This document shows, in pieces, positions 1-64,000 of a stretch of DNA of 64,000 nucleotides. The translations under genes were made by a program, and so were the position numbers. Origin of the DNA: Daejeonella oryzae DSM 19973 (GTDB lineage: Bacteria; Bacteroidota; Bacteroidia; Sphingobacteriales; Sphingobacteriaceae); assembly GCF_000422945.1 (NCBI RefSeq), contig NZ_AUHA01000003.1, forward strand, positions 434,001-498,000. The letters run 5' to 3'. Under the pieces are notes generated by a model. That model saw only the letters and a program-made list of their open reading frames with translations, did not search any database and was not told where the DNA came from. Every line of letters starts with the position of its first letter. The first letter of the stretch is position 1.

Positions 1-15
1 TAAACATTCAGATAT

Positions 16-594
16 ATGAAACAGTATATTATGACAATCATTGCGGTTTTCACGATAATGAACATTTATGCACAAACCAAAACTCTGGGATATTACATAA
101 CTCATGAGAACGACACCGTTGTAACCCAAATAAAATTCCCGAATGGTTTACTTGGGCAAAATAATTTTACCAACTTGATTGAAGTTGTTGACAGTTCAAA
201 TGCCCAAAAAAGATTTACTCCTGTTGATATAAAAGGCTATGGCTATTCAGCTGATGGGCGTAAATACGTTTTTTTGTCAAAGCCGGTAAAAGATGGTTCA
301 TTCAGATTTCTATCTCCCGTATTTGTCGGCTCCAAAGCTAGTTTATATCAATATGGTACATCTACGTCGGGAAGCGGATATGCACTACCTTCTCAGAAGA
401 TATATTATACATTTGAAAAACCAGACCACAGGTACCTTTTTCTGGTAGGCCAGACAACGAAAAAGTTCAAGAATGAATTAAAAGAATTTTTTAAAGATGA
501 CCCTGACGTTCTACAGTTAATTGATGAAAAACTAAAATATTGGCTTGAAATGAAAAAAGACTTATTGGAAATAATGCAGACAGCCAATAAGTAA
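16..594 (+). CDS. Secreted protein of unknown function
   Basis: This is a 192-residue protein that I do not recognise. Residues 1-19 form a signal peptide (short Lys-containing start, hydrophobic core, then IYAQ), so the mature protein is probably exported to the periplasm or surface. The middle is beta-rich, with a Gly/Ser/Tyr-rich stretch near residues 112-125. The C-terminal third is charged and helical (an ELKEFFKDDPD motif around residue 155). The ATG start lies only 15 bases into the window, so its promoter and upstream neighbour cannot be seen. The next gene converges from the other strand. No catalytic motif is visible. Confidence 0.75.
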   Translation: MKQYIMTIIAVFTIMNIYAQTKTLGYYITHENDTVVTQIKFPNGLLGQNNFTNLIEVVDSSNAQKRFTPVDIKGYGYSADGRKYVFLSKPVKDGSFRFLSPVFVGSKASLYQYGTSTSGSGYALPSQKIYYTFEKPDHRYLFLVGQTTKKFKNELKEFFKDDPDVLQLIDEKLKYWLEMKKDLLEIMQTANK

Positions 595-673
595 TAAGCC
601 CAGACAGCATACGGGTTTTGCAAAACGTTAATTCCATCTCGACACTCCAGCACCATCAGAATTACTTTCAAGT

Positions 674-1288
674 CTAAACACTGCCCAAATAAGAATAGCT
701 GAGTCCCGAGATATTTTCAAGTTTTAATAGCAAGTTGTTTAGCTGCGTTTTCCTGACAGAAATCTCCAGCGAGCAGATTGTATCGAAATTTTGATTTTGA
801 TACGTTAGATTTTCATCTTTCACCAATTTCATCACTTCATTTAATTGCAGGTAGTTAAATTTTAGAAGATAGACATCATTTACAGTTTTTTCTATAATTT
901 GAGCTGCATGAATGGCTTCGAGTGTTGCCGTTTTATAGGCATTTATCAAGCCCGGAACACCCAATAAGGTTCCTCCGAAATACCGCACTACCACAACCAA
1001 AATATTGGTAAGCTCGTTGGATAATAAGGTGTTGAGAATCGGGCGGCCTGCAGTTCCGGAAGGTTCGCCATCATCGTTTAGTCGAAAAACAGAGCGGTCC
1101 GGGCTTATCCGTAAAGCCCAGCAGAAATGCCTGGCCTTCGGGTGTTCTGTTTGCAGTTGTTGAATCAAGGCTTTAATATTCTGCTCAGAATTAACCGGGA
1201 AAGCATATCCTATAAATTTGCTTCCGCGATCTTTAAATATACCTTCGGAAGGGGAGGCAATGGTTTTGTAGTTATCTTCAAAAAGCAT
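674..1288 (-). CDS. yigZ: YigZ/IMPACT family protein
   Basis: This 204-residue protein matches the YigZ/IMPACT (UPF0029) family in length and layout. It has an N-terminal IMPACT domain with the hallmark stretch DDGEPSGTAGRPIL near residues 71-84, followed by VRYFGGTLLG, and a small C-terminal ferredoxin-like DUF1949 domain. Bacterial members are linked to translation or nucleic-acid binding, but their biochemical role is poorly defined. It is the last gene of a minus-strand run: ribD and the EamA transporter end just upstream with a 26-base gap, so co-transcription is likely. The family call is firm and the function uncertain. Confidence 0.9.
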   Translation of the reverse strand: MLFEDNYKTIASPSEGIFKDRGSKFIGYAFPVNSEQNIKALIQQLQTEHPKARHFCWALRISPDRSVFRLNDDGEPSGTAGRPILNTLLSNELTNILVVVVRYFGGTLLGVPGLINAYKTATLEAIHAAQIIEKTVNDVYLLKFNYLQLNEVMKLVKDENLTYQNQNFDTICSLEISVRKTQLNNLLLKLENISGLSYSYLGSV

Positions 1289-1314
1289 ATTTTAAAATCG
1301 AAATGAAAAATAAC

Positions 1315-2169
1315 TTATACCATAGAAATAACGAATACAGATAGCAAAGCCAGAAATATTCCGACATAGTTCAGTTTGCTTAATTTCTCTTTAAATATTA
1401 AAATTCCAACCAGGGAACCCATGATGATCACTCCAATATTCATCGCAGAAAAAACAATGGATGGATCATTTGATAAGCTTTGATGCGCCTTGATGTAAAA
1501 CAGAATATTGCCAAAGTTTGCGATCCCCAGGATCATTCCCGAGAAAAAATTCTTCCATGAAAATCTCTTTTTCTTCGTAATAAAGAAATAAAGCAATACG
1601 CTAATTGATAGAATAAAGGCAATACAGAAAACCAGGAACAAGGTGCTGGTAAAGGGTGTGGATTTATTTTGGGCAAGCTGCTTAAACAGGATGTCGATAA
1701 TCCCCAGTCCCATAAACACAAGCAGTAAATAAATCCAAGCCGTGTTTGAGCTTTTTTTATCCTCTTTCTTTTGCCATGGAATGGAGCAGATTATAGCAGC
1801 AAAACCAATGCTGATACCGGTTATTTTTAAGGTGGATAATGATTCGCTGAATAAAAGAAATGCGGCTACAATAGGAATAAATAAGGAAAGACGTTGTGCT
1901 ATATCTGTTCTGACAATACCGCTGTAGCGGATGCTGGCCGCCAGAATTAAAAATAGTAAGGGCAGTAAAATTCCTAAGGAAAGATACAGCGGGTAGGAAC
2001 TTAATTGTAAAGATTCCATGCCCGGCCGAAAGATAATCCAGGTTAATAAGGCCGCTATGGAATAATTCCAGACGATTGCCTGTGAAGCATCTATTGAATA
2101 ACGTTTGGCAAGTTTGAGCAGGATTGAAACGAATACAGAGCAGCAAATGCTTAAAAAAATGTAGATCAT
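1315..2169 (-). CDS. EamA/DMT-family membrane transporter
   Basis: This 284-residue, very hydrophobic protein has about ten predicted membrane helices arranged as two EamA repeats, typical of the drug/metabolite transporter superfamily. The ATG overlaps the stop codon of ribD by one base (TAATG), which implies translational coupling and one transcript. Substrates of DMT carriers cannot be read from sequence. The RibN riboflavin transporters also belong to this superfamily, so the tight linkage to a riboflavin gene makes a flavin-related substrate possible, but this is inference only. Nothing in the sequence is truncated or odd. Confidence 0.88.
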   Translation of the reverse strand: MIYIFLSICCSVFVSILLKLAKRYSIDASQAIVWNYSIAALLTWIIFRPGMESLQLSSYPLYLSLGILLPLLFLILAASIRYSGIVRTDIAQRLSLFIPIVAAFLLFSESLSTLKITGISIGFAAIICSIPWQKKEDKKSSNTAWIYLLLVFMGLGIIDILFKQLAQNKSTPFTSTLFLVFCIAFILSISVLLYFFITKKKRFSWKNFFSGMILGIANFGNILFYIKAHQSLSNDPSIVFSAMNIGVIIMGSLVGILIFKEKLSKLNYVGIFLALLSVFVISMV

Positions 2170-3221
2170 TAACGATTGGTATTATAAAGGATGGTAATAA
2201 TATCTGAACTTAAAGCAGTCTGGTAAACCTGTTTTCCGGAGATAAGCGGTGCCTTCATTCCATTTGTCCAGGAATCTTTTCCGGTTATTATACGAGCCTC
2301 ATCCCATAATCCCGACTTGATAAATAAGTTTAAAGTTTGTAATCCGCCTTCAATAATAATTGATTGCACATCCATCAAATATAATTGGTACGAAATCAAT
2401 TGAGGCAACAGATTGTCAAAATCTTCCAGCATTAAAAATTTGATACGACCGGATACATCTGTTTTTAGCGCATTAAAAATTATCGTGTCCTGACTCTGAT
2501 CAAATACATTTAATGTTTGCGGAAGAGACAGGTTACGGTCAATAACTATTCTTATTGGATTTCTTCCGGAAATTTCTCTAACGTTTAATTGAGGATTATC
2601 AATGAGTGCTGTGTTTTTACCAACCAAAACCGCATCTTCCTCTGAACGCCATTTATGAACCAGTACTTTTGAAGCTTCAGAACTGATCCATTTTTTTTCG
2701 GGATTTTCAGGAGCAAAATATCCGTTTGCGGTTTGGGCCCATTTTAAGATTATAAAAGGTCGCTGTTTCTGTATCCGGGTAAAAAATCTCCTGTTTAAAT
2801 TGAGGCATTTCTCATTTAAGATATTCTCAATAACCGTAATTCCGGCATCTTTAAGCTTATCAATTCCTTTTCCGTTAACCTGATCAAAAGGATCGCGACA
2901 GCCAATAACCACTACAGGAATTTTGTGTTTAATAATCAGATCAGCACAGGGAGGGCGTTTTCCAAAATGCGAACACGGCTCTAAATTCACATACAGAGTT
3001 GAATTTTTAAGCTTATTTTCAGCATCATCCAGGTTTTGCAATGCATATTCAATGGCATTTGCCTCAGCATGTGGTTCACCGTATTTTTGATGATATCCTT
3101 CTGCAATAATCTTTTGATTAAAAACTAAGACAGATCCAACCATCGGATTCGGACTCACAGATCCGGCTCCTAATAATGCAAGCTCAAGGCAGCGCTGCAT
3201 GTATTTTTCATGATGAGACAT
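2169..3221 (-). CDS. ribD: Bifunctional riboflavin biosynthesis deaminase/reductase RibD
   Basis: RibD converts the pyrimidine product of GTP cyclohydrolase II by deamination and then NADPH-dependent reduction of the ribose, two steps of riboflavin synthesis in the cytosol. Residues 1-145 are the zinc deaminase domain, with His51-Ala-Glu53 and the cysteines Cys83 and Cys92 in a PCSHFGKRPPC motif. Residues about 148-350 are the reductase domain. At 350 residues it is the usual full length. It is the first gene of a ribD-EamA-yigZ operon. The ATG lies four bases after a TACTTTTG promoter box, so the message is probably almost leaderless. No FMN riboswitch is visible upstream. Confidence 0.95.
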   Translation of the reverse strand: MSHHEKYMQRCLELALLGAGSVSPNPMVGSVLVFNQKIIAEGYHQKYGEPHAEANAIEYALQNLDDAENKLKNSTLYVNLEPCSHFGKRPPCADLIIKHKIPVVVIGCRDPFDQVNGKGIDKLKDAGITVIENILNEKCLNLNRRFFTRIQKQRPFIILKWAQTANGYFAPENPEKKWISSEASKVLVHKWRSEEDAVLVGKNTALIDNPQLNVREISGRNPIRIVIDRNLSLPQTLNVFDQSQDTIIFNALKTDVSGRIKFLMLEDFDNLLPQLISYQLYLMDVQSIIIEGGLQTLNLFIKSGLWDEARIITGKDSWTNGMKAPLISGKQVYQTALSSDIITILYNTNR

Positions 3222-3225
3222 GCCG

Positions 3226-3253
3226 CAAAAGTAAATATTTTATAAAGATCCAA
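3226..3253 (-). promoter_or_regulatory. Candidate ribD promoter
   Basis: On the minus strand TACTTTTG (3226-3233) matches the Bacteroidota -7 consensus TAnnTTTG exactly. A TTG (3251-3253) lies 17 bases upstream, slightly closer than the usual spacing. Only four bases separate the box from the ribD ATG, so transcription should begin at or next to the start codon. Confidence 0.55.
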
Positions 3254-3379
3254 GGCTCTTTATCAGCAAAAGCAAGTAAACAATTTGATACCGCATAATT
3301 TCGCAGATGTTATGGCTTTAATTGTGCTGCGGAATTAAAAACAAGCCAATTTTAACTCATCTTTTCTTTACTTTGCCTG

Positions 3380-4243
3380 ATGACCTTACGGGAAATTGAA
3401 AAGTTATATATTGATAGTTTAACAGAACTTTACGGCAAGGATGAAGCTAAAAGTCTGGCCTGGCTATCTGTGAGTTATGTTTGTGAATTAAACAGGGCAT
3501 CCTATTTAAGCCGTAAAAATGACACACCGGATTTGATGCAGGAGACTTCTTTATTAAGTATTCTTGATGAATTAAAATCAGGGAAACCATTGCAATATAT
3601 ATTGGGTAAAACGGAATTTTACGAGCTGCCTTTTAAGGTCAATCCTTCTGTTTTAATACCAAGGCCAGAAACAGAGGAATTAGTTGACTGGATTATAAAA
3701 GATCCAGTTGTGAACAAAACTTCTGATTTAAAGATTCTGGACATTGGAACTGGGAGCGGATGCATTCCTATTGTTTTAAAGAAACATTTTCCAGAGGCCC
3801 AGGTTTCTGCAATTGATATATCTGCGGAAGCTATAGAAACAGCCATCCGGAATTCTGTACTTAATAAAACGGAAGTAAAATTTTACCAGGCGGATATTTT
3901 GAATGTTTCCTCAGCAAGCATTGCAGAGAAAAAATATTCGTTAATTGTTAGCAATCCGCCTTATGTTACGATCTCTGAAAAGGAGTTGATGCATCAGAAT
4001 GTATTGGAACATGAGCCGCATACGGCTTTATTTGTTCCTGATGATGATGCATTGCTTTTTTATAAGGCAATAGCCAATTATGCGGCTATCCATTTAAATG
4101 TGAGCGGTTTGCTTTTTTTAGAAATTAATGAGCATCTGGGAGAACAAACGTTAGAAGTGTTAAAAAAGGCAGGTTTTAAAAACCTGCAGCTACGATCAGA
4201 TCTTCGGGGGAAAGATCGTATGATCCGGGCAGAATGGAATTAA
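3380..4243 (+). CDS. prmC: Peptide chain release factor glutamine methyltransferase PrmC
   Basis: PrmC (HemK) methylates the glutamine of the GGQ motif in class I release factors using S-adenosylmethionine. The 287-residue protein has the usual N-terminal helical domain, an AdoMet-binding loop DIGTGSGC near residues 115-122, and the diagnostic catalytic motif NPPY near residue 192. The ATG start directly follows CTTTACTTTGCC, a near match to the Bacteroidota promoter box, so a short or absent leader is likely. It diverges from ribD across 158 bases. No anomalies. Confidence 0.95.
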   Translation: MTLREIEKLYIDSLTELYGKDEAKSLAWLSVSYVCELNRASYLSRKNDTPDLMQETSLLSILDELKSGKPLQYILGKTEFYELPFKVNPSVLIPRPETEELVDWIIKDPVVNKTSDLKILDIGTGSGCIPIVLKKHFPEAQVSAIDISAEAIETAIRNSVLNKTEVKFYQADILNVSSASIAEKKYSLIVSNPPYVTISEKELMHQNVLEHEPHTALFVPDDDALLFYKAIANYAAIHLNVSGLLFLEINEHLGEQTLEVLKKAGFKNLQLRSDLRGKDRMIRAEWN

Positions 4244-4309
4244 TGTTCAATTTCAGAATTCTGGATCAGCACTAATTAAAAACAGTATTTTAAGAAAAAT
4301 TTCAATAGT

Positions 4310-5563
4310 ATGTCAACGGAAGTAAAATGCCCTAACTGCGGAACTTCGTTTCCATTAGAAGAAGCAATAGGTAAAGAATACGAGCAGCAGCTTAGAACTA
4401 AAATGGTTTCCTGGCAAAAGAAAAAAGAAGAAGAATTCAACAAAAAGGAAGAAGAATTTACTTCGAGACAAAAACAGCAGGCTGCATTGTTTGAGCAAAA
4501 GTTAACTGAAGAAAAAAGTAAGCTTAAAAAAGATCTGGAAGAAAATTTAAGAAAAACCATAGCAACAGATTTTGAAAATAAAATGCAGTTGCTGGAGAAT
4601 TCAAATAAAGAGAGTGAAGAAAAATTAAAAATTTCCAGACAAAAAGAATTGGAATTTTTAAAGCGGGAGCAGGAGTTAAAAAGTAAAGAGGAAGAACTGG
4701 AAATAAATCTTCAAAGAAAACTGCAGGAAGAACGCATCCAGATCACAGAAAATATTAAAAAGCATGAGGCCGAAAAAAATGCACTGAAAGATACTGAGCA
4801 TTTACTTCGGGTTAAAGAGCTTGAAAAGCAATTGGATGATCAGCGAAAATTAGCCGACGAAATGAAACGGAAAGCTGAACAGGGTTCTATGCAATTGCAG
4901 GGCGAAGTTCAGGAACTTATCCTCGAAGAATTGTTACGCAATACCTTTCCTTTTGATGTAATTGATGAAGTTGGAAAAGGAGTGAGGGGCGCAGATTGTA
5001 TTCAGGTAGTTCGTAATAATTTTGGTCAGGAATGCGGAAAGATTATTTATGAAAGCAAACGTACCAGCAATTTTTCGGGAGACTGGATTGATAAGCTTAA
5101 AAAGGATATGCGAAGTGTAGGGGTTGATGTTGCGGTGATTGTAACGCAGTGTTATCCCAAGGGAATGGATTGTTTTGGAGAAAAAGATGGAGTTTGGATT
5201 TGTTCATTCGAGGAAGTTAAAGCGGTGGCTTATGTACTACGTGATGGAATTATCAAATTATCTAGCGCTTCCCGTTTTCAGGAAAATCGCGGAGACAAGA
5301 TGCACATGTTATATGATTATCTGACGGGATCAGAATTCTCTGAACAATGGAAAGCCATAAAAGAGGGTTATATGAGTATGCGGATTTCTATTCAGAAAGA
5401 GCGGGATGCAATGGAAAGAATGTGGAAATCTCGTGAGAAGCAATTGGATAAGGTGCTATTAAACGCCACTCATATCCGTGGTTCTATAGATGGAATTGCC
5501 GGTGCTGATACTATACGGTTGAGTCTTACTGATGATGAAGATGATACCTTATTGCTGGATTAA
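4310..5563 (+). CDS. DUF2130 coiled-coil protein
   Basis: This 417-residue protein has three visible parts: a short N-terminal zinc-ribbon-like start with Cys7-Pro-Asn-Cys10, a long charged coiled coil rich in Glu, Lys and Gln (about residues 25-205), and a conserved C-terminal DUF2130 domain (about 205-380). The domain contains an IIYESKRT-type segment reminiscent of restriction-endonuclease-like folds. DUF2130 proteins are widespread but functionally uncharacterised; DNA association has been suggested from fold similarity. It is followed at once by a strong bidirectional terminator. The family call is secure and the function open. Confidence 0.85.
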   Translation: MSTEVKCPNCGTSFPLEEAIGKEYEQQLRTKMVSWQKKKEEEFNKKEEEFTSRQKQQAALFEQKLTEEKSKLKKDLEENLRKTIATDFENKMQLLENSNKESEEKLKISRQKELEFLKREQELKSKEEELEINLQRKLQEERIQITENIKKHEAEKNALKDTEHLLRVKELEKQLDDQRKLADEMKRKAEQGSMQLQGEVQELILEELLRNTFPFDVIDEVGKGVRGADCIQVVRNNFGQECGKIIYESKRTSNFSGDWIDKLKKDMRSVGVDVAVIVTQCYPKGMDCFGEKDGVWICSFEEVKAVAYVLRDGIIKLSSASRFQENRGDKMHMLYDYLTGSEFSEQWKAIKEGYMSMRISIQKERDAMERMWKSREKQLDKVLLNATHIRGSIDGIAGADTIRLSLTDDEDDTLLLD

Positions 5564-5599
5564 AAAAAAATGGAAAGCAATTTTGCTTTCCATTTTTTT
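5564..5599. terminator. Bidirectional intrinsic terminator
   Basis: ATGGAAAGCAA and TTGCTTTCCAT form a long stem around 5570-5593, flanked by an A-run on the left and a T-run on the right. It serves both the upstream DUF2130 gene and the convergent minus-strand gene that ends at 5619. Confidence 0.85.
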
Positions 5600-5618
5600 G
5601 TTATAAAGTAAATAAGTA

Positions 5619-6149
5619 TTAGTTATTCATAAATTTTGGGGTTGCATCCTGACTATTTTGAATCATATAAACACTTTCTAAAGAGTTCATCTGCGATATT
5701 CTATTGTTGATAACTGTTTCCAATTGGAAAGATTTTGCCTGAAGAACTAATTCAAGTTTTCTTTGACTTTCTGATTTTGGTGCAGGAAGCTCCTCATCAA
5801 AAGGACAATCAGTTGTTACTGTTGGGAAACGCTCTTCTGTACTGGAATTGTTATTTCCGATGTATGCATAATGAGAAATATCAACACCAAACTGCTTTTT
5901 TAAATCAGGTTTGATAGTAAATAAACTTGTTGGATAAACACCGTCCGGAATAAGAACACGACTTAAAATAGGAAATTTTTGAGTTGCAGACCATCGTTTA
6001 AATGATTCAAAAGATTTACTGTAATCTAATGTAGTCGCATTTTCTGTATCTAACTGACTGGCGAAATCCCAGGTAGGTTTTGCGTATTGCACACCATTTT
6101 CATGAAAGATTGTAATTTCCTTGTATTTAAAGCTTTCTTGATTTTCCAT
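5619..6149 (-). CDS. Hypothetical protein
   Basis: This 176-residue soluble protein has no signal peptide or membrane segment, and I do not recognise it. It is acidic, with aromatic residues concentrated in the first half (YKEITIF and WDFASQL segments) and a helical tail after residue 125. The ATG is followed by a good run of typical codons, and the gene is framed by a terminator on its 3' side and a 240-base upstream region, so it looks real and singly transcribed. No catalytic motif can be seen. Confidence 0.65.
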   Translation of the reverse strand: MENQESFKYKEITIFHENGVQYAKPTWDFASQLDTENATTLDYSKSFESFKRWSATQKFPILSRVLIPDGVYPTSLFTIKPDLKKQFGVDISHYAYIGNNNSSTEERFPTVTTDCPFDEELPAPKSESQRKLELVLQAKSFQLETVINNRISQMNSLESVYMIQNSQDATPKFMNN

Positions 6150-6390
6150 ATACTATGTGTTTTATAACAATGGTGGTGTTTACGGTAGTACAGAAAGTTT
6201 AGTTACATATAATTACTTTATTTTTTAATTTTTTTCTCTTAGCCTTATTAACAACCTGTAAACGAGAGAATTTGAAATATTTATTGGAAATACTGTAATA
6301 TTTTAATTATTCATGAAACTTATTGTCTGGAATTTCGAATAAACCCTAATTATTCAGGATACGTAATTGACCACCTTAATTTTTATCTAA

Positions 6391-6603
6391 ATGCACTTCG
6401 GGAAAATTGTTAGAGATTATAATTACAGTCAGGGTTTATCTGCAGCAGACCTTTCAGTTATGTTGGGAATAACGGTTTCAGAAATTTTAAATTTATTTGA
6501 AAAAAAAGCCTGGAATATTACTAATATTAATGCTGTTTCTGCAGCATATAATCATGATTTTCTTCAATACCTCGAGCGAAGCATTCATTTTCAAAATCGT
6601 TAG
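6391..6603 (+). CDS. Small helix-turn-helix-like protein
   Basis: This 70-residue protein has a segment LSAADLSVMLGITVSEI (about residues 16-32) that reads like the first two helices of an XRE/Cro-type DNA-binding fold, followed by a conserved Phe-rich helical tail. It could be a minimal transcription regulator or a degenerate domain. It stands alone between two unrelated genes with roughly 90-240 bases on each side. The start is the ATG after an AT-rich leader. Function and binding site are unknown. Confidence 0.55.
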   Translation: MHFGKIVRDYNYSQGLSAADLSVMLGITVSEILNLFEKKAWNITNINAVSAAYNHDFLQYLERSIHFQNR

Positions 6604-6698
6604 TCTACAACTCTAAACCTACTGTCAGGTATTAACAAAAGCTTTAAGTATCATTAAACAAGAAAGTATTTTACTTTCTTTGCAGCTTAGTATTGCAT

Positions 6699-7751
6699 AT
6701 GGTATTTTTTCAGGAAGCTTCTTTAGAACAACTTTCCATTCATCGCATTGGAAATAAATCTCAAAATGAATTTTATGTATTGTCCGATCATTCACTCGTA
6801 ATTCAGGATGAATTTTTGAATAATCTGCTCATGCGGTATTTTTTAAGTTCATTTGAAAAAGTAAATGAAGTGTATCATTTTATGCATTCTACGGATGATT
6901 TGAATCTGAACGAGCTGTTTCATTTTTCATCCGATATTTTTAAAAATCCCTCCAATTTCCATCAAAACAGCCAGGATATCAGTAAATATCTGTATGATAT
7001 TTCTAATCACCCTAAAATAAAATCCGGCGAATTGTATGTGGCTTCGTTTAAAGACGTGCAGATAGAGGGAGAATTGCATGATGCTTTAGGGATATTTAAA
7101 TCTGAAACCAAGGAAACGTATTTAAAAGTTTATCCTGAAAAAGGTGGATTTCAGATGGAGTATGAACAGGATGGTATAAATATTCAAAAATTAGACAAAG
7201 GCGTTTTAATCTTCAATTGCAATAAAGACGAAGGTTTTAAAGTAGTTGTGGTTGATAATACCAACCGGACGGATACGGTTTACTGGAAAGATGAGTTTCT
7301 GAAACTGAAAATCAGGAATGATAATTTTAATAAAACTCAGAATACCATGAGTATTTATAAAAATTTTGTGAGCACAAAGTTGGATGACGAATTTGAACTT
7401 AGCAAAGCAGATAAAATAGATCTACTGAACCGGTCCATGAAGTATTTCAAAGAAAAAGAAACTTTTGAAATGGATGAGTTTGCCAATGAGGTTATCGGAA
7501 ATGCAAAAGCTATAGAATCCTTTAAAAATTTCAGTCAGCAGCATGATCAGGAGTTCGAAACCGGAATTACCGGCTCATTTGATATTTCAGGAGCGGCTGT
7601 AAAAAAACAGGCAAAGGATTTTAAAAGCGTTTTAAAACTCGATAAGAACTTTCATATATATATTCATGGAGACAAAGAGCTTATCGAAAAAGGATTTGAT
7701 GACGATAAGGCTATGAACTTTTATAAAGTTTATTTTAAGGAAGAAGTATAA
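6699..7751 (+). CDS. Nucleoid-associated protein (NdpA/YejK-like)
   Basis: The protein resembles the 37-kDa nucleoid-associated family (YejK/NdpA). It begins with a FQEASLEQLSIHRIGNK-type segment and ends with the family's conserved C-terminal GSFDISG and KNFHIYIHGD stretches, at a typical length of about 350 residues. I chose the ATG at 6699; a TTG two codons upstream also opens the frame but is less likely. The gene is preceded by TACTTTCTTTG, a loose promoter-like box. Its stop abuts the stop of the convergent xer gene with no spacer, so the two transcripts must overlap at their 3' ends. Role: presumably chromosome-associated, not tested in this phylum. Confidence 0.8.
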   Translation: MVFFQEASLEQLSIHRIGNKSQNEFYVLSDHSLVIQDEFLNNLLMRYFLSSFEKVNEVYHFMHSTDDLNLNELFHFSSDIFKNPSNFHQNSQDISKYLYDISNHPKIKSGELYVASFKDVQIEGELHDALGIFKSETKETYLKVYPEKGGFQMEYEQDGINIQKLDKGVLIFNCNKDEGFKVVVVDNTNRTDTVYWKDEFLKLKIRNDNFNKTQNTMSIYKNFVSTKLDDEFELSKADKIDLLNRSMKYFKEKETFEMDEFANEVIGNAKAIESFKNFSQQHDQEFETGITGSFDISGAAVKKQAKDFKSVLKLDKNFHIYIHGDKELIEKGFDDDKAMNFYKVYFKEEV

Positions 7752-8651
7752 CTAGCTTCTTGGATGAAACTGAGTCATGGTTTGACGTAAAAAATCACGG
7801 TCAAGGTGGGTGTAAATTTCGGTTGTTGTAATACTTTCATGCCCCAGCATTTCCTGAATAGCTCTAAGATCAGCGCCGCCTTCTATTAAATGTGTGGCAA
7901 AGGAATGTCTCAACGTATGCGGACTTATGCATTTCTTTAATCCGATTTTTTCTGCAAGCTTTTTAATAATTAAGAATACCATGACCCGCGAAAGAGGATT
8001 TCCGCGATTATTTAGAAAAACATAATCCTCTTTGCCGGTTTTAATTTTTAAATGCACCCGGGATTGTTCCAGGTAAATTTTTAAATATTTAATTGCCTCT
8101 GATCCAATTGGAATCAGCCTTTCTTTATTTCCCTTGCCAATGATTTTAATAAATTCAATTTCCAGATGAAGGTTTGAAATTTTCAATGTGGTTAATTCAG
8201 TAACTCTTAATCCGCAACCGTACATCACTTCAAGTATGGCCTTATTCCGCATTCCTTCGGCTTTTGAAAGGTCTATTGCATCAATCAGCGAATTAACTTC
8301 TGCAATATTCAGCGTATCCGGAAGTTTTCTTCCAATTTTTGGGCTTTCCAGCAGGGAAGAAGGATCAGATAAAATGATTTCTTCAAGAATCAAATATTTG
8401 AAAAAGGTTTTCAATCCCGAAAGAATTCTGGCCTGACTTGCCGGCAGCATGCCTAACTCATTTATCCAAACGAGAAAATCTTTTAGATCATCGGAAGTAA
8501 TTTCATTAATTTTTTTCTCAGTTTCAGTTGATTCTAAAAACTGAGTTAATTTTTCTACGTCCCGGATGTATGCTTCTATAGTATTGGCCGAAAGAGATCT
8601 TTCAAGCCTCAGGTATGATTTAAATCCCCGAAAAAGCGGTTGCCAGTTCAA
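7752..8651 (-). CDS. xerD: Tyrosine recombinase XerC/XerD
   Basis: This is a 299-residue site-specific recombinase of the Xer type, which resolves chromosome dimers at dif near the division septum. An N-terminal SAM-like core-binding domain (about 5-90) precedes the catalytic domain. All active-site residues are present: Arg149, Lys173, His245-x-x-Arg248, His271 and the nucleophile Tyr280. The frame opens with TTG (TTG-AAC-TGG), because an in-frame stop lies a few codons upstream and the next ATG is deep in the protein. It is divergent from aroQ, with only 22 bases between start codons. XerC and XerD cannot be separated with certainty here. Confidence 0.92.
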   Translation of the reverse strand: MNWQPLFRGFKSYLRLERSLSANTIEAYIRDVEKLTQFLESTETEKKINEITSDDLKDFLVWINELGMLPASQARILSGLKTFFKYLILEEIILSDPSSLLESPKIGRKLPDTLNIAEVNSLIDAIDLSKAEGMRNKAILEVMYGCGLRVTELTTLKISNLHLEIEFIKIIGKGNKERLIPIGSEAIKYLKIYLEQSRVHLKIKTGKEDYVFLNNRGNPLSRVMVFLIIKKLAEKIGLKKCISPHTLRHSFATHLIEGGADLRAIQEMLGHESITTTEIYTHLDRDFLRQTMTQFHPRS

Positions 8652-8669
8652 ATTGTTTTTTTATGTTTG
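8640..8669 (+). promoter_or_regulatory. aroQ promoter inside the xerD 5' end
   Basis: TTG (8640-8642), 19 bases, then TATGTTTG (8662-8669) is a full match to the Bacteroidota -33/-7 promoter pattern. The aroQ ATG starts five positions after the box, so a leaderless transcript is predicted. The -33 element sits within the first codons of the divergent recombinase gene. Confidence 0.7.
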
Positions 8670-8673
8670 ATTA

Positions 8674-9090
8674 ATGAAAATCCAGATAATTAACGGCCCA
8701 AATTTAAACTTACTTGGCGTACGGGAGCAATCTATTTATGGTAAAGATAATTTTGATACTTATCTGCAGACTTTGAAAGATAAATTTTCCATACTAGAAC
8801 TGGATTATTTTCAAAGTAATGTAGAAGGAGAACTGATTAATAAACTGCATGAAACCGGGTTTACATATGATGGAATCATATTAAATGCAGGCGGTTATAC
8901 GCACACGTCGGTGGCTATTGCCGATGCCATTGCCGCCATTACTACACCGGTTGTAGAAGTTCATATTTCTAATATTTACTCCCGTGAAGAATACCGTCAT
9001 ATTTCATTAACCGGTAAAAACTGTAAAGGCGTGCTTACCGGATTTGGATTGGATGGATACAGGCTGGCTATTGAGAGTTTCCTGCAATAA
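8674..9090 (+). CDS. aroQ: Type II 3-dehydroquinate dehydratase AroQ
   Basis: AroQ dehydrates 3-dehydroquinate to 3-dehydroshikimate, the third step of the shikimate pathway. The 138-residue protein shows the family's opening motif INGPNLNLLGVRE (residues 6-18), the catalytic Tyr22 in SIYG, the NAGGYTHTS stretch, and the EVHISNIYSREEYRH substrate-binding region. The length is normal for a dodecameric type II enzyme, slightly short at the C-terminus. It converges with the App1-like gene, with two bases between stop codons. Confidence 0.96.
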   Translation: MKIQIINGPNLNLLGVREQSIYGKDNFDTYLQTLKDKFSILELDYFQSNVEGELINKLHETGFTYDGIILNAGGYTHTSVAIADAIAAITTPVVEVHISNIYSREEYRHISLTGKNCKGVLTGFGLDGYRLAIESFLQ

Positions 9091-9092
9091 AA

Positions 9093-10250
9093 TTACATTA
9101 GCTCCGGCTCATCTTTGCCTGCAGTTTCACCTTTATCCTGCTGCTTTTCTTTTATAATCTCAGGAATGGCCTCTGTAAAAATCAACTTGTTTTTTGCAGC
9201 ATGTTCCGCAGCTTGGATAGTATCATCTACAATAATCATTTCCACGTGATCTTTTAATTCACTAGAAATGTCCATAGCTATTTTTTCTCTCTCGGCTAAT
9301 TGAACATCACGGATATAGATAGCAAGAATTCTTCCCGGATATTTTTTTACTACTTCCCGGTAAATTTTTGGATCTTCCTGACCACTGTCGCCAATTAGAA
9401 CAAAATTCAGTAATGGATAAGTAAGCAGAATATTCTCTATCTCTTTAAATTTATGACCCATGTGACCCGAGCTTATAAATTTATTATCCTGAAGACCAAA
9501 ATCGCGTAATAAAAGCGGACCTTCAGGTATTTTATTAAGATCTAAAAAATCTTTCAGAAGATCATACATGTTCCAGGGACTGCTTGAAACATAAAAAAAC
9601 GGATTATTTCTTTTCCCATTTCTGCCAAGCTGTAATGCTTTATAAAATTCAGAAACTCCGGCAAAAGGTAAACGGGTATGCGCATTTTGCAGAAAAACAG
9701 TCCTAGCCATGGCCAGCATATCTGTAGCGCTGGTGTGAACTACCGTATCATCAATATCGCTTATAATTCCATATTCTGCATCCATAGGTGGCACCAGAAC
9801 CTCGGTTTTTTCTTTTAAACCGGGCGAAAAAGGAATGGCTGCATTTACCAGTTCTATCTCTATTTCATGCCACATGTTTTCCCATTCAATAGGAGTTTCG
9901 GGAGCAAGATTCAGTGTAAAATAACCTTCATCATCTGTAATAACCGTATGTTCCTGATCCTGAAACTTAACTAACAATTCTGCACCGGGAATTTCATCGC
10001 TCTGGAAACGGTGATACATATTTCTGAGGTTATCAAGAATGCTGTCTTTATCTGTAGAAGAAGAAATATTTTTATTTTCTAAAACCCGGCCTTTAACATA
10101 AAGTCTGTTTACAGTACCATAGCTACGGTAGGGTACAATTTGAATTGCTGAATTTAATCTGAGTCTTTTTCTTAAATCAAAAGTGAGATCATCAAATTTT
10201 TCTTCGATGAGCGTGCTGTATTTACCAAATGCTTTTTTCCAGTCGGACAT
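9093..10250 (-). CDS. App1-like DUF2183 phosphatase
   Basis: This 385-residue protein matches the App1/DUF2183 family, named after the yeast phosphatidate phosphatase. A beta-rich N-terminal region (about 1-150) precedes a HAD-type phosphatase domain with the nucleophile motif Asp165-Ile-Asp167-Asp-Thr169, a PFFYVSSSPWN segment, and a late GDSGQEDP motif. It probably acts on phospholipid head groups in the cytosol. The last 20 residues are Lys/Glu-rich and likely disordered. It follows a glycosyltransferase and an LpxL-like acyltransferase on the same strand (gap 58 bases), which suggests an envelope-lipid context. Confidence 0.85.
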   Translation of the reverse strand: MSDWKKAFGKYSTLIEEKFDDLTFDLRKRLRLNSAIQIVPYRSYGTVNRLYVKGRVLENKNISSSTDKDSILDNLRNMYHRFQSDEIPGAELLVKFQDQEHTVITDDEGYFTLNLAPETPIEWENMWHEIEIELVNAAIPFSPGLKEKTEVLVPPMDAEYGIISDIDDTVVHTSATDMLAMARTVFLQNAHTRLPFAGVSEFYKALQLGRNGKRNNPFFYVSSSPWNMYDLLKDFLDLNKIPEGPLLLRDFGLQDNKFISSGHMGHKFKEIENILLTYPLLNFVLIGDSGQEDPKIYREVVKKYPGRILAIYIRDVQLAEREKIAMDISSELKDHVEMIIVDDTIQAAEHAAKNKLIFTEAIPEIIKEKQQDKGETAGKDEPELM

Positions 10251-10308
10251 ACTTAAAATAACTAAAATAAAATTAATAGGTTTTTGATAACTGAAAACAA
10301 ACCGGGTT

Positions 10309-11349
10309 TTATGGATTTTGTTTAAAATCTCTCTCCTTTAATTCAGAAAAGTATTTTTTACCAAGGCCAAAATATTGCCATACAATACTTCTCTTATAAA
10401 TTCCTGCACTATTTAATCGTGAAAAATCTTTAATTCTCTTTTTGCGATTAATGGATAATTTACCTAAAAAGTGAAAATGAGCTTTACTAACTGCCATAGC
10501 ATTAGGCACATTTCCTTGAGACAAATATTTAAAAATGGATAGCAAGTCTAACCAGAAGCGTATAAAAATAACCAGCAAAGCCTTTTTGAACGGTAGGTTT
10601 TTTTGAAGCATGACCAGATTATTCCTGAAGTTGAGATAAGTTTTAAAGGGGCTTTCAACATTTAATGTTCCGCCCCCCACGTGGTAAACAACAGAATCCG
10701 GGCAGTACATTATTATGTAACCGCTATTTTTTAACCGCCAGCACAAATCAATTTCCTCCATATGTGCAAAGAAATCTTCATCCAGTCCTCCGGATTCTAT
10801 CCAGCAACTTTTTTTAATAAAAAAGGCGGCTCCGGAAGCCCAGAATATTTCTGCAGGCTGGTCATACTGACCGTGGTCTTTTTCTAATGAGTCAAATATT
10901 CTTCCTTTGCAAAAAGCATAACCAAATTTGTCTAAATATCCTCCGGCTGCACCCGCGTATTCAAACTTGTCTTTATTATTAAAAGCTAATAATTTGGGTT
11001 GAGCTACCGCGATATTCGGATTGCTTTCCATTAAACTGATAACAGGTTCCAGCCATGCGGAAGTCACCTCCACATCAGAATTAAGCAGCACAAAGTAATC
11101 AGCTTCAACTGATTTTAAAACCTCATTGTAACCACCTGCAAAACCGTAGTTCTGATCATTTTGTATAACTTTTACTTCCGGATAGTTATCTCTTAAAAAC
11201 GAAACAGAATTATCCCCTGAAGCATTATCGCCCACAATGATTTCCAAATTCGGGTAGGTACTTTGCAGAACAGAAGGTAAAAATTTCTGGAGATAGGCTT
11301 GACCATTCCAGTTTAAAATAACGACGGCAACCTTAGGAGAATTTATCAT
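10309..11349 (-). CDS. Family 2 glycosyltransferase
   Basis: The 346-residue protein has a GT-A fold typical of rhamnosyltransferase-like GT2 enzymes: VVILNWNGQ at residues 9-17, GDNASGDNS near 41-49, the LLNSDVEV metal-binding motif near 92-99, and an acceptor-side EEIDLCWRLKNSG stretch near 197-209. A hydrophobic patch around residues 255-280 may anchor it to the inner membrane. Its start codon overlaps the stop of the LpxL-like gene by four bases (ATGA). The pair probably builds or decorates a surface glycolipid; the sugar and acceptor cannot be told. Confidence 0.88.
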   Translation of the reverse strand: MINSPKVAVVILNWNGQAYLQKFLPSVLQSTYPNLEIIVGDNASGDNSVSFLRDNYPEVKVIQNDQNYGFAGGYNEVLKSVEADYFVLLNSDVEVTSAWLEPVISLMESNPNIAVAQPKLLAFNNKDKFEYAGAAGGYLDKFGYAFCKGRIFDSLEKDHGQYDQPAEIFWASGAAFFIKKSCWIESGGLDEDFFAHMEEIDLCWRLKNSGYIIMYCPDSVVYHVGGGTLNVESPFKTYLNFRNNLVMLQKNLPFKKALLVIFIRFWLDLLSIFKYLSQGNVPNAMAVSKAHFHFLGKLSINRKKRIKDFSRLNSAGIYKRSIVWQYFGLGKKYFSELKERDFKQNP

Positions 11350-12230
11350 TTGGAAATATCTTCTGGTCTAAACTTCCATCTTCTGTGAGACCATAGCCAT
11401 AGCTCAGGCTTTTGCTTTATAATCTGTTCTAATTTTTGTGTATGAAGATTAGTTATTTCATGCTCAGCTGTTAATTTCGGGTGTTCAACTAAGGTTGTAA
11501 ATGTATACTCATAATAACCACGCTTTAAGCGGTTTATATGTGTGAATACAACCGGATTATTGGTTGTTTTGGCTATCTTTTCAAGTCCCAGAAAAACGGC
11601 TGTAGGCTGGTTAAGGAAAGTTGTGAAATATTGGGATTCATGCCTGGTTGGAGTTTGATCGCTAGCGAAACCAAATAAATATTTTTCGCTTTTTAACTCC
11701 ACAATTTTTCGCAAAGTTAATCTCATCGGAACCATTACCGCTCCAAATTTTGCTCGCATTTTATTTATAAATGTGTCAAAATTCTTATTTGATAGCGGCT
11801 TATAGATGACAAATAGTTTTTCAGGAAAAGTTAAAGCGATAATCAGGTTACCCCATTCCCAGTTAGCATAATGACCCGTGGCCAGCAGCACCGCTTTTCC
11901 ATTATCAAGATGTTTATTTACTTCTTCAGGATTATGAACTTTACATCGTTTGCGAATATCATCAGCCGACATTGATTTCATTTTAATTGACTCCAGAATA
12001 TTATCTGCTAAAAAACGATAATATTTCCGTTCAATCAGATTTCTTTCTGATTCTGACTTTTCAGGAAAGGCATTCTTTAAATTGCTTTGTGTAACCTTAC
12101 GCCGATAAGCAGTCAGGTAATATAAAATCACGAAAAGAATATCGGCAAACACATACAACAACCAGAACGGAAGCAGTGAGATGAGGTGTAAAAAAAAAGA
12201 GGCAAGCCTGAAAAGACTTTTTTTAATCAT
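11346..12230 (-). CDS. LpxL/HtrB-type lipid A acyltransferase
   Basis: This is a lysophospholipid-acyltransferase-family protein of the HtrB/LpxL type, which adds a secondary acyl chain to lipid A or a related lipid at the inner membrane. After the chosen ATG it is 294 residues, with an N-terminal membrane helix (about 10-38) and the catalytic HxxxxE motif HYANWE near residue 119. A TTG four codons upstream also opens the frame, but the ATG is more likely. It heads a three-gene run with a GT2 and an App1-like phosphatase and is divergent from the WbqC-like gene, with 38 bases between starts. Confidence 0.88.
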   Translation of the reverse strand: MIKKSLFRLASFFLHLISLLPFWLLYVFADILFVILYYLTAYRRKVTQSNLKNAFPEKSESERNLIERKYYRFLADNILESIKMKSMSADDIRKRCKVHNPEEVNKHLDNGKAVLLATGHYANWEWGNLIIALTFPEKLFVIYKPLSNKNFDTFINKMRAKFGAVMVPMRLTLRKIVELKSEKYLFGFASDQTPTRHESQYFTTFLNQPTAVFLGLEKIAKTTNNPVVFTHINRLKRGYYEYTFTTLVEHPKLTAEHEITNLHTQKLEQIIKQKPELWLWSHRRWKFRPEDISK

Positions 12231-12268
12231 TAATTTCGGCAAATTTGATTACAAACTTAACGCAAACG

Positions 12269-12880
12269 ATGGAAAAAGGAGCATTATTACCATTATTTTA
12301 TCTGCCACCTATTGAATTCTTTAGCCGGCTGGTAAAGCATAAAGAAAATGTGCTCATCGAAAAGTTTGAGCATTTTCCCAAGCAGACGTATAGAAACCGG
12401 GCATCTATTCATTCTCCGAATGGAAAACTGGACCTTATTGTTCCCGTTGTAAAAGGTTCAAATGTGCACACCTCGATTAAGGATGTTAAAATAAGCTATG
12501 ATTTTAAATGGCAGCGGCAGCATTTAATGAGTTTGCAAACTTCTTACAGGAATTCTGCTTATTACGAGTTTTATGAAGATAATTTTATGCCTTTTTATGA
12601 AAAGAAATGGGATTTCTTATTTGATTATAATGAGCAATTATTGGAACTTCTAATAAAATCATTGAAAATAAAGGTTCAGTATAATTTTACAGAAAGTTAC
12701 GAAAAGGCTTACGAGAAATATATTGATTTCCGGGAAAATATCCATCCAAAACATTCATCCGCAGTGCCAATTAAACCTTACTTTCAGGTATTCGAAGAGA
12801 GAAACGGGTTTATTGAAAACCTGAGCATCGTCGACCTTTTATTTAATCAGGGACCTCAAAGCCTCAATTATCTTTTGTAA
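12269..12880 (+). CDS. WbqC-like family protein
   Basis: The 203-residue protein belongs to the WbqC-like family (Pfam WbqC). It has the N-terminal LPLFYLPPIEFF segment, an RNRASIHSPNGK stretch near residues 43-54, and a core of Tyr-, Phe- and His-rich motifs (YRNSAYYEFYEDNF). Relatives occur in polysaccharide clusters, and their enzymatic role is not established. The ATG at 12269 is preferred over a TTG 24 bases upstream. The stop overlaps the corA ATG by one base, so the two genes are translationally coupled. Confidence 0.8.
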   Translation: MEKGALLPLFYLPPIEFFSRLVKHKENVLIEKFEHFPKQTYRNRASIHSPNGKLDLIVPVVKGSNVHTSIKDVKISYDFKWQRQHLMSLQTSYRNSAYYEFYEDNFMPFYEKKWDFLFDYNEQLLELLIKSLKIKVQYNFTESYEKAYEKYIDFRENIHPKHSSAVPIKPYFQVFEERNGFIENLSIVDLLFNQGPQSLNYLL

Positions 12881-14001
12881 TGGGAAAAATTAAAAGAATA
12901 AAATTAAAGGACAATAAACATAGGTCGGTTCCCGGAACTCATCCGGGTGCTTTTACAATAAAAGCAGGCGCTTTAGAGCCAAAAATAACTGTCCATTCCT
13001 ATGACGACTTAAAATATGATAAAAAAGTTGTTTTAAATGTAAAGGAATTGGAGACGTTACTGGATAGTAAACCTGATTCAACACATTGGATTGACATTAA
13101 AGGACTTGGCGATTTATCTTTAATGCACTTTATTGAGAAAAGGTTCAACATACACAAACTGATTGTTGAAGATATAGTTAACACCCATCAAAGGCCTAAA
13201 ATAGATGAGAACAGGTCTTATATTTTTGCAGTGAGCAGAATGCTCTACATCAATCAGAATCTGGAGATAGAAAACGAACAAATTTCATTTATCCTTACAG
13301 AAAATGTATTGGTCAGTTTCCAGGAAAATTATATTGATTGCTTTGATCCGGTTGTTAACTGGTTAAATAGTGCAAAAGGAAACATCCGTACGGGCGGAAC
13401 ATCCTATATGTTATATGCTTTGATGGATGTTATTGTAGATAATTATTTTTTGCTTCTTTATAAAATAGGCGAGGAGCTTGAAACACTTGAGGATTTATTG
13501 TATCGCCGCCCTGATAAGTCATTAATGTACCAGGTGCAATCATTAAAGAGAGCCATAATAATGATCAGACGGTCTGCATGGCCGGAACGGGATAAGATTA
13601 ATGATATGCTGAGAAGCGACTCAAAGCTAATCACGGCAAATACTAAAACTTTTTTGAAGGATACTTACGACCATACGATGCAGGTAATGGATCTGGTAGA
13701 AAGCAACAAAGAGATGACCACCAGTTTAATTGAAATTAACCTGGCTTTTCAAAGTAACCGGATGAATGAAATAATGAAAGTGCTGACCATAATTTCATCT
13801 ATTTTTATTCCTTTAACTTTTATAGCAGGCATTTACGGTATGAATTTCGCTTACCAGGATCCGGTTACTGGCGAGATTTTAAATAAAAATATGCCTGAAT
13901 TATACGCTGAGCATGGCTATGTGTATACAATGGCTATTATGTTTTTAATTGCCATTATTCAGCTTATCTTTTTTTGGAGAAAAGGCTGGCTCTTCAATTA
14001 A
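12880..14001 (+). CDS. corA: CorA magnesium/cobalt transporter
   Basis: CorA is a pentameric channel for Mg2+ in the inner membrane. The 373-residue sequence has the large cytosolic domain followed by two C-terminal helices (about 298-318 and 350-367), with the signature Gly320-Met-Asn322 at the end of the first, in the context YGMNF. The loop after GMN contains MPEL, close to the usual MPEL/MPFT-type motif. A C-terminal basic end (WRKG) fits the known topology. It overlaps the WbqC-like gene by one base and is followed after 100 bases by mgtE, a second, unrelated magnesium transporter. Confidence 0.95.
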   Translation: MGKIKRIKLKDNKHRSVPGTHPGAFTIKAGALEPKITVHSYDDLKYDKKVVLNVKELETLLDSKPDSTHWIDIKGLGDLSLMHFIEKRFNIHKLIVEDIVNTHQRPKIDENRSYIFAVSRMLYINQNLEIENEQISFILTENVLVSFQENYIDCFDPVVNWLNSAKGNIRTGGTSYMLYALMDVIVDNYFLLLYKIGEELETLEDLLYRRPDKSLMYQVQSLKRAIIMIRRSAWPERDKINDMLRSDSKLITANTKTFLKDTYDHTMQVMDLVESNKEMTTSLIEINLAFQSNRMNEIMKVLTIISSIFIPLTFIAGIYGMNFAYQDPVTGEILNKNMPELYAEHGYVYTMAIMFLIAIIQLIFFWRKGWLFN

Positions 14002-14088
14002 ATATTTTACCGGTCTAAATGCTTTTCAGTTAAATTTAAACCTGAAGCGCTTATAAGGTTAAATTAAGGTTTTATCGCCCCGTTTTGT

Positions 14089-14096
14089 TAATTTAG
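14089..14096 (+). promoter_or_regulatory. Candidate mgtE -7 box
   Basis: TAATTTAG differs from TAnnTTTG at one position and lies five bases before the mgtE ATG, implying an almost leaderless message. That leaves no room for an M-box magnesium riboswitch. A -33 TTG at the expected spacing is not seen. Confidence 0.35.
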
Positions 14097-14101
14097 CCAC
14101 C

Positions 14102-15454
14102 ATGCAATCTTTTGAACTTGATAAAACGGATGTTCAGCGTTTTAAACTGGCGCTGGAATCAGACGATGATGCCACGTTAACTACGCTGGTATCAGAATAT
14201 CATGCATCAGAAATTGCCATACTTTTCGAAAGTTTATCTCAGGAATCCAGAGAAAGAATTATCAGTTTACTTGATGCAGAGTTAGCTTCTGAGGTAATTT
14301 CTGAAATGGATGCCGAGTTTCATCCTGAAAAGTTATTAGAAAATCTCCATCCCGAAAGGAGATCTGAAATTGTTGAAGAGCTGGATTATGATGATGCAAC
14401 AGACATTATCAGCCAGTTACCTGAAGAACAGCAGCAGGAAATTTTGCAGCATCTGGATGAAGAGGATGCTTCCAACATTCGCTCTCTCTTAAAATATGAG
14501 GAAGATACGGCGGGTGGTTTGATGAATACCCAGGTGATAAAAATCAATGAAGCTCTTACAAAAAAAGATGCTTTAGATGAAATCATCCGGCAGTCCGAAG
14601 AAATGGAAGAATTCTATACAATCAATGTAATTGATGATCAGAATATTCTGAAAGGTATAGTTTCTCTGAAAGATATAATCAAAGCAAAATTTAACGTCCG
14701 CATTCATGAGCTTATTCAGCCTGATTTTGTTTTTGTAAAAGCCGAAACGGATCAGGAAGAGGTAGCAAAATTAATATCCCAATATAATCTAACCAGTATT
14801 CCGGTAGTAGATGATCATATGCATCTTTTGGGGCGCATTACGTTTGATGACGTAATTGACGTAATGGAGGAAGAAAATACGGAGGATATTTTGAAGATCT
14901 CCGGTGTTTCTGAAGATGAAGAATTAGCCGGTAACTGGAAAGAAGCGGTTAAAAGTCGCCTGCCCTGGCTTATTTTAAATTTAGGTACTGCGTTTCTGGC
15001 AGCATCAGTAATTCGTTACTATGACGATACAATTATTAAGTTAGGGATTTTAGCAGGCTACATGACTATGATTGCCGGCATGGGAGGAAATGCTGCCACA
15101 CAATCACTGGCAGTTACCATCAGGCGTATTTCATTAACCGATTTAACAGATAACCAGGCTTACAGAACGGTTTTAAAAGAATTTACAGTTGGATTGATCA
15201 ATGGTGCCGTAATTGGTTTTATTATATTTTTGTTTGCATTGTTTTATGATGAGAATCCCATGCTTGGTTTGGTGATTTTTACGGCCATGACAGGAAATCT
15301 GGTTATTGCCGGTTTAGCCGGGTCTTCTATTCCCTTACTGTTGAAAAGGGTGGGAATTGACCCTGCAGTTGCTTCCTCAATAATCATAACCACATTTACA
15401 GATGTTATCGGATTCTCTTTATTATTAGGATTAGCCAGCAAATTGCTACTTTAA
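14102..15454 (+). CDS. mgtE: MgtE magnesium transporter
   Basis: MgtE is a gated Mg2+ channel of the inner membrane. The 450-residue protein has the full family layout: an acidic, helical N-domain (about 1-130, repeated DAELASEVISEM-like segments), two CBS domains (about 135-260), and five membrane helices (about 275-450) with the pore motif MGGNAATQSLAV near residues 328-339. The cytosolic domains normally close the pore when Mg2+ is high. It is followed after four bases by a TPR lipoprotein gene, so those two genes may share a transcript. Confidence 0.95.
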   Translation: MQSFELDKTDVQRFKLALESDDDATLTTLVSEYHASEIAILFESLSQESRERIISLLDAELASEVISEMDAEFHPEKLLENLHPERRSEIVEELDYDDATDIISQLPEEQQQEILQHLDEEDASNIRSLLKYEEDTAGGLMNTQVIKINEALTKKDALDEIIRQSEEMEEFYTINVIDDQNILKGIVSLKDIIKAKFNVRIHELIQPDFVFVKAETDQEEVAKLISQYNLTSIPVVDDHMHLLGRITFDDVIDVMEEENTEDILKISGVSEDEELAGNWKEAVKSRLPWLILNLGTAFLAASVIRYYDDTIIKLGILAGYMTMIAGMGGNAATQSLAVTIRRISLTDLTDNQAYRTVLKEFTVGLINGAVIGFIIFLFALFYDENPMLGLVIFTAMTGNLVIAGLAGSSIPLLLKRVGIDPAVASSIIITTFTDVIGFSLLLGLASKLLL

Positions 15455-15458
15455 CCAC

Positions 15459-16094
15459 ATGAAAAATCGAATAGTATTTCTTTTTATTTTGTCGATTTCT
15501 GTTTCACTTATTTCCTGTAATTCTGCTGATCAACCAAATTCATCATTAAATGATTCCTTACAAAAGGATTCAAACATGAAAGCAATCCAATTGAATGACT
15601 CGGCTTTGTTATTAGTTAGCCGGGATAGTTCAAATCTTGATTCTGCTCTTTTGCTGACTCAAAAGGCTTTGCAATTAGATTCGGGCAATATTATAGTTCA
15701 AACTAACCGGCTCAGCTGGCTTGTGAAAGACAAAAAATATGCTGAGGCTTTGAGGGAAATAGAAATTCTGGATAATTTGGAACCTGCAAATTCTGAAACT
15801 ATTTTTTTACATGGTTTGTTAGCCGAGAAACTGAATAAGAAAGAATTAGCTCAGGCCAAATACAAGCAAGCTTTTTTATTAAATGATAAGGAATTCAAAG
15901 GAAAGGATTCTGATGATAAGCTCTTTCAGACATTACGACAAAAATGGGCAATGACGCTTTATTTCTTAAATGAAATTGAAGGAAAAAAAGAGTTTAAAAA
16001 AATGAATTCTGAGTATCCTGATAATAAAACAGCGGCTGATTTTCTCTCAAAAGAGAGAGCAGAACTGTTTAATGACGCTATTGATAATCGCTAA
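15459..16094 (+). CDS. TPR-repeat lipoprotein
   Basis: This 211-residue protein starts with a lipoprotein signal (hydrophobic core, then LISC with the lipidated Cys at residue 20). Residues 50-170 hold tetratricopeptide-like helical repeats (ALLLTQKALQLDSGN and ALREIEILDNLEPAN segments), which usually bind proteins. It is expected in the periplasmic leaflet of the inner or outer membrane. The start is four bases after the mgtE stop. No enzyme motif is present and the partner is unknown. Confidence 0.8.
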   Translation: MKNRIVFLFILSISVSLISCNSADQPNSSLNDSLQKDSNMKAIQLNDSALLLVSRDSSNLDSALLLTQKALQLDSGNIIVQTNRLSWLVKDKKYAEALREIEILDNLEPANSETIFLHGLLAEKLNKKELAQAKYKQAFLLNDKEFKGKDSDDKLFQTLRQKWAMTLYFLNEIEGKKEFKKMNSEYPDNKTAADFLSKERAELFNDAIDNR

Positions 16095-16115
16095 TTCTTT
16101 AAATTATTTCTACTG

Positions 16116-16772
16116 ATGAAGCCCTATAAGATCATATACATATTCGACGCTTTGTGTACTTGGTGCTATGGATTCAGCCCCGTTATTAAAGGATTATATG
16201 ATATCTTTGGAAGCAAATTTGAATTTGAAGTATTAAGCGGAGGCATGATTTTGAATGAAAGAGCGGGTTCTCATGCTGATCCATCCCAGGCTATTAATGC
16301 ATCATACCCTAATGTAGAAAGTACAACAGGAATTACATTTGGGAAAGCATTTCTTGATCATCTGGAAAAAGGAATGATTAACTATAGCTCAGAAAAACCA
16401 TCCATTGCTTTATCTGTGTTTAAAACATTTCAGCCGGAAAAGGCTGTACTATTTGCCCACGACCTGCAACAATCAATTTATTTTGATGGTAAAGATCCAA
16501 ACAGTACAGAACTGTATCGGTATTTAGCTGTAAATTTTGGAATAGATCCGGATGAATTTGAGAGCATGCTCTTGCAGGAAAATTATAAAGATGCAGCGTA
16601 TTATGATTTTGCTTTGGTAAAACAATTGCAGGTTGAAAGTTATCCGGCCGTTCTGGTTCAGGAAAACGAATCAAAATTTTTTCTGATAGCTAAAGGATTC
16701 ACTGATTTTGAAACCCTGGAGTTACGTTTAAATAACGTGATAAAGGAAATTCAGGTTAAAGCTAAAGATTAA
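16116..16772 (+). CDS. DsbA-family thiol oxidoreductase
   Basis: The 218-residue protein is a cytosolic DsbA-like protein: no signal peptide, a thioredoxin-type active site Cys-Thr-Trp-Cys near residues 14-17, a large helical insertion, and the cis-Pro loop SYPAVLV near residues 175-181. Relatives are annotated as predicted protein-disulfide isomerases of the FrnE/DSBA group. The substrate is not known. Its 3' end overlaps the convergent FUSC gene by 11 bases. Another DsbA-family member lies at 49825-50451. Confidence 0.85.
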   Translation: MKPYKIIYIFDALCTWCYGFSPVIKGLYDIFGSKFEFEVLSGGMILNERAGSHADPSQAINASYPNVESTTGITFGKAFLDHLEKGMINYSSEKPSIALSVFKTFQPEKAVLFAHDLQQSIYFDGKDPNSTELYRYLAVNFGIDPDEFESMLLQENYKDAAYYDFALVKQLQVESYPAVLVQENESKFFLIAKGFTDFETLELRLNNVIKEIQVKAKD

Positions 16773-18903
16773 GCTTTTCGTGAATTTTCTGAATGTCGGT
16801 ACAAAGTTTATTAACAAACTCTAATTGCTCTGTTAAAATTCTGTTTTCCGGGTCAGTTGCGGGAGGGATATTCAAAATTAATTCTTCAGTGCTTTTAAAA
16901 TCCGGAATCGGGTCCAAATTAGCATCATTTATCATCTCGGAAATAGTGAAAAGTGATTTTCGAATCATCTTTACGTGTTCTGGCTGCACGTTCTGTGAAT
17001 TTAAATGATCCAGACTGGATATGAGCGTTGCAGTATAAGAAGAAAGGATGTGGTTTAATACAATGAATTTGTGAAGTTCTTTATTGTTTTTTTGCTTCTT
17101 TTTAGGCTCTGACAACATTCTCTGAAAAGCACTTCCAATATTTGCAGAACTTAGATAAACTGATTTTCGGGCTAATTTATATGAAGTGATATCAAAGGGT
17201 TTTCCCGCCATATTATCTGCTACTTTTAACAGATAATTGTAATTGGCAATTAAAACTTCCTGAACATATTTTTTAAGCTGCTGATATTCCCAGCTTGGAA
17301 GTACAAAGTTATTAGCCAGCAAAGCTATAAATGAACCAATAAATGTATCAATAATCCGCTCGCGGGCAATGTTCAGATTATTCTCGCCTAAAAAGCTGAA
17401 CAGAATTAAGATGTAGGGAGTCATAAATATAACGCTCACCACATAATTTAAACGCTGAAAACTGTAAGATGCTACCATAAAAAACAGCAAAAAAACAAAC
17501 AGAATCTTTTCATCCTTTATCAGAATTAAAATCACCGATCCGATAATACCACCTGCCAGAGTTCCGATTAATCGTTCATAATTTCTTTGCTTGGTTAAAC
17601 TAAAACCGGGTTTTAAGATCACTAGGATAGTCAGTAAAATCCAATAGCTGTGAAAGCCGATCGGCAAAATTTTGGAAACTAAATATCCAATTAAGCACAC
17701 TACCGCAACTCGTATAGAATGCCTGAAAATTGAAGAATTCAGATTTAGATTACTCCCTATCTGTTTAAAATCAAAATCCTGATGGGAGACAAATTTAGCC
17801 AGGTCTGATTCACTCCTGATTTTTTCTTTTTCTAACTCGCTGACATTAAAATAAGTAAATATTTTTTGAGTTCGGGTAACCATGTTCCTGGCATTGACCA
17901 GTATTTTTTTAAGAACCATGTTATTTAATCCAAACTCCGACTCAACCCGGTCAACCGCCGCTTTCAGGTTTTCTAATTCAGTCTGGAAATTTTGAGTGTT
18001 CACCGGATGATCATTCCTAAGAACATGGTAACTTAAATTATCCAGTTCATTCGCAATTTTCTGAATAGTAATTTTGAATTTTTCCAGAACTTCTGTTTTC
18101 CCGTATGTATTTCTAATGGCCTGATAATCATATAAAGTTGCCATAGATTGCTCAAAAAGGTCTACAATATCTACAAATATTAGAATTAGCAGACGGCCGG
18201 CCGGGGTAGATTCTTTAGTCATCATCCGGTTATTAAAAAGCAACTCTCTCAAGGTATCTTGCTGCTGATGAACCAAAACCTGTTGTTTTATAAGATTACC
18301 GTAATTTTCGTCAAAATCCCCGTTTACATCATAAAACTTAGATTTTAAGCGGATGTAATTTGCAACTTCAGCAATACATTCTCCCAGAGCTTGCTGGGCT
18401 AATCTGTAAGGCCGTATTTGGGAGACTGAAAGACTAAGTATTGTATACCAGATGCCTCCCAACAAAATATATAATGTATGTTCCCAAAAATTTGAATTGT
18501 TTGTTTGAGGATCAATACTTAAAATCATTACCAGTAAAGAAGCGGTACCAATAGCAGATGCTCTTGCTCCATAAATAGAAAACATCGAAAAGAAAAAGCA
18601 TAATAACACAATTTCTAATCCCACAAGCACAGGATGATTATTAACTAAGCCGGTAAGTAATGCTGTAAAAAAAAGAAACAGATTGCAGATCAGCATTCCA
18701 TTTCTTTTATGAAGGTAGGGTCCGGGATTATCTGCAAGGCTTACACAAAGTGCACCAAGTGATACCGTTACTCCAATTGCAAGGTATCCCAGATAATTAA
18801 AAATTAAAGAGGGGAGAAGAACGCCCAATGATATTCGCAGGCCATCAGAGAAATATTGACTGAAAACAAAGGTTTTAACCTCTCTTGTTTGTATCATAAT
18901 CAT
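16762..18903 (-). CDS. FUSC-family inner-membrane protein
   Basis: This protein of about 713 residues has the FUSC/YccS layout: two blocks of roughly five to six membrane helices (about 20-165 and 385-530) separated by a large soluble helical region (about 170-380), and a cytosolic C-terminal part. The family includes aromatic-acid efflux and fusaric-acid-resistance proteins, but most YccS-like members lack a tested substrate. The frame opens with GTG at 18933; the ATG at 18903 is the more likely start (a second ATG is at 18897). No membrane-fusion partner is nearby, so a complete efflux pump is not encoded here. Confidence 0.85.
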   Translation of the reverse strand: MIMIQTREVKTFVFSQYFSDGLRISLGVLLPSLIFNYLGYLAIGVTVSLGALCVSLADNPGPYLHKRNGMLICNLFLFFTALLTGLVNNHPVLVGLEIVLLCFFFSMFSIYGARASAIGTASLLVMILSIDPQTNNSNFWEHTLYILLGGIWYTILSLSVSQIRPYRLAQQALGECIAEVANYIRLKSKFYDVNGDFDENYGNLIKQQVLVHQQQDTLRELLFNNRMMTKESTPAGRLLILIFVDIVDLFEQSMATLYDYQAIRNTYGKTEVLEKFKITIQKIANELDNLSYHVLRNDHPVNTQNFQTELENLKAAVDRVESEFGLNNMVLKKILVNARNMVTRTQKIFTYFNVSELEKEKIRSESDLAKFVSHQDFDFKQIGSNLNLNSSIFRHSIRVAVVCLIGYLVSKILPIGFHSYWILLTILVILKPGFSLTKQRNYERLIGTLAGGIIGSVILILIKDEKILFVFLLFFMVASYSFQRLNYVVSVIFMTPYILILFSFLGENNLNIARERIIDTFIGSFIALLANNFVLPSWEYQQLKKYVQEVLIANYNYLLKVADNMAGKPFDITSYKLARKSVYLSSANIGSAFQRMLSEPKKKQKNNKELHKFIVLNHILSSYTATLISSLDHLNSQNVQPEHVKMIRKSLFTISEMINDANLDPIPDFKSTEELILNIPPATDPENRILTEQLEFVNKLCTDIQKIHEKLNL

Positions 18904-18961
18904 AACAAGCTTCAAAAAGCCTGTTGTAAACACAAAAATAAATAATTTAATAAGGCAAATT

Positions 18962-18995
18962 ATAACCAGCTCTCTGTAATCAGAAAGCTGGTTGT
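18962..18995 (-). terminator. Intrinsic terminator of ohr
   Basis: AACCAGCT (18964-18971) pairs with AGCTGGTT (18986-18993), with TCTG/CAGA pairing inside and a TAAT loop. It lies just downstream of the minus-strand ohr stop at 19000. The following T-tract is short, so its strength is uncertain. Confidence 0.55.
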
Positions 18996-18999
18996 AAAA

Positions 19000-19410
19000 T
19001 TAAATAGCAGTAACCCGGGTATCAATATTACCTCGTGTTGCTTTTGAGTAAGGGCATACGCGATGTGCTTTATCTGCAAGTTGTTGCGCTTCTTCAATTG
19101 TTATTCCCGGAATATGAACATCCAATTCTGCAGATAGTGTATTTGCATTGCCATCCTGATTAAAGGAAACACTTACTGTAGTTGTAGCTTCTGATACATC
19201 TACACCGTCTTTTTTTGCAATGGCACTCAAAGCACCCAGATAACAAGCTCCCCACGCTGCACCAAATAATTGCTCCGGATTAGTTGCTCCACCCTGACCA
19301 CCCATTTCATGCGGTTTTTGAAGGTGAAGATCTAAAATACCATCTGATGATTTTGCATTTCCATCACGTCCGCCTTTTGCAGTTACTACTGCTGTATATA
19401 ATTTTTCCAT
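19000..19410 (-). CDS. ohr: Organic hydroperoxide resistance protein Ohr
   Basis: Ohr reduces organic hydroperoxides with two redox cysteines. The 136-residue protein has the Ohr start MEKLYTAVVTAKGGRDG, the first cysteine in WGACYLGAL (Cys56) and the second in RVCPYSKATRGN (about Cys118), with the NPEQLF segment before the first. This pattern separates Ohr from OsmC. The usual OhrR regulator is not adjacent. The gene is divergent from the radical-SAM pair and has its own TAGCTTTG promoter box 13 bases before the ATG. Confidence 0.94.
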   Translation of the reverse strand: MEKLYTAVVTAKGGRDGNAKSSDGILDLHLQKPHEMGGQGGATNPEQLFGAAWGACYLGALSAIAKKDGVDVSEATTTVSVSFNQDGNANTLSAELDVHIPGITIEEAQQLADKAHRVCPYSKATRGNIDTRVTAI

Positions 19411-19423
19411 ATTCGTATTTTTC

Positions 19424-19431
19424 CAAAGCTA
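19424..19431 (-). promoter_or_regulatory. ohr -7 promoter box
   Basis: TAGCTTTG on the minus strand is an exact TAnnTTTG match 13 bases before the ohr ATG. No -33 TTG is obvious at the standard spacing, which may mean an activator or an alternative sigma factor is used. Confidence 0.45.
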
Positions 19432-19488
19432 ACCCTTAAAGTAAAAAATTGTTCCATATCGAAGTAATTTAAATACTAAAAAATTTAG

Positions 19489-19496
19489 TATTTTTG
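19489..19496 (+). promoter_or_regulatory. Radical-SAM gene -7 promoter box
   Basis: TATTTTTG matches TAnnTTTG and ends six bases before the ATG at 19503, again predicting a leaderless or nearly leaderless transcript. The -33 element is not recognisable. Confidence 0.45.
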
Positions 19497-19502
19497 GAGA
19501 CT

Positions 19503-20756
19503 ATGTCTGAAAGAATTCGTGAAAAACTATCCATACTGGCCGATGCAGCTAAATATGACGTCTCATGTTCATCAAGTGGAAGTAACAGAAAAAATCATAA
19601 TAAGAGTTTAGGAGATGCCGGAAATGGGATTTGCCATACCTACACAGAAGATGGACGGTGTGTGTCGCTTTTGAAAATTCTACTAACCAACTTTTGCATT
19701 TATGATTGCGCCTATTGTGTAACGCGAAAAAGTAACGATATCAGGAGGGTGGCTTTTACGGTACAGGAAGTAATTGATCTTACTATAAATTTTTACCGGA
19801 GAAATTATATTGAAGGATTATTTCTTAGCTCCGGAATTTTTAAAAATGCAGATTATACGATGGAAAGATTGGTTCAGGTTGCAAAGAAATTACGGCTCGA
19901 ACATAAATTTAATGGGTATATCCATTTAAAATCTATTCCTGGAGCCAGTAATGAATTAATGCATGAAGCAGGATTGTATGCCGATCGTTTAAGCATAAAT
20001 ATAGAAATGCCTACAGAGAGCGGATTAAAACTTTTAGCTCCTGATAAGAATCGGAATGATATGATCCAGCCAATAAATTATTTGAAGAATGAGATTATTC
20101 TTCATAATGATCAAAAAAAACTAATTAAAAAAACGCCCATGTTTGCACCGGCGGGCCAAAGTACCCAAATGATTATTGGCGCAACTGCAGAAAGTGATAA
20201 GGATATTATGCTTACAGCTGATAAATTCTACAAAGATTTTAATCTTAAAAGAGTTTACTATTCAGGTTTTGTTCCTATTAGTAATGATAAGCGTTTACCC
20301 GGCTTAGGAAGTTCAGTACCGATGATCAGAGAAAACCGTTTGTATCAAACAGACTGGTTGATGAGATTTTACGGATTCAATGTTAAAGAGCTTTTAAACG
20401 ATAGCAATCCTCATTTAGATTTGGATATTGATCCTAAACTGAGCTGGGCTCTTCGGAACTTAAGTCAGTTTCCTGTAGATATTAATAAGGCAGATCTGCA
20501 AATTCTTTTACGTATTCCCGGCATTGGTTTACAGTCCGCTTATAAAATAGTTCAGGGACGAAAATTTCAAAAGTTAAATTGGGAACATCTTAAAAAAATA
20601 GGAATTGCGGTTAACCGAGCCAAATATTTTATTACCTGTAATAGTCATGCCTATGAGCGAAGGGACTTGACAGCAATGAATATCAAACAATATATTCTCT
20701 CGGGCTCATCTGGAAAAAACATTAAAAACAATCCATATCAGTTGAATTTATTTTAA
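19503..20756 (+). CDS. Radical-SAM protein, putative DNA modification/repair (TIGR03916-like)
   Basis: This protein of 417 residues has the radical-SAM iron-sulfur motif CxxxCxxC in the context NFCIYDCAYC near residues 66-75. A C-terminal helix-hairpin-helix segment (LRIPGIGLQSAYKIVQGR, about residues 335-352) suggests nucleic-acid contact. It matches the TIGR03916-type putative DNA modification/repair radical-SAM family, whose reaction is not known. The ATG at 19503 is preferred over a TTG three codons upstream. It overlaps the DUF4130 gene by one base, the conserved partner in many genomes. Confidence 0.88.
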   Translation: MSERIREKLSILADAAKYDVSCSSSGSNRKNHNKSLGDAGNGICHTYTEDGRCVSLLKILLTNFCIYDCAYCVTRKSNDIRRVAFTVQEVIDLTINFYRRNYIEGLFLSSGIFKNADYTMERLVQVAKKLRLEHKFNGYIHLKSIPGASNELMHEAGLYADRLSINIEMPTESGLKLLAPDKNRNDMIQPINYLKNEIILHNDQKKLIKKTPMFAPAGQSTQMIIGATAESDKDIMLTADKFYKDFNLKRVYYSGFVPISNDKRLPGLGSSVPMIRENRLYQTDWLMRFYGFNVKELLNDSNPHLDLDIDPKLSWALRNLSQFPVDINKADLQILLRIPGIGLQSAYKIVQGRKFQKLNWEHLKKIGIAVNRAKYFITCNSHAYERRDLTAMNIKQYILSGSSGKNIKNNPYQLNLF

Positions 20757-21514
20757 TGGCCATTACTACTATAATATATGATGGCTCATGGGAAGGATTA
20801 CTGACTATCGTTTTTGAAGTTTATGATAGGAAATTATCAGACTTTAGAGTTTACAGGATTTCTGAGTCTCAACCTGCGCTTTTTGGAGAAACCTTATTAA
20901 TTAATATAGATCAATCAAAAGCATTAAGAGTTTGGGATGGGCTTAAAAAAAAGTTAAACGGGCCAGCCTGCCGAAATTTATTCTCCTGCTATTTATCAGA
21001 ATTAAAGGGCGTAGAAGATTTATTAATTGAGTTTATTCAACTTGTTTTTTCCTCAGTGGGTTCAGTTGAGAAATCTTTTACGAATCCATGTGTGCTCCGT
21101 TTATCTCAGATTGGAAAAATGGTACATCGCGAAAAGCATAGAATGGAAGCTTTTGTGAGATTTAAACTAACAAAAGATGAAATTTATTATGCTGCTATTG
21201 AACCTGATTATAATGTTATACCCTTGATTTTAAACCATTTTAAAAATAGATATGCAGATCAAAAATGGTTGATATATGATCTTAAAAGAGGTTATGGCAT
21301 TTATTATGATCTGAATTTTGTAGAGGAAATAACCCTTGATAAAAAACCACACATAAATCCGGAAAGTAACTTGCTCGAGGATTCAGAAATTTTATACCAA
21401 AATCTTTGGAAAGACTATTTTGAAAATGCCAATATTAAATCCCGTAAAAATACTTCTTTACATTTAAAGCATGTTCCGGTAAGATATTGGAAATATCTGA
21501 TTGAAAAGAATTAA
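20756..21514 (+). CDS. DUF4130 (TIGR03915-like) radical-SAM partner
   Basis: This 252-residue protein begins with a YDGSWEGLLTIVFEVYDRK segment typical of the TIGR03915/DUF4130 family, which is almost always encoded with the radical-SAM protein upstream. In some bacteria the domain is fused to a uracil-DNA glycosylase; here no such fusion is present. The ATG overlaps the upstream stop by one base, so stoichiometric synthesis is likely. The function is proposed to be DNA repair or metabolism, from context only. Confidence 0.85.
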   Translation: MAITTIIYDGSWEGLLTIVFEVYDRKLSDFRVYRISESQPALFGETLLINIDQSKALRVWDGLKKKLNGPACRNLFSCYLSELKGVEDLLIEFIQLVFSSVGSVEKSFTNPCVLRLSQIGKMVHREKHRMEAFVRFKLTKDEIYYAAIEPDYNVIPLILNHFKNRYADQKWLIYDLKRGYGIYYDLNFVEEITLDKKPHINPESNLLEDSEILYQNLWKDYFENANIKSRKNTSLHLKHVPVRYWKYLIEKN

Positions 21515-21650
21515 TTCAATTTTATAAAAAGAGAAGTTTGTTATAAAATGTTGAAAATGATTATTAACAATTGTTAAAAACTCAGATAAATTTATTTGAA
21601 TATTTGGTTTGTTATGTTTAAAAGCTGATTTTATAAACCTAATTCCTGGA

Positions 21651-21672
21651 AAAATATGTTTAAAATATGTTT
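21651..21672 (+). repeat. Tandem 11-bp repeat upstream of RNA promoter
   Basis: AAAATATGTTT occurs twice in direct succession (21651-21661 and 21662-21672). One period equals about one helical turn, so both copies face the same side of the DNA. It ends about 21 bases before the -33 element, a position typical for activator sites or UP-like elements. Confidence 0.6.
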
Positions 21673-21693
21673 AAAATTAATTTTAAATTTTTC

Positions 21694-21724
21694 TTGTCAT
21701 ATGTCAAATAAAGTCTTACCTTAG
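21694..21724 (+). promoter_or_regulatory. Promoter of candidate non-coding RNA
   Basis: TTG (21694-21696), a 20-base spacer and TACCTTAG (21717-21724) fit the Bacteroidota promoter TTG-N19-21-TAnnTTTG with one mismatch. Transcription would begin near 21731. Confidence 0.65.
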
Positions 21725-21730
21725 AATTAT

Positions 21731-22071
21731 CAAGAACGAAGTACTTTGACAACCTGAAAGAATATCCTTAAGAACTAAGACTCTCGAGTTAAAGTATCGG
21801 ATTATTCAAACTTAAACTCAGATCAGAAAGTCGAAAGACAGCAGACTGAATACTTAAGTTCCAAAAGACAGGCATTACCTATACTACAACGATTCTACGG
21901 AAGAGTTGTAACGATAAAGTAATGGATTACGGGTGCTAATGTTTGAAAAGACAATTAGACTACGAATTAGTTGATTTGCAGAAGACTTGATACTTTGATG
22001 TAACTACGGTTGCTGAAAAAGTTAAAACGGAAGTTCTAATCGAAAGAGGCGAACTTCCGTTTGTTTTTTTT
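21731..22071 (+). ncRNA. Candidate structured non-coding RNA (about 340 nt)
   Basis: A region of about 340 bases without a convincing reading frame lies between a good promoter and a strong terminator. Hand folding gives a 10-bp helix (21741-21750 with 21788-21797), a long hairpin 21809-21860 (outer AACTTAA/TTAAGTT, inner TCAG/CTGA and GTC/GAC, GAAA loop), a hairpin 21885-21910 (TACAAC/GTTGTA, a symmetric GA/GA internal loop, TTC/GAA, UACG loop), a small hairpin 21919-21930, a hairpin 21936-21958 (CTAAT/ATTAG, GAAA loop, one bulged A) and a hairpin 22000-22013 (GTAAC/GTTGC, UACG loop). GNRA and UNCG caps and tandem G-A mismatches are typical of folded RNAs. I see no tmRNA, RNase P or SRP signature. 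It may be a free RNA, or a leader that controls phoH. The boundaries are estimates. Confidence 0.7.
22025..22071 (+). terminator. Strong intrinsic terminator of the RNA
   Basis: AAACGGAAGTTC (22025-22036) pairs perfectly with GAACTTCCGTTT (22051-22062) around a 14-base loop, followed by G and eight Ts. It lies about 50 bases before the phoH start codon. Confidence 0.92.
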
Positions 22072-22106
22072 AAAGCGTTTTTTTAAACTCTTTCTCTGTT
22101 TTTACC

Positions 22107-22114
22107 TATTTTTA
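22107..22114 (+). promoter_or_regulatory. Possible phoH -7 box
   Basis: TATTTTTA differs from TAnnTTTG by one base and lies five bases before the phoH ATG, matching the short spacing seen at other genes here. It would let phoH be transcribed independently of the RNA upstream. No -33 match is seen. Confidence 0.3.
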
Positions 22115-22119
22115 GTCAT

Positions 22120-23466
22120 ATGGCTAAAGAAATTAATCCTCCCTTACAAAAGAAAATTTTCGTTCTCGATACTTCAGTAATTCTTTACGATCACGATGCA
22201 TTTCAAAATTTCCAGGAACACGATGTAGCAATCCCAATACAAGTTTTAGAAGAGCTGGATAATTTAAAATCCGGTAATGAAACCCGTAATTTTGAAGCCC
22301 GCAGTTTTATCCGGTTAATGGATGAATTTTCTAAGAATAGTTTGATTAATGAATGGCTTCCCTTAAAAAGTATTGGCTCCGGCAATTTTAAAGTGGTGAT
22401 GGATGAAAAACCATCTGCTGCGGATGCGGAGAAAATTTTTGGGGAAGGGAAGTTTGATCATCGGATATTAAATAGTGCTTTAAACCTTCAGGAAGAATTT
22501 CCGGAAAAGAAAGTTATTCTTGTATCAAAAGATATTTGTCTTCGTTTAAAAGCGAAAGCGCTAAATCTATATTCTGAAGATTATGAAACAGGAAAAGTTA
22601 AAAACGTTGAAGAACTTTACAGCGGAAAATCCACTCTGGAAGATTTATCCAATAAATTTCTGGACGAATTAATAACTAAAGGGAAAATTCCGGCAGAAAA
22701 ATTAGGTGTTCAAATTCGCCAGAATAATCATTTCTATATTTTAGAGAATAAACATAAAACCGTAATAGCCAATTACGACCCTCTTACCCATTTTCTAAAC
22801 TATATACCTGAACAATCTGTATTCCAAATAAAGCCAAAAAATCCTGAGCAGGCTTTTGCAATACATGCATTACTTAATCCAAATATTAAATTGGTTACAA
22901 TTCAGGGAAATGCCGGTACTGGTAAAACCCTGATTGCGTTGGCAAGTGCATTAGAGCAAAGAAAATATTTCAGGCAGATTTTTGTAACCAGACCTATAGT
23001 GCCATTAAGTAATAAAGACATCGGCTTTTTGCCTGGTGATGTAAAATCTAAAGTTGATCCCTATATGGCTCCCATCTGGGATAACTTAAAATTTATAAAA
23101 GAGCAGCAGGGTGATGATGATAAAACGCAGGCAAAAATTGATGAGCTGATTAGTAATGAAAAAATAGCTGTTGCACCTCTGGCTTTTATCAGGGGAAGAA
23201 CTTTGACAAAAATATTTTTTATTGTAGATGAAGCTCAGAATCTAACTCCGCATGAAATTAAAACTATAATCTCCAGGGCCGGGGAAAATACCAAAATTGT
23301 ATTTACAGGTGATATATACCAAATTGATACACCCTATCTGGATGCAGAGAGTAACGGACTTTCTTATTTAATTGATAAGGCTAAAAATCACCCACTTTAT
23401 GCGCATATTACTTTACAAAAAGGGGAGAGGAGTGAACTTGCTAATCTGGCGACAGATTTATTGTAA
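22120..23466 (+). CDS. phoH: PhoH-family PIN-domain ATPase
   Basis: This 448-residue protein fuses an N-terminal PIN-type ribonuclease domain (VLDTSVILYD at residues 11-20, acidic residues continuing to about 150) to a C-terminal PhoH NTPase. Walker A is GNAGTGKT near residues 262-269 and Walker B is VDEAQN near 369-374. PIN-PhoH proteins have been described as RNA helicase-nucleases in the cytosol. The start follows the strong terminator of a candidate structured RNA, raising the possibility of leader control. It converges with a cold-shock gene across a shared terminator. Confidence 0.93.
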   Translation: MAKEINPPLQKKIFVLDTSVILYDHDAFQNFQEHDVAIPIQVLEELDNLKSGNETRNFEARSFIRLMDEFSKNSLINEWLPLKSIGSGNFKVVMDEKPSAADAEKIFGEGKFDHRILNSALNLQEEFPEKKVILVSKDICLRLKAKALNLYSEDYETGKVKNVEELYSGKSTLEDLSNKFLDELITKGKIPAEKLGVQIRQNNHFYILENKHKTVIANYDPLTHFLNYIPEQSVFQIKPKNPEQAFAIHALLNPNIKLVTIQGNAGTGKTLIALASALEQRKYFRQIFVTRPIVPLSNKDIGFLPGDVKSKVDPYMAPIWDNLKFIKEQQGDDDKTQAKIDELISNEKIAVAPLAFIRGRTLTKIFFIVDEAQNLTPHEIKTIISRAGENTKIVFTGDIYQIDTPYLDAESNGLSYLIDKAKNHPLYAHITLQKGERSELANLATDLL

Positions 23467-23481
23467 AAAGCCTTTAAACGC

Positions 23482-23510
23482 AAAAAGCATGTCTCTCGAC
23501 ATGCTTTTTT
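23482..23510. terminator. Bidirectional intrinsic terminator
   Basis: AAAAAGCATGTC (23482-23493) and GACATGCTTTTT (23498-23509) form a 12-bp stem with a TCTC loop, with T-tracts in both orientations. It serves phoH and the convergent cold-shock gene. Confidence 0.9.
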
Positions 23511-23530
23511 GCTCAATGATATATGTTGAT

Positions 23531-23731
23531 TTAGTAAACAACTTTCACATTAACAGCGTTAAGGCCTTTTTTGCCACGCTCTACTTCGTACTGAACTTTA
23601 TCGTTTTCACGAACTTGATCAATTAAACCAGATGAGTGAACGAAAATATCTTCTTCACCTGACTCTGCGGGTACGATAAACCCGAATCCTTTAGTTTCAT
23701 TAAAAAACTTTACTGTACCTTCTTTTTGCAT
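23531..23731 (-). CDS. Cold-shock domain protein
   Basis: This 66-residue protein is a single cold-shock domain with RNP1 (KGFGFI, residues 14-19) and RNP2 (DIFVH, about 28-32), the two aromatic motifs that stack on single-stranded RNA or DNA. Such proteins act as RNA chaperones. The length is the normal 65-70 residues. The 124 bases between its ATG and the next gene hold a modest AT-rich leader with a TACCTTG-like box, short compared with the long leaders of enterobacterial cspA genes. Confidence 0.95.
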   Translation of the reverse strand: MQKEGTVKFFNETKGFGFIVPAESGEEDIFVHSSGLIDQVRENDKVQYEVERGKKGLNAVNVKVVY

Positions 23732-23855
23732 TGTGTTGTTATTATTAATAATTCATGCAAGGTAAGGAAAATAAATTAGTATCCAAGTTTTTTTTAAAAT
23801 TTTATAAAATAGTTTGAAGTGCAGGTTTTATAGAGCTGGTTCGTTTACATATATT

Positions 23856-24695
23856 TTAGATTTCACTGAGTTTGAAAGAATCCAGCATGCGGACCCCTCG
23901 TTCTGTTACTTGTAAACTACAACATTCAATGAGGGGGTCATGCTCAAAATATAAGAGATAGTCGTTGGCGGCTGCTTCATCTAGAAACGATTTTTTTTCT
24001 ATAAGCGTTTTCAGGGGGAACATATCATAAGCCATTATATATGGCAGAGGAATATGAGCCGCAGAAGGTAAAAGGTCAGCCATGTAAATAATTGTTTTTC
24101 CCTTATGATGAATCTGGGGAAGCATCATTGCATCTGTATGGCCATATGCAAAACGAATTTTGATTTCCCCTGTAAAATCAATACCGTCTTTGGTTTCAAT
24201 AAATTTCAACTGTCCGCTTTCTTGTATGGGAAGAATATTATCTTTTAAAAACGATGCTTTTTCACGGTCATTAGGATTAATGGCCCAATCCCAATGTTTT
24301 TCATTGCTCCAGTATATAGCATTTTTAAATGCCGGGATTAGTTGATCATTCTTTCTTATAATTGATCCACCGCAATGGTCAAAGTGTAGGTGCGTTAAAA
24401 AAACATCCGTAATATCATCTCTTGAGAATCCATGTTTAGCTAAAGATTTATCCAGTGTATCATCCCCGTGAAGATAGTAATGGCCAAAAAATTTATCGTC
24501 TTGTTTATTTCCAATTCCATTATCAATTAGAATAAGTCTGTCAGCATCCTGAATTAAAAGGCAGCGCATTGCCCAGGTGCACATGTTATTTTCGTCAGGA
24601 TGATTTAATTTTTGCCACATTGTTTTTGGAACTACACCAAACATAGCACCGCCATCCAGTTTAAATAAGCCTGTATCAATTGTAAATAAATTCAT
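23856..24695 (-). CDS. MBL-fold metallo-hydrolase
   Basis: The 279-residue protein has a metallo-beta-lactamase fold with the metal-binding motif HLHFDH near residues 102-107, a later FAYGHTDAM histidine near residue 185, and a C-terminal FEHDP segment. It has no signal peptide, so a cytosolic hydrolase is expected. The layout resembles the quorum-quenching and AHL-lactonase-like branch, but the family is too diverse for a substrate call. It is transcribed toward the cold-shock gene and divergently from the Asp-box propeller gene. Confidence 0.88.
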   Translation of the reverse strand: MNLFTIDTGLFKLDGGAMFGVVPKTMWQKLNHPDENNMCTWAMRCLLIQDADRLILIDNGIGNKQDDKFFGHYYLHGDDTLDKSLAKHGFSRDDITDVFLTHLHFDHCGGSIIRKNDQLIPAFKNAIYWSNEKHWDWAINPNDREKASFLKDNILPIQESGQLKFIETKDGIDFTGEIKIRFAYGHTDAMMLPQIHHKGKTIIYMADLLPSAAHIPLPYIMAYDMFPLKTLIEKKSFLDEAAANDYLLYFEHDPLIECCSLQVTERGVRMLDSFKLSEI

Positions 24696-24890
24696 TTCTT
24701 ATGATTTGATTAATAACAAAGTCATTCTTTACCGAAGGTAATAATTTACAAACAGGTCGGGAATCCAAAATATAAAATTCAGTTAAGGTCTCTCATATTA
24801 ATTTTAGTTTATTTTATAAGCTGAGCTAGGCAATCATATATAGATCAATTATTAAAATTGAAATTCTTATTTTTCCGAAAAAAAATCTTT

Positions 24891-27800
24891 ATGAAACAAA
24901 TATTCCTGCTTTTCATGACTCTGTTTTTTTGGACTTCATCATTTGCTCAAAAAAAGGTTCGTTCTTTAAATTCATCTAATTCTAAGTTTGAATATGATAG
25001 TATTTTATACAGCAACCTTCAATATCGTCAATTGGGACCTTTTAGAGGTGGTAGAAGTGCCGCAGTTGCCGGTGATTTATCAGAGAAAAATCTTTTCTAT
25101 ATGGGTGCCACCGGCGGTGGAGTATGGAAAACTCAAGATGGCGGGAATAACTGGAAAAACATTTCTGATAAATATTTTGGCGGGAGCATTGGCTCGGTGG
25201 CCGTTGCAACTTCGGATAATAGTATTTTGTATGTAGGTGAAGGTGAAAACACCATGCGTGGTAATGTTAGTGAAGGAATAAATGGTATTTGGAAAAGCGA
25301 AGACGGAGGAAGAAGCTGGATAAACAGAGGATTAAAAAATACAAGACATATCACACGAATTATTATCCACCCTAAAAATCCAGATATTGTTTGGATTGCT
25401 GCAGTTGGACATTTATTTGGTCCGAATGAAGAAAGAGGGGTTTTTAAAACGTTAGACGGTGGAAAAAATTGGAAACGTGTTCTATATGCTAATAATTTAT
25501 CTGGTGCTGTAGATTTGGTTATGGAGCCTGATAATCCTAAAGTATTGTATGCAACTACTTGGAGAGTTATTCGCACGCCTTATAGTATGGAGAGCGGAGG
25601 AGAAGGAAGCGGTTTATGGAAAAGTACGGATGGGGGAGATAGTTGGAAAAATATTTCGAGAAATAAAGGTTTACCAAAAGATACGCTGGGGATTTTAGGT
25701 ATTGCTGTAAGTCATTCAAATCCCGACCGGCTATACAGTATTATAGAATCTAAAACCGGCGGATTATTCAGGTCGGATGATGCCGGCGAATCCTGGTTAA
25801 AAGTGAACAGTGAAAATGATATTCGTCAAAGAGCGTGGTATTATAATAAAGTATTTATAGATCCTAAAAATGAAAATACAGTATATGTTTTGAATGTAGA
25901 TTTTTTGCGTTCAAGAGACGGCGGAAAAACTTTTCAGGCCATTAATACACCTCATGGTGATCATCATGATTTATGGATTGATCCTAAAGATGCGAACCGG
26001 ATGGTGATTGGTGATGATGGGGGAGCGCAGATAAGTTTCAATGGAGGATCTAACTGGAGTACTTATGAAAACCAACCCACAGCTCAGATTTATCGCGTAA
26101 GTACAGATAATCATTTCCCTTACCGGATTTTAGGTGCTCAGCAGGATAATTCTACTATTCGAATTATGTCAAGAACCTATGGAGGTGCAATAACTGAAAA
26201 AGACTGGGAGCCAACTGCAGGTGCAGAATCAGGCTATGTTGTTGCTGATCCATTAAATCCCGATGTGGTTTATGGAGGAAATTATGGTGGTTATTTATCC
26301 CGATTAGATCACAAAACTGGTGAAAACCGTGCGATTACAGTCTGGCCTGATAATCCTATGGGATCCGGAGCAGATGTATTAAAATATCGTTTTCAATGGA
26401 ATTTCCCGATCTTCTTTTCTCCCAATAACCTTAAAGAACTTTATGCTGCCGGAAATATTTTATTTAAAACAACTAATGAAGGCCAAAGCTGGGAAGCAAT
26501 AAGCCCGGACCTGACACGGAATGATAAGAAACGCCAGGCACCGAGCGGAGGAGTAATTACAAAAGATAATACTAGTGTTGAATATTACGGTACCATTTTT
26601 ACCGCAACAGAGTCACCTTATGAAGATGATTTATTGTGGGCCGGAAGTGATGACGGATTACTTCACGTAAGTAAAGATGGTGGAAAGAACTGGCAGAATG
26701 TTACACCTAAAGGAATGCCAGAATGGATGATGTTTAATAGTATTGATCCGGATCCATTTAAAAAAGGTGGGGCGTATGTAGTTGGAACCAGGTATAAATC
26801 TGATGATTATCGCCCGTATATCTACAAAACTGAAGACTACGGAAAAACCTGGAAGCTGATCACAAACGGAATTCCTGATAATCATTTTGCAAGGGTTGTG
26901 CGTGCAGATCCAAAACGTCCGGGACTTTTATATGCGGGAACAGAATTTGGTATGTATATATCCTACAACGACGGACTTAACTGGAAGCCTTTTCAGTTGA
27001 ATTTGCCCATGGTTCCAATTACCGATCTTACCATTAAGGATAATGATTTAATTGTGGCAACTCAAGGCCGATCTTTTTGGGTGTTAGATGATTTAAGTTT
27101 AGTTCAGCAGCTTAATTCAGGATTAACGACAAAAAATCTGAAGGTATTTAATCCCGGAGAATCTTATCGGAAATCCGGGTTTGTAAACCCGAACGCAAAA
27201 AATGCAGGTATGAATCCTCCCAATGGAGTAATTATAAATTATTTTTTAAAAAATGTTTCAGATTCTGCCAATGTATCTGTTAACTTATATGATTCAGCCA
27301 ATAAGTTTATAAGAACTTTTAGCACCAAAGGAAAGGCTGATGATAAACTGAATGTTAAACCAGGAATGAATCAGTTTGTATGGAATTTGAGTTATCCTTC
27401 GGTTGAGAGGATTGACGGCATGATTCTCTGGAATGGAAATGTAAGCGGTCCGAAAGCCGTTCCGGGAAATTATAAAGCGGTTGTTAAGTATGGAGCAGAT
27501 TCCTCTGAAGTGAATTTTACTATTAAGGCCGATCCCAATTATAAAATATCTCAGTCGGATTATCAGGAACAGTTCAATTTTTTATCACAGGTTAAAGATA
27601 AATTTTCGGAAACCCAAAAGGGAATTAAAGAGATCAGGAATATTCGTTTGCAACTGAACAGATTTACTGAGCGTGGAAAAGATCTTCCAAAACAACTGAA
27701 AGACAAAGCTGCCGAAATCAATAAAAAGATCACAAGCATAGAAGAAACGCTTTATCAAACCAAATCCCGAAGCGGGCAGGATGTACTTAATTATCCGATC

Positions 27801-28007
27801 AGGCTTAACGATAAACTTTCGGGAGTTTTTGATACCGCAAATTCTGGATTTGCAGCGCCAAGCAAACAAGTTAAAGAAGTGTATGCGGAACTGTCCAAAC
27901 AGATAGATGTGGAGTTATCCAAGCTCAAGGCTGTCAAGGAAACTGATCTCAAACAATTTAATGAACTGGTTATAGCTAAAGCAGTTCCCGCAATAACTGT
28001 TAATTAG
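24891..28007 (+). CDS. Secreted VPS10/sortilin-like Asp-box propeller protein
   Basis: This 1038-residue exported protein (signal peptide about 1-20, ending SSFAQ) contains about eleven Asp-box motifs of the form (S/T)xDxGxxW, for example KTQDGGNNW, KSEDGGRSW, KTLDGGKNW, KSTDGGDSW, RSDDAGESW, VSKDGGKNW and KTEDYGKTW. These build one or more beta-propellers (about residues 45-740). A beta-sandwich-like stretch (about 770-880) and a helical coil (about 880-1038) follow. Bacteroidota homologues are often annotated as glycosyl hydrolase or sortilin-like, but no catalytic residues of sialidases are evident, so a binding or scaffold role is equally likely. The ATG at 24891 is preferred over a TTG eleven codons upstream. 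There is no T9SS sorting domain. Confidence 0.85.
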   Translation: MKQIFLLFMTLFFWTSSFAQKKVRSLNSSNSKFEYDSILYSNLQYRQLGPFRGGRSAAVAGDLSEKNLFYMGATGGGVWKTQDGGNNWKNISDKYFGGSIGSVAVATSDNSILYVGEGENTMRGNVSEGINGIWKSEDGGRSWINRGLKNTRHITRIIIHPKNPDIVWIAAVGHLFGPNEERGVFKTLDGGKNWKRVLYANNLSGAVDLVMEPDNPKVLYATTWRVIRTPYSMESGGEGSGLWKSTDGGDSWKNISRNKGLPKDTLGILGIAVSHSNPDRLYSIIESKTGGLFRSDDAGESWLKVNSENDIRQRAWYYNKVFIDPKNENTVYVLNVDFLRSRDGGKTFQAINTPHGDHHDLWIDPKDANRMVIGDDGGAQISFNGGSNWSTYENQPTAQIYRVSTDNHFPYRILGAQQDNSTIRIMSRTYGGAITEKDWEPTAGAESGYVVADPLNPDVVYGGNYGGYLSRLDHKTGENRAITVWPDNPMGSGADVLKYRFQWNFPIFFSPNNLKELYAAGNILFKTTNEGQSWEAISPDLTRNDKKRQAPSGGVITKDNTSVEYYGTIFTATESPYEDDLLWAGSDDGLLHVSKDGGKNWQNVTPKGMPEWMMFNSIDPDPFKKGGAYVVGTRYKSDDYRPYIYKTEDYGKTWKLITNGIPDNHFARVVRADPKRPGLLYAGTEFGMYISYNDGLNWKPFQLNLPMVPITDLTIKDNDLIVATQGRSFWVLDDLSLVQQLNSGLTTKNLKVFNPGESYRKSGFVNPNAKNAGMNPPNGVIINYFLKNVSDSANVSVNLYDSANKFIRTFSTKGKADDKLNVKPGMNQFVWNLSYPSVERIDGMILWNGNVSGPKAVPGNYKAVVKYGADSSEVNFTIKADPNYKISQSDYQEQFNFLSQVKDKFSETQKGIKEIRNIRLQLNRFTERGKDLPKQLKDKAAEINKKITSIEETLYQTKSRSGQDVLNYPIRLNDKLSGVFDTANSGFAAPSKQVKEVYAELSKQIDVELSKLKAVKETDLKQFNELVIAKAVPAITVN

Positions 28008-28026
28008 ATATAAAAAATATGCACAT

Positions 28027-28060
28027 AAAAAAACCGGCATCAATTGATACCGGTTTTTTT
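28027..28060. terminator. Bidirectional intrinsic terminator
   Basis: AACCGG and CCGGTT arms extended by ATCAATTGAT form a hairpin framed by an A-run and a T-run, between the Asp-box gene and the convergent lpd gene. Confidence 0.85.
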
Positions 28061-28078
28061 GTTTAAACTAAAATAGTT

Positions 28079-29467
28079 TTATAGATGAATTACTTCTCCA
28101 TAAGCATCAGCAGCAGCTTCCATAATGGCTTCGCTCATGGTTGGATGAGGATGAACAGATTTAACAATATCCATTCCGGTAGTTTCAAGTTTGCGGGCTA
28201 CCACAATTTCAGCAATCATCTCGGTAACATTTGCTCCGATCATGTGAGCTCCTAAAAATTCACCGTATTTAGCATCGAAAATTACTTTTACAAAACCATC
28301 TTTTGTGCCGGCAGCACTGGCTTTACCTGATGCTGAAAATGGGAATTTTCCAACTTTAATTTCATATCCGGCTTCTTTTGCAGCTTTTTCTGTATAACCA
28401 ACCGAAGCAATTTCAGGAGTGCAATACGTGCATCCGGGAATGTTATTATAATCTAAAGGATCAGGGTGATGACCAGCAATTTTTTCAACACAAATAATTC
28501 CCTCTGCTGATGCTACGTGAGCAAGCGCCTGGCCTTTAACAATATCTCCAATAGCGAACACGCCATCGATATTTGTTTTATAATAATCATCAACTACAAC
28601 CCGGCCTTTGTCTGTTTTTACTCCAACTTCTTCTAAGCCTAAATTTTCTAAATTGGCAGTTACACCAACTGCTGATAATACAATATCACATTCTAAAGTT
28701 TCTGTGCTGTTTGCAGTTTTTACCTGCACCTTACAGCCACTGCCAGAAGTGTCAACTGATTCAACATTGGCACCAGTCATTATAGTTATACCGGCTTTCT
28801 TTAAACTGCGAAGCAATTGCTTGGATATATCTTCGTCTTCGACAGGAACTATATTATTTAAATATTCTACTATGGTAACCTTGGTGCCAATGGAGTTATA
28901 GAAATAGGCAAACTCAACGCCTATTGCACCTGATCCAACAACAACTAAAGACTTTGGCTGCTCCGGCAATGACATCGCCTGACGGTAACCAATAACCTTT
29001 TTACCATCCTGTTTAAGGTTAGGTAACTCACGTGAGCGACCGCCGGTTGCAAGAATTGTATTGGTGGCTGAATATTCTTTTATTGATCCATCAGAACCTT
29101 TAACTTCTACTTTACCGCCTTTTTTAATTTTGGCAGTTCCCATAATCACGTCAATTTTGTTCTTTTTCATCAGAAACTGGATCCCTTTGCTCATACCATC
29201 AGCAACATCGCGACTTCTTTTTATAATGCTATTAAAATCTACTTCTGCACTCTGGACTTTAATTCCATAATCGGCAGCATGAGTTATATATTCAAAAACA
29301 TTTGCGCTCTTTATTAAAGCTTTAGTTGGAATACATCCCCAGTTTAAGCAAATGCCGCCTAAAGATTCGCGTTCTACAATGGCAACTTTAAGTCCCAACT
29401 GAGCCGCACGTATGGCTGCAACATAACCACCGGGTCCGCTTCCTATAACAATGATGTCGTAATTCAT
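28079..29467 (-). CDS. lpdA: Dihydrolipoamide dehydrogenase (E3)
   Basis: This 462-residue flavoprotein oxidises dihydrolipoamide with NAD+ as E3 of 2-oxo-acid dehydrogenase complexes. The FAD motif GSGPGGYVAAIR starts near residue 9, the redox disulfide is in GGICLNWGCIPTK near residues 34-46, the NAD motif GSGAIG lies near 178-183, and the catalytic His-Glu pair is in HPHPTMSE near 438-445. The ATG at 29467 is chosen because the GTG/TTG-type extension upstream adds 13 residues absent in the family. No E1 or E2 genes lie nearby, so it probably serves several complexes. A TAGATTTG promoter lies 36 bases upstream. Confidence 0.96.
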   Translation of the reverse strand: MNYDIIVIGSGPGGYVAAIRAAQLGLKVAIVERESLGGICLNWGCIPTKALIKSANVFEYITHAADYGIKVQSAEVDFNSIIKRSRDVADGMSKGIQFLMKKNKIDVIMGTAKIKKGGKVEVKGSDGSIKEYSATNTILATGGRSRELPNLKQDGKKVIGYRQAMSLPEQPKSLVVVGSGAIGVEFAYFYNSIGTKVTIVEYLNNIVPVEDEDISKQLLRSLKKAGITIMTGANVESVDTSGSGCKVQVKTANSTETLECDIVLSAVGVTANLENLGLEEVGVKTDKGRVVVDDYYKTNIDGVFAIGDIVKGQALAHVASAEGIICVEKIAGHHPDPLDYNNIPGCTYCTPEIASVGYTEKAAKEAGYEIKVGKFPFSASGKASAAGTKDGFVKVIFDAKYGEFLGAHMIGANVTEMIAEIVVARKLETTGMDIVKSVHPHPTMSEAIMEAAADAYGEVIHL

Positions 29468-29503
29468 ATAATTAATGAGTAATAGAACAAAATAATTGAG
29501 CGC

Positions 29504-29531
29504 CAAATCTAAGAAAATAGAATTCTAACAA
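29504..29531 (-). promoter_or_regulatory. lpd promoter
   Basis: On the minus strand TAGATTTG (29504-29511) matches TAnnTTTG exactly and TTG (29529-29531) lies 17 bases upstream. The predicted leader is about 30 bases. Confidence 0.55.
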
Positions 29532-29606
29532 GAAATGTTTAAGCGCATAAGCCTGTTTAAATTACAAAAATGAAGTTTTTATGGAAATGTCTAAAAATAA
29601 GCGCAT

Positions 29607-29625
29607 TGTTAACATTAAGTTAACA
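29607..29625. promoter_or_regulatory. Inverted repeat, possible operator
   Basis: TGTTAAC-N5-GTTAACA is a perfect 7-bp inverted repeat lying about 30 bases upstream of the -7 box of the TonB receptor gene. Its placement just upstream of the expected -33 region suggests a regulator site. Confidence 0.45.
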
Positions 29626-29656
29626 TGATATACCTTCTTTTTTTGAAAAACCTGAT

Positions 29657-29664
29657 TATCTTTG
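29657..29664 (+). promoter_or_regulatory. TonB receptor -7 promoter box
   Basis: TATCTTTG is an exact TAnnTTTG match 53 bases before the ATG at 29718. A -33 TTG at standard spacing is missing, which would fit dependence on an activator or extracytoplasmic-function sigma factor. Confidence 0.5.
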
Positions 29665-29717
29665 CCGAAATTATAAAAACCCACAGGTAGATTTAAATCT
29701 AACAAACAAAAAACAAC

Positions 29718-32700
29718 ATGAAGAAAATTTTACTCTCTACGCTTGTTTTGTTATTGACGGCATTTAGCATGTATGCCCAGGTAACAACAAGTAGTTTAAC
29801 CGGTACGGTGTCTGATGAAAGAGGCGAATCCTTACCTGGTGCAACAGTAATAGCAGTTCACAATCCATCTGGAAGCCGCTATTCTACTTCAACAAATGTT
29901 CAGGGAAAATATACTGTTCCCGGCATGCGTGTTGGTGGTCCTTATACTATTACTGTAAAGTTTATAGGTTACAAAGATCGCGTAATTGAGAATGTGAGTT
30001 TAACTTTAGGAACAGCTTCTACTGTTAATGCGAAGTTAGATCCGACTACCACTGAATTAGTTGAAGTTATGGTAACGGCTAGTCCTAAGAATGCAATTAT
30101 TTCTTCAGACAGAACAGGAGCAGCTACTAACATTGGCCGTGAAGCAATTGCAAGTCTTCCAACTATCGGAAGAACAATCAATGATTTTACACGGTTAACT
30201 CCCCAGGCAAATGGTCAGTCATTTGGTGGACAGGATAACCGTTTAAATAGTATCACTGTTGATGGTTCATTATTCAATAACTCTTTTGGATTATCCGGAC
30301 AGCCGGGTGGCCGTACAGGTGTTGCGCCAATTTCTTTGGATGCAATTGATCAGATTCAGGTTAACATCGCACCATTTGACGTTCGTCAGTCTGGTTTCGT
30401 AGGAGCCGGTGTGAATGCGGTTACTAAATCAGGAACTAATAATGTAACCGGTACGTTTTTTTACAATGTTCAATCAGAGCAGTTTGTAGGTGATAAAACA
30501 AAAGAGGTTAACCTGGTAAAACAAAACTTTAACTCTACGCAGTTCGGTTTGAGTTTAGGTGGCCCTATCGTAAAAAACAAATTGTTTTTCTTCGTAAATG
30601 CTGAGAAACAAAAAAACAGCACGCCAGCATCTTCTTTCTTCGCACGTGAAGCAGGACAGACAGCCGGAAATAATATTTCTTCAGTTTCTTCTTCGGAACT
30701 AGCTTTGGTAAGTAACCAGTTAGCATCTTTAGGTTACGAAACAGGAATTTATCAGGCATATAATTTTCAGACTAAAGGTGATCGTTTCATCAGCCGTTTA
30801 GATTGGAATATAAATGATAAGAACAAATTCTCTATTCGCTATAACTATTTGAATTCATCTGATGATAAGCCGGTTTCTAATTCATCTTCTTTAGGTTTTG
30901 GTAATCGTTTTAACGGATCAAGATCAATGAGTTTCCGTAATTCTAACTACAGTCAGAACGAAAAAATTCATTCAGTAGTAGGAGAGTTAAACTCAACTTT
31001 CGGTAAATTTTCAAATACTTTTATAGCTGGTTACACTTACCAGAATGAAGATCGTGGATCTGCAGGAAATCTTTTCCCATTAATTGAAATACAAAATGGA
31101 GGATCTACCTATATTACTGCGGGAACTGAGCCTTTCACACCAAACAATAAATTAAGTTACAGTACCTATCAGGCATCAAATAACTTAACTTACTATGCTA
31201 ACAAACACACGTTAACGGGTGGTATCAGTGTAGAGCGCTTAGAGTTTGCAAACGTATTTTTCCCGGGTTCACAGAGTGTTTACGTATTTAACAGTCTTAA
31301 TGATTTTAATACTGCTATTAATTCTTATAAAGCCAATAATAGCTTAACTACTTCACCTGTATCTTTAAGACGTTTCCAATTACGTTTTTCAGCTTTACCA
31401 GGTGGTGCAGAGCCAGTTCAGGAAACCAAAGTTTGGTATACAGGAGCGTATGTTCAGGATGAATTCCAGGCAAATGAAAATTTCAAAGTAACCGCAGGAT
31501 TAAGAGCCGATATTCCGGTTTTCGATAAAACAGGTTACTTCAATGCAAATGTTACTCCTTTAACATTTAAAAATGGTGCTGGTGAAAACGTACAGGTTAG
31601 TACTGATGAATTGCCGGCTTCTAAATTATTATTATCTCCAAGAGTTGGTTTCAACTACAATGTAAAAGGAGAAAGTGATCTTCAAATTCGTGGTGGATCC
31701 GGATTATTTACCGGTCGTCCTGCTTTCGTTTGGATCTCTAATCAAATCGGAAATAACGGTGTATTATCAGGATTTGAATCTATCGACAATACTACAAATC
31801 GTCCTTTCAGTCCAAATCCTGCTCAATATATCCCGGCAAATCCTTCAGCTGGTTTACCAACCACATATGAGCTAAACGTTACTGATCCTAATTTTAAATT
31901 CCCACAGGTTTGGAGAAGTAACTTAGCATTTGACAAAAAATTATTTGCCGGTTTAGTAGGTACAGCTGAGTTCTTATACTCAAAAGATATCAACGCTGTT
32001 GATTACGAGAATATCAATCAGGAATCTTCAACTGGTTCATTTGCCGGTCCTGATGCTCGTCCAACCTACCCGGGTTTAGGATTAAGCAGTACAGCATTTA
32101 ATAATGCATCAAGAATTAATGATAACATTACCGCTTTATATTATTTAACAAATACAGACGAAGGATATTCTTATTCTGCAACTGCTGCAATTGAACGTCC
32201 TTACAGAAAAGGTGTTTATTTCAAAGCTGCTTACACTTACGGAAAATCTAAAAACGTACTTAATGCAGGAAGTAACGCAAGTGGTTCTTACAACAACAAC
32301 GCAATTGTTTATGATGCAAATAATGCTCCATTAGCATTTGCTGCTGACGATCAGCGTCACCGCGTAATTGCTACCGCTTCTTATAAAAAATCTTATAAAA
32401 TCGGTTCTTCTGAAATATCTGTTTTCGGCGAAGGTCGTCAGTCAGGTAACTTCAGTTACATTTACTCAGGAGATTTAAACGGTGATGGTAACACAAATGA
32501 TTTAGTTTACATTCCAAACAATGCATCTGAATTAAGATTTGTTCCAAGAACTGTTACTGTAGGCTCTGGTGCAAATGCGGTTTCACGTACTTTTACTGCT
32601 GATGAGCAAGCTCAATTATTTGATCAGTATATCAGCCAGGATGATTATTTAAGCAAAAATCGTGGTAAATATGCAGAACGTAATGGTGCTTTGTTCCCAT

Positions 32701-33011
32701 GGTATTACAGAGCTGATGCTGCATTCATCCAGGAATTCAACATCCGTGATAACGGTAAAAACAATATTTTGCAATTCCGTGTGGATGTGTTCAACGTTAC
32801 CAATATGATCAACAAAGATTGGGGTGGTGGTAAATTTGTAAATCAGTCTAGAATCTTATCACCACGTGGTACTGATGCTTCCGGAAACCCAACTTACCAG
32901 TATAACAACTTTTCAGGAACAACTCCTGTAACTTCAACTTTTGGAAATACTACTTCAATTGGTGCTGATACTTACCGTGCTCAATTTGGATTCCGTTATA
33001 TTTTCAATTAA
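29718..33011 (+). CDS. TonB-dependent outer-membrane receptor
   Basis: This 1097-residue outer-membrane protein has a signal peptide (1-20, ending MYAQ), an N-terminal CarboxypepD_reg-like domain (about 24-115, SLTGTVSDERGESLPGATV), a plug domain (about 120-250, with QVNIAPFDVRQSGFVGAGV), and a long beta-barrel ending in the aromatic C-terminus FGFRYIFN. It lacks a SusD partner downstream, unlike polysaccharide-utilisation loci, and resembles the OmpA-related/TonB group with a carboxypeptidase-regulatory-like domain. The next gene is a DPP7-type peptidase with its own promoter and a terminator between them. The cargo is unknown; peptides or siderophores are possible. Confidence 0.92.
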   Translation: MKKILLSTLVLLLTAFSMYAQVTTSSLTGTVSDERGESLPGATVIAVHNPSGSRYSTSTNVQGKYTVPGMRVGGPYTITVKFIGYKDRVIENVSLTLGTASTVNAKLDPTTTELVEVMVTASPKNAIISSDRTGAATNIGREAIASLPTIGRTINDFTRLTPQANGQSFGGQDNRLNSITVDGSLFNNSFGLSGQPGGRTGVAPISLDAIDQIQVNIAPFDVRQSGFVGAGVNAVTKSGTNNVTGTFFYNVQSEQFVGDKTKEVNLVKQNFNSTQFGLSLGGPIVKNKLFFFVNAEKQKNSTPASSFFAREAGQTAGNNISSVSSSELALVSNQLASLGYETGIYQAYNFQTKGDRFISRLDWNINDKNKFSIRYNYLNSSDDKPVSNSSSLGFGNRFNGSRSMSFRNSNYSQNEKIHSVVGELNSTFGKFSNTFIAGYTYQNEDRGSAGNLFPLIEIQNGGSTYITAGTEPFTPNNKLSYSTYQASNNLTYYANKHTLTGGISVERLEFANVFFPGSQSVYVFNSLNDFNTAINSYKANNSLTTSPVSLRRFQLRFSALPGGAEPVQETKVWYTGAYVQDEFQANENFKVTAGLRADIPVFDKTGYFNANVTPLTFKNGAGENVQVSTDELPASKLLLSPRVGFNYNVKGESDLQIRGGSGLFTGRPAFVWISNQIGNNGVLSGFESIDNTTNRPFSPNPAQYIPANPSAGLPTTYELNVTDPNFKFPQVWRSNLAFDKKLFAGLVGTAEFLYSKDINAVDYENINQESSTGSFAGPDARPTYPGLGLSSTAFNNASRINDNITALYYLTNTDEGYSYSATAAIERPYRKGVYFKAAYTYGKSKNVLNAGSNASGSYNNNAIVYDANNAPLAFAADDQRHRVIATASYKKSYKIGSSEISVFGEGRQSGNFSYIYSGDLNGDGNTNDLVYIPNNASELRFVPRTVTVGSGANAVSRTFTADEQAQLFDQYISQDDYLSKNRGKYAERNGALFPWYYRADAAFIQEFNIRDNGKNNILQFRVDVFNVTNMINKDWGGGKFVNQSRILSPRGTDASGNPTYQYNNFSGTTPVTSTFGNTTSIGADTYRAQFGFRYIFN

Positions 33012-33030
33012 TTAATATCAACTAATTTGA

Positions 33031-33062
33031 AACCCGCTTCAATTATTGAAGCGGGTTTTTTT
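33031..33062 (+). terminator. Intrinsic terminator of TonB receptor gene
   Basis: AACCCGCTTCAA (33031-33042) pairs with TTGAAGCGGGTT (33046-33057) and is followed by a T-run. It isolates the receptor gene from the peptidase gene. Confidence 0.92.
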
Positions 33063-33082
33063 ATGGCTTAAAAATTGACTAG

Positions 33083-33115
33083 TTGTGTAATCAAATACAT
33101 TCATTGTTATCTTTG
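33083..33115 (+). promoter_or_regulatory. Promoter of S46 peptidase gene
   Basis: TTG (33083-33085), 22 bases, then TATCTTTG (33108-33115), an exact -7 match. The predicted leader is about 15-20 bases to the ATG at 33136. Confidence 0.55.
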
Positions 33116-33135
33116 TTAAACATTAAATTATCAGC

Positions 33136-35352
33136 ATGAGAAAAATGAAATTAATAGCCCTCTGGGCTATCGCTTTTGTACTGCTAACCGGCAACATGGT
33201 TAAGGCAGACGAAGGAATGTGGCTTCCGATGCTTATCGGAAAAAACTATGAACAAATGAAAAAGGCGGGATTTAAATTAACTCCCGAGGATTTGTATAGT
33301 GTAAACAAAGCCAGTTTGAAAGATGCCATCGTATCGTTTGGAGGATTTTGTACTGGTGAAATTGTATCTAAAAATGGATTAATTTTCACTAATCATCACT
33401 GCGGATATGATGCCGTAGCTTCTAATTCAACTCCGGAAAACAATATGCTGGATAGTGGTTTCTACGCTAAATCATACGCACAGGAAAAGCCTATCCCTGG
33501 ATTATTTGTTCGTTTCCTGGTTCGTATGGAAGATGTAACTCCTAAAGTTATGGCAGCCATTAAGGGTGTTCCCGAAGCAGAAAAAGCGGCTAAGATTGCA
33601 GAGGTATCCAAGCAAATTGCAGCCGAAGCAATGGGTGGAACTACCCAGGAAGCAGAGGTAAAAGATATTTATAAAGCCAATCAATATCTTCTGTTTGTTT
33701 ACAATCGTTTTAATGATGTTCGTTTGGTAGGAGTTCCTCCTCAGTCAATCGGCAAATTTGGTGGCGACACTGATAACTGGGAATGGCCCCGTCATACCGG
33801 AGATTTTTCAATCTTTCGCGTATATGCTGACGCAGAAAACAAAGCGGCCGCATATTCAGTAAATAACAAACCATATACTCCTAAAAAATCTCTTCCGGTT
33901 TCTATCAAAGGCGTTAAGAATGGCGATTTTGCTATGGTTTACGGATATCCGGGCAGAACAGATCGTTTTTTAACATCTTACGGAGTTCAGGTTGCCACAG
34001 ATAAAACGAATCCGGCAATCGTAAAACTCAGAGATATTCGTTTAAAAGCCTGGAAAGAAGAAATGGATAAAAGTGTGGATACACGTTTAAAGCTTTCTTC
34101 GCAATATGCTAATATTGCCAATTACTGGAAATATTACATCGGGCAAACCGAGCAGTTGAAAAGACTTAAAATTTACGAAGAGAAGCAAAAACAGGAAATG
34201 GCTTTTACAAATTCTGTAAAGGGTAATCCCGAGTATGCTAATTTATTAAATAATTATAAGACTGCTTATGCTGCTTATGAACCTTATGCGGTACACAGCA
34301 TATATGCCGGCAGCAATGGTTTGTTAGCGTCAACCTGGGTTCGGAACGCAAATAATTTTTCAAGAGCTTTAAGCAGTATATCAGCCAGAAAAGATGATCA
34401 GGCGTATGCTTCTCAGGTAAATGCTACCGTTAAAAATATACTGGCTGATTATGAAAATACGTATAACGAAATTGCAGATAAAAAGATCTTTGCAGGAATA
34501 TTAACCGCATTTTATAATGATGTTCCTAAATCTCAGCATCCGAAATTTATTACTCTGATTGTTGAAGATTACTGGAAAGGAACACCTGAAGCTACTTTTT
34601 CTAATTATGCAAATTACCTGTGGGATAAAAGTGTTTTGATAAAACCTGCTTCTCTCAAAACTTTCTGGGAAAAACCAAGTCAGGAGATTTTAGAAAAAGA
34701 TCCGGGATATTTATTTGCCAAAAACCTGAACTCTGCTGATTATGTAAAAGCCAATTTCGGTTCAATTTTATCTGATTTTGAAACTGCTAAAAATAAATTG
34801 GACAATATCTATTTGAAAGCACTTTTAGAAAACAATAAAGGTAAGTTGATGTATCCGGATGCTAATTCTACAATGCGGATTACATACGGACAGGTTCAAA
34901 ATTATTCTCCTAAAGATGGAATTACATATGATATTTCCACAAATATTGACGGAATGGTTGCTAAGTATCAAAAGGGTGATGATGAATTTGATCTTCCGCA
35001 GTCTTTATTAGATGCGTATGCAAAACGTGATTTCAGAGAATATGGAGAAAACGGAACTCTTCCAGTCGGATTTATTTCTAACAATGACATTACCGGTGGT
35101 AATTCAGGTTCTCCGGTTATCAACGGAAATGGCGAACTTATTGGTCTTGCTTTTGACGGTAACTGGGAAGCTATGAGTGGGGATATTGCATTTGATAAAA
35201 ACTACAAACGCACTATTTCAGTTGATGCCCGTTTTGTTTTATGGTGTATAGATGTTTTGGGAGGCGCTAAGAATATTATCAATGAACTTGATATTCGTCG
35301 TGATAACATGGTTGCAAAACCTAACAAGTCTACTTTGAAAATGAAAAAATAA
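33136..35352 (+). CDS. dpp7: S46 dipeptidyl-peptidase, DPP7 type
   Basis: This 738-residue secreted serine exopeptidase removes dipeptides from the N-terminus of peptides, normally in the periplasm. A signal peptide (1-24) is followed by a chymotrypsin-like double barrel. The His is in TNHHCG (residues 85-90), a WEWPRHTGDF segment carries the Asp, and the nucleophile is Ser657 in GGNSGSPV. Gly675 in AFDGNWEA matches DPP7 (hydrophobic P1 preference), whereas DPP11 has Arg here for acidic P1. The helical insert (about 290-580) is present, so the protein is full length. Its products could be taken up by a POT carrier such as the one at 42547-43935. Confidence 0.93.
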   Translation: MRKMKLIALWAIAFVLLTGNMVKADEGMWLPMLIGKNYEQMKKAGFKLTPEDLYSVNKASLKDAIVSFGGFCTGEIVSKNGLIFTNHHCGYDAVASNSTPENNMLDSGFYAKSYAQEKPIPGLFVRFLVRMEDVTPKVMAAIKGVPEAEKAAKIAEVSKQIAAEAMGGTTQEAEVKDIYKANQYLLFVYNRFNDVRLVGVPPQSIGKFGGDTDNWEWPRHTGDFSIFRVYADAENKAAAYSVNNKPYTPKKSLPVSIKGVKNGDFAMVYGYPGRTDRFLTSYGVQVATDKTNPAIVKLRDIRLKAWKEEMDKSVDTRLKLSSQYANIANYWKYYIGQTEQLKRLKIYEEKQKQEMAFTNSVKGNPEYANLLNNYKTAYAAYEPYAVHSIYAGSNGLLASTWVRNANNFSRALSSISARKDDQAYASQVNATVKNILADYENTYNEIADKKIFAGILTAFYNDVPKSQHPKFITLIVEDYWKGTPEATFSNYANYLWDKSVLIKPASLKTFWEKPSQEILEKDPGYLFAKNLNSADYVKANFGSILSDFETAKNKLDNIYLKALLENNKGKLMYPDANSTMRITYGQVQNYSPKDGITYDISTNIDGMVAKYQKGDDEFDLPQSLLDAYAKRDFREYGENGTLPVGFISNNDITGGNSGSPVINGNGELIGLAFDGNWEAMSGDIAFDKNYKRTISVDARFVLWCIDVLGGAKNIINELDIRRDNMVAKPNKSTLKMKK

Positions 35353-35370
35353 TTGAGATAGTTTTAATGA

Positions 35371-35410
35371 AAAAATCCTCTTTAGTATTTAGCTAAAGAG
35401 GATTTTTTTT
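35371..35410. terminator. Bidirectional intrinsic terminator
   Basis: AAAAATCCTCTTTAG (35371-35385) pairs perfectly with CTAAAGAGGATTTTT (35393-35407) around a seven-base loop, between the convergent S46 and purM genes. Confidence 0.93.
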
Positions 35411-35424
35411 TGATGAATGTTGAT

Positions 35425-36603
35425 TTAGTGATAGACAAATTCTCCATATTCAGAAAGTATGGTTACCTGTTTTTTATCCGCCTTTTCTACACGCCCAACT
35501 ATTTGAGCATCAATATTAAAACCTTGGGAAATACGAATAATCTCATCAGCAATCTCAGCAGGAACATAAAATTCCAAACGATGACCCATGTTAAATACTT
35601 TATACATTTCTTCCCAGGAGGTGTCAGACTGGTCTTTAATCAGCCCGAACAGGGGAGGAACAGGGAATAAATTGTCTTTAATTATATGTAGGTTATCAAT
35701 AAAATGCAGAATTTTAGTTTGTGCACCGCCGCTGCAATGCACCATTCCATGAATTTGATTCCGGTAATTTTGCAGTATAGCTTTTACAACAGGAGCATAT
35801 GTTCTTGTAGGTGAAAGAACCAGCTTACCAGCTGTAATTTCGGTATGATTATCAATTTGTATTGTATCAGTAAGTTTTTTATTTCCGGCAAAAACTAATT
35901 CATACGGAACAGAGGGATCATAACTCTCAGGATATTTTTCGGCCACATATTTATGAAAAACATCATGCCTTGCGGAGGTAAGTCCATTAGATCCCATCCC
36001 TCCGTTATATTCCTTTTCGTAAGTTGATTTGCCGTATGAAGCCAGCCCAACAATTACATCTCCTGGTTTGATATGATCATTAGAAATTATATCCTCCCGT
36101 TTCATTCGGCAGGTTACGGTAGAATCTACAATAATGGTGCGTACCAGATCGCCAACATCGGCAGTCTCACCCCCTGTTGAATAAATGCCGATTCCGGCTT
36201 CTCTTAGCTCAGATAATATGTCTTCTGTTCCATTAATAATTTCAGCAATTACTTCAGCAGGAATCAAATTTTTATTCCGGCCAATGGTTGATGATAAAAG
36301 TATGTTATCAGTTGCTCCAACACATAAAAGGTCATCCAGATTCATGATAATTGCATCCTGTGCAATTCCACGCCATACAGATAAATCCCCGGTTTCTTTC
36401 CAGTAAACGTATGCGAGAGATGATTTTGTACCAGCTCCGTCTGCATGCATAATATTACAATAATGATCATCGCCCCCTAAAATATCCGGAATGATTTTGC
36501 AAAATGCTTGTGGGAAAATGCCTTTATCTATATTCTTAATGGCATTATGTACATCTTCTTTATCGGCAGAAACGCCGCGTTGATTGTATTTGGAATTAGA
36601 CAT
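35425..36603 (-). CDS. purM: Phosphoribosylformylglycinamidine cyclo-ligase-like PurM
   Basis: PurM (AIR synthase) closes the imidazole ring of purines with ATP. The 392-residue protein has the PurM N-terminal half with the metal/ATP motif ADGAGTKSSLAY near residues 56-67, a DLLCVGAT stretch, and GIYSTGGETADVGD in the middle, then the PurM C-terminal domain. It is somewhat longer than the enterobacterial enzyme (about 345), as is common in Bacteroidota. It is transcribed alone, with a TAACTTTG box five bases before the ATG. It is not clustered with other purine genes. Confidence 0.9.
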   Translation of the reverse strand: MSNSKYNQRGVSADKEDVHNAIKNIDKGIFPQAFCKIIPDILGGDDHYCNIMHADGAGTKSSLAYVYWKETGDLSVWRGIAQDAIIMNLDDLLCVGATDNILLSSTIGRNKNLIPAEVIAEIINGTEDILSELREAGIGIYSTGGETADVGDLVRTIIVDSTVTCRMKREDIISNDHIKPGDVIVGLASYGKSTYEKEYNGGMGSNGLTSARHDVFHKYVAEKYPESYDPSVPYELVFAGNKKLTDTIQIDNHTEITAGKLVLSPTRTYAPVVKAILQNYRNQIHGMVHCSGGAQTKILHFIDNLHIIKDNLFPVPPLFGLIKDQSDTSWEEMYKVFNMGHRLEFYVPAEIADEIIRISQGFNIDAQIVGRVEKADKKQVTILSEYGEFVYH

Positions 36604-36608
36604 GGGGG

Positions 36609-36616
36609 CAAAGTTA
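36609..36616 (-). promoter_or_regulatory. purM -7 promoter box
   Basis: TAACTTTG on the minus strand matches TAnnTTTG and sits five bases before the purM ATG, predicting a leaderless message and therefore no purine riboswitch. No -33 TTG is seen. Confidence 0.45.
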
Positions 36617-36657
36617 AGTTTTAGATTCGAAATTGGGATTTGAGATTTGGCTTAAAA

Positions 36658-36689
36658 CGACAAATTTCCGTCTGGACGGAAATTTGTCG
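36658..36689. repeat. Perfect 14-bp inverted repeat
   Basis: CGACAAATTTCCGT and ACGGAAATTTGTCG flank a CTGG loop. It lies downstream of glnN on the minus strand, with only a TTTT run after it, so it may be a weak glnN terminator or a dispersed palindromic element. Confidence 0.6.
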
Positions 36690-36732
36690 AATTCAAATAA
36701 AATTCTGATATGATTTTATGGATCTCTGGGAT

Positions 36733-38919
36733 CTATTTTATAAATAACATTTCTCTGAATTTTGGTAAAGGCCACTGTGCGTCATCAACTAATTGCTCCA
36801 ATTTATCAACGTGATAGCGAATCGGGTCGAAATATGTTTTAACAATTTCGTCATAAGCGATAGATTTATCTCTTACATCTTCCAACTTATTGGCTTTTTT
36901 ACGTTCTTCAATCATTTCATCTACATTGCTTTTAATAAAGTTGATATGCTTGGAAAGATCATTGATTATTTCCATCTGACCTTTATAAGAATCGGCATTC
37001 ATTCCCAGATCTTTCAATCCGCGAACGTTTTCTACCAGTTTACTTTGGTAAGATATAGCAGCAGGAATAATTACGCTGTTAACCAACTCACCCATAATAC
37101 GGGCTTCAATCTGAAGTTTCTTATAAAAGCTCTCCATTCTGATCTCATAACGGGCATGAGCTTCGCGATGGTTAAATACACCTGTTCTTTCAAACAACTG
37201 CATTGTTTTTTCAGCAATATCAATATCCAAAGCTTTTGGAGTAGTTTTAATATTGGATAAACCACGTGATTCGGCTTCTTTTTCCCATTCCTCACTATAG
37301 CCATTTCCTTCAAAACGGATATCTTTTGATTCCTTAATATATTTTTTCAGAATGATCAGAATAGCGATATCCTTTTTCTCTCCTTTTTTAATTAATTTAT
37401 CAACCTCTGCTTTGAATTTAACAAGCTGATCTGCAACAATAGTATTTAAAACGGTCATTGCTGCCGATGAATTTGCAGAAGAACCTACTGCTCTGAATTC
37501 GAATTTATTTCCAGTAAAAGCAAAAGGAGAGGTACGGTTACGGTCGGTATTATCTAATAGGATCTGAGGTATTTTAGGAATTCCTAACCATAGTGAATTA
37601 TCTTCCTTTATTTTTTTACTGATTCTTGAGGTTTCCACTTCATCAAGCACATCACTTAACTGACTTCCAAGAAAAGTTGAAATAATAGCAGGAGGAGCTT
37701 CATTGGCGCCTAATCGATGATCATTGCTAACGGATGAAATAGAGGAACGTAAAAGATCTGAATGCTCATATACAGCTCTTATTGTGTTAACAAAAAATGT
37801 AAGAAACATCAGATTGTTTTTCGGGGTTTTACCCGGCGATAATAAGTTTTTACCTGTATTGGTAATTATGCTCCAGTTATTATGTTTTCCTGAACCGTTA
37901 ATTCCCGCATATGGTTTTTCGTGAAGTAAAACCTTAAAATTGTGACGTTTGGCAATTTTGTCCATCAAATCCATAAGCAATTGGTTATGATCAATTGCAA
38001 GGTTGATCTCTTCATAAATTGGTGCACACTCAAACTGTGAAGGTGCCACTTCATTATGACGGGTTTTTAAAGGAATACCTAATTTCAATGCTTCGGTTTC
38101 AAAATCAAGCATGTAAGCATACACTCTTTCTGGAATAGTTCCAAAATAATGATCTTCAAGCTGCTGTCCTTTGGCAGACATATGACCGAATAAAGTACGA
38201 CCTGTCATTAACAAATCCGGACGTGCATTATATAAAGCCAGATCTACTAAAAAGTATTCCTGCTCAATACCCAGGGAAGCCGTAACTTTAGTAATAGATT
38301 TATCAAAATAACCGCAAACATCTACAGCAGCTTTGTCTAAAGCAGAAAGTGCTTTTAATAATGGAGCTTTGTAATCTAAAGCCTCACCTGTATAGGATAC
38401 AAAAACGGTAGGAATACATAACGTTTTACCGGATTTACTTTCCATTATAAAAGCAGGCGAAGATGGATCCCATGCGGTGTAACCACGTGCTTCGAACGTA
38501 TTTCTGATTCCGCCGCTTGGGAAACTGGATGCATCCGGCTCTTGCTGAACTAACGCATCTCCTGAAAAATGCTCAATAGCAGAACCATCTACTGTAGGCT
38601 CAAAAAATGAATCGTGCTTTTCAGCAGTAGTACCGGTTAATGGTTGAAACCAATGTGTATAATGAGTAGCACCTTTGGCCATGGCCCAGGCTTTCATAGC
38701 TGTTGCAACTTGTTCAGATACTTCGCGATGCAAAGGCTCACCTAAGTCAATTGAATTATTAATACTTAAGAATGCTTCTTTGGATAAAAAGTCTTTCATT
38801 TTCTTTTTATCAAATACATTTACTCCAAAAAAATCAGAAATTTTTGAAGAAGGTGTTTTTACTTCAGGAATTACTCTTGAAAGCACCGCGTTTAAAGCTT
38901 GAAATCGTAAACTCGACAT
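36733..38919 (-). CDS. glnN: Type III glutamine synthetase GlnN
   Basis: This 728-residue enzyme makes glutamine from glutamate and ammonia with ATP. The length and the N-terminal extension fit type III enzymes, which form double hexamers and are the usual form in Bacteroidota. Visible motifs include GIEQEYFLVD near residue 217, GINGSGKHNNWS near 335-346, NRTSPFAFTGNKFEFRAVG near 455-473 and a long C-terminal helical region. No GlnB or ammonium transporter gene is adjacent. An exact TACTTTTG promoter box lies 32 bases before the ATG. Confidence 0.96.
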   Translation of the reverse strand: MSSLRFQALNAVLSRVIPEVKTPSSKISDFFGVNVFDKKKMKDFLSKEAFLSINNSIDLGEPLHREVSEQVATAMKAWAMAKGATHYTHWFQPLTGTTAEKHDSFFEPTVDGSAIEHFSGDALVQQEPDASSFPSGGIRNTFEARGYTAWDPSSPAFIMESKSGKTLCIPTVFVSYTGEALDYKAPLLKALSALDKAAVDVCGYFDKSITKVTASLGIEQEYFLVDLALYNARPDLLMTGRTLFGHMSAKGQQLEDHYFGTIPERVYAYMLDFETEALKLGIPLKTRHNEVAPSQFECAPIYEEINLAIDHNQLLMDLMDKIAKRHNFKVLLHEKPYAGINGSGKHNNWSIITNTGKNLLSPGKTPKNNLMFLTFFVNTIRAVYEHSDLLRSSISSVSNDHRLGANEAPPAIISTFLGSQLSDVLDEVETSRISKKIKEDNSLWLGIPKIPQILLDNTDRNRTSPFAFTGNKFEFRAVGSSANSSAAMTVLNTIVADQLVKFKAEVDKLIKKGEKKDIAILIILKKYIKESKDIRFEGNGYSEEWEKEAESRGLSNIKTTPKALDIDIAEKTMQLFERTGVFNHREAHARYEIRMESFYKKLQIEARIMGELVNSVIIPAAISYQSKLVENVRGLKDLGMNADSYKGQMEIINDLSKHINFIKSNVDEMIEERKKANKLEDVRDKSIAYDEIVKTYFDPIRYHVDKLEQLVDDAQWPLPKFREMLFIK

Positions 38920-38950
38920 ATTTTTCTATGGTTTTTTGATTAATTAGTCA

Positions 38951-38958
38951 CAAAAGTA
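38951..38958 (-). promoter_or_regulatory. glnN -7 promoter box
   Basis: TACTTTTG on the minus strand is an exact TAnnTTTG match 31 bases before the glnN ATG. The -33 element is not clear. Confidence 0.45.
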
Positions 38959-39134
38959 CTGTTCTTTATTGCAAAATCTAAAAATTTGTCTAAAAAAAAT
39001 AATAAAATCGAATAATATTTCTTTAAAATTTAGAATCTTACTCATCGATTGAGATTTATTTACTGTCATATTTTATAATTTCAGCTTCTTCTGGTACAAG
39101 TATTGTTCATTAACAGCAGAATAAACTAATAATT

Positions 39135-40490
39135 ATGATTAAAAATTATCTAAAAACTTCAGCTTTGGCTGCGGCTATTTTATTTTCAGGCAATGTTATG
39201 GCCCAGGATAGTACGAGCTCTGCTACTTATTTAAAACCTTTTTCTTCAGGAAATTCTTTCAGAACCTGGTCTGTTGGTTTTAATGGTGGAGTTTTAAGCC
39301 CTGTAGTTCCATTTGGTAAAAATGATTTTACAACCTGGAAAGCTGATCTGGGTTATGGAGGATATATTAAGAAGCAAATAATTCCTGCATTCGGTATTCA
39401 GGCTAATTTTTTGGCCGGTAAACTTAAGGCTGATAATTCAGAACCACTGGGCAATGGAACATCTTTGAATAGTCCGTTTGCATCTTATGTTACCAAACTT
39501 GAATACTCAGGTAGTTTAAGCGGTAATTTAAGTTTAGGAAATATTTACTGGATGCATCGTCAGAATGTAATACAGCCTTATCTTACTGCTGGTGCAGGAA
39601 TTATGAGTTATACTACTAAATTAACAACAACTTCCGGAGAGCAGGTTGACTATAAGCCTGGTGATAACATTCGTGAATTATTTATCCCGGTAGGAGCAGG
39701 AATGAAATTTGTCTTGTCTAAAGGTGTTAATTTAGATCTGGGTTATACCATGAATTTTGTAGATGCAGATAATGTAGATGGTTATCCGAATATCCCCCAA
39801 AACGATAAATTTTCTTTTGCTCACATTGGTTTGGAATTTGCTTTGGGCCCGAAATCAAAACCTCAGCTGGCAACTTATAATCCGGTGGCAGCCATGGAAG
39901 CAGATTATATTTCCAGAAATGCCTCGTTAAGAGAAGAGTTAGCTGCAGAACGGGCAAATAATGCCCAGCGAATGGCTGAAATAAATGCTGAGTGGAAAAA
40001 ATTCCTGAATGATGCCGATAAGGATGGTGTTTCGGATCATTTTGATAAATGTCCGGATACTCCCGCCGGAATTCAGGTTGACGGAGCAGGCTGTCCATTG
40101 CAGATTACTGTAAATAATCCTGTAAAAGTAATTGTTACTGAAGAAGATAAAAGAGTGGTTGCAGAAGCCATCCGAAATCTTGAATTTGATTTTGGTAAAG
40201 CCAGTATTCGTTCTACCTCTTTTGAAAGTTTAGACCGTGTTGCCGGAATATTGGTAAACAAAAACTTTAGTTTACAATTGGCAGGTCATACTGATAATGT
40301 GGGTAATGATGCATCAAACATGAAACTTTCTAAAGATCGTGCAGAATCTGTAAAATCTTACCTGGTCAGCAAGGGAGCTAATCCTTCCCGGATTTCGGCA
40401 ACAGGTTTTGGAGAAGGTCAACCTATTGCCTCAAACAAAACTGAATCAGGTCGTCAGCAAAACCGGAGAGTTGAATTCACTCTTTACTAA
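39135..40490 (+). CDS. OmpA-family outer-membrane protein
   Basis: This 451-residue protein has a signal peptide (1-23, ending VMAQ), an N-terminal beta-barrel (about 35-240), a coiled linker (about 255-290), a calcium-binding thrombospondin type 3 repeat (DADKDGVSDHFDKCPD, residues about 293-308) and a C-terminal OmpA peptidoglycan-binding domain (about 335-451) ending in NRRVEFTLY. It tethers the outer membrane to the cell wall, and such proteins are abundant in Bacteroidota. It is divergent from glnN across 215 bases and ends at a strong terminator. Confidence 0.93.
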   Translation: MIKNYLKTSALAAAILFSGNVMAQDSTSSATYLKPFSSGNSFRTWSVGFNGGVLSPVVPFGKNDFTTWKADLGYGGYIKKQIIPAFGIQANFLAGKLKADNSEPLGNGTSLNSPFASYVTKLEYSGSLSGNLSLGNIYWMHRQNVIQPYLTAGAGIMSYTTKLTTTSGEQVDYKPGDNIRELFIPVGAGMKFVLSKGVNLDLGYTMNFVDADNVDGYPNIPQNDKFSFAHIGLEFALGPKSKPQLATYNPVAAMEADYISRNASLREELAAERANNAQRMAEINAEWKKFLNDADKDGVSDHFDKCPDTPAGIQVDGAGCPLQITVNNPVKVIVTEEDKRVVAEAIRNLEFDFGKASIRSTSFESLDRVAGILVNKNFSLQLAGHTDNVGNDASNMKLSKDRAESVKSYLVSKGANPSRISATGFGEGQPIASNKTESGRQQNRRVEFTLY

Positions 40491-40507
40491 TAAAGAATAG
40501 TTAATTA

Positions 40508-40541
40508 AATAAGAGACAGCCTGCGCTGTCTCTTATTTTTT
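40508..40541. terminator. Bidirectional intrinsic terminator
   Basis: AATAAGAGACAGC (40508-40520) pairs with GCTGTCTCTTATT (40525-40537) around CTGC, then a T-run. It separates the OmpA-family gene from convergent ruvB. Confidence 0.92.
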
Positions 40542-40578
40542 AAATTGTAATCCAAGTTGCAAACCCTAAAGAATGTAT

Positions 40579-41601
40579 TTAAAACAGGGAAGGAGTGCTG
40601 CCTGGTTTTATTCTGTTAAGGTGCTTGTACGCATTTTCGGTACATTCTCTCCCTCTTGATGTTCGCATCAGATAGCCCTCCTGAATTAAAAAAGGTTCAT
40701 AAACTTCTTCTATGGTTCCTTCATCTTCTCCTACAGCAGTAGCAATTGTTTTTAAACCAACAGGTCCGCCTTTAAATTTGTCAATTATAGTTAGCAGGAT
40801 ACGATTATCCATTTCATCCAAACCATGCGTATCTACATTCAGAGCATTTAAAGCATACTGAGCTATTTCTGTGTCAATGCTTCCGTTCCCCTTAATCTGA
40901 GCAAAATCTCTGGTTCTTCTTAGTAATGCATTCGCGATCCGGGGAGTACCCCGGCTTCTTCGGGCGATTTCATAAGCTCCTTCATCAGAGATTGGAGTTT
41001 TTAAAATTTGTGCTGAACGAAGAACTATTGTGGTAAGCAATTTGGCATCGTAATATTCCAGACGGCTATTAATTCCGAAACGGGCACGCAAGGGAGCGGT
41101 AAGTAATCCGGATCGGGTTGTAGCGCCAACTAATGTAAATGGATTTAATGATATCTGGACGGAACGGGCATTAGGACCTGTTTCAAGCATAATGTCAATT
41201 TTAAAATCTTCCATTGCAGAATACAAATATTCTTCAACAAGCGGGCTCAGCCGATGAATTTCATCGATAAATAAAATATCACCCTCTTCCAGATTAGTAA
41301 GTAAGCCGGCAAGATCACCCGGTTTATCTAACACCGGACCAGATGTTATCCGGATATTAACGCCCATTTCATTCGCTATAATATGCGACAAAGTGGTTTT
41401 CCCCAGTCCGGGAGGACCGTGCAAAAGCACATGATCTAAAGCTTCGCCACGTAATTTTGCTGCCTGAACAAATATTCTGAGATTAGCCATGATCTTAAAC
41501 TGACCCGTAAAATCTTCAAAAACCTGCGGCCTTAATACTTTTTCTATTTCACGTTCAACAGGTGAAAGATTTTCCTGACTCGCATCTAAATTCTCGTTCA
41601 T
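40579..41601 (-). CDS. ruvB: Holliday junction helicase subunit RuvB
   Basis: RuvB is the hexameric AAA+ motor that drives branch migration of Holliday junctions together with RuvA. The 340-residue protein has Walker [11 protein letters not shown] near residues 64-73, Walker B LFIDEIH near 110-116, a sensor GATTRSG near 158-164, arginine-finger region ARFGI, and the C-terminal winged helix with LRRTRDFAQ. It follows the polyprenol glycosyltransferase gene by 33 bases and is probably co-transcribed. ruvA and ruvC are not in the window. Confidence 0.97.
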
Positions 41602-41634
41602 TTTATCTGGCTACTTTTAAATTTAGAATTGAGT

Positions 41635-42399
41635 TCAATTTAACCTTGCATTTTGTTTTTCTGCAATTGGTTTCTCATATTTTCTAAACCAGCTGTTAAT
41701 TTTAATCTGAATAACCCCCAAAAAAGCTTCTCTGAAGATATGCGTACTCATTTTTGAAGTTCCTTCTGTACGGTCGGTAAAGATGATAGGCACTTCAACA
41801 ACTTTAAAACCATGCTTGATAGCAGTAAATTTCATTTCAATCTGAAAGGCATAGCCAATAAATTTTATTTTTTCCAGATTAATGGTTTCTAAAACTCTTC
41901 TTTTATAGCATTTAAAGCCGGCTGTAGTATCCTGAATATCAATTCCGGTTATAAAACGAACATATACTGAGGCAAAGTATGACATTAATACCCGACTCAT
42001 AGGCCAGTTTACTACATTAATTCCTTTAATGTAACGGGATCCAATGGCTACATCGGCTCCTTCTGTACAGGCTATTTTTAATTTAATCAGATCTTTAGGA
42101 TTATGAGAGAAATCAGCATCCATTTCAAAAATATAATCGTAATTATGCTTGAGTGCCCATTTAAATCCATGGATATAAGCTGTTCCCAAACCTAATTTTC
42201 CTTTTCTTTCTTCAATATGCAGTTTACCTGAGAATTCGCCCTGTAAATGTTTTACAATATCCGCGGTTCCATCAGGAGAACCATCGTCAATAATCAGAAT
42301 ATGAAAAACATCGGGTAAAGAGAATACCGTACGAATAATATTTTCGATATTTTCCTTTTCATTATAAGTAGGAATTAGTACCAGGCTATCAGATAACAC
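41635..42399 (-). CDS. Polyprenol monophosphomannose synthase-like glycosyltransferase
   Basis: This 254-residue GT2 enzyme resembles bacterial dolichol-phosphate mannose synthase homologues, which load a sugar onto a polyprenyl-phosphate carrier at the cytosolic face of the membrane. Motifs: LIPTYNEKENIENII (residues 8-22), DDGSPDGT near 38-45, the metal-binding MDADFSHNP near 94-102, and a GTSKMS near 218. There is no C-terminal membrane domain, which separates it from longer relatives. Operon neighbour: ruvB. The sugar is inferred from family similarity only. Confidence 0.9.
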   Translation of the reverse strand: MLSDSLVLIPTYNEKENIENIIRTVFSLPDVFHILIIDDGSPDGTADIVKHLQGEFSGKLHIEERKGKLGLGTAYIHGFKWALKHNYDYIFEMDADFSHNPKDLIKLKIACTEGADVAIGSRYIKGINVVNWPMSRVLMSYFASVYVRFITGIDIQDTTAGFKCYKRRVLETINLEKIKFIGYAFQIEMKFTAIKHGFKVVEVPIIFTDRTEGTSKMSTHIFREAFLGVIQIKINSWFRKYEKPIAEKQNARLN

Positions 42400-42489
42400 G
42401 TATTTATTTTTAAAAAGCGAATATAAGTGTTTAAAATAAAAACCTTGCGTAATTAACCGGGACTGTTAATTATAAAAACTATTAAAATC

Positions 42490-42520
42490 AAAAAGACTCA
42501 TAACCGGAGCTATGAGTCTT
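42490..42520 (-). terminator. Intrinsic terminator of the POT gene
   Basis: AAGACTCATA (42493-42502) pairs with TATGAGTCTT (42511-42520) around an eight-base loop; read on the minus strand a T-rich tract follows. It lies just past the minus-strand stop of the peptide transporter at 42547. Confidence 0.85.
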
Positions 42521-42546
42521 ATTGATACGATAATATATTTTAAGGA

Positions 42547-43935
42547 TTATCTGGGTTTTAAAGCCGGATTCAATTCAATTTGTTCTGTATTTGCATTTGG
42601 TATAGAATCTTCTGTGAAATCTTCAGCGCCATGTGCAAGTCTTTTCAGAGGTTTTAGCATTAATAAAACTAAACCTCCGATTAATGTACAGAATATTGCG
42701 ATTCCGGTAAATATTTCCAGTTCACCTGCAGTTTGTGACCAAACACCAACCCAGCCTGCAACATAATTACCCAGACCGGTAGCAGCAAAATAAACACCCA
42801 TCATAATAGAAGAATATTTGAGTGGTGATAATTTAGTAATATAAGATAATGCAACAGGAGAAGTACATAATTCACCAACTGTATGGAATAAGTAAGCTAA
42901 TACTAACCAGTACATAGCAGATGAACCCTCGTTTTGAAATTGGAAAGATGCAGCTGTCATGAATAAAAATCCCCATCCCATAATGATTACGCCAATTGCC
43001 ATTTTTAATATAGAAGATGATTCTTTTCCCTTTTTCTTGCGGTTATACCAAAAAGCTGCTATTGGAACTCCCAGAGTAATAATGAAAAATGCATTAACAG
43101 ACTGGAACCACGTAGCCGGAACCTGCCAATTCAGCATAGCTATTGTACGATCGGTTTTTTGATCTGCGTATAGATTCATTAATCCTCCGGCCTGCTCAAA
43201 AGAAGCCCAGAACACAATGATCAGCAGGAAAGAAATAAGCATTACAATAATACGGTCTTTCTCAACTTTACTGAGAGGAGTATTTTTCACTTCGCCTTTT
43301 ACTTCTAAAGATCTAAAAGATTCACCAACACCAACTAAGTATTTCTGACCGGCCATGAACACGATTTGACCAAGAGCCATACCAATACCTGCTGCTCCAA
43401 ATCCATAATGCCAGCCATAGGTTTCGCCAATATATCCAACAATTAAAGCGGATAAGAAAGCTCCAACGTTTATTCCGATATAAAATATGGTGAAACCTTT
43501 ATCGCGACGATCGTCACCCTGAGGATACAATCCACCAACCATGGTTGAAATATTTGGTTTTAAACAACCAACACCTGCGATGATAAAAGCCAATCCGGTG
43601 TAAAACGCCCACAAAGCCTGATAAGCCAAAATACTATGACCAATTACTAACAATAAACCACCAATAAATACGGTTTTCTTTTGCCCTAGCCATTTATCAG
43701 CAATAATTCCTCCCGGAATGGAAGACAAATAAACCAGGAACGTGTAGATTCCGTAAAGTTTTAAAGCTTCTGATTCTGTCCAGCCGTAACCGGGATTATC
43801 TCCATTAACTGAAGCTACAAGGAATAAAACCAACAAGGCTCTCATTCCATAATAACTAAATCTTTCCCAGAGTTCTGTAAAAAAGAGAATGTACAGTCCT
43901 GCCGGATGACCAAATAGCTGTTTTTCTTGTTTCAT
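42547..43935 (-). CDS. POT-family proton/peptide symporter
   Basis: This 462-residue transporter has the twelve-to-fourteen-helix layout of proton-coupled oligopeptide transporters. Both signatures are visible: GGIIADKWLGQKKTVFIGG near residues 65-83 and FTIFYIGINVGAF near 135-147, as well as the EFFSYYGMR-type start (ELWERFSYYGMRALL, near 20-34). It imports di- and tripeptides with protons. The ATG at 43935 is chosen; a TTG 15 codons upstream also opens the frame. It fits functionally with the DPP7-type peptidase at 33136-35352, although the genes are 7 kb apart. Confidence 0.92.
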   Translation of the reverse strand: MKQEKQLFGHPAGLYILFFTELWERFSYYGMRALLVLFLVASVNGDNPGYGWTESEALKLYGIYTFLVYLSSIPGGIIADKWLGQKKTVFIGGLLLVIGHSILAYQALWAFYTGLAFIIAGVGCLKPNISTMVGGLYPQGDDRRDKGFTIFYIGINVGAFLSALIVGYIGETYGWHYGFGAAGIGMALGQIVFMAGQKYLVGVGESFRSLEVKGEVKNTPLSKVEKDRIIVMLISFLLIIVFWASFEQAGGLMNLYADQKTDRTIAMLNWQVPATWFQSVNAFFIITLGVPIAAFWYNRKKKGKESSSILKMAIGVIIMGWGFLFMTAASFQFQNEGSSAMYWLVLAYLFHTVGELCTSPVALSYITKLSPLKYSSIMMGVYFAATGLGNYVAGWVGVWSQTAGELEIFTGIAIFCTLIGGLVLLMLKPLKRLAHGAEDFTEDSIPNANTEQIELNPALKPR

Positions 43936-44141
43936 ATAGTTAATATGGTTCTTAAAGTTTGAATTAATAATTGGATTCAAATCGCAAAATAAGAAGGATA
44001 ATTGATATATCTTTTATCAGAGCTTATTAATTTGCATAGGTAAGAAATTATTTAAGATTTTTTAATCTATAACACGTGTGGAACTAATAAATAGGTTGTT
44101 AAAAAGCAATTCAACCATTTACAAATTGGGTATTGCAAAAT

Positions 44142-45059
44142 TTAATTATTTATTGGTGCTATAGTGCCCATTTTTTTAGGATCATTGAATTCATTATCCT
44201 TATCGGTAGGTGGATTTTTAAGTTCTAAATCTGTAACAAATTTCCATCTGCCATTTACCAGTTTATACCCATCGTAAGAGAAATCAGGACCGTAAAGTTC
44301 GTATCTGCCGTTAAGCTTTGGGTCGGGTGGGGCCAGATGATCAAATACAATCATCGCTTCATTCAGATTAAAGTTTAAAAACATACTTGCCTTACGGGTA
44401 TATTCAAAAATAACCCGTTTTTGTGCAGGGCGATCTTTATCGCCATCAAATACAGGCATTCCAAAATGTGCTTTGCCATCTTTAAAATAAAGTACGTCAA
44501 TAACTTTTTTGGTTGATTTAATATTATTTCCTTTCCAGCCCAATAGAATATAATAGGGCGTTTTAACATTATTTAAAACAGGAATTATCTTATAATACTG
44601 GGCACCATACCATTTATCATTATTAGTTAACGTATCGGCAGGATTTTTAATTCCTGCCGAATAATCTACTAAGGGGAACATTTCCAGTTTTCCATCCGGA
44701 TTGTTCATTTGAACCGTACCATAAAATCGATAGCTACCGTCATTATTCATAACGTTCCAGCTAAAGATGCGGAAACGTGAATCAGGAGAATTTTGAACGG
44801 ATACAGATTTTAAGGAATCAAAGCTAAAGTTATATGACCTTGAAATTTTCAAGGCACTTACCAATGTACGGATAAATGTATAATTTGCATTATAGCGCTC
44901 CGGCTCAACCGAATTATTAATGATTTTATAACTGAGCGATTTGAGGCTATCCTGAAAAGCAGCTAATTGTTTTCTATTGCTGCTATCATCAGAATGCTGA
45001 GCACGGGCGGCTGTGCTGCATAATAAGAATATTCCCAGAATAGCGATAAAGTGCTTCAT
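44142..45059 (-). CDS. Exported hypothetical protein
   Basis: This 305-residue protein has a clear signal peptide (1-20, ending AARAQ) and then a mostly beta-strand body with motifs FRIFSWNVMNNDGSYRFYG near residues 95-113 and a YYILLGWKGNN segment near 170. I do not recognise a characterised family; similar exported proteins occur in Sphingobacteriaceae. It starts 12 bases after the thiolase stop and probably shares its transcript, although no functional link is evident. Confidence 0.75.
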   Translation of the reverse strand: MKHFIAILGIFLLCSTAARAQHSDDSSNRKQLAAFQDSLKSLSYKIINNSVEPERYNANYTFIRTLVSALKISRSYNFSFDSLKSVSVQNSPDSRFRIFSWNVMNNDGSYRFYGTVQMNNPDGKLEMFPLVDYSAGIKNPADTLTNNDKWYGAQYYKIIPVLNNVKTPYYILLGWKGNNIKSTKKVIDVLYFKDGKAHFGMPVFDGDKDRPAQKRVIFEYTRKASMFLNFNLNEAMIVFDHLAPPDPKLNGRYELYGPDFSYDGYKLVNGRWKFVTDLELKNPPTDKDNEFNDPKKMGTIAPINN

Positions 45060-45071
45060 CAGTATATTTTG

Positions 45072-46250
45072 TTATTGCAAGTTTTCTATAACCAATGCAC
45101 TTGCACCACCACCACCGTTGCAAATACTGGCAACACCTATTTTTCCATTATTTTGCTGCAGTACATTTAATAAAGTAACAACAATACGTGCTCCGGAAGC
45201 TCCCAGCGGGTGTCCCATAGAAACAGCTCCACCATTTACATTCACTTTTTGTGCATCAAGTTGTAATTCTTTATTGTTGGCTAAAGAAACTACAGAAAAA
45301 GCTTCATTAATTTCATAAAAATCAACCTGTTCAGCAGAAATGCCAGCGTTTTTCAAAGCTCTTGGAATTGCTTTTGAAGGAGCGGTTGTAAACCATTCCG
45401 GAGCTTGCTGAGCATCTGCATACCCTATAATTTTTGCCAAAGGCTTTAATCCAAGTTCTTCGGCTTTTTCTTTACTCATTAAAACTAAAGCCGCAGATCC
45501 GTCATTTAACGTAGAAGCGTTGGCAGCGGTTACAGTTCCGTCTTTTTTAAATACAGGTTTTAATGAAGGAATCTTGTCAAAGTTAACTGCGTTAATTTCC
45601 TCATCTTCATTTATTTGAGTAATGTCACCTTTACGTCCGGTAATTTCTACGGGAGCAATTTCATTAGAAAATTTCCCTGCTTTTTGTGCAGCCTGACTAC
45701 GTTTGTAAGATTCTATAGCATATGCATCCTGATCTTCACGACTAATTTGACAATCTGTAGCACATAATTCTGCTGCAGAACCCATATGGTAGTTATTGTA
45801 AACATCCCATAAGCCATCTTTAACTAAACCGTCTATTAACTGTCCATCGCCTAAACGGTAACCGGTTCGTGCTTTATCAAGATAGTATGGAACGTTACTC
45901 ATGCTCTCCATACCACCTGCAACCATAATATCATTGTGACCCAATGCAATACTTTGAGCTGCAAACATGATGGCTTTTGTTCCCGAAGCACAAACTTTGT
46001 TTACTGTGGTTGTAGGAACATCTGGCAGTCCTGCATACTTTGCAGCCTGCGTTGCCGGGGCCTGACCCAGGTTGGCAGAAAGCACATTTCCCATTATAAC
46101 TTCCTGTACATCTGATGGTTTAATTCCGGCTTTTTCAACAGCCGCTTTAATGGCTATAGCTCCAAGTTTGGTTGCAGACAATGAGGATAAACTTCCACCA
46201 AAACTTCCGATTGGTGTGCGTACAGCAGATATGATATATACTTCTTTCAT
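45072..46250 (-). CDS. Acetyl-CoA C-acetyltransferase (thiolase)
   Basis: The enzyme condenses two acetyl-CoA or cleaves acetoacetyl-CoA. The 392-residue length is standard. Catalytic Cys87 lies in NKVCASGTKA, the conserved NEAFSVVSLAN motif (His region) is near residues 316-326, the GHPLGASGARI motif near 347-357, and the second cysteine in CNGGGGASA near 377-385. It could serve fatty-acid degradation or ketone/isoprenoid metabolism; no other beta-oxidation genes are adjacent. It is followed by an exported hypothetical protein. Confidence 0.95.
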   Translation of the reverse strand: MKEVYIISAVRTPIGSFGGSLSSLSATKLGAIAIKAAVEKAGIKPSDVQEVIMGNVLSANLGQAPATQAAKYAGLPDVPTTTVNKVCASGTKAIMFAAQSIALGHNDIMVAGGMESMSNVPYYLDKARTGYRLGDGQLIDGLVKDGLWDVYNNYHMGSAAELCATDCQISREDQDAYAIESYKRSQAAQKAGKFSNEIAPVEITGRKGDITQINEDEEINAVNFDKIPSLKPVFKKDGTVTAANASTLNDGSAALVLMSKEKAEELGLKPLAKIIGYADAQQAPEWFTTAPSKAIPRALKNAGISAEQVDFYEINEAFSVVSLANNKELQLDAQKVNVNGGAVSMGHPLGASGARIVVTLLNVLQQNNGKIGVASICNGGGGASALVIENLQ

Positions 46251-46310
46251 TTAAATAAAAATTGATTAGACATCGCAAGTTAGGTATTTGACCTGAAAAC
46301 AATTTTAATA

Positions 46311-46338
46311 AAAAACGCCGGAAAAACTTCCCGGCGTT
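46311..46338 (-). terminator. Intrinsic terminator of the L,D-transpeptidase gene
   Basis: AACGCCGG (46314-46321) pairs with CCGGCGTT (46331-46338); on the minus strand a run of Ts follows. It lies 39 bases past the L,D-transpeptidase stop. Confidence 0.85.
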
Positions 46339-46376
46339 GACCATTTAATACTATTTAAATTTTTTAATACTTTTTA

Positions 46377-48077
46377 TTAATTAAAATATTGTTGTGCTAA
46401 AGTTTTATCATGACCATAAATATCATCACGGAAGTGAACCTGACCGCTTTTATCTGTCCATGCAGTAAAGTATACCAGATAAACCGGCAAAACCTGTTTT
46501 AGAGAAACGTGTTTTTCTTTACGTAAGGATATTGTATTCATGATATTAGAACGGTCGTAACCTGGTACATTTCTTAATAAATATTCCGCCAGATCAATTG
46601 GCTTTTCTACACGTACACAACCATGACTAAAACCTCTTTTAGCCTGACTAAATAATTCATCATGAGGGGTATCGTGAAGATAAATGTCTTGAGAATTAGG
46701 GAATATGAATTTAACATCACCAAGATCATTTTTCGGTCCCGGCCGACGACGAAGGATGTATTTAAAATTCTTTTCATTTACTGAAGACCAATCGATAGAT
46801 GAAGGATCTACCTGTGCACCTTTATTAGTCACAACTTCCATATCCAAATGATCCAGGTAATTGGGATCACTGGCAAGTTTAGGAGCAAGTTCTTTGGTTA
46901 TAATACTCATCGGTACATTCCAATAAGGAGAAAGAACTACATACTCCATTTTATCGCTGAAAATCGGTGTGGAATTCAGTGTTTTTCCTACAATTACCCT
47001 CATGTCAAATTTTTCCTGACCTTTCTCAAATACATGAAGTTTAAATTCAGGGATATTTACAAGTAAGTAGTCCGGTTCAAAGCTTTTTGGAATCCATCTC
47101 CATCTTTCCATATTTAATATAATCTGCTTAATACGCGAATCCACAGATATATTTAAAAATTTAATTGTTTCAGGTCCCAATGATCCATCAGCTTTCAGTC
47201 CATTTTGTGCCTGAAATTGTTTAACAGCAGATACTAAATTTTCATCGTAAACTGTATGAACGCCCGTATCTGCTTTTGCAGTTGACCCCAATAATCTTTT
47301 GTATAAAATATCAACAGTAGGAGAGTTTTGACCCGGCTTAATTTTAGTTCCCGAAGGGATTACAGGCCATCCCCCGGCAGCCTGTATTTTTCTGTAATTT
47401 GCCAGTGCAATTTTTAAGCGGGAATAATCTTCATGTAAAGGCTTAAAATCAGCATATGAATATTTGCTTTCTCTTTCTCCCAAAACAGTTAATAAAGCTT
47501 TGTGAAGTTTAATTTTATTACGCTTTACATCCCATTCAATTTCTTTATTTTCTTTTGGAACTACTACGCCACGGTAATAATCAGATGCCCACACAAAATA
47601 AGTAGCGGATAAAGACATGTCAATTTCTTTCTCCATAGTAATATATTTTGAGGAATCTTTAATTGAAGCCTTTAACTCAGCAAATAATTTATCAAAATCC
47701 TTGATTTGATAATCTTTAGGATCTAAACCTTCTTCAGCAGATTTTTTAATAACATTCAGCATTTCCTCTGCCTGCGGTACAAGCTGATGATCTTTAAACC
47801 ACCCAAGTTTAAAGTCTCTCTCCTTGTAAAATTTTTTCGCCCAATCGGTCTGTTCTTTAAACTTTGGAGTAGTACTTAAATATTTAACAATATATATACT
47901 ATCTACAGTGGGTTGAGGACCCATATTCTTTAATGCTTTTAATTCTTTAGCATCGTTGGAACATGATGTAAAAAATATAAACATCGAAATTCCCATCATC
48001 CATGAAACACTTTTAAATAGAAGTTTAGAAACCCGAATTGATTGTTTTTGTTTAAAGGATAGACTTTTAGTAGGCAT
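46377..48077 (-). CDS. L,D-transpeptidase (YcbB-like), lipoprotein
   Basis: This protein of 566 residues crosslinks peptidoglycan through 3-3 bonds or attaches proteins to it. It has a basic N-terminus, a hydrophobic helix and a lipobox-like FTSC (about residue 38), a helical scaffold region with the YcbB-type N-terminal domain, a peptidoglycan-binding domain (about 250-320, VKQFQAQNGLKADGSLG) and a YkuD catalytic domain with the nucleophile Cys487 in SHGCVRVEKP. The ATG at 48077 is chosen over an ATG at 48098 and a GTG further up. It is divergent from marR and ends at its own terminator. Confidence 0.92.
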   Translation of the reverse strand: MPTKSLSFKQKQSIRVSKLLFKSVSWMMGISMFIFFTSCSNDAKELKALKNMGPQPTVDSIYIVKYLSTTPKFKEQTDWAKKFYKERDFKLGWFKDHQLVPQAEEMLNVIKKSAEEGLDPKDYQIKDFDKLFAELKASIKDSSKYITMEKEIDMSLSATYFVWASDYYRGVVVPKENKEIEWDVKRNKIKLHKALLTVLGERESKYSYADFKPLHEDYSRLKIALANYRKIQAAGGWPVIPSGTKIKPGQNSPTVDILYKRLLGSTAKADTGVHTVYDENLVSAVKQFQAQNGLKADGSLGPETIKFLNISVDSRIKQIILNMERWRWIPKSFEPDYLLVNIPEFKLHVFEKGQEKFDMRVIVGKTLNSTPIFSDKMEYVVLSPYWNVPMSIITKELAPKLASDPNYLDHLDMEVVTNKGAQVDPSSIDWSSVNEKNFKYILRRRPGPKNDLGDVKFIFPNSQDIYLHDTPHDELFSQAKRGFSHGCVRVEKPIDLAEYLLRNVPGYDRSNIMNTISLRKEKHVSLKQVLPVYLVYFTAWTDKSGQVHFRDDIYGHDKTLAQQYFN

Positions 48078-48304
48078 AATAGTACACTTTGCGATCATAT
48101 TTATTTGATTGAGATAGTATTTTAAGTAAAAATTACTAAACACATATTATAAGGGTGTATTTAGTTTACGTATTCCGTTTTGCAAACAATGTGCCGTCCT
48201 TTTTAATTTTATAAATTATATACTTCCGAAAACATAGTACCTATTCTGCACAGTAGTGATTTACTTTTAAAATGACATTATAAAGGCAAAAATATTGGCA
48301 TTAT

Positions 48305-48328
48305 CCATGGTTTTATAATCCATGGATT
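48305..48328. promoter_or_regulatory. Palindromic operator upstream of marR
   Basis: Two CCATGG cores (48305-48310 and 48320-48325) are spaced 15 bases centre to centre. The second is part of a 12-bp perfect palindrome AATCCATGGATT (48317-48328), and ATCCATGG-N9-CCATGGAT is an inverted repeat. The site covers the expected -33 region of the marR promoter, a typical autorepression position. Confidence 0.6.
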
Positions 48329-48329
48329 G

Positions 48330-48337
48330 TATTTTTG
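48330..48337 (+). promoter_or_regulatory. marR operon -7 promoter box
   Basis: TATTTTTG is an exact TAnnTTTG match two bases after the palindromic operator, 20 bases before the marR ATG. Confidence 0.6.
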
Positions 48338-48357
48338 CATCGGTCAATTTATAATTC

Positions 48358-48795
48358 ATGAAGATAGAAGAAGAGTTAAAGCATCATTTCGAAAGTCCTC
48401 AGCAAAGGGCGGCTACCAACATCATATTTACATCTAATTGGATTTTAAATAAAATAGCCATAGCATTAAAACCGACTGGTTTATCATTACAGCAATTTAA
48501 TGTGCTAAGCATACTTCACGGACAGGAAAAGCACACAGCACCTGTGAATTTAATTAAAGACAGGTTAATTGACCGGATGCCTAATGTATCAAGATTGCTA
48601 AATAAACTCATGGAGAAGGGCTTAATTGAAAAGGAGAGAAACTTAACAGATCAGCGTGTAGTGTATATTAAACTTACCTCCAGGGGTTTGCTCTTAAAAG
48701 AGCAGGCCAGAATAATAATTAATGAGGGCGTTTTTAAATTGAGTGATCAACAATCTGATTCTTTAAACAACCTTTTAGAAATCATTAGAAAATAG
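48358..48795 (+). CDS. MarR-family transcription regulator
   Basis: This 145-residue winged-helix regulator has the MarR layout: helical dimerisation ends, a recognition helix region near residues 55-80 (MPNVSRLLNKLMEKGLIE), and the wing TDQRVVYIKLT near residues 94-104 with the conserved DQR. It has no cysteine, so it cannot sense by a thiol switch of the OhrR kind and probably responds to a ligand or electrophile at another residue. It heads a five-gene operon of oxidoreductases and sits behind a palindromic site that probably mediates autoregulation. Confidence 0.92.
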   Translation: MKIEEELKHHFESPQQRAATNIIFTSNWILNKIAIALKPTGLSLQQFNVLSILHGQEKHTAPVNLIKDRLIDRMPNVSRLLNKLMEKGLIEKERNLTDQRVVYIKLTSRGLLLKEQARIIINEGVFKLSDQQSDSLNNLLEIIRK

Positions 48796-48825
48796 TCCAA
48801 TTTCTTATAAGAAAATATTGAAAAT

Positions 48826-49821
48826 ATGAATAAAGTAATCCTGTTAGCTAAAAGACCGGTTGGAAAACCAGTTTTAGAAGATTTTGAGTTAATTACTGAA
48901 GACATACCGCAAGCCGGAGAGGGAGAAATTTTATTAAAAACACTCTATGTCTCTGTAGATCCTTACCTGCGTGGTAGAATGAATGATTCTAAGTCATACG
49001 TTCCTCCATTTGAGATAAATAAACCCATTCAGTCTGGTTTAATAGCTGAAGTTGTGGCATCTAATAATTCTGAATTTACTCCGGGGGACTTTGTATCCGG
49101 AGTGTTGGAATGGAAAGAATTTCAAATTTCAAAAGGAAAAGGATTGATTAAAGTGGATGAAAAAGCGGCTCCATTATCAGCTTACCTTGGAATTTTAGGG
49201 ATGACAGGGTTAACAGCTTACCTTGGATTGACAGAAATAGGTAGTCCAAAGAACGGAGAAACTCTTGTTGTTTCAGGAGCTGCAGGTGCGGTTGGAAGTG
49301 TAGTTGGGCAAATTGGAAAGATTTTAGGCTGCCGGGTTATTGGTATAGCGGGATCAGACGAGAAAGTCGAAACCCTGAAATCAAAATTCAAGTTTGATGA
49401 AGCAATAAATTATAAAACCACCAGCGATATCAAACAAGCAATTAAAAAGTTTTGTCCTGATGGAGTAGATATTTACTTCGATAATGTAGGTGCTGAAATT
49501 TCTGATGCGGTTTTGGCTAATATAAACAGATATGCACGGATCCCAATTTGCGGAGCCATATCTATTTATAATGAGACACAACCCCTTTTGGGACCACAAA
49601 TTCAGCCTGTTCTTTTGGTAAAAAGTGCCCTGATGCGTGGTTTTATTGTTTCAGATTTTTCTGATAAGTTTCCCGAAGCAATTCAAAAACTAAGCACCTG
49701 GTTAAAGGAGGGAAAGCTTACCTATTCTGAAACTATCGTTGAAGGCTTTGATAATATTCCCCGGGCTTTCCTTGATTTATTTGAGGGGAAAAATGAAGGT
49801 AAAATGATTGTCAAAATATAA
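48826..49821 (+). CDS. NADPH-dependent MDR-family reductase (CurA/PTGR-like)
   Basis: This 331-residue medium-chain reductase lacks the zinc sites of alcohol dehydrogenases and has the start PVGKPVLEDFELI and the VDPYLRGRM motif (near residues 45-53) of the leukotriene B4 dehydrogenase/CurA group. Its Rossmann motif is SGAAGAVGSVVGQIGK near 148-163. Members reduce the C=C bond of alpha,beta-unsaturated carbonyls with NADPH. Its place just after marR and before other aldehyde enzymes supports a detoxification role. The next gene starts three bases after its stop. Confidence 0.9.
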   Translation: MNKVILLAKRPVGKPVLEDFELITEDIPQAGEGEILLKTLYVSVDPYLRGRMNDSKSYVPPFEINKPIQSGLIAEVVASNNSEFTPGDFVSGVLEWKEFQISKGKGLIKVDEKAAPLSAYLGILGMTGLTAYLGLTEIGSPKNGETLVVSGAAGAVGSVVGQIGKILGCRVIGIAGSDEKVETLKSKFKFDEAINYKTTSDIKQAIKKFCPDGVDIYFDNVGAEISDAVLANINRYARIPICGAISIYNETQPLLGPQIQPVLLVKSALMRGFIVSDFSDKFPEAIQKLSTWLKEGKLTYSETIVEGFDNIPRAFLDLFEGKNEGKMIVKI

Positions 49822-49824
49822 AAA

Positions 49825-50451
49825 ATGCAAAAAACTATTAAGATAGATATTGTTTCAGATCTGGTATGCCCATGGTGTTATATCGGTCAGAAAAGACTAA
49901 GTGATGCGATTAAACAAAGTGAATATAAGTTTGAAATTTCCTGGAAGGCATTCCAACTTCATCCCGAATTAGGGAAAGATGGGATGGCAAAAGATGAATT
50001 TCTGCAGAATAAATTTGGGCCCGAAGGTGAAGGTATGTTCGATAAGTTAAAAGACATCGCAGTTTCAGAATCTCTAGATATGAATCCGGAGTTAATTACT
50101 AATATTCCGAATACAATTGACGTGCATCGCTTAATGATCTTAGCCAAAAAACACCAAAAAGATCATGAATTGGCAACCTTGCTATTTAAAGCTTATTTTG
50201 TTGACGGTAAAGATTTTAGCAAAACAGATACACTTGTAGAAGTAGGTAAATCGTGTGGTCTAAGTAAAACCGAAATTTTAACTTTCCTGAAATCAGATGA
50301 GGGTAGAAAGGAAGTGCTTATGGAAGAGGAAATGTACCGGGAGTCAGGAATTAACGCGGTGCCTTCATTTATAATAAATAACAAATACATGATTGAGGGT
50401 GCTCAATCTGCAGATGTTTTTTTAGAAGCATTTAAACAATTAGAGCAGTAA
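49825..50451 (+). CDS. DsbA-family FrnE-like protein
   Basis: The 208-residue cytosolic protein has the FrnE/DSBA architecture: a thioredoxin active site Cys-Pro-Trp-Cys (residues about 14-17, in DLVCPWCYIGQKR), a helical insertion, and the cis-Pro loop AVPSFIINNKY near 175-185. FrnE-like proteins are thiol oxidoreductases or isomerases; in Deinococcus they support oxidative-stress tolerance. It follows the MDR reductase with a three-base gap, so the two are translationally close in the MarR operon. Confidence 0.9.
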   Translation: MQKTIKIDIVSDLVCPWCYIGQKRLSDAIKQSEYKFEISWKAFQLHPELGKDGMAKDEFLQNKFGPEGEGMFDKLKDIAVSESLDMNPELITNIPNTIDVHRLMILAKKHQKDHELATLLFKAYFVDGKDFSKTDTLVEVGKSCGLSKTEILTFLKSDEGRKEVLMEEEMYRESGINAVPSFIINNKYMIEGAQSADVFLEAFKQLEQ

Positions 50452-50488
50452 TCGGGATATACCAAAATCCTATAATTAATAATACGAT

Positions 50489-51649
50489 ATGTTAAATTTT
50501 GAATTTAAAAATCCAACCAAGATAATCTTTGGAAAAGGACAGATTAAAAATCTTTCTAATGAAATTCCAAAGGATGCAAAAATATTGATGCTTTATGGGG
50601 GTGGCAGTATTAAGAAAAACGGAATATATGAGCAGGTGATTAATGCACTTGAAGGGTTTCAATTTATAGAATTCGCAGGTATACCGGCCAATCCAGAATA
50701 TGAAGTTTTATTAAAAGCCCTTAAGATTATCAAAGATGAAAATATTACTTACCTACTTGCAGTAGGAGGTGGTTCTGTAATTGATGGGACCAAATTTCTT
50801 TCCTCTGCCGCACTTTTCAGTGGAGAAAACCCTTGGGATATCCTGGTAAATAATATTAAAACTGAAAAGGGAATGCCTTTCGGAACTGTTCTTACTATCC
50901 CTGCCACAGGTTCAGAAATGAACTCAGGTGCTGTTATTACCAGGGCCGAAACTCAGGAAAAATTTGGAATGGGTGGCCCGGGCTTATTTCCTCAGTTTTC
51001 AATTCTTGATCCTGAGGTTATAAAATCACTACCACAACGGCAACTGGCAAACGGAATTACGGATGCTTTCACTCATGTTCTGGAGCAATATATGACTTAT
51101 CCTGCTCAAGCATATTTACAGGATCGTTTTTCTGAAAGTATTATGCAAACTCTGATAGAAATTGCTCCACGCATTTTAAAAAATCCGGCTGATTATGAAG
51201 CTGCATCCAATTTTATGTGGAGCTGCACTATGGCCCTTAACGGTTTAATTCAAAAAGGAGTTCCTACAGACTGGGCCGTACATGCTATAGGCCACGAATT
51301 AACCGCTTTATTTGGTATAGATCATGCAAGAACGCTAGCCATTATTGCACCCAGTCATTACCGGTATAATTTAGAGTCAAAAAAAGACAAATTGGCTCAG
51401 TATGGAAAACGTGTATGGGGAATTAATGAAGGTTCAACAGAAGAGATAGCGAAACTTGCAATTTCCAAAACCGAGGAGTTTTTTCATTCTATGGAAATTA
51501 AAACTACTCTTTCTGAATACACAACAGATTATAAAGGAACAGCTCAAAAAATTTCAAGCCGTTTTACTGATAGAGGTTGGGCAGGCCTGGGAGAAAATAA
51601 AAATTTAAAACCTTCTGATGTAGAAAAAATTGTAGAAATGAGTTATTAA
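50489..51649 (+). CDS. yqhD: YqhD-like iron-containing alcohol dehydrogenase
   Basis: This 386-residue group III dehydrogenase has the YqhD look: MLNFEFKNPTKIIFGKG at the start, the nucleotide-binding GGGSVIDGTK near residues 93-102, and metal-binding residues in AFTHVLEQY near 193-201 and in AIGHELTALFGIDHARTLA near 263-281. YqhD enzymes reduce a wide range of toxic aldehydes with NADPH and are induced by electrophile stress in other bacteria. This fits the operon context. Confidence 0.93.
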   Translation: MLNFEFKNPTKIIFGKGQIKNLSNEIPKDAKILMLYGGGSIKKNGIYEQVINALEGFQFIEFAGIPANPEYEVLLKALKIIKDENITYLLAVGGGSVIDGTKFLSSAALFSGENPWDILVNNIKTEKGMPFGTVLTIPATGSEMNSGAVITRAETQEKFGMGGPGLFPQFSILDPEVIKSLPQRQLANGITDAFTHVLEQYMTYPAQAYLQDRFSESIMQTLIEIAPRILKNPADYEAASNFMWSCTMALNGLIQKGVPTDWAVHAIGHELTALFGIDHARTLAIIAPSHYRYNLESKKDKLAQYGKRVWGINEGSTEEIAKLAISKTEEFFHSMEIKTTLSEYTTDYKGTAQKISSRFTDRGWAGLGENKNLKPSDVEKIVEMSY

Positions 51650-51662
51650 TAATAAAAAAAAG

Positions 51663-52358
51663 ATGAAAATTATGAAAGTTCTTATTGTATTAACATCGCA
51701 TAGCGATTTAGGAAATACCGGAGAAAAAACCGGATTCTGGATTGAAGAATTTGCAGCACCATATTATGTAATGGCTGATGCAGGGGTAGAAATTACAATT
51801 GCCTCTCCAAAAGGCGGGATGCCGCCTATTGATCCGAAAAGTGAAGCACCAGATGCACAAACTCCTGCTACTAAACGTTATGATAAAGATCAGGATTTAC
51901 AAAAAAAATTGGCTGCATCTGTAAAACTGAGTGAAGTAAACCAAGCTGATTTTGATGCAGTTTTTTATCCGGGAGGACACGGCCCCTTATGGGATTTAGC
52001 GAATGATGAAATTTCTATTTCTTTAATTGAAAGTTTTTATAAGAACAATAAGCCTATAGCATTTGTATGTCATTCACCTGCAGCGCTTGTTAAAGTTAAA
52101 GCTCCTAACGGAGAGCCTTTGGTTAAAGGAAAAGATATTACCGGTTTTTCTAATACAGAAGAAGATGCCGTTCAGTTAACTGATATTGTGCCTTTTTTAC
52201 TTGAAGATGAAGTTAAAAAACTGGGAGGAAATTATAGCAAAGGGGCAGATTGGGGCTCATATGTTAAAAAAGATGGTCTCTTGATTACAGGCCAGAATCC
52301 GGCTTCATCAGAAGAAGCTGCAAAACTTCTTTTAGAAACTCTTCAAAGGAAAAATTAA
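51663..52358 (+). CDS. DJ-1/PfpI-type glutamine-amidotransferase-like protein (Hsp31/glyoxalase III-like)
   Basis: This 231-residue protein has the DJ-1/PfpI fold with the nucleophile elbow Cys in FVCHSPAALV near residues 137-146, an upstream GGHGPLWDL near 104-112 and an early conserved Glu in GFWIEEFAAPY near 22-32. This set matches the Hsp31-type class linked to glutathione-independent glyoxalase III and methylglyoxal detoxification. It closes the MarR operon, 13 bases after the YqhD-like gene. It may instead act as a protein deglycase or chaperone. Confidence 0.9.
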   Translation: MKIMKVLIVLTSHSDLGNTGEKTGFWIEEFAAPYYVMADAGVEITIASPKGGMPPIDPKSEAPDAQTPATKRYDKDQDLQKKLAASVKLSEVNQADFDAVFYPGGHGPLWDLANDEISISLIESFYKNNKPIAFVCHSPAALVKVKAPNGEPLVKGKDITGFSNTEEDAVQLTDIVPFLLEDEVKKLGGNYSKGADWGSYVKKDGLLITGQNPASSEEAAKLLLETLQRKN

Positions 52359-52373
52359 GTAACTCATAAAGTA

Positions 52374-52407
52374 ATGGCCGGATTTAATTTATCCGGCCAT
52401 TTTTTTA
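52374..52407. terminator. Bidirectional terminator overlapping a coding end
   Basis: ATGGCCGGAT (52374-52383) pairs with ATCCGGCCAT (52391-52400) around a seven-base loop, followed by a T-run. The right arm contains the last three codons and the stop of the minus-strand cyclase gene. Confidence 0.9.
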
Positions 52408-54374
52408 ATTTTTAATTCTGCATGTTTATCAGTTTGTTGATGAATAATTTCTCCGTCAACAAAATACATATCAATTTCTCCAACGTTTTTGGCCATAATT
52501 TTACCCCTGTAGGTACAATTATAAATATGTTTAATCAGTTGATGCGTGGCTGATGAAATATTAACCTGACCCGGCACACCATTACTTTCCATTCTGCTGG
52601 CAGTATTAACAGTGCTTCCCCAAATATCATACGCATATTTCTTACGGCCCACAACGCCTGCTACAACCGGACCGGTATTAATTCCAATACGTAATTCCCA
52701 TGGTAACAATCCTTTATTTTGCCTTATAAGATTTCTTTCATAAACAAATTCCCGAATCTCCAGACTCGCTTTTATAATATCAATAGGATGTGTATCATTT
52801 TTAGTAGGTATTCCTCCTGCGCACATATATGCATCACCAATAGTCTTTATTTTCTCCAGGCTGTATTTTCCAATGATTTCATCAAAAGCGATAAAGCAGG
52901 CATTTAATTCCAAAACAACTTCTTGCGGGGATAAAACATCTGCCATTTGGGTAAAATTTTGGAAGTCTGTGAACATTACCGATACACTTTCATAAAAACG
53001 GGGAGTTGCTACGCCGTCTCTTTGCAGTTCAACAGCAACTTCGTCAGGTAGAATATTTGAGAGTAAGTTTTCTATTTGTGCTTTTTGATGATCAAGCAAT
53101 TTATTAGTTTTTACTTTTAATCTGTAATTTCTGAAAATTATAAATGCAATTATAAAAACGAAGAAAATGCCGGCAATCAGCGAATTCTTAACTAATCTTT
53201 GTCTGTCGAGCTCTGATTGCTGTAACTTTCTGTTCTTAACCAAAAGATCAATTTCACCCTGTTTTTTTTGAATATCAAAGTCGTATTGCAGACCGGCCAT
53301 TTTTTTATCGGCTTCAATATTATACAAGGTGTCCTTTAGATTGGTTAATTTACTCTGATAATTAAACGCATTTGAATAATCGTTTAATTGAGCATAAGAA
53401 GTAGCCAGTCCTTTGTAGGTATCTTTCAGATCATATAAAGATTTTATATCCTGTGCTAAGCGTTCTGCTTTTTTATAAAATGAGATTGCCTGTTTTTCAT
53501 CACCCATTTCTAAGGTTGCATTGGCTATTCCCAAAAGCGATTGAGTAATTTCTAGCTTTCCGCTTAGCTTTTCAGCAATGCCTAAAGCTTGTGTGTGATT
53601 TTTAATAGCTTCTTCATAATCTCCCTTTTTTATATACACTTTTCCGATTGCATTTAATGCATAGGGCATATTTTCTGAATCCTTATAAGCATTTAGAGAT
53701 TTTTTAAAATAAAACAGAGCCAGGGAGTCATTTCCATTTTCAAAATAGATTTCGCCAATATTTGCATTTACAGTGCCCAAAGAATTATTATCCTGCGTTT
53801 CTTCAATAAGCGGCAGGGCTCTTAAATAAAATTTTAGTGCTTTATCATGTGTTGCAGGCTTGTTGTAATATATAGCACCAATATTCACCAGGGCAGTTGC
53901 AATTCTGAGCTTGTTATTTATTTTTTCTGAAACCTTTAATGATTTTAGGTTATACTCCAGAGCTTTTAATTCATCGGCCTGATTAAAATAAATAGAACCG
54001 ATATTGCTTAATAGATTGGCTTCGCCAAGTTCATCATTAATAGACTGGAAAGTTTTAAGTGATTGTTGCCAATAATCCAGAGTTTTTTTATAATCACCCT
54101 GAATATAATAAGCAATTCCAACATTTTTCAATGCGTATGCAACTCCCTTAGTAAACTTAATATCTAAAGCCATATCCCTGGCTTTTAATCCTAGAGTTAC
54201 AGCTTTTGCAGGATCAGAATTAAAAAATGTTTTGCCTTCTTCAAGTAAGGTATTTACCTCCGTTGTGTCTTGCTTAAATGTTATTTGTTTTGCCTCAGGT
54301 AAGGCATATGCGGAATTGAAACTTTGAAGAGTTAGGTATAATGATAGAAAGACATAAAGTTTTAAATCCAACAT
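52389..54374 (-). CDS. TPR-containing class III adenylate cyclase
   Basis: This 661-residue protein starts with a signal/anchor segment, then about eight tetratricopeptide repeats (about residues 35-350, exported side), one membrane helix (about 405-425), and a cytosolic class III nucleotide cyclase domain (about 460-640). The metal aspartates are Asp470 (MFTDFQNF) and Asp514, the transition-state pair lies in VNTASRM, and the base-selecting pair is Lys510 and Asp583, which specifies ATP and hence cyclic AMP. It is a one-component sensor: a periplasmic protein-binding array coupled to cyclase output. The last codons lie inside a terminator hairpin. A cyclic-nucleotide-binding protein is encoded nearby at 63375. 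Confidence 0.92.
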   Translation of the reverse strand: MLDLKLYVFLSLYLTLQSFNSAYALPEAKQITFKQDTTEVNTLLEEGKTFFNSDPAKAVTLGLKARDMALDIKFTKGVAYALKNVGIAYYIQGDYKKTLDYWQQSLKTFQSINDELGEANLLSNIGSIYFNQADELKALEYNLKSLKVSEKINNKLRIATALVNIGAIYYNKPATHDKALKFYLRALPLIEETQDNNSLGTVNANIGEIYFENGNDSLALFYFKKSLNAYKDSENMPYALNAIGKVYIKKGDYEEAIKNHTQALGIAEKLSGKLEITQSLLGIANATLEMGDEKQAISFYKKAERLAQDIKSLYDLKDTYKGLATSYAQLNDYSNAFNYQSKLTNLKDTLYNIEADKKMAGLQYDFDIQKKQGEIDLLVKNRKLQQSELDRQRLVKNSLIAGIFFVFIIAFIIFRNYRLKVKTNKLLDHQKAQIENLLSNILPDEVAVELQRDGVATPRFYESVSVMFTDFQNFTQMADVLSPQEVVLELNACFIAFDEIIGKYSLEKIKTIGDAYMCAGGIPTKNDTHPIDIIKASLEIREFVYERNLIRQNKGLLPWELRIGINTGPVVAGVVGRKKYAYDIWGSTVNTASRMESNGVPGQVNISSATHQLIKHIYNCTYRGKIMAKNVGEIDMYFVDGEIIHQQTDKHAELKIKKMAG

Positions 54375-54493
54375 ATTAATAGTTAAATATGTGATGATTG
54401 AATCTTAAACACATGGCCCGGTTTTTAAATGAAAAGAAGGATTGTCATCCGTCATAACGATTATGTTGTAATTTCAAACACAGAATATTGTAG

Positions 54494-54531
54494 CTCGTAT
54501 TTAGGAAAATTATTGATCACCTAAATACGAG
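54494..54531. repeat. 12-bp inverted repeat
   Basis: CTCGTATTTAGG (54494-54505) and CCTAAATACGAG (54520-54531) are a perfect inverted repeat with a 14-base loop, in the gap between the minus-strand surface-protein stop at 54563 and the cyclase start. There is no T-run, so it may be a factor-dependent terminator or a regulator site for the cyclase. Confidence 0.55.
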
Positions 54532-54562
54532 TTAAATAAATTTACGAAATTTAATGAAGCTG

Positions 54563-57500
54563 TTAAAGTTTAATAAACCGATAAATAGAATAAGTATCTA
54601 AAATTTTAATTTTTACCATGTAGATTCCGGGTAAAAGCCCGGATATATTTATTTTAAATTCATTATCGCTTGTTTTTTCAGGTTTATCTAAAATCTGCAT
54701 TCGTCCGTTAATATCAAATAAACTGATGTCTTTTGTTGAAACAGAATTTTCAGCTATTGAAATTTTTAAGTGATCAGCTGCTGGATTAGGATATATTACT
54801 ACGTTTGGTTTATTGACCGGCTGATCTGAAATTTCAAGTATTCTTTCAGTATTTAAAGATGACTGACTATCGCCGGCAAGCATTAATAATTTGTTTTGGC
54901 TTGCTGACGACAATATTGTCTGGCAACTTGCTGAAGTCGAGCTGGCTTCTGTAATTACCGAACACTTATGATAGTTTTCATAGCTGCTTACTTTCCATGT
55001 AATTTTTAAACCATCAAAGTAAATATCAAATTTTCCGGTTCCCGGAGGAAATAATACCGGTTGCTTACCTGAATGTGAGCCAGTCGACGCGATCATGTTA
55101 TCAGTACCTACAGGTATGTACAATGTTGTGGCATTTGCATTAGAGTAAGAGAAATGTGCAACATACTTAAAACCAGAGGGATGGTTAATTAAAGGTTCTA
55201 CACAATCAAGACTGCTTGTAATTTTTTTAGCACCTTTTCCCTTGGGATTAACATACAGATTGCCTGATGTATAGCTGATTTTGTAATTATCAGGTTTTAC
55301 TAATTTCAAATCATATGGTATAATCTTATAAATTCCGGCAGCCCCATTATAATAAGGTTGGATGTTATATCTGGGCGATGAAATAATAGTAGATGCGTCA
55401 TTATTTTTAAAACCAGCGTAGCTGGAAGTAAAAGTACAAAGCGGGTCTCCGCTGTAAATCATTTTATCATCTGCCCTAACTTTTAATGAAGCAGGTTTAA
55501 TAGTGAGGGAACCAGCGAAATTCTCCATCAAATAGTTATCTGAAATACCTCCTGTTAAATTTATAGGATAGGTTCCTGCATCTGATAATTTAGTCGCCAT
55601 CGTGGTTGCCACAGGTGGAGTTATACTTTCAGGTCCATCATTATTTAAAAACCCTTCATATCTGATCTTAAAAGCTGGATTAGAATTTCCGTAAATTCTG
55701 GTAGTATCTATGACTATCGCTTTTAATAAAGCCTTTTTAACCTGATATAGAGCTGTTTTATATTTTACGATATAACTGGAAGGAGGAATTAAAGGTAAAC
55801 CGTAAGGTGATATTTTATAAGATCCAACCGGAGGGGAACCTTTTATAACTTCATTATTTTCCAGATTTATTAACCTGTATAGTGGAGGTCCGGAGGTGAC
55901 AGAACTCAGGCTGTCATCATATTTAAAGCCAGTAATGGAGGATGTGAAAGGAAATTTCAAATTTCCATAAAATCCTGAAGTATCTTTTGCTGTGACTGTT
56001 AAAATAGCAGGTTTTATTTTCAGGTTACCCAGTCCATACGTAACACTAAAGTTATCCGATAAAAAAGCTCCGGGAACAATAGCATGTAAACCTGCTGTAA
56101 TTCCTGTAATCATATTTATCGATTTAAATAGAAACAAAGTGTCATTTTGGGGTGCACTCACATCTTCTGAATCAATAATAACAACTACATTTTCGTTACT
56201 TAAACCATCAATTGAAGAACCGTTAACTATGGCAGAACCATTTACAATGGGCCTGGCATTTACTAATGCGGTTCCATTTATTATGGCTCTGGCATTTATA
56301 ATAGCTCTGGCATTGACCAAAGCTCTAGCACTTACTAAAGGTGATGAAGCTGAATCGAGCTGATAATTAAAAATGGATTCGGCTGCAACATCTACAACGT
56401 TTAATGTATCATTAACAAATCCATTTATAATTGCCCTGGCATTAATTATTGCACGTGCATTTACAATTGACCTGGCACTGGCTAAAGCGCTCATGTTTAT
56501 TAAATCATTGTTGGTCAATGTTCTTCCGTTTACTATGGCTCTGGCATCAACAAAAGCGATTACATTTCTGGCTAGATTTTCTTCATGTGATAATTTAATT
56601 GAGTTTAGAAAATTGGCCTGTTCTAATGGATCTATATTGCTGTTTGAAAAATCATATTTAAATTGAAGCTTATCTATTTTTTGGCCGTAAATTAGTGTGG
56701 TGTCATTAGGGGTAATGTTTAAAGGCATTTTCTCTATTTTTAAAAGGCCATCGTTAAATATATAAGAGTACATTTCCAATAAACCTACATCGGTTGAATC
56801 AGACATATCAAGAGTTCTCATTTCCGGCCTTATAAAGTAATTTCCGGTGTTGCTGTTATTGGTTGCCGGTGTGATATATCTTATTGAGTCAAGGCCAAGC
56901 TGAGCTAAAGTTAGACCCGAAACTTCTAGTGGGATACTATCCACTAAGATGACAGAGGTAAATTCAGGAAGCTTCTCACCATATTTTTTACTTTTATTAT
57001 CAGCCGTAACAATGATTTTTCTTTTAATGGGAGTAAAGAAGTAAGTAGTATCTGAATAGCCACCATCGTTGGCATTTGCTGCTATCGGCGGAGTAAAAAT
57101 TTGTATGGGCGGATTTCCTGTAAATGGTGGTATTATTGCAATTGCTTCTGTAGAACTGAGTACGGTGGTTTGTAAAGGATCTCCTCTAAATAAGATTACT
57201 GATTGATCATTTAAAAATTCTCCCAGTACACTCAATTGAAATGCTGCAGTACCGGGAACAAAATTCTCAGCTGGTAACTGAAGTTTAATTAATAATGGAG
57301 TTGGAGATGCAAAAGTTTTTATAGCGGAATCAGCCTGAATTAATCCAAATCCTGTACTAAAATCAAATCCGGGAACTGACATATTGATTGAGGTTGATTG
57401 TAGTAATGTTCTGATTTCCATTGGGCTGACATTGGTATTTGAATATTTTGATTTTGCTTCAATCAGCAACGCGGCAACAGCAGCCGCATGGGGCGCAGCT

Positions 57501-60304
57501 GCTGATGTACCAAAGAAATTCGGAAAAGCATCTCCTTCAATATTCAACCCACCTAAATTCACAGTTGTATTTATGCCGTTTGGGGCAGTAAAATCGGGCT
57601 TATTTCTTACCACACCATTTACAGGTGTTCCACCGGTAGAAGAAAATGATGCTATCGTTGGAAGATTGCCCGAGTATGCGGGCGTATTACTGTAAAGAAC
57701 AGCTCCAACAGCCATAGCTCCGGCAGCATTAGCCTGTCCAACTATGGTAGAAGTTCCGGTATTAAATTCATTAAAAGTTGATTCACCCCTAAACACTATA
57801 TATTTAAAACGAACATTATTATTACCGGATGAATTGACAATTAATATATTAGTCGTTGTATTTGCAGTAACTGTAAATGGCAGAATTTCCAGGGGATCTC
57901 CACCCAGGTTATTTCTGTTAAAACCGAACAATGTTGATCCATTATTATCTGTTAAATATATATCCAGATCATTTAAAGTTCCTGTCTGACTTTGTCCTAA
58001 TGAGTAGATTTCATCTTCCCACTGAAGTACAATTGTGTAGGTACCCGGATTTAAAGATAAATTCTGATAAACATCGCCACCTCCAAAATTATGTGCCATA
58101 CCGGTTATACTGCCGGGAGCAGTAATAGGATTGAATGTATTTGCATGCGATTTATTACCGTAATTTCCTGCAGCTGAAAAATAAGAAACTCCCAGATTCG
58201 TAACCTGATCTACTGCCTTAGCCACCACGCCATCCTGGAAAAATGGTTCGGTAATAAAAGTTACGTCATCTACAATTACGTCGCAATTATTTTGTTCGAG
58301 CTGCAAAATTCCCTGCGCAAAATCACCGGCACTTATGAAGCCGGTTCTAAAAGCCAGACTGGCCTTTGGCGCTATATCATGTACAACCTGAAGCATGGCT
58401 CTGCCTTCATCCGTTCTCCTTCCAAAGGGATAATCTTTAAGTACCTGCACCGGAATTGTATCCTGCTGATTTCCGTTACCGGGTAAATCACCGTTTAATA
58501 CATCGGTAAGCGCTGGATTTCCCGGAATTGTATTATAACTATCGGATATTACTCCGACTTTAACTCCTGAACCTTTAACGTCATATCCATTTCTTATAAA
58601 ATCAGAATGGATAGAAATATCTCCCTGGGTTTTTGTTACACCGCTGTTACTCAGCGGAGGAAAAAGCGGACGGCAATAGTCGATCAGCAGAGGCAGGCTA
58701 TCTAATTTCAGAAGATTTTTTATCGGATATAGTCCTGTTATTATTAGTGTATTAGGACCATTGTCAAGCAAATTACTCATGCCATAATCGGCTTGTTGAA
58801 GAAGGGCTGATAACTCGTTGAACTTTCCAACTAATGCAATAACCTCAATCATCACACTGTCACCCTTAATTATAAATATATTTTGCTCTGAGTCTGTAAC
58901 ACTATCTGAATAGAGGTATAATGAGCTTAATTCAGCCCCAACCGGATTAGTAACTTTTCCATCAACGGGCGGAGGATAATAAGGGAAAATGCAGCCCGAA
59001 TACTTTACTGAAACTGTATCTGTATTGGAAGAAGAACAACTTAAATCTGTTACAGTTAATATATAAGTGCCACCTGCCGAAACTACCGGATTAGCGGTAT
59101 TGGCTCCTGATTTAATTACTCCGCCATTTATTGAAGTCCATTTAAAGGAAACGTTTTTTGTTTTGGAGTAACCATCTAATTTTACGGATGTAATTTCGCA
59201 GTTTAATTTCTTATCAGATCCGGCATTTGCATTGGGAGGAGTGCATTCTTCTAAAGGAGCATGCTTTAGGATAACACCACACTGTATATTTACTTTTTCT
59301 CCGCTCCACAGCGCACCTGTAATAGAACTTGATCCGGTACCTGATCCAATATTTATAGATCCATATGGTGCCCAAACAGTTCCAAGCCACCTGGAAGTAT
59401 TCTCTCCTGATGATCCGTTTGCGATATTAAAAGCATATCCAGCTTTTTGTGTGGATCCATTTCCATGAACTTCTGTGTAAATCCGTCCCGGATTTCCCCC
59501 ATTGATGATTTTTACATTTATTTTGCTGATGTCGGCATCGCCATGCACAAATATTTTATAAATCCCCGAAGGATCATTTTTAAAGTCGAATATGAACTGG
59601 TTAGATCCAGCATTTTTTATCGAATTGAAAACATATATTCCCGGACGGGCAAACCTAAGAATCTTGTTCCCGCTTAAATTCAGTGATCCAAAAATGCCTG
59701 TAGAAATAGTTTTGCTTTCCATAATATTCCCAGAACCTTTCTCCGGGAAGTTGGTTATGGCAGGCATAAAAGGAAGCAGTGGCAGAGCGGGTTTGGCGAT
59801 AATTTCACCATTTGAGGGTGAGGGGCCTTTATAAAAAGTGCCTTTGGGATGAGTTATACTACCGTTGACAGCACCATTTTTAATAACAGCATTACCATTA
59901 ACATAAATATTTCCATTAATAGTAGTATTTGCACCTGCTCTGAAATTTGTAACAGGGGCAGATAACAAATTAGAAATATAAATATTTGCATTGACCGTAT
60001 TTGCATTGGCTAGTTCGGTTGTTCCAGCGCTGTGAATGCTACCTTTTATAAGCGTACTTCCAGAAGTTTTAATAAAATTATAACTACCTGTTGCACCGCT
60101 TACGATTGTAGATCCAGAGCCTATCTGAATGGAATTTTTTGCAGAGTAATGAACGGGAGATGGATTATCAGGATCACCGGCAAATAATACGAATTCTGAG
60201 ATCTTCTTCTGTTGAGCCCACACCGTTTCAGGTGAAATTATCAGAAAAGAAGCAACACTTAAAACGATTGAAGTCTGAAGAGTTAATTTGTAAATTTTTT
60301 CCAT
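54563..60304 (-). CDS. Giant T9SS-secreted subtilase-like protein with MBG domains
   Basis: This 1913-residue secreted protein has a signal peptide (1-31), a repetitive beta region with Gly/Asn-rich NINVNGN-type strands (about 40-350, choice-of-anchor-like), a PKD/Ig-like domain (about 355-440), and a subtilisin-fold domain (about 570-960). That domain has Asp588, oxyanion Asn714 and nucleophile Ser934 in FGTSAAAPH, but a Glu (Glu633, in DEGRAML) where the catalytic His-Gly normally sits. Several MBG (YDG) domains follow (about 1060-1680, motifs ADNKSKKYGEKLPEF and DTTLIYGQ), one interrupted by hexapeptide repeats. The C-terminus is a T9SS sorting domain (about 1835-1913, VIYPNPAADHLKI). The activity of the protease-like domain is uncertain. 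Confidence 0.88.
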   Translation of the reverse strand: MEKIYKLTLQTSIVLSVASFLIISPETVWAQQKKISEFVLFAGDPDNPSPVHYSAKNSIQIGSGSTIVSGATGSYNFIKTSGSTLIKGSIHSAGTTELANANTVNANIYISNLLSAPVTNFRAGANTTINGNIYVNGNAVIKNGAVNGSITHPKGTFYKGPSPSNGEIIAKPALPLLPFMPAITNFPEKGSGNIMESKTISTGIFGSLNLSGNKILRFARPGIYVFNSIKNAGSNQFIFDFKNDPSGIYKIFVHGDADISKINVKIINGGNPGRIYTEVHGNGSTQKAGYAFNIANGSSGENTSRWLGTVWAPYGSINIGSGTGSSSITGALWSGEKVNIQCGVILKHAPLEECTPPNANAGSDKKLNCEITSVKLDGYSKTKNVSFKWTSINGGVIKSGANTANPVVSAGGTYILTVTDLSCSSSNTDTVSVKYSGCIFPYYPPPVDGKVTNPVGAELSSLYLYSDSVTDSEQNIFIIKGDSVMIEVIALVGKFNELSALLQQADYGMSNLLDNGPNTLIITGLYPIKNLLKLDSLPLLIDYCRPLFPPLSNSGVTKTQGDISIHSDFIRNGYDVKGSGVKVGVISDSYNTIPGNPALTDVLNGDLPGNGNQQDTIPVQVLKDYPFGRRTDEGRAMLQVVHDIAPKASLAFRTGFISAGDFAQGILQLEQNNCDVIVDDVTFITEPFFQDGVVAKAVDQVTNLGVSYFSAAGNYGNKSHANTFNPITAPGSITGMAHNFGGGDVYQNLSLNPGTYTIVLQWEDEIYSLGQSQTGTLNDLDIYLTDNNGSTLFGFNRNNLGGDPLEILPFTVTANTTTNILIVNSSGNNNVRFKYIVFRGESTFNEFNTGTSTIVGQANAAGAMAVGAVLYSNTPAYSGNLPTIASFSSTGGTPVNGVVRNKPDFTAPNGINTTVNLGGLNIEGDAFPNFFGTSAAAPHAAAVAALLIEAKSKYSNTNVSPMEIRTLLQSTSINMSVPGFDFSTGFGLIQADSAIKTFASPTPLLIKLQLPAENFVPGTAAFQLSVLGEFLNDQSVILFRGDPLQTTVLSSTEAIAIIPPFTGNPPIQIFTPPIAANANDGGYSDTTYFFTPIKRKIIVTADNKSKKYGEKLPEFTSVILVDSIPLEVSGLTLAQLGLDSIRYITPATNNSNTGNYFIRPEMRTLDMSDSTDVGLLEMYSYIFNDGLLKIEKMPLNITPNDTTLIYGQKIDKLQFKYDFSNSNIDPLEQANFLNSIKLSHEENLARNVIAFVDARAIVNGRTLTNNDLINMSALASARSIVNARAIINARAIINGFVNDTLNVVDVAAESIFNYQLDSASSPLVSARALVNARAIINARAIINGTALVNARPIVNGSAIVNGSSIDGLSNENVVVIIDSEDVSAPQNDTLFLFKSINMITGITAGLHAIVPGAFLSDNFSVTYGLGNLKIKPAILTVTAKDTSGFYGNLKFPFTSSITGFKYDDSLSSVTSGPPLYRLINLENNEVIKGSPPVGSYKISPYGLPLIPPSSYIVKYKTALYQVKKALLKAIVIDTTRIYGNSNPAFKIRYEGFLNNDGPESITPPVATTMATKLSDAGTYPINLTGGISDNYLMENFAGSLTIKPASLKVRADDKMIYSGDPLCTFTSSYAGFKNNDASTIISSPRYNIQPYYNGAAGIYKIIPYDLKLVKPDNYKISYTSGNLYVNPKGKGAKKITSSLDCVEPLINHPSGFKYVAHFSYSNANATTLYIPVGTDNMIASTGSHSGKQPVLFPPGTGKFDIYFDGLKITWKVSSYENYHKCSVITEASSTSASCQTILSSASQNKLLMLAGDSQSSLNTERILEISDQPVNKPNVVIYPNPAADHLKISIAENSVSTKDISLFDINGRMQILDKPEKTSDNEFKINISGLLPGIYMVKIKILDTYSIYRFIKL
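56200..56575 (-). repeat. Hexapeptide repeat-coding segment in an MBG domain
   Basis: About residues 1244-1369 hold two blocks of six-residue repeats close to ARAIIN, ARALVN, ARPIVN and GSAIVN, separated by a non-repeat stretch (VNDTLNVVDVAAES). Each block has four to seven units. The DNA copies are diverged at third positions, so the repeat is old and selected at protein level. The spacing resembles a beta-solenoid, but this is inference. Confidence 0.75.
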
Positions 60305-60634
60305 ACTAAAAGATTTTACATATGTGCTTACTGAATTATGAAGAGCAAAAAAATAATTGTGGAAATATATTTGTAAGAAATGGGAGAGGCTCCAATACGA
60401 CCTTAATAACTAAAAGGTGTTTTTAAATAGCAGGAATCGGGAATAGTTGATAGTAATTGTTGACTATCTAAAGTTAATCACAACACAACAGAAGTAGTTG
60501 TACAAAAACTGTGTATTCAATCACAATTTAAAATTTTATTCAAGAGGAATAAATAGTATACCTTATGACATGGGCATATAAGGAACTGATAATCTGTAAT
60601 TTGTATATTCTGTTTTGTATATTTAATTAATTGT
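60305..60634. other. 330-base divergent intergenic region
   Basis: No open frame or RNA signature is seen. The region is AT-rich and holds the two divergent promoters. It contains GATAGT-N8-ACTATC (60449-60468) as a short inverted repeat and an ACAAC/GTTGT hairpin near 60487-60503, either of which could be an operator. No exact TAnnTTTG box was found for the antiporter gene. Confidence 0.5.
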
Positions 60635-63367
60635 ATGAAAAATAGAATTCATTCCATATTAAACATTCGGTTTTCAGAATCAAACCAGGTTTTTGACCTT
60701 TTATTGATTCAGTTTTTTATAGGTTTAGCTAATTCATTTGTCAATATATTAGCTTTCACACTCTTTTTATACACTTTTTCTATAGATATGCTTCCTCTGG
60801 CATATATCATAATAGCTGTAAGTCTGTTAATAATTAACTTATTTTATGAAAAGTTGGAGCATCATTTTTCGCCTCTCCAATTATTAAAAGTTATAATTGG
60901 CATTTCTGCGGGTGTACTATTTGTAATCTGGCTTGGATTATTTCTTGATAATCCTAAGATTTTCATTTTCATTCTGTTGATTTGGAGCACATTATTTTAC
61001 ATGATCTCCGGATATGCATTCTGGGGATTAGTTTCTTTAATTTTTAATATTCGTGAAAGTAAGCGGGTATTTTCTGTTGTAGGAGCAGGGGATATTCCGG
61101 CCAAATTAATTGGATATCTGGCTGCACCCTTATTTATTTCACTTTTTGGAACCAATAATTTAATCTGGCTTTCAATCATTTCATTAATAACCGGATTTGT
61201 AGTTTTTTCTCGTTTTCTCAAAAAAAAGAATTGGGAAAAGCTTGAGGAGAAATCCCTGTCCTCTAAAATTCATGATCATAAACCCGAACAGAAAACTGAA
61301 ATAATTGGATTTGTTTTCAAGAGTGAACTTATTTTTGCAATATCTATCATATCCCTTTTAAGTTACAATGTTTTTAATCTGGTTGATTTTACATTTTTAG
61401 CTCAGGTAAAACATAAATATGCAGATATCGCAGATCTTGCCATATTCATTGCGGTTTTCTTTGCGGCAGGACGGTTTATAGCGCTCATTCTGAAACTCAT
61501 ATTCACAAGCAGAGTGATTGAGAAATTGGGTATTATTTATTGTCTTTTTATTACTCCACTTGCATTACTGATATTCTGTTTTTTATTTTTTATCTACGGA
61601 AAAGATTCAGAGCTTAATATTTACATTTTTGGAATGATGGCTCTTTTCGCTGAAGTGTTGAGATCCACCATGCAGGAACCTGTTTTCTTCGTGCTTTTTC
61701 AGCCACTAAAAGAAAAGCTTCGTTTAAAGGGACATTTAATTTCAAAAGGATATATGCTGGCACCTTCACTAATTATTGTAGGATTATCATTGTATTTTCT
61801 CCCTCAGCTTGGATTCCCTATTACCATATTATTAACCGTTAAAATTTTACTTATAAACCTGGTTATATGGGCATTATTGATATTATATGTAAAAAAAGCA
61901 TATCTCAAAACATTAAGATCATCTATTAGTAAAGGAGTATTCAGTAGTAGTGATATTCATATTCATGACCAGCAAACCATAAATATTCTACTCAACAAAA
62001 TTTCAGCGGGCAGAAAAATGGAAATAATTTACGCCCTGAAATTATTAGAAAACGCCGAATATGCTCTTATTGATGAACTTCTGGAAGAACAATTATCAAA
62101 TTCGTCAAATGAGGTTAAATTATATGCATTAGAAAGGCTGGATACACGGCAAACAATTAATACAACTTTTTTAAAATCACTTTTGAAAGATGAAACCATT
62201 GAATTAATTAAAGAGAAGATGGTTTCAATTCTTTGTCGTTATGATTCCCAATACCTAAAAGAGCTCTCTGAAAATATCTCTGAGCAGGAAGATTCCATTA
62301 AAAAAGTTGTCATTATTAGTTTGTTAAATCAACGTGAGTTTAAGTATTTGCTTACAGCCGGGAATGAAATAAACAGCCTGATTTATTCTTCTGAGAGCCG
62401 CCAAAGAGAACTTGCCCTGTCCATTATATCAGAATTAAAACATTTACAATTTACAGATGTAATAGAAAATCTGATCAACGATCCGGATCAATCGGTTAAA
62501 AAAAATGCGATTTTGATCGCATGCAAGCTTAATATTAGTAATTTATTACCTTACATAATAAGTCTTCTTGATAGCCCTTCGAGCAGATATTTAGCCCTAC
62601 AAGGTCTGCAGCAATATGAAGATGTATTATTCAGAGATATAATTAAGCTTGATCCGGCATATATTCAAAAATATTTATCGGATTTAATAAAGGTAGCGGC
62701 CAAGGTGAACGGTGCGCATTCCATTTCATTTTTAATTTCGGTATTGAATGATCCGCAAATAAGGCAGGACAAAATTATTCATGCCTTGTGGATTAAGCAA
62801 TTCGAATCAAATGCCAGCAAAATAACCAATCGATTTAAAGAACTTCTTACAATTTATCTTAAGAATGCAAAGGCCAAATTAAGTAATTACTATGAAGTTC
62901 CAGAACACAGTGAAGCTTTATTAATCAAAAACTCTTTGTTCAACGAAGTTAAAAATGACCTCATTACTTCATTAAAAATCTGCTTTATATTACATCAAAG
63001 AGTTGAAATAAACAGATTAATAGAATTGCTTGATATTGAAAAAAGAGACAAGATATTTAATGCGATGGAAATGTTAGAGATGGTCTTACCTAAAAAAACT
63101 GCCGGTGAAATAAATTATCTTCTTGACTTTATTCTGGATCCTGCCGGCATAAACAAAATATTTATGAAGTCAGATCTTAATGAACTCTTTAACAGAATAA
63201 TAACTAAGCCACAAATGTTTAATTCTTGGACTGAAGCTATTGCCATATATAGTTCCTGGAAAACTAATCAAACCTCTGTTCTTAAAAATATATCTGATGT
63301 TAAAATTGAAACCGGGGATTTAATTATTTCCGAAACGAGAAGCTATGTTTTATCACGACTAAAATAA
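60635..63367 (+). CDS. ADP/ATP-carrier-like membrane protein with HEAT-like repeats
   Basis: The 910-residue protein has an N-terminal membrane half of about twelve helices (roughly residues 15-425) resembling the NTP:NDP antiporter (TlcC) or MFS-type superfamily, including a conserved-looking GAGDIPAKLIGYLAAPLF stretch near 150-167. The C-terminal half (about 440-905) is all-helical with HEAT-like repeats (for example IDELLEEQLSNSSNEVKLYAL and DPDQSVKKNAILIACKL). Similar fusions are known mainly from Bacteroidota, and classical members import ATP in intracellular bacteria; the substrate here is unknown. It is followed after seven bases by a cyclic-nucleotide-binding gene. Confidence 0.8.
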   Translation: MKNRIHSILNIRFSESNQVFDLLLIQFFIGLANSFVNILAFTLFLYTFSIDMLPLAYIIIAVSLLIINLFYEKLEHHFSPLQLLKVIIGISAGVLFVIWLGLFLDNPKIFIFILLIWSTLFYMISGYAFWGLVSLIFNIRESKRVFSVVGAGDIPAKLIGYLAAPLFISLFGTNNLIWLSIISLITGFVVFSRFLKKKNWEKLEEKSLSSKIHDHKPEQKTEIIGFVFKSELIFAISIISLLSYNVFNLVDFTFLAQVKHKYADIADLAIFIAVFFAAGRFIALILKLIFTSRVIEKLGIIYCLFITPLALLIFCFLFFIYGKDSELNIYIFGMMALFAEVLRSTMQEPVFFVLFQPLKEKLRLKGHLISKGYMLAPSLIIVGLSLYFLPQLGFPITILLTVKILLINLVIWALLILYVKKAYLKTLRSSISKGVFSSSDIHIHDQQTINILLNKISAGRKMEIIYALKLLENAEYALIDELLEEQLSNSSNEVKLYALERLDTRQTINTTFLKSLLKDETIELIKEKMVSILCRYDSQYLKELSENISEQEDSIKKVVIISLLNQREFKYLLTAGNEINSLIYSSESRQRELALSIISELKHLQFTDVIENLINDPDQSVKKNAILIACKLNISNLLPYIISLLDSPSSRYLALQGLQQYEDVLFRDIIKLDPAYIQKYLSDLIKVAAKVNGAHSISFLISVLNDPQIRQDKIIHALWIKQFESNASKITNRFKELLTIYLKNAKAKLSNYYEVPEHSEALLIKNSLFNEVKNDLITSLKICFILHQRVEINRLIELLDIEKRDKIFNAMEMLEMVLPKKTAGEINYLLDFILDPAGINKIFMKSDLNELFNRIITKPQMFNSWTEAIAIYSSWKTNQTSVLKNISDVKIETGDLIISETRSYVLSRLK

Positions 63368-63374
63368 TTATATA

Positions 63375-63824
63375 ATGCTTATTATAGAAAAAGTACTGCT
63401 GTTAAAAAATTCTGATATCTTCAAAAACTGTAAAGAAGTAGATCTGATAGAAATTGCTTCCATCAGTTTTGAAGAAAGTGTTGATCAAAAGGCGCTAATA
63501 TTTAATAAGGGCGAACAGGGGAATTGTATGTACTTCATTTATTCCGGTCAGGTAATTATACATGATAACAACCATCAGCTGGCTGTTCTTTCTGAAAATG
63601 AAATTTTTGGTGAACTTTCATTACTAGATTCAGAAACTCGGTCAGCAAGCGCCACAGCTTTATCAGATTGCATTCTTTTGAGGATAGAACAAGATCTGTT
63701 TTATGATGTGGTTGCTACGAATACAGACATTTTAAAGGGAATTATGAGAACGCTTTGCAAACGTTTAAGGGAGCAGGACAGGGTGAATGTAGAGTTTAAA
63801 ACTTTACAGGCTTCAAATTCTTAA
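63375..63824 (+). CDS. Stand-alone cyclic-nucleotide-binding protein
   Basis: This 149-residue protein is a single cNMP-binding domain of the Crp/Fnr type without the DNA-binding helix-turn-helix. The phosphate-binding cassette is intact: Phe78-Gly-Glu80 and Arg89-Ser90 in FGELSLLDSETRSASATA. The Glu and Arg contacts needed for cyclic AMP are present. The C-terminal helix probably mediates protein contacts. It starts seven bases after the carrier-HEAT gene and probably acts as its regulatory subunit, perhaps read by cyclic AMP from the cyclase at 52389-54374. Its stop overlaps that of the convergent partial gene by two bases. Confidence 0.88.
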   Translation: MLIIEKVLLLKNSDIFKNCKEVDLIEIASISFEESVDQKALIFNKGEQGNCMYFIYSGQVIIHDNNHQLAVLSENEIFGELSLLDSETRSASATALSDCILLRIEQDLFYDVVATNTDILKGIMRTLCKRLREQDRVNVEFKTLQASNS

Positions 63825-64000
63825 AGTAGCTTATTGAAATTTAGTTGCTTTTTAGGCTCTCTTAATTTTTGAGAGGAGGGAGTATGATAATTGTGATTTT
63901 GGAGAAAATATATTTGAAGTTTATTCCATTCATCATCATTATTTACAATTTTATAGCTTAGAAATTCTTTTCGGAGGGATTCTCCGATACTAAAAAAATC
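63821..64000 (-). CDS. Partial C-terminal fragment, possible HD-type protein
   Basis: An open minus-strand frame runs from the window edge to a TAA at 63821-63823, giving at least 59 C-terminal residues. The pattern DDEWNKLQIYFLQNHNYHT, then SQKLREPKKQLN, resembles the tail of HD-domain phosphohydrolases, in which an FL-x-x-H-x-Y/F-x-T motif and an LRE-x-K segment are common. The start and the metal-binding HD motif lie outside the window, so this is only a hint. It ends tail to tail with the cNMP-binding gene, sharing the bases TTAA. Confidence 0.5.
   Translation of the reverse strand, partial: DFFSIGESLRKEFLSYKIVNNDDEWNKLQIYFLQNHNYHTPSSQKLREPKKQLNFNKLL

Follow-up and report, generated by a model that had tools for sequence, protein, structure and literature searches.

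A candidate structured RNA gene upstream of phoH in Daejeonella oryzae and its association with PIN-PhoH proteins in the Sphingobacteriaceae

The antitoxins of known type III systems consist of short tandem repeats, which the toxin processes. Mycobacterial PhoH2 belongs to a highly conserved group of proteins whose function is poorly characterised; according to the available portion of PMC7390352, PIN ribonuclease and RNA helicase are joined in this protein, a hexamer has been modelled for it, and it forms a toxin-antitoxin system with a small upstream gene, phoAT. In Synechococcus, a PIN-PhoH operon restrains a phage, as stated in the accessible text of PMC5490813.

The locus reported here also contains a PIN-PhoH gene. 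It lies in the window, the 64,000-nt stretch of the Daejeonella oryzae DSM 19973 genome that was analysed, and its protein-coding neighbourhood is as follows.

19494..20756, + strand: TIGR03916 radical-SAM protein, putative DNA modification/repair function (profile match), in the same neighbourhood as the RNA
20756..21514, + strand: TIGR03915/DUF4130 putative DNA repair protein (profile matches); some RNA copies lie beside a homologue of this gene without phoH
22120..23466, + strand: PIN-PhoH, a PhoH2-type ribonuclease-helicase and the proposed partner of the RNA (Pfam PIN_4 and PhoH; co-occurrence)

The PIN-PhoH protein has an N-terminal PF13638 (PIN_4) and a C-terminal PF02562 (PhoH) domain. 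Its acidic residues D17, E45, D113 and D138, which we take to be the PIN active site, occur unchanged in 48 of 48 proteins, and the Walker A motif GNAGTGKT is intact in the window protein. NF053827 (PhoH2) matches over the whole length with 250.6 bits, against a curated cut-off of 680; as judged from these profiles, the window protein shares the PhoH2 architecture and is not the NF053827 equivalog. Beyond phoH, between it and a convergent cold-shock protein gene, the hairpin AAAAAGCATG..CATGCTTTTT (window 23482-23510) has the look of a two-way terminator.

The upstream gene ends at 21514 and phoH starts at 22120; the gap of 605 bases that separates them holds no ORF of at least 50 aa. This gap contains a predicted structured non-coding RNA gene of about 340 nt, whose boundaries are inferred from a promoter, a closing helix (P1) and a terminator. 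Paired percentages in the following list refer to alignment cells over 106 homologues.

21694..21724, + strand: promoter with TTG (21694-21696) and, after a spacing of 20 nt, TACCTTAG (21717-21724), from the sequence; presumably of the Bacteroidota type
21728..22071, + strand: structured non-coding RNA gene, with homologues elsewhere; match to covariance model R1 of 303.7 bits, E 1.8e-72, this copy being itself among the 18 training sequences of the model
21728..21734, + strand: P1 5' strand UAUCAAG, partner CUUGAUA at 21986-21992, closing the RNA; 89.8% paired (n = 106)
21744..21750, + strand: P2 5' strand CUUUGAC, partner at 21970-21976; 85.9% paired, two-sided changes at 5/7 pairs
21752..21756, + strand: P3 5' strand ACCUG, partner CAGGC at 21869-21873; 96.6% paired
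21830..21839, + strand: P6 hairpin GUC-GAAA-GAC, GUCGAAAGAC; 75.4% paired, with one of its pairs significant in the comparison with simulated alignments
21875..21922, + strand: P4 (UUAC at 21875-21878, GUAA at 21919-21922), enclosing P5; 91.8% paired
21893-21902, + strand: P5 hairpin UUC-UACG-GAA, UUCUACGGAA; 95.0% paired
21941..21952, + strand: P7 hairpin GUUU-GAAA-AGAC, GUUUGAAAAGAC; 84.3% paired
21993..22020, + strand: P8, 3' hairpin with a UACG loop, inner stem GUAACUACGGUUGC at 22000-22013; 80.4% paired in the outer and 88.1% in the inner part
22025..22062, + strand: intrinsic terminator with a 12-bp stem, the conserved apex AAUCGAAAGA and a T run after the stem, from the sequence

The start of the RNA is placed near 21728, not at 21694, because the latter belongs to the promoter. 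An earlier note, made from the letters of the window, had described a TTG/TACCTTAG promoter with 20-base spacing, some 340 bases without a coding frame, hairpins with GNRA or UNCG loops and a perfect 12-bp terminator. All of these are present: the promoter at 21694-21724, the hairpins at GUCGAAAGAC, UUCUACGGAA, GUUUGAAAAGAC, GUAACUACGGUUGC and UCGAAAGA, and the terminator stem as AAACGGAAGTTC (22025-22036) paired with GAACTTCCGTTT (22051-22062), with UCGAAAGA at 22040-22047 forming its apex. Across the 106 distinct homologues, the promoter pattern TTG-N18-22-TAnnTT is found in 93, the terminator AACGG..CCGTT with its T run in 101, and the apex TCGNMAGA in 82. Length after the promoter block has a median of 380 nt (280-609). 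The longest ORF in the sense direction is 26 aa long in the median and never exceeds 70 aa. Folding of the RNA strand in the window beats 100 of 100 shuffles (z = -2.90).

The 106 sequences remain from 118 distinct ones with an nhmmer match at both ends, once near-identical sequences were removed; copies matched at one end only (e.g. L164, L169 and L171-L173) were left out, and the set is biased to the better conserved copies. RNAalifold predicts P1 (UAUCAAG/CUUGAUA), P2, P3 (GCCUG/CAGGC), P4, hairpins and the terminator, with P1 joining the 5' and 3' parts of the RNA in this model. The compensatory changes in Sphingobacteriaceae homologues that the earlier note had proposed to look for are found, with two-sided changes in 44 of the 53 consensus pairs. 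Canonical combinations occupy 90.3% of cells, a figure that leans toward structure since the consensus was derived from the same alignment; with the 3' partner slid by 1-3 columns as a control, the values are 38-52% canonical and 28-34 pairs with two-sided changes. P1 has two-sided changes at 4/7 pairs. P2 is imperfect in the window species, and P6 is absent from the 53 consensus pairs. When 40 tree-simulated alignments serve as the null of a G-test, only three pairs reach E < 0.05, one in P3, one in P6 and one in the terminator. The 13 top-ranked pairs are all 82-100% canonical and compatible with a single nested structure, while the 14th (columns 91/122) falls outside the consensus.

None of the 4227 Rfam models, a search that the earlier note had also suggested, reaches its gathering cut-off in the whole window or in 16 loci of the family, and none reaches E <= 1 in eight distant loci. 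A CRISPR-DR27 match at 22081-22105 (28.8 bits against a cut-off of 35, E 0.017) was taken as chance, and ARAGORN, run on the window only, found no tRNA or tmRNA there. In agreement with the view of the earlier note that this is not one of the common housekeeping RNAs, RNase P RNA (RF00010) is found at G000:C2:557758-558128 (271.3 bits), away from the RNA locus, and SRP RNA is also located elsewhere in the same genome; both identities were rejected on this ground. The possibility that the RNA is a strongly diverged member of a known family, such as 6S or Pedo-repair, derives some encouragement from 6S RNA: neither RF00013 nor RF01685 matches in the own genome, the RF01685 half of this result being weak as it had no positive control, and the role is left unfilled by those models. 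It is nonetheless very improbable in view of the Rfam results, the separate RNase P and SRP RNA genes, the Pedo-repair matches at other loci without an R1 match, and the branched fold. The fold of 6S RNA is rod-shaped. We regard the RNA as a categorically new class, outside Rfam; our search of the open-licence literature found no earlier description, and one may exist elsewhere.

Pedo-repair RNA (RF01715) has no match in the own genome, and matches at E <= 1 in 5 of 101 genomes. Identity with it was rejected because these matches lie at other loci, are of unrelated sequence and lack an R1 match where read. R2, a model of the 3' domain of the RNA, gave one weak match (17.2 bits) in Pedo-repair loci, away from the Pedo-repair stretch. 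Full-length RF01715 matches with E values of 1e-20 to 3e-24, below the gathering score, were seen in three genera, and the present cut-off may miss part of the Pedo-repair family:

L220, G118:C12:90629-90829: RF01715 match below cut-off
L221, G126:C16:40644-40859: RF01715 match below cut-off
L222, G102:C4:307705-307914: RF01715 match below cut-off

Conservation in relatives, which the earlier note had named as a check, is evident. By BLAST, the RNA is present in 16 of 60 genomes; six of these carry it twice, the copies being separated by about 650-710 bases. The covariance model R1, with 346 positions and 18 training sequences, was built from BLAST matches to the RNA, not picked by phoH, and finds it in 123 of 251 Sphingobacteriaceae genomes and in 10 of 25 genera, the own genome being counted in both samples; 93 of the 123 have a single match. 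Where full copies stand in tandem, each has its own promoter and terminator. A pattern scan of genomes gave 37 stretches, 24 of them members by nhmmer, from Daejeonella, Pedobacter, Hufsiella, a record with the label Flavihumibacter and Sphingobacteriales MAGs; the 13 stretches that remain have at most a short partial nhmmer match and the look of chance. Carriage by plasmids was rejected on the lack of a blastn match, and carriage by phages because neither of two exact pattern matches in viral contigs has an R1 match.

The arrangement of the RNA and phoH was counted in the 123 genomes with one listed copy per genome, the copy nearer phoH where several were seen. In 100, the RNA precedes phoH in the same orientation by no more than 10 kb, and in 67 of these by no more than 200 nt; one of the 67, G031, has phoH split over two contigs and was scored by the piece beside its RNA. 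In eight genomes the two are divergent within 1.5 kb, in seven they share a contig at a distance of 23-815 kb, and in eight they are on different contigs (in one of the latter, G177, both genes are at contig ends and may be linked). Divergent loci in genus g4 are L141, L153, L157-L160, L162 and L164. A predicted ORF lies between the RNA and phoH in L041, L108 and L109. The RNA is beside the TIGR03915/TIGR03916 repair gene pair without an adjoining phoH in L103, L169, L171, L172 and L173, as is a second RNA copy at L096 10813-11164, and in some other loci it is next to neither the TIGR03915 gene nor phoH.

The earlier note had offered two readings, a dedicated RNA gene or a leader of phoH. A cis-acting leader (an attenuator or riboswitch-like element) controlling phoH transcription would suit the window and 66 other genomes, where the RNA precedes phoH in the same orientation by at most 200 nt, and by eye there is no clear second promoter between the terminator and phoH in the window. 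Such a leader, however, always precedes the gene that it regulates and is transcribed with it. This reading is largely refuted, and we rate it as highly improbable: 23 of the 123 genomes depart from the same-strand upstream arrangement even at a distance limit of 10 kb, the RNA being divergent in eight and far away or on another contig in 15, and it is also divergent in the distant family f24. The intervening ORFs, the terminator in 101 of 106 copies, and the tandem copies with a promoter and terminator each point the same way. The dedicated gene is the part of the earlier proposal that stands, on the conserved promoter and terminator, the covariation, the divergent or distant copies and the lack of an Rfam match at cut-off.

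Full-length PIN-PhoH, searched at E <= 1e-60 in the same 251 family genomes, is present in 124. Both RNA and protein are found in 123 genomes, PIN-PhoH only in one, RNA only in none and neither in 127; the Fisher p of 7e-73 ignores kinship and is not to be taken literally, as the genomes are related and independent events far fewer than 251. The single exception is G226, where the phoH match starts 155 nt from a contig end, on its upstream side. In 18 family genomes without an RNA match (of 24 searched singly) there is no full-length PIN-PhoH; 12 of the 18 have a match to the ATPase part only, in a frame of 322-353 aa, and six have nothing at E 1e-30. The argument is carried by the mixed genus of the window species, in which 12 of 20 genomes have both and eight neither, and by the separated pairs. 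The RNA occurs almost exactly where PIN-PhoH occurs in the family, which suggests that the two work together; the earlier note had not anticipated this association.

Shared ancestry could produce the same picture. An independent trans-acting or housekeeping RNA that resided in an ancestral phoH neighbourhood would co-occur with PIN-PhoH through descent and joint deletion of the locus, and it counts against a partnership that one deletion can remove a linked RNA-phoH pair. The neighbourhood is shared with the TIGR03915/TIGR03916 genes, beside which the five loci and the second copy in L096 listed above have the RNA without phoH; a genome outside the family, G456, has a strong RNA without PIN-PhoH; and the genomes are not independent. 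We nevertheless consider this explanation unlikely, since seven family genomes keep both genes 23-815 kb apart and eight on different contigs, the 127 family genomes without PIN-PhoH contain no RNA match, and adjacency persists while orientation to phoH varies.

We favour, with moderate confidence, an autonomous structured RNA of a new class that acts in trans with PIN-PhoH, a partnership to which co-occurrence and conserved adjacency point. The RNA would be transcribed as an autonomous gene from its own promoter to its own terminator, would bind PIN-PhoH in trans as a ribonucleoprotein partner, and once bound would gate or direct the PIN ribonuclease. In the role of a regulator, a scaffold or a substrate, it may sequester PIN-PhoH, present it to substrates, or itself be a regulated substrate; the adjacency, the joint absence and the conserved acidic residues fit all three, whether holding inactive, steering or serving as substrate.

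A more specific form of coupling would be a type III-like toxin-antitoxin system, in which PIN-PhoH would be a toxic ribonuclease and the RNA, in the position of the mycobacterial PhoAT protein, would neutralise it. The toxin-antitoxin role of the mycobacterial RNase-helicase PhoH2 with phoAT (PMC7390352) and the restraint of a phage by the Synechococcus PIN-PhoH operon (PMC5490813) are, in the accessible parts of these sources, in line with such a role, as are the two tandem copies in 6 of the 16 BLAST-matched genomes and the fact that the RNA is never without PIN-PhoH in the family sample. However, the unit is about 340 nt long with its own terminator, and is not made of short tandem repeats; 93 of the 123 genomes have one match, and the RNA can be divergent or far from phoH, as in the 23 of 123 genomes counted above. 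An antitoxin role seems unlikely.

Across 395 genomes of the class, R1 matches in 26, of which 14 belong to other families, mostly over short 3'-end stretches. Among 18 distant loci read, a promoter of the Bacteroidota type stands 300-620 nt ahead of the 3' end in 13, and in 12 of these P1 is legible by eye, the exception being L210; compensated P1 changes in distant loci include CCAAG/CUUGG, ACAAG/CUUGU and CCAAAC/GUUUGG. The 3'-domain model R2, which includes P8 and matches in other families, was made from 41 sequences; it has only nine base pairs and may catch terminator-like hairpins. At E <= 0.01 it matches in 53 of 395 class genomes, 40 of them outside the family. PIN-PhoH is present in 33 of these 40, against a base of 232 in 380 (Fisher p 0.002, kinship ignored), and at E <= 1e-5 in 14 of 16 (Fisher p 0.02, kinship ignored), the two exceptions being G456, with a strong RNA in a 94% complete genome, and G286, which is 69% complete. 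Conversely, 199 of the 232 outside genomes with PIN-PhoH have no R2 match at E <= 0.01, through divergence or true absence. The weakest R2 matches, such as that in G035 (a family member without PIN-PhoH, E 1.7e-4), are probably false.

The class sample includes six PIN-PhoH genomes of family f24; each of them has an R2 match, and in all six loci the RNA adjoins phoH divergently. A further f24 genome, G059, has neither. Locus L242 of family f13 has the same divergent arrangement. The listed genomes of family f10 comprise five with both, two with the RNA only and two with PIN-PhoH only, and 15 of 20 distant loci read have no phoH within about 5 kb. Run without filters on the sequence flanking phoH in 18 loci of other families, R2 matched three times at E <= 5, two of the matches lying in the same place just upstream of phoH (L290, E 0.029; L282, E 1.1) and the third inside a predicted ORF (L280, E 1.7); in several of the 18, the gap upstream of phoH is below 100 nt, too short for the RNA. 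Judged from sequence matches, the RNA appears to have spread in diverged form through other families of the class, where the statistics are weaker and exceptions are present. A broader claim, that an ancient, class-wide Bacteroidota RNA is a dedicated partner of PIN-PhoH, holding or steering the helicase-nuclease and kept or lost with it wherever the two lie in the genome, is plausible and more tentative than the reading we favour within the family.

Two side observations concern distant genomes. Some loci of family f9 have a conserved non-coding block directly upstream of phoH, with a terminator and a weak R2 likeness (L290 1272-1351; L282 1271-1350); this is possibly a further diverged copy of the RNA, and serves as a lead only. 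Some distant genomes, namely G295 (L237 and L238) and G540 (L240 and L241), are matched by R2 two or three times, each time at a different locus, and paralogues of the RNA may exist there.

If the partnership is true, the RNA would offer direct experimental access to the poorly characterised PhoH2 proteins, a large Bacteroidota RNA class would lie beyond Rfam, and a ribonuclease-helicase would be coupled to an RNA in trans instead of a protein antitoxin. The partnerships of Ro60 with Y RNA and of OLE RNA with protein resemble the proposed one in that a structured RNA has a dedicated protein. Type III toxin-antitoxin systems share the coupling of a non-coding RNA gene to a ribonuclease gene; the present RNA differs in its fold of about 340 nt with its own terminator and no short tandem repeat array, and neutralisation is putative. 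GOLLD, ROOL and OLE, in the available portion of PMC12286853, are likewise large and ornate bacterial RNAs, but none of their Rfam models matched in the window or the loci searched. Pedo-repair RNA, reported as a structured RNA candidate from Pedobacter in the accessible text of PMC2864571, differs in its loci and its unrelated sequence, and neither R1 nor R2 matches its stretch. The PhoAT-PhoH2 operon of mycobacteria, as far as the available portion of PMC7390352 describes it, has a small partner gene directly upstream of the PIN-PhoH gene in the same way; the partner there is a small protein, whereas here it would be a structured RNA without an ORF that is sometimes divergent from phoH or far from it.
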